Source: Thermoplasmata archaeon
GTDB taxonomy: Archaea > Thermoplasmatota > Thermoplasmata > Thermoplasmatales > Thermoplasmataceae
Direction of reading: 5' to 3'
Assembly: GCA_021802165.1 (NCBI GenBank)
Contig: JAKAAU010000094.1
Span: 1 to 6,411, forward strand
Length of the DNA: 6,411 bases
The notes below the pieces were generated by a model that had not been told where the DNA came from, did not search any database, and worked only from the letters and a program-made list of their open reading frames with translations. The position numbers and the translations under genes are program-made. This document shows, one piece after another, positions 1 through 6,411 of this stretch. Position 1 is the first letter of the stretch; each line of letters begins with the position of its first letter.

Positions 1-350
1 GCGAAATAAGCCTTGAGAATCGAAAAAAATGGTTGGATAAAGCATTCCATGACACTGGTAGTTATTTGATCATTAGTAATACTGGCCCACTGATAGATGG
101 GTTTAATGAATTTACAAAAAACAATAGAAATGATAGGGGAACCATAGCAATGGCAAATGCCGGGCCTAATACTGGCGGATCCCAGTTCTTTATAAATGTG
201 GTGAATAACAACTATCTTGATAAAATGCACCCCGTATTCGGCAAAGTTGTAAAGGGTCTCGATGTTGCAGATAAAATAAGCAAGGCAAAGAGAGACAGGA
301 ACGATAAGCCCCTTGAAAAAATTGTAATAAAAAAAGCATTTATAAAATAA
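1..350 (+). CDS. Cyclophilin-type peptidyl-prolyl cis-trans isomerase, C-terminal part (5' end outside window)
   Basis: The frame is open from the left edge (first full codon at base 3) to TAA at 348-350, so this is the C-terminal ~115 residues of a longer gene; the TTG at 33 is not a real start. The core cyclophilin block [16 protein letters not shown] is present, followed by [20 protein letters not shown]. These match the family's substrate-binding Asn, Gln and Phe and the His of the HxVFG segment. The position usually held by Trp (W121 in human CypA) is Tyr here. The catalytic Arg and the FHRxI segment would lie upstream of the window. The family isomerises Xaa-Pro bonds and helps protein folding, here presumably in the cytosol, but the N-terminus is unseen so a signal peptide cannot be excluded. 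About 35 residues before the core block look like a lineage-specific insertion. Family assignment is secure; the physiological role is unknown. Confidence 0.93.
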
Positions 351-360
351 AATTATACAT
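350..360 (+). promoter_or_regulatory. Putative TATA box for the RecA-like / small protein / polB2 cassette
   Basis: The A/T block AAATTATACAT lies 25-35 bp upstream of the TTG at 385, the spacing expected for an archaeal TATA box driving a leaderless or near-leaderless transcript. It begins at the last base of the cyclophilin stop codon. A weaker alternative, TTTCTTAAAATT at 397-408, would fit a leaderless start at the ATG at 424. No Shine-Dalgarno motif precedes either start, which favours a leaderless message. Confidence 0.4.
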
Positions 361-372
361 CTCATTTTCTCA

Positions 373-379
373 TTTTTTT
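373..379 (+). terminator. T-run terminator after the cyclophilin gene
   Basis: A run of seven T lies 23 bp after the cyclophilin stop, inside a pyrimidine-rich stretch (361-379) with no hairpin. Archaeal RNA polymerase often stops at such T-runs. It lies just before the next gene's start, so it may overlap that gene's transcription start region. Confidence 0.45.
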
Positions 380-384
380 AACCA

Positions 385-774
385 TTGCAGAAACTATTTC
401 TTAAAATTGCTATTTTAATTTTTATGGGAGAGTTCAGCATTAGAAGCGGAAGTTTTGATATTTTACGGGAAATAACACATTACATGCCCACAAAACTATT
501 GATATCTGATGGAATTATGCTTGAAAAGAATATTTTAAATTTTAATGTAAAAATCCAGAGAATTATGACTCCATATCAGCTGAATAGAATAGTTATAGAG
601 AGCGGCATTGAAAAATACCTTATATTGATCTCATCGTTTGTGCTTGATTCATGGGGCCTTTCTGTTATTGGTGAGATAAATTATGTGATGGAACAATCAG
701 TATATAATGGCAGTGCGGTAATATTTGATATTGTGGGTTCAAAAACAGTGAATGAAGAATTTATGGGATGGTAA
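385..774 (+). CDS. Small RecA-fold protein with an eroded P-loop, first gene of the PolB2 cassette
   Basis: The product is 129 residues from TTG 385, or 116 from ATG 424. I prefer TTG because the hydrophobic strand KIAILIFMG (residues 7-15) followed by EFSIRSGSF reads as the first beta-strand plus P-loop of a RecA/RadA/KaiC fold. The G-x4-G-K-T pattern there has become G15-x4-R-S-G, losing the lysine and the hydroxyl residue that bind ATP phosphate. Further alternating strands and helices follow: KLLISDG, then VKIQRIMTPYQLNRIV (like the Arg/Tyr-rich segment of RadA), then YLILISSFVLDSW where Walker B would be, without a clear catalytic acid pair. It is about half the usual RecA-core length, so probably a scaffold or partner rather than an ATPase. 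It sits 1 bp before the next gene and leads the operon. Its place beside PolB2 recalls ImuA beside ImuB/DnaE2. The RecA-fold call rests on pattern reading, not a search; an unrelated fold is possible. Confidence 0.6.
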   Translation: MQKLFLKIAILIFMGEFSIRSGSFDILREITHYMPTKLLISDGIMLEKNILNFNVKIQRIMTPYQLNRIVIESGIEKYLILISSFVLDSWGLSVIGEINYVMEQSVYNGSAVIFDIVGSKTVNEEFMGW

Positions 775-775
775 A

Positions 776-1012
776 ATGGGAAGGAACACACAGTCGTCAA
801 GGGAATATGTGAAATCTATGGAAGAAGAAATTTTATCCATGCGCACATATATGAAAAAAGAAGATATTGAAATTCTGAAAGTTATTATATCCATGGCAGA
901 GAAACATTCAAATGAGATTTCAAATTTTAACCAGTTTTTTGCTGCTATTATTCTGGAATTATATAAAAAGCTGGATGGATATGGAGAAGATAATAAACGC
1001 CACTGGTTCTGA
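776..1012 (+). CDS. Small charged helical protein, second gene of the PolB2 cassette (unknown function)
   Basis: This 78-residue protein starts at ATG 776, 1 bp after the RecA-like stop; an in-frame ATG at 752 would overlap the previous gene by 23 bp and is less likely. GGGATGG just before 776 could act as a weak ribosome site. The sequence is rich in Lys and Glu and reads as two or three helices: roughly residues 7-46 (MEEEILSMRTYMKKEDIEIL and on) and 50-67 (NFNQFFAAIILELYKKL). There are no cysteines, no membrane segment and no recognisable catalytic motif. Its 3' end overlaps the polymerase gene by 32-38 bp in another frame, implying translational coupling. Small HTH-like or helical proteins are reported beside archaeal polB2 genes, and this is probably the local counterpart. 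It may bind DNA or bridge the RecA-like protein and the polymerase; that role is inference. Confidence 0.75.
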   Translation: MGRNTQSSREYVKSMEEEILSMRTYMKKEDIEILKVIISMAEKHSNEISNFNQFFAAIILELYKKLDGYGEDNKRHWF

Positions 1013-2894
1013 TGTAATAGAACTGTGGATATACCGGAACGGAAAGATCATTAAAAAATACTTCAATAACAGGACATGGATATTTGTTTCAGGCGAACCA
1101 TACTATTTAACCATGCTTGAGAAGAGCCTGGACGCGACAAATTATATCTACCGTTATACTACAATGAACGATATTTATGGATTGCAAAATGGAATACAGA
1201 TATATCTTAGCCCATCTAAATCAAGTGATATGGCATCCAGGATAGAGGAATCATTTGGTTCCCGGTTGAAAATTTATAATGCTGACATAAATAATATTTT
1301 ACGGTTTATGGTAAGCAGGGGAATGGAATTCTATAGCCTGGAAAACCCATATGAGGAGGATATAAGTTTGCCTGCAGCAGTAATAGAACCTGTATCCACA
1401 CGTGGCAGGATAAAATATGTTGCCATAAATGGCAATATATATTCCAGCAATATCTATGAAGAAACAAAAAGGGCTATAGAGGAAAACATCATTATAATAT
1501 ATAGAAACTATCAAAATGAATTCAGCATTTTGCTTGACCAGATGAAAAAACATGGATATTATATTAATGCCAGATTTTACAGGGAAAGAACCTTTGAATC
1601 CTATGGCAGGCATTCGTATATGCCCGGGGCTGTAAAAATAAGGGATAGAATATGCGTAGATTATGATTCCTTTGTATACAGGGAAGCTGGAATCTCAGGG
1701 CTGTTTGAGCTATCAAGGGTTTCATCCCTTCCTGTTGAAATAGTTTCCAGCATAACTCCTGGCACCGTTGTTTCTTCTATTGAGGAAAAAGAAGCATTAA
1801 AAAGAAAAATACTTGTGCCATTTAGAAAAGATGATTATGAGATTGCAAAAAATCCTGCTGAATTATTCAGTGCAGACGCAGGTGGAATAGTTTTTAATCC
1901 GGAGCCGGGAATTTATTCGGATGTATATGAAATTGATTTTTCATCCATGTATCCTGGAATAATAGTTGAATATGGCATATCACCGGAGAGCATTTCTGGA
2001 GGAAATACTGCCTATTTATCACAGTTCCTCAGAGGATTGCTGGACAGGAGGCTACTGTATAAATATGTCAACGGCAGGTCGGATATCTATGCAAGCAGAA
2101 ATAAGGCATTGAAAATCCTCCTTCTCAATTCCTTCGGGTATACCGGTTATAAAAATGCAAAATTTGGAAGGATAGATGTGCATGAAAAAATAACAGGCAT
2201 AGGGAGAAAAATAATAGCAGATTCCATGAGAATTTCAGAAGAAAATGGTTTCACCGTTTTACATGGTGTTGTTGATTCACTCTGGCTATCAGGAAACGGT
2301 GATATAGATAAAACACTTAAAGAGATATATGATAAAACAGGCATACCTATAGTTCTGGATTCAAATTATAGATGGATTGCTTTTATGCCCCAGGCCAATG
2401 GCATAGGTTCCGCAAACAGATATATAGGATTAAGGAAAGATGGAACGTTTAAGGTAAGAGGCATAGAACTCAGGAGAAGGGATTCACCACCACTGGTCAG
2501 GAAGTTCCAGGAGCAGGCACTTGATGCGTTAAACTGCAGTTTTGATGAATTACCATTAAAAAAAGAAAAGCTGGATGACCTGAAAAACAGGTATATGAAA
2601 CTTGAAAACTTCCCTATTGAAGATTTCAGGATAGAATTCGGTATAAACAGGCACATTGATGATTATAAAACCAGAAATAGTACGTATTATCTGATGAAAA
2701 GCCTTGGCAGGGAAAAAATGATATATCCTGGTATGGTTATTTCCGGAATCGTAGTTGATAAAAAACATAACATTATAAAAAGCCACTCCGAATTTTTCGA
2801 CAGGAAATATTATGAAAATCTTTTGAAGAGATCGTTTAAGCCATTTGATTTTATTATTTCAGAGTCTGCTAATAAGATCCCTGATCTTTATTGA
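975..2894 (+). CDS. polB2: Family B DNA polymerase, PolB2-like, with altered motif C and degenerate exonuclease domain
   Basis: The product is 639 residues from ATG 975; ATG 981 is an equally good start. The frame opens further back, to 912, but that extension overlaps the previous gene and is not credible. Numbering is from 975. The N-terminal beta domain (about 1-130) begins with IINATGSDVIELWIYRNGK. The exonuclease-like domain (about 130-300) has lost its metal ligands: VIEP at 136-139 replaces DIE, and EFS at 182-184 replaces FD. The palm and fingers are clear: motif A DFSSMYP at 321-327, motif B K380 with NSFGY at 385-389, motif C HGVVDS at 430-435, then a KxY-like GLRKDGTFKVRGIELRRRD segment. 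A full thumb follows, ending with FFDRKYYENLLKRSF. Motif C keeps the second Asp (D434) but not the first. It is shorter than replicative PolB enzymes (~770-800), with no obvious PCNA-binding C-terminus. PolB2 enzymes are linked to damage tolerance in Sulfolobales. Activity here is plausible but unproven. The gene ends inside the convergent cdc6. Confidence 0.9.
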   Translation: MDMEKIINATGSDVIELWIYRNGKIIKKYFNNRTWIFVSGEPYYLTMLEKSLDATNYIYRYTTMNDIYGLQNGIQIYLSPSKSSDMASRIEESFGSRLKIYNADINNILRFMVSRGMEFYSLENPYEEDISLPAAVIEPVSTRGRIKYVAINGNIYSSNIYEETKRAIEENIIIIYRNYQNEFSILLDQMKKHGYYINARFYRERTFESYGRHSYMPGAVKIRDRICVDYDSFVYREAGISGLFELSRVSSLPVEIVSSITPGTVVSSIEEKEALKRKILVPFRKDDYEIAKNPAELFSADAGGIVFNPEPGIYSDVYEIDFSSMYPGIIVEYGISPESISGGNTAYLSQFLRGLLDRRLLYKYVNGRSDIYASRNKALKILLLNSFGYTGYKNAKFGRIDVHEKITGIGRKIIADSMRISEENGFTVLHGVVDSLWLSGNGDIDKTLKEIYDKTGIPIVLDSNYRWIAFMPQANGIGSANRYIGLRKDGTFKVRGIELRRRDSPPLVRKFQEQALDALNCSFDELPLKKEKLDDLKNRYMKLENFPIEDFRIEFGINRHIDDYKTRNSTYYLMKSLGREKMIYPGMVISGIVVDKKHNIIKSHSEFFDRKYYENLLKRSFKPFDFIISESANKIPDLY

Positions 2895-3947
2895 AAGTAT
2901 AGAAACAGGTACATCGTTTATAGATACCAGCTTTGATACACCTGACCGGTTTCCGCTGCTCTTCAGGGATGATGAAATAATGTCAAGGCTTTCAAGTTTG
3001 CGTATTACCCGGTATATTTCGGTTTTTTTGTATTGAATGCCATATTCTTCTCCCTGCAATTGAACCTCTTTTTCTATTGATGGTACGTCCACATAAAGTG
3101 TATCGGGAAGCAGAATGCATATTGCAAGGAGTATTACAAGTTCCCTTCTATCTAGCAGTGAAAGTTTGCTTTCCGTTATATATGGATTTATGAGTGAAAC
3201 AGCTGACCGGACATCATCGTTCTCAATTGTTTTTGAAAGGCGGTATTCTGCCATATATGCAGCTTTTTGCAGGAGTTCTATGGCAAACCGTGCACTCCCG
3301 AACTTCCCTGAAATTTCTGATATGTATCCAAGTATAGAATCTGTGCATGTTCCGGGCTCCAGTGCCATAGATGCCCGATCTGTTATAATCCGTTGGATCT
3401 CATCGCTGCTATATTTATTGAATTTGAGTTCCACAATTGTCCCGTATTTTCTTTCCATATACATGAATGGGCTTTCTATGGAAATAAGTATAGTACTTAA
3501 TCCGGCCCCGTAGATTTCAGATGCCCTGAACAGATTGTACAATCCTGCGGTATCGCCCTTTAAAAAGCCGGTAGCTTCATCTATTACAAGAACTATGTCG
3601 CCACGGAATGATATTATAGAATTGAGCATAGAAAAGATTTCAGAATATGAAAGACCGTGATAGGAGACTGGCTTTCCAAGCCTCGAAATAACATGTTCAA
3701 GCAGATTTTTTACATTCCTGAATGATAATGCATTTTCATAAATTATAGATTTATTCTCCCTCATAAGGAATTTTACTGTTGAAGTTTTGCCTGTGCCTGA
3801 GTCCCCGTGAATTATTATATTATTTGATATCCCATTTCCTGCTGGCGCCAGGACTGCAGATCTGATAGCTGCTATCTTATCATCTCTAAAAAATAATTTT
3901 TCCGGAACATAAGAAGTGTCAAGCGGTGCTGGATTTGCGACTATCAT
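2859..3947 (-). CDS. cdc6: Orc1/Cdc6-family replication initiator ATPase, divergent form
   Basis: The product is 362 residues, slightly shorter than the usual ~400. The N-terminus has the family's YVPEKLFFRDDKI segment. Walker A is GDSGTGKT at 48-55 and Walker B is LVIDEAT at 120-126, so the Asp-Glu pair is kept but the usual fourth-position Asp of DExD is Thr. The sensor 1 strand ILISIES (153-159) has Glu158 where Asn is typical. Sensor 2 GSAR keeps Arg220. A winged-helix domain follows (about 265-362), with LLDRRELVILLAICIL and KTEIYRVIRKLESLDII. Orc1/Cdc6 proteins bind origin repeats and load the MCM helicase; several archaeal paralogues act instead as regulators. The departures at Walker B and sensor 1 suggest either a lineage variant or a secondary paralogue. 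The gene is convergent with polB2 and overlaps it by 36 bp. The start ATG at 3947 is chosen because a TATA-like block lies 24-35 bp upstream, fitting a leaderless message. Confidence 0.92.
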   Translation of the reverse strand: MIVANPAPLDTSYVPEKLFFRDDKIAAIRSAVLAPAGNGISNNIIIHGDSGTGKTSTVKFLMRENKSIIYENALSFRNVKNLLEHVISRLGKPVSYHGLSYSEIFSMLNSIISFRGDIVLVIDEATGFLKGDTAGLYNLFRASEIYGAGLSTILISIESPFMYMERKYGTIVELKFNKYSSDEIQRIITDRASMALEPGTCTDSILGYISEISGKFGSARFAIELLQKAAYMAEYRLSKTIENDDVRSAVSLINPYITESKLSLLDRRELVILLAICILLPDTLYVDVPSIEKEVQLQGEEYGIQYKKTEIYRVIRKLESLDIISSSLKSSGNRSGVSKLVSINDVPVSILSIKIRDLISRL

Positions 3948-3965
3948 TTTATATGAAGTCCCATT

Positions 3966-3995
3966 CCGGTAATAAATTTTACCGGTAATACCGGG
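3966..3995. repeat. Cluster of CCGGTAA inverted and direct repeats over the cdc6 promoter
   Basis: Three copies of the same half-site sit in 30 bp. CCGGTAA at 3966-3972 and TTACCGG at 3979-3985 form a 7-bp-arm inverted repeat with a 6-bp A/T centre. CCGGTAATA at 3966-3974 recurs exactly at 3982-3990 as a direct repeat 16 bp on. CCGGTA-A-TACCGG at 3982-3994 is a perfect 13-bp palindrome, and TTACCGGTAA at 3979-3988 is a perfect 10-bp one. The first pair flanks the predicted TATA box and the second lies just upstream, where BRE contacts fall. This is a good candidate for an operator, perhaps autoregulatory, or for initiator-binding sites next to an origin gene. It does not match the known ORB consensus. 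Confidence 0.6.
3970..3981 (-). promoter_or_regulatory. Putative TATA box of the cdc6 gene
   Basis: Read on the minus strand the block is TAAAATTTATTA, 23-34 bp upstream of the ATG, the right spacing for a leaderless archaeal transcript. A second A/T block (CATATAAA) directly abuts the ATG and is too close to serve unless transcription starts inside the gene, where no in-frame Met follows nearby. The preferred TATA box lies between the arms of the CCGGTAA inverted repeat. Confidence 0.45.
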
Positions 3996-4079
3996 CCTCT
4001 ACATATTTTAACAATTCCAGAAATTTATCCGCATTGTAAACTCTGTGGCTTTCTTTCTGATAGATTTTTAAAAGTGCTA

Positions 4080-4090
4080 AACTTATTTTA
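4080..4090 (+). promoter_or_regulatory. TATA-like box upstream of the small plus-strand frame
   Basis: AACTTATTTTA lies 22-32 bp before the ATG at 4112, the usual distance for a leaderless archaeal start. Another A/T block, GATTTTTAAAAG at 4063-4074, lies further upstream. The region is AT-rich throughout, so chance occurrence is a real possibility. Confidence 0.3.
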
Positions 4091-4111
4091 GAAAGATTGG
4101 AAAATCGAAAC

Positions 4112-4189
4112 ATGGAAGCATCTACCAGCTCATTAACATTTGATGAAGCTGTGTGGGTTGTTAAAAAGAATAGGCATAATGGAATTTAA
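4112..4189 (+). CDS. Possible 25-residue small protein, or remnant of a larger gene
   Basis: ATG 4112 opens a 25-codon frame beginning MEASTSSLTFDEAVWVVKK and ending at TAA 4187-4189. Support comes from its surroundings: a TATA-like box at the right distance upstream, and a T8 run 6 bp after the stop. It runs opposite to both flanking genes. I do not recognise the peptide. It has one amphipathic stretch (LTFDEAVWVVKK) that could be the first helix of a longer protein, so it may be the truncated start of a gene lost from this site, or the transcript may matter as RNA. The frame is short enough to arise by chance. Confidence 0.25.
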   Translation: MEASTSSLTFDEAVWVVKKNRHNGI

Positions 4190-4195
4190 ATAGTA

Positions 4196-4203
4196 TTTTT
4201 TTT
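4196..4203 (+). terminator. T8 run, possible terminator of the small plus-strand unit
   Basis: Eight consecutive T lie 6 bp after the stop of the 25-codon frame and 5 bp before the 3' end of lysS. No hairpin precedes it. On the plus strand it would stop transcription before it runs antisense into lysS. On the minus strand it reads as A8 and would not terminate lysS; a T5 (minus strand, around 4162-4166) could serve that gene. Confidence 0.4.
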
Positions 4204-4208
4204 CTATA

Positions 4209-5732
4209 TCACTGTGTAGAATCATTTTGAATAAGGCTTTTAATCCTGTCTACCACATAATTTTTATCCATGCTTGATAGAAAATATCCAAGGCGTGGCC
4301 CCTTATCTTTATCGATAAAAACCCGGTAAAATAAAGTAAATACGTCCTTAGGTGTAAGCTTGCGGTCTCCAATTATATCGTAAATCACTGTATGTATGGA
4401 ATCTGATGTCCATTCTACACTGGCGAGTTTATCCAGAAATTCCTGTAATATCGATCTCTGATCATCTGTAAGTAGGAATTGCTTGTCTGTCAATGAGAAT
4501 TTAATGTTTTCCGGAGCATATTTAGATAGCCAGTATTTTGCAATAACTATTTCATTTTTGAGATAATCGTCTATCTGATCCTTATCGTACCCGCTTCTTT
4601 TAAGTGCTGAAAAGAAGCTATTGTCATCCCTGTATATCTGGATCAGGGTTACTATATGCCTGAAATTTATTTTTTCAGGTGCATCAAGTATTTTAATGCG
4701 TGACATCTCATAAATGCGCTTGAAGTTTTCATTGTTTGATTCGTCCAGGCCAAAGTAAGCGCGCTCCATCTTTTCGTAATCGTCTATAAGGTTCAATAAT
4801 CCCATTCCCGGGTCAAAATCAATATGCCTTCCAGGATCATTCCTTGCTATAAGGAATCGTAATATCTCTGGAGGTGCAAATGTTGTTACCTCAGATGCAG
4901 TTATTGCCACACCTGTTGAGGAGTGCATTACCCCGACGCCTTTTAACAGTATTCTTTCATACATCAAAGGCACCGGAGGGGATATTTTAAAAATTTTAGC
5001 TGCGATTTCCTTTCCAGTATCATATGAACCTCCTGAGGCTGCGTGGTCTTTTCCAAAGGGCTCTATTGTAACGCCAAGTGCATACCATTTTGCAGGCCAT
5101 TCAACACGCCAGGGCATTTTCCCATCGTCTTTCCTTATATCTGCCTTATCTTCATTGCCACATGCCTTGCATTTATAATATGCATACGGATTTTCATATT
5201 TAGTAACTGTTGATGAATTAATTTTTCCGCATTTTGAACATCTGGGTTCATATGGATACCATTCTGGACCGATATCGTATCCGGCAACATCATGCATGAT
5301 CTTCGCTATTTCTTCCCTGTGATTCATGGCTATGTCAATTGCTTCTGCAAGCTTTCCTTCCCTGTATAGCCCTGTAGTGCTGATAACTTCCACATTTACA
5401 TTGATCTTTTTTAAGGTTTCAAGGAAAGGTTTCAGGAAATAATCTGAATATTTTCCATCTCCTTCTGGAGCAGGTATATAGCTGAGTGGCATGCCTACAT
5501 ACTGTGAATAACTCGCATCCAGAAATGGATAAACTTTCCTCAACGGGTCAAGGTCATCACATAAATATATGAATCTTGATTCAAGTTTTTTATCAAGTGA
5601 TGCCTTATAAAGTATATCGCCTGTGAGTATTTCCCTCATATTTCCAACATGTATTGGACCGGAAGGTGATATACCTGTAGATATAAGCTGTGTGCCATTC
5701 AGGTTTTCGACCAGTGCATCTGCCCAGTACAT
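4209..5732 (-). CDS. lysS: Lysyl-tRNA synthetase, class I (archaeal type)
   Basis: The product is 507 residues, close to the class I LysRS norm (~520). It charges tRNA-Lys with lysine in the cytosol using ATP. The HIGH signature appears as GPIHVGN at 25-31 within ISTGISPSGPIHVGNMRE. Two CxxC pairs, C165/C168 and C188/C191, form the zinc-binding insertion typical of archaeal LysRS. FGKDHAASGGSYDTG (226-240) is the conserved lysine-site region. The KMSKS loop reads GVMHSSTG (267-274), so both lysines of KMSSSKG are replaced. RHIDFDPGMGLLNLIDDYEKME follows at 302-323, then the helical anticodon-binding domain. The start ATG 5732 lies 2 bp after the gfcR stop, with GGTGGG 6 bp upstream as a good ribosome site, so the two are co-transcribed. 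Identification is firm; the loop change is the only oddity. Confidence 0.97.
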   Translation of the reverse strand: MYWADALVENLNGTQLISTGISPSGPIHVGNMREILTGDILYKASLDKKLESRFIYLCDDLDPLRKVYPFLDASYSQYVGMPLSYIPAPEGDGKYSDYFLKPFLETLKKINVNVEVISTTGLYREGKLAEAIDIAMNHREEIAKIMHDVAGYDIGPEWYPYEPRCSKCGKINSSTVTKYENPYAYYKCKACGNEDKADIRKDDGKMPWRVEWPAKWYALGVTIEPFGKDHAASGGSYDTGKEIAAKIFKISPPVPLMYERILLKGVGVMHSSTGVAITASEVTTFAPPEILRFLIARNDPGRHIDFDPGMGLLNLIDDYEKMERAYFGLDESNNENFKRIYEMSRIKILDAPEKINFRHIVTLIQIYRDDNSFFSALKRSGYDKDQIDDYLKNEIVIAKYWLSKYAPENIKFSLTDKQFLLTDDQRSILQEFLDKLASVEWTSDSIHTVIYDIIGDRKLTPKDVFTLFYRVFIDKDKGPRLGYFLSSMDKNYVVDRIKSLIQNDSTQ

Positions 5733-5734
5733 TA

Positions 5735-6316
5735 TTATCCCACCATAGTAGCCCGGATAAGTGACCTTACGGGTACATTATTTATTTCATCGGAATTTAA
5801 TTTAGATACAAGTACGACACACAACACTACCTCTCCGCCCTGGTTGTGTACGTCTTCAATAGTCCTCTTCATTGTTTCTCCTGTGCTTATAACATCGTCT
5901 ATTATGACTATTTTCTTGCCTTTAACACCGGCAAAATTGCTGCTGAACATTCCTTCCTTCCCTGAAGGGTGAGGCCTGTAGACTATTAGCTCCCTATCAA
6001 GCAAATCTGAGAGCATTGTTGCAAATGGTATTCCATTTATAGTTATTCCTATTATTGATGTTACATTATCCATGGATATTTCTTCAGTAACGATATCAGC
6101 CATGACCTCTGCTATTTTCTCTATCCTGTTGCCATATACACCCACGCTGCGCCATCCAATCTTTGTATCAGATACCCTGTTTCCCTTAAGGTCCTTGCTC
6201 AGAAGCCATGTTATGGTATTTACGGAAAGATGTAACTCCGTTGATATTTCCTTATCGGACATTCCCTTATTTTTCAGTTCCAGCGCTCTATTATACAATT
6301 CTTCAAGACTTTTCAT
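5735..6316 (-). CDS. gfcR: GfcR-type transcriptional regulator: HTH plus phosphoribosyltransferase-like domain
   Basis: The product is 193 residues. The N-terminus carries a helix-turn-helix, [20 protein letters not shown] (19-38), and the rest is a type I phosphoribosyltransferase fold with the PRPP-binding motif [13 protein letters not shown] (136-148). This two-part build is that of archaeal proteins once annotated as orotate phosphoribosyltransferase-like (PyrE2) and later named GfcR after the Haloferax volcanii activator of glucose and fructose catabolism. True PyrE enzymes lack the HTH. The PRT part probably senses PRPP or a related sugar phosphate rather than catalysing. The start ATG 6316 overlaps the upstream gene's stop as ATGA, with GAGGT 8 bp upstream as ribosome site; lysS follows after 2 bp. 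The target genes in this organism cannot be told from the sequence. Confidence 0.88.
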
Positions 6317-6411
6317 AATTTTACCTCTTTTATGCCTGCCCGGATTTTGGCAGCAATGATTTCAAGATCATCTATGTTTGCATTTTCCCTTTCCCAGTTT
6401 ATCTTCTTCCT
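6313..6411 (-). CDS. C-terminal end of an unidentified protein, first visible gene of the gfcR-lysS operon (5' end outside window)
   Basis: The minus strand is open from the right edge through 32 codons to TGA at 6313-6315, which overlaps the gfcR start as ATGA. The tail reads [21 protein letters not shown], a plausible helical C-terminus with normal codon use for this genome. The coupling and shared orientation show it belongs to the same operon. Too little is visible to name the family. Confidence 0.7.

Follow-up and report, generated by a model that had tools for sequence, protein, structure and literature searches.

What does the compact three-gene cassette in this DNA encode, and what switches it on? 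The stretch analysed, here called the window, is 6,411 nucleotides long and begins inside a cyclophilin gene, of which it has the end; then follow the cassette, an Orc1/Cdc6 gene convergent with it, a lysyl-tRNA synthetase gene and a GfcR-like gene. Our best explanation, to which we give a probability of roughly 0.6, is that DNA damage induces a mutasome through an old damage-response element of archaea, with the convergent Orc as the likeliest reader of that element. The cassette is one more example of an operon already described; the box ahead of it looks old and shared. The argument turns on six features:

361 to 376, plus strand: tandem box CTCATTTTCTCATTTT, two 8-bp units with ATTTTC (the ANTTTC form) at 364 to 369; proposed damage-response operator.
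395 to 402, plus strand: putative TATA-like, T-rich block, 22 to 29 bp ahead of the start codon, with T-rich columns across 57 aligned loci.
424 to 774, plus strand: iRadA, a predicted 116-residue RecA-fold protein without a P-loop (model pLDDT 88.7, fold matches, out-of-family profile E-value 5.7 × 10−20).
776 to 1012, plus strand: PPB2 (arCOG07300 type), 78 residues, the arm MGRNTQSSR and then three helices (profile E-value 3.2 × 10−14, model).
981 to 2894, plus strand: PolB2 polymerase (NF004416 above its cut-off, alignment of 73 sequences).
2859 to 3947, minus strand: Orc1/Cdc6-family gene (Pfam, NCBIfam), convergent with polB2 and overlapping it by 36 bp; proposed regulator.

The cassette is the Ferroplasma version of the published iRadA-PPB2-PolB2 operon (PMC4104785, PMC11791011), and we regard it as practically certain that its genes form a PolB2 mutasome operon. 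Its PolB2 shares 96% identity with the F. acidarmanus Fer1 protein. PolB2 has been described as accompanied by an inactivated RadA and arCOG07300, and in many cases by arORC2 (PMC4104785); the names PPB2 and iRadA come from a study that modelled the complex and likened it to Pol V (PMC11791011). The system as described also includes a complex of PolB2, iRadA and three PPB2, damage-induced expression and, in part of the family, a motif for binding the clamp. With the published operon, including the Sulfolobus dpo2 genes, the window shares the three families, as adjacent same-strand genes in the order iRadA-PPB2-PolB2, the MGR arm, the loss of the first DxD aspartate and the orc1/cdc6 neighbour. 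It differs in its very short iRadA, in a D(K/R) motif that reads DA, and in the tandem upstream box. Among the best 80 of 251 relatives, PPB2 was found at 74 loci, iRadA at 73 and both at 72. As the iRadA and PPB2 profiles had been built from these same loci, we rebuilt them without Ferroplasmaceae, and they still matched the window proteins. One locus carries iRadA and PPB2 as a single 219-residue frame (L029:5315-5974), a kind of fusion known from PMC11791011. The cyclophilin, LysS and GfcR-like genes (1 to 347 and 4209 to 6316) are operon neighbours in Ferroplasmaceae loci only.

The original prediction had proposed a small RecA-fold protein with a dead P-loop, a 78-residue helical protein and a PolB2-like polymerase, and profiles, models and NF004416 bear out all three genes. 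It had leaned on the RecA fold of the first protein and on the genes staying together in related genomes; the modelled iRadA has a RecA-like fold in a fold search, and the 72 loci with both partners were noted above. The model comprises a RecA/Rad51 core with neither the ATPase residues nor the N-terminal domain; the P-loop is missing. The start also moved: TTG 385, which would give a gene at 385 to 774, was rejected in favour of 424. By sequence, iRadA had no match in Pfam or NCBIfam, no PDB profile matched it even at an E-value of 10, and TIGR02236 touched 2 of 72 family members (best E-value 0.14). Ferroplasmaceae iRadA proteins count 116 to 118 residues from the ATG versus 137 to 211 elsewhere (longest frame), and the C-terminal tail is missing.

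In an alignment of 49 PPB2 sequences, G2 and R3 are invariant and R9 is kept in at least 90%; the window protein has an MGRT-like N-terminal arm with both Arg 3 and Arg 9. PolB2 has a valine for the first Asp of DxD in all 73 aligned sequences. Together with the Orc neighbour, this substitution would fit a catalytically dead PolB2 whose complex, with Orc, regulates replication initiation, an option raised in PMC4104785. We consider this very improbable: all 73 sequences retain the motif A Asp and the second Asp of DxD, and Sulfolobus Dpo2, in which the first one is missing as well (PMC11791011), has activity in vivo and is mutagenic there (PMC7390963). In the mutasome that we favour, PolB2 would be a B-family polymerase with a decayed exonuclease, extending primers beyond lesions; iRadA, a stripped RecA fold, would dock on it in the way that RadA subunits dock on one another; and the PPB2 arm would reach the active site. 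Complex and activity are taken from published models and Sulfolobus data, while the present analysis supplies the gene identities, the modelled fold, the residues, the conservation of operon, box and Orc neighbour, and the recurrence of the box ahead of repair genes.

ImuA is RecA-like without recombinase function, ImuB is an inactive Y-family polymerase and DnaE2 is an error-prone C-family polymerase. The original prediction saw a resemblance to an archaeal counterpart of this trio, and in both a RecA-like partner, here a modelled fold without an ATP site, would stand beside an error-prone polymerase. However, two of the three parts do not correspond, as the window polymerase belongs to the B family and the middle gene encodes a three-helix protein with no Y-family match in Pfam or NCBIfam. 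Membership in the ImuA-ImuB-DnaE2 family fails on these two points and has next to no chance of being right; a loose functional parallel remains. The published comparison for PolB2 is instead with Pol V, and neither 'Imu' nor 'DnaE2' occurs in the main text of PMC11791011. E. coli Pol V (UmuD'2-UmuC-RecA) likewise joins a polymerase, a RecA-fold partner and a small armed subunit, with the N-terminal arm of the small subunit near the active site (PMC11791011), but it has a Y-family polymerase, an active RecA and a UmuD' unrelated to PPB2. The other half of the original proposal, a dedicated damage-tolerance complex, survives as a plausible inference: it agrees with published predictions (PMC11791011, PMC4104785), and the sequence marks are present.

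What lies upstream of the PolB2 operon was not described in those parts of the literature that we consulted. The single promoter-like box of the original prediction proved to be conserved (CTCATTTTCTCATTTT at 361 to 376), and we consider it the most interesting part of the cassette. The window has no other copy with three mismatches or fewer, a threshold at which 44 of 200 shuffles contained at least one copy. Upstream of iRadA in eight Ferroplasmaceae loci, this block is constant while its flanks vary (TCATTTTCTCATTTT; 15 of 16 positions unchanged).

To score the box more widely, we took the best 16-mer within 120 bp upstream of iRadA at 73 loci and compared it with 3523 control stretches drawn from these loci. 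The box was found without mismatch at 18 loci, with one at 16, two at 2, three at 8 and four at 13, leaving 16 with five to eight; no control had zero or one mismatch, and 0.03%, 0.6% and 3.4% had two, three and four. The window and L001-L058 form a set of 57 loci, mostly titled Thermoplasmata, Thermoplasmatota or Thermoplasmatales, in which 44 have the box at up to three mismatches (controls 0.6%) and 55 at up to four (controls 4.0%), though these loci are related and the counts are not independent events. At up to two mismatches, the copies in all loci lie upstream of iRadA, with two exceptions, a register that overlaps in L003 and a single site in L047. The distance from box end to iRadA start is 39 to 53 bp in most loci and 62 to 69 bp in the I-plasma clade. 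On the 3' side of the box, the 57 aligned loci show A-rich and then T-rich columns, the latter at 34 to 38 from the box start. As the TATA-like block lies 22 to 29 bp from the start codon, a leaderless iRadA transcript would fit. We are confident that the box at 361 to 376 regulates the operon.

What would the box respond to? In Sulfolobus, Orc1-2 binds ANTTTC, the damage-response element (PMC9738581), which has been footprinted with this protein (PMC9738581, PMC6934391). The Sulfolobus dpo2 genes rise 21- to 26-fold with NQO (PMC10470591), and Dpo2 is the mutagenic polymerase that damage induces in Sulfolobus islandicus (PMC7390963). The window shares with this regulon a short element upstream of TATA, a non-initiator-like Orc in the genome and a PolB2 operon among the targets. 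It differs in the form of the element, which is the 8-bp tandem or CACTTTC(A/G)C, in orc promoters that are mostly without it, and in an Orc binding that is putative here. Strict ANTTTC is found upstream in only 37 of the 57 Thermoplasmata-set loci, versus 611 of 2850 control stretches (21%); the Thermoplasmata form is therefore a variant, and this weakens our best explanation. The box may be the euryarchaeal form of the ANTTTC element, and its control is probably a damage response.

On the methanogen side, ACTTTC occurs at all 16 loci of L059-L080 that have an iRadA start (15 titled methanogen and one Thermoplasmatales JdFR-43; L068 and L074 share an assembly), versus 75 of 3200 random 110-bp stretches of these loci (2.3%). 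Its first base lies 53 to 66 bp ahead of the iRadA start, and TTAT follows 26 to 29 bp further on. A second sample of 32 loci, overlapping the first, gave 27 with an iRadA match: ACTTTC was at 57 to 70 bp in 15, at 95 bp in one, only inside a reading frame in three and absent in eight (control 64 of 1620). Of 20 fetched PolB2 regions that we read as haloarchaeal, 12 gave PPB2 with an upstream frame, and ACTTTC was upstream in one and ANTTTC in three of these 12, matches few enough to weaken our best explanation.

We also determined where else the box occurs. The pattern CAYTTNCTCATTTT had 35 sites, one to six per genome, versus three for the reversed pattern in 13 genomes, all selected for a PolB2 locus with the box or something close to it. 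Six recurrent gene families follow 25 of these sites: the PolB2 operon (11), the orc gene (2) and four small-gene families (4, 5, 2 and 1); the other 10 sites are elsewhere or inside frames. A class-wide scan of 120 genomes not chosen for the box yielded 30 sites versus eight reversed, so a strong excess is seen only in genomes with a box-type PolB2 locus. At up to one mismatch, four of five F. acidarmanus sites lie inside reading frames and the sole frame-free site is the PolB2 operon, which again weakens our best explanation. A box before radA in Thermoplasmata was dropped as a candidate (one of 17 radA loci, 299 bp away); a further locus, L175, yielded no frame with the motif used.

In eight Methanoregula-type genomes, CACTTTCRCNCC had 54 sites versus 25 reversed; 50 of the 54 were fetched and 49 gave rows (L299 excluded). 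At 24 of the 49, the element stands 39 to 70 bp ahead of grouped genes: iRadA (5), a 139-residue family (7), a 361-residue family (5), RadA (2, both confirmed), stand-alone PPB2-like proteins (2), DUF2117 (2, one scanned) and an RPA-like protein below its cut-off (1), with family members not scanned being grouped by eye. The distance at L274, 25 bp, is measured from its longest start.

These sites bear on a further alternative, in which the box serves as a strong element of the core promoter or of growth-phase control without being damage-specific, the operon being constitutive or otherwise controlled. The closeness of the box to the TATA region would suit such an element, as would the several box-linked small genes without known function. 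With just one to six sites per genome and recurrent targets that include the PolB2 operon, RadA and an RPA-like gene, we find it quite unlikely. Under the damage-response reading, DNA damage would turn the operon on via the box, just upstream of the TATA region, and the families without names that follow the box would be candidates for damage-response genes. More broadly, archaea may hold an ancient SOS-like regulon with one cis-element and Orc1/Cdc6 readers turned from initiators into damage regulators, a view that we hold tentatively and with some doubt. Its core would be CAYTT-T/G-C (ANTTTC in Sulfolobus), upstream of TATA at the PolB2 operon in Thermoplasmata and Methanoregula-type euryarchaea alike, and it would reach RadA, RPA-like, RNase_H_2 nuclease-like and unnamed small proteins. 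To our knowledge, the Orc1-2 network of Sulfolobales is the one damage regulon that has been elucidated in archaea to date. For a possible euryarchaeal counterpart, the 16-bp box, which keeps a fixed position ahead of the mutasome operon, resembles the Sulfolobus element in form and also precedes RadA and an RPA-like gene, offers a single DNA probe together with a brief list of genes.

Several genes behind the elements can be described further. RadA recombinase begins 65 bp 3' of CACTTTC(A/G)CCCC in two Methanoregula-type genomes (L292, L301; the L301 distance is from an inner Met). The 139-residue family, which had no Pfam match, follows CACTTTC(A/G)CNCC by 60 to 68 bp (L263, L272, L300, L303, L305, L308, L310), and the 361-residue family follows the element by 39 to 50 bp (L264, L268, L275, L289, L297), with RNase_H_2 in the one member scanned. 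The PPB2-like stand-alone proteins (L269, L312) appear by eye to be without the MGR arm. A recurrent small gene (66 to 81 residues, LDAERIGIxELRKxN...) lies 54 to 66 bp after the box and upstream of an IleRS-like frame (L127, L133, L136, L150); its 11 homologs are all unnamed or hypothetical. Other small-gene families behind the box are GRKEQLEQD...TWF (L141-L144, L147), a 55-residue AbrB/MazE-like protein and an LTPSQINYI protein (L135, L148; L149). Pfam gave no names for the six small box-linked proteins tried.

Who, finally, reads the box? Among the best 80 of 251 relatives, a relative of the window Orc is convergent, tail to tail, with polB2 at 44 loci, the distance from the end of the polB2 match to the edge of its frame being −29 to +103 bp. 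Each of the seven genomes searched carries two Orcs. In an alignment with four initiator-like paralogs, the RR...GRYGR winged-helix pattern is present in the second paralog and absent from the PolB2-linked Orc; non-initiator Orcs have been described without the initiator pattern (PMC9738581). The likeliest reader would be this convergent, non-initiator-like Orc (2859 to 3947), although the solved chain nearest to it is Sso Cdc6-1, by its depositors' name Cdc6 homolog 1, which weakens our best explanation. So do an orc promoter without the box (best 7 mismatches in the window) and the lack, in this search, of an adjacent Orc at 36 of the best 80 loci, 14 in the I-plasma clade and 22 in L059-L080. 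That I-plasma keeps the box and the methanogen side keeps ACTTTC where this neighbour is absent, and that most orc promoters are without the box, would be explained by the same mutasome and damage-responsive box with a different reader. We judge such a reader unlikely in view of the 44 tail-to-tail loci, the reading of ANTTTC by Orc1-2 in Sulfolobus (PMC9738581) and a second, Orc2-like paralog elsewhere in an I-plasma genome. For the neighbouring Orc itself as reader of the box, we put the chance somewhat short of even.

A box before orc as a rule in Thermoplasmata was rejected, with 3 of 45 orc promoters at three mismatches, and in 17 methanogen-side Orc loci ACTTTC was found only at L323 and L329, 55 to 56 bp before a possible start. 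In one branch (L010, L012, L014, also L126; L010:8806-8925) the orc gene has ACCATTTACTCATTTT 47 bp upstream, a hint of possible autoregulation there. The words TTACCGG/CCGGTA are repeated just upstream of the window orc start (3965 to 3994, minus strand), a feature common to L001.
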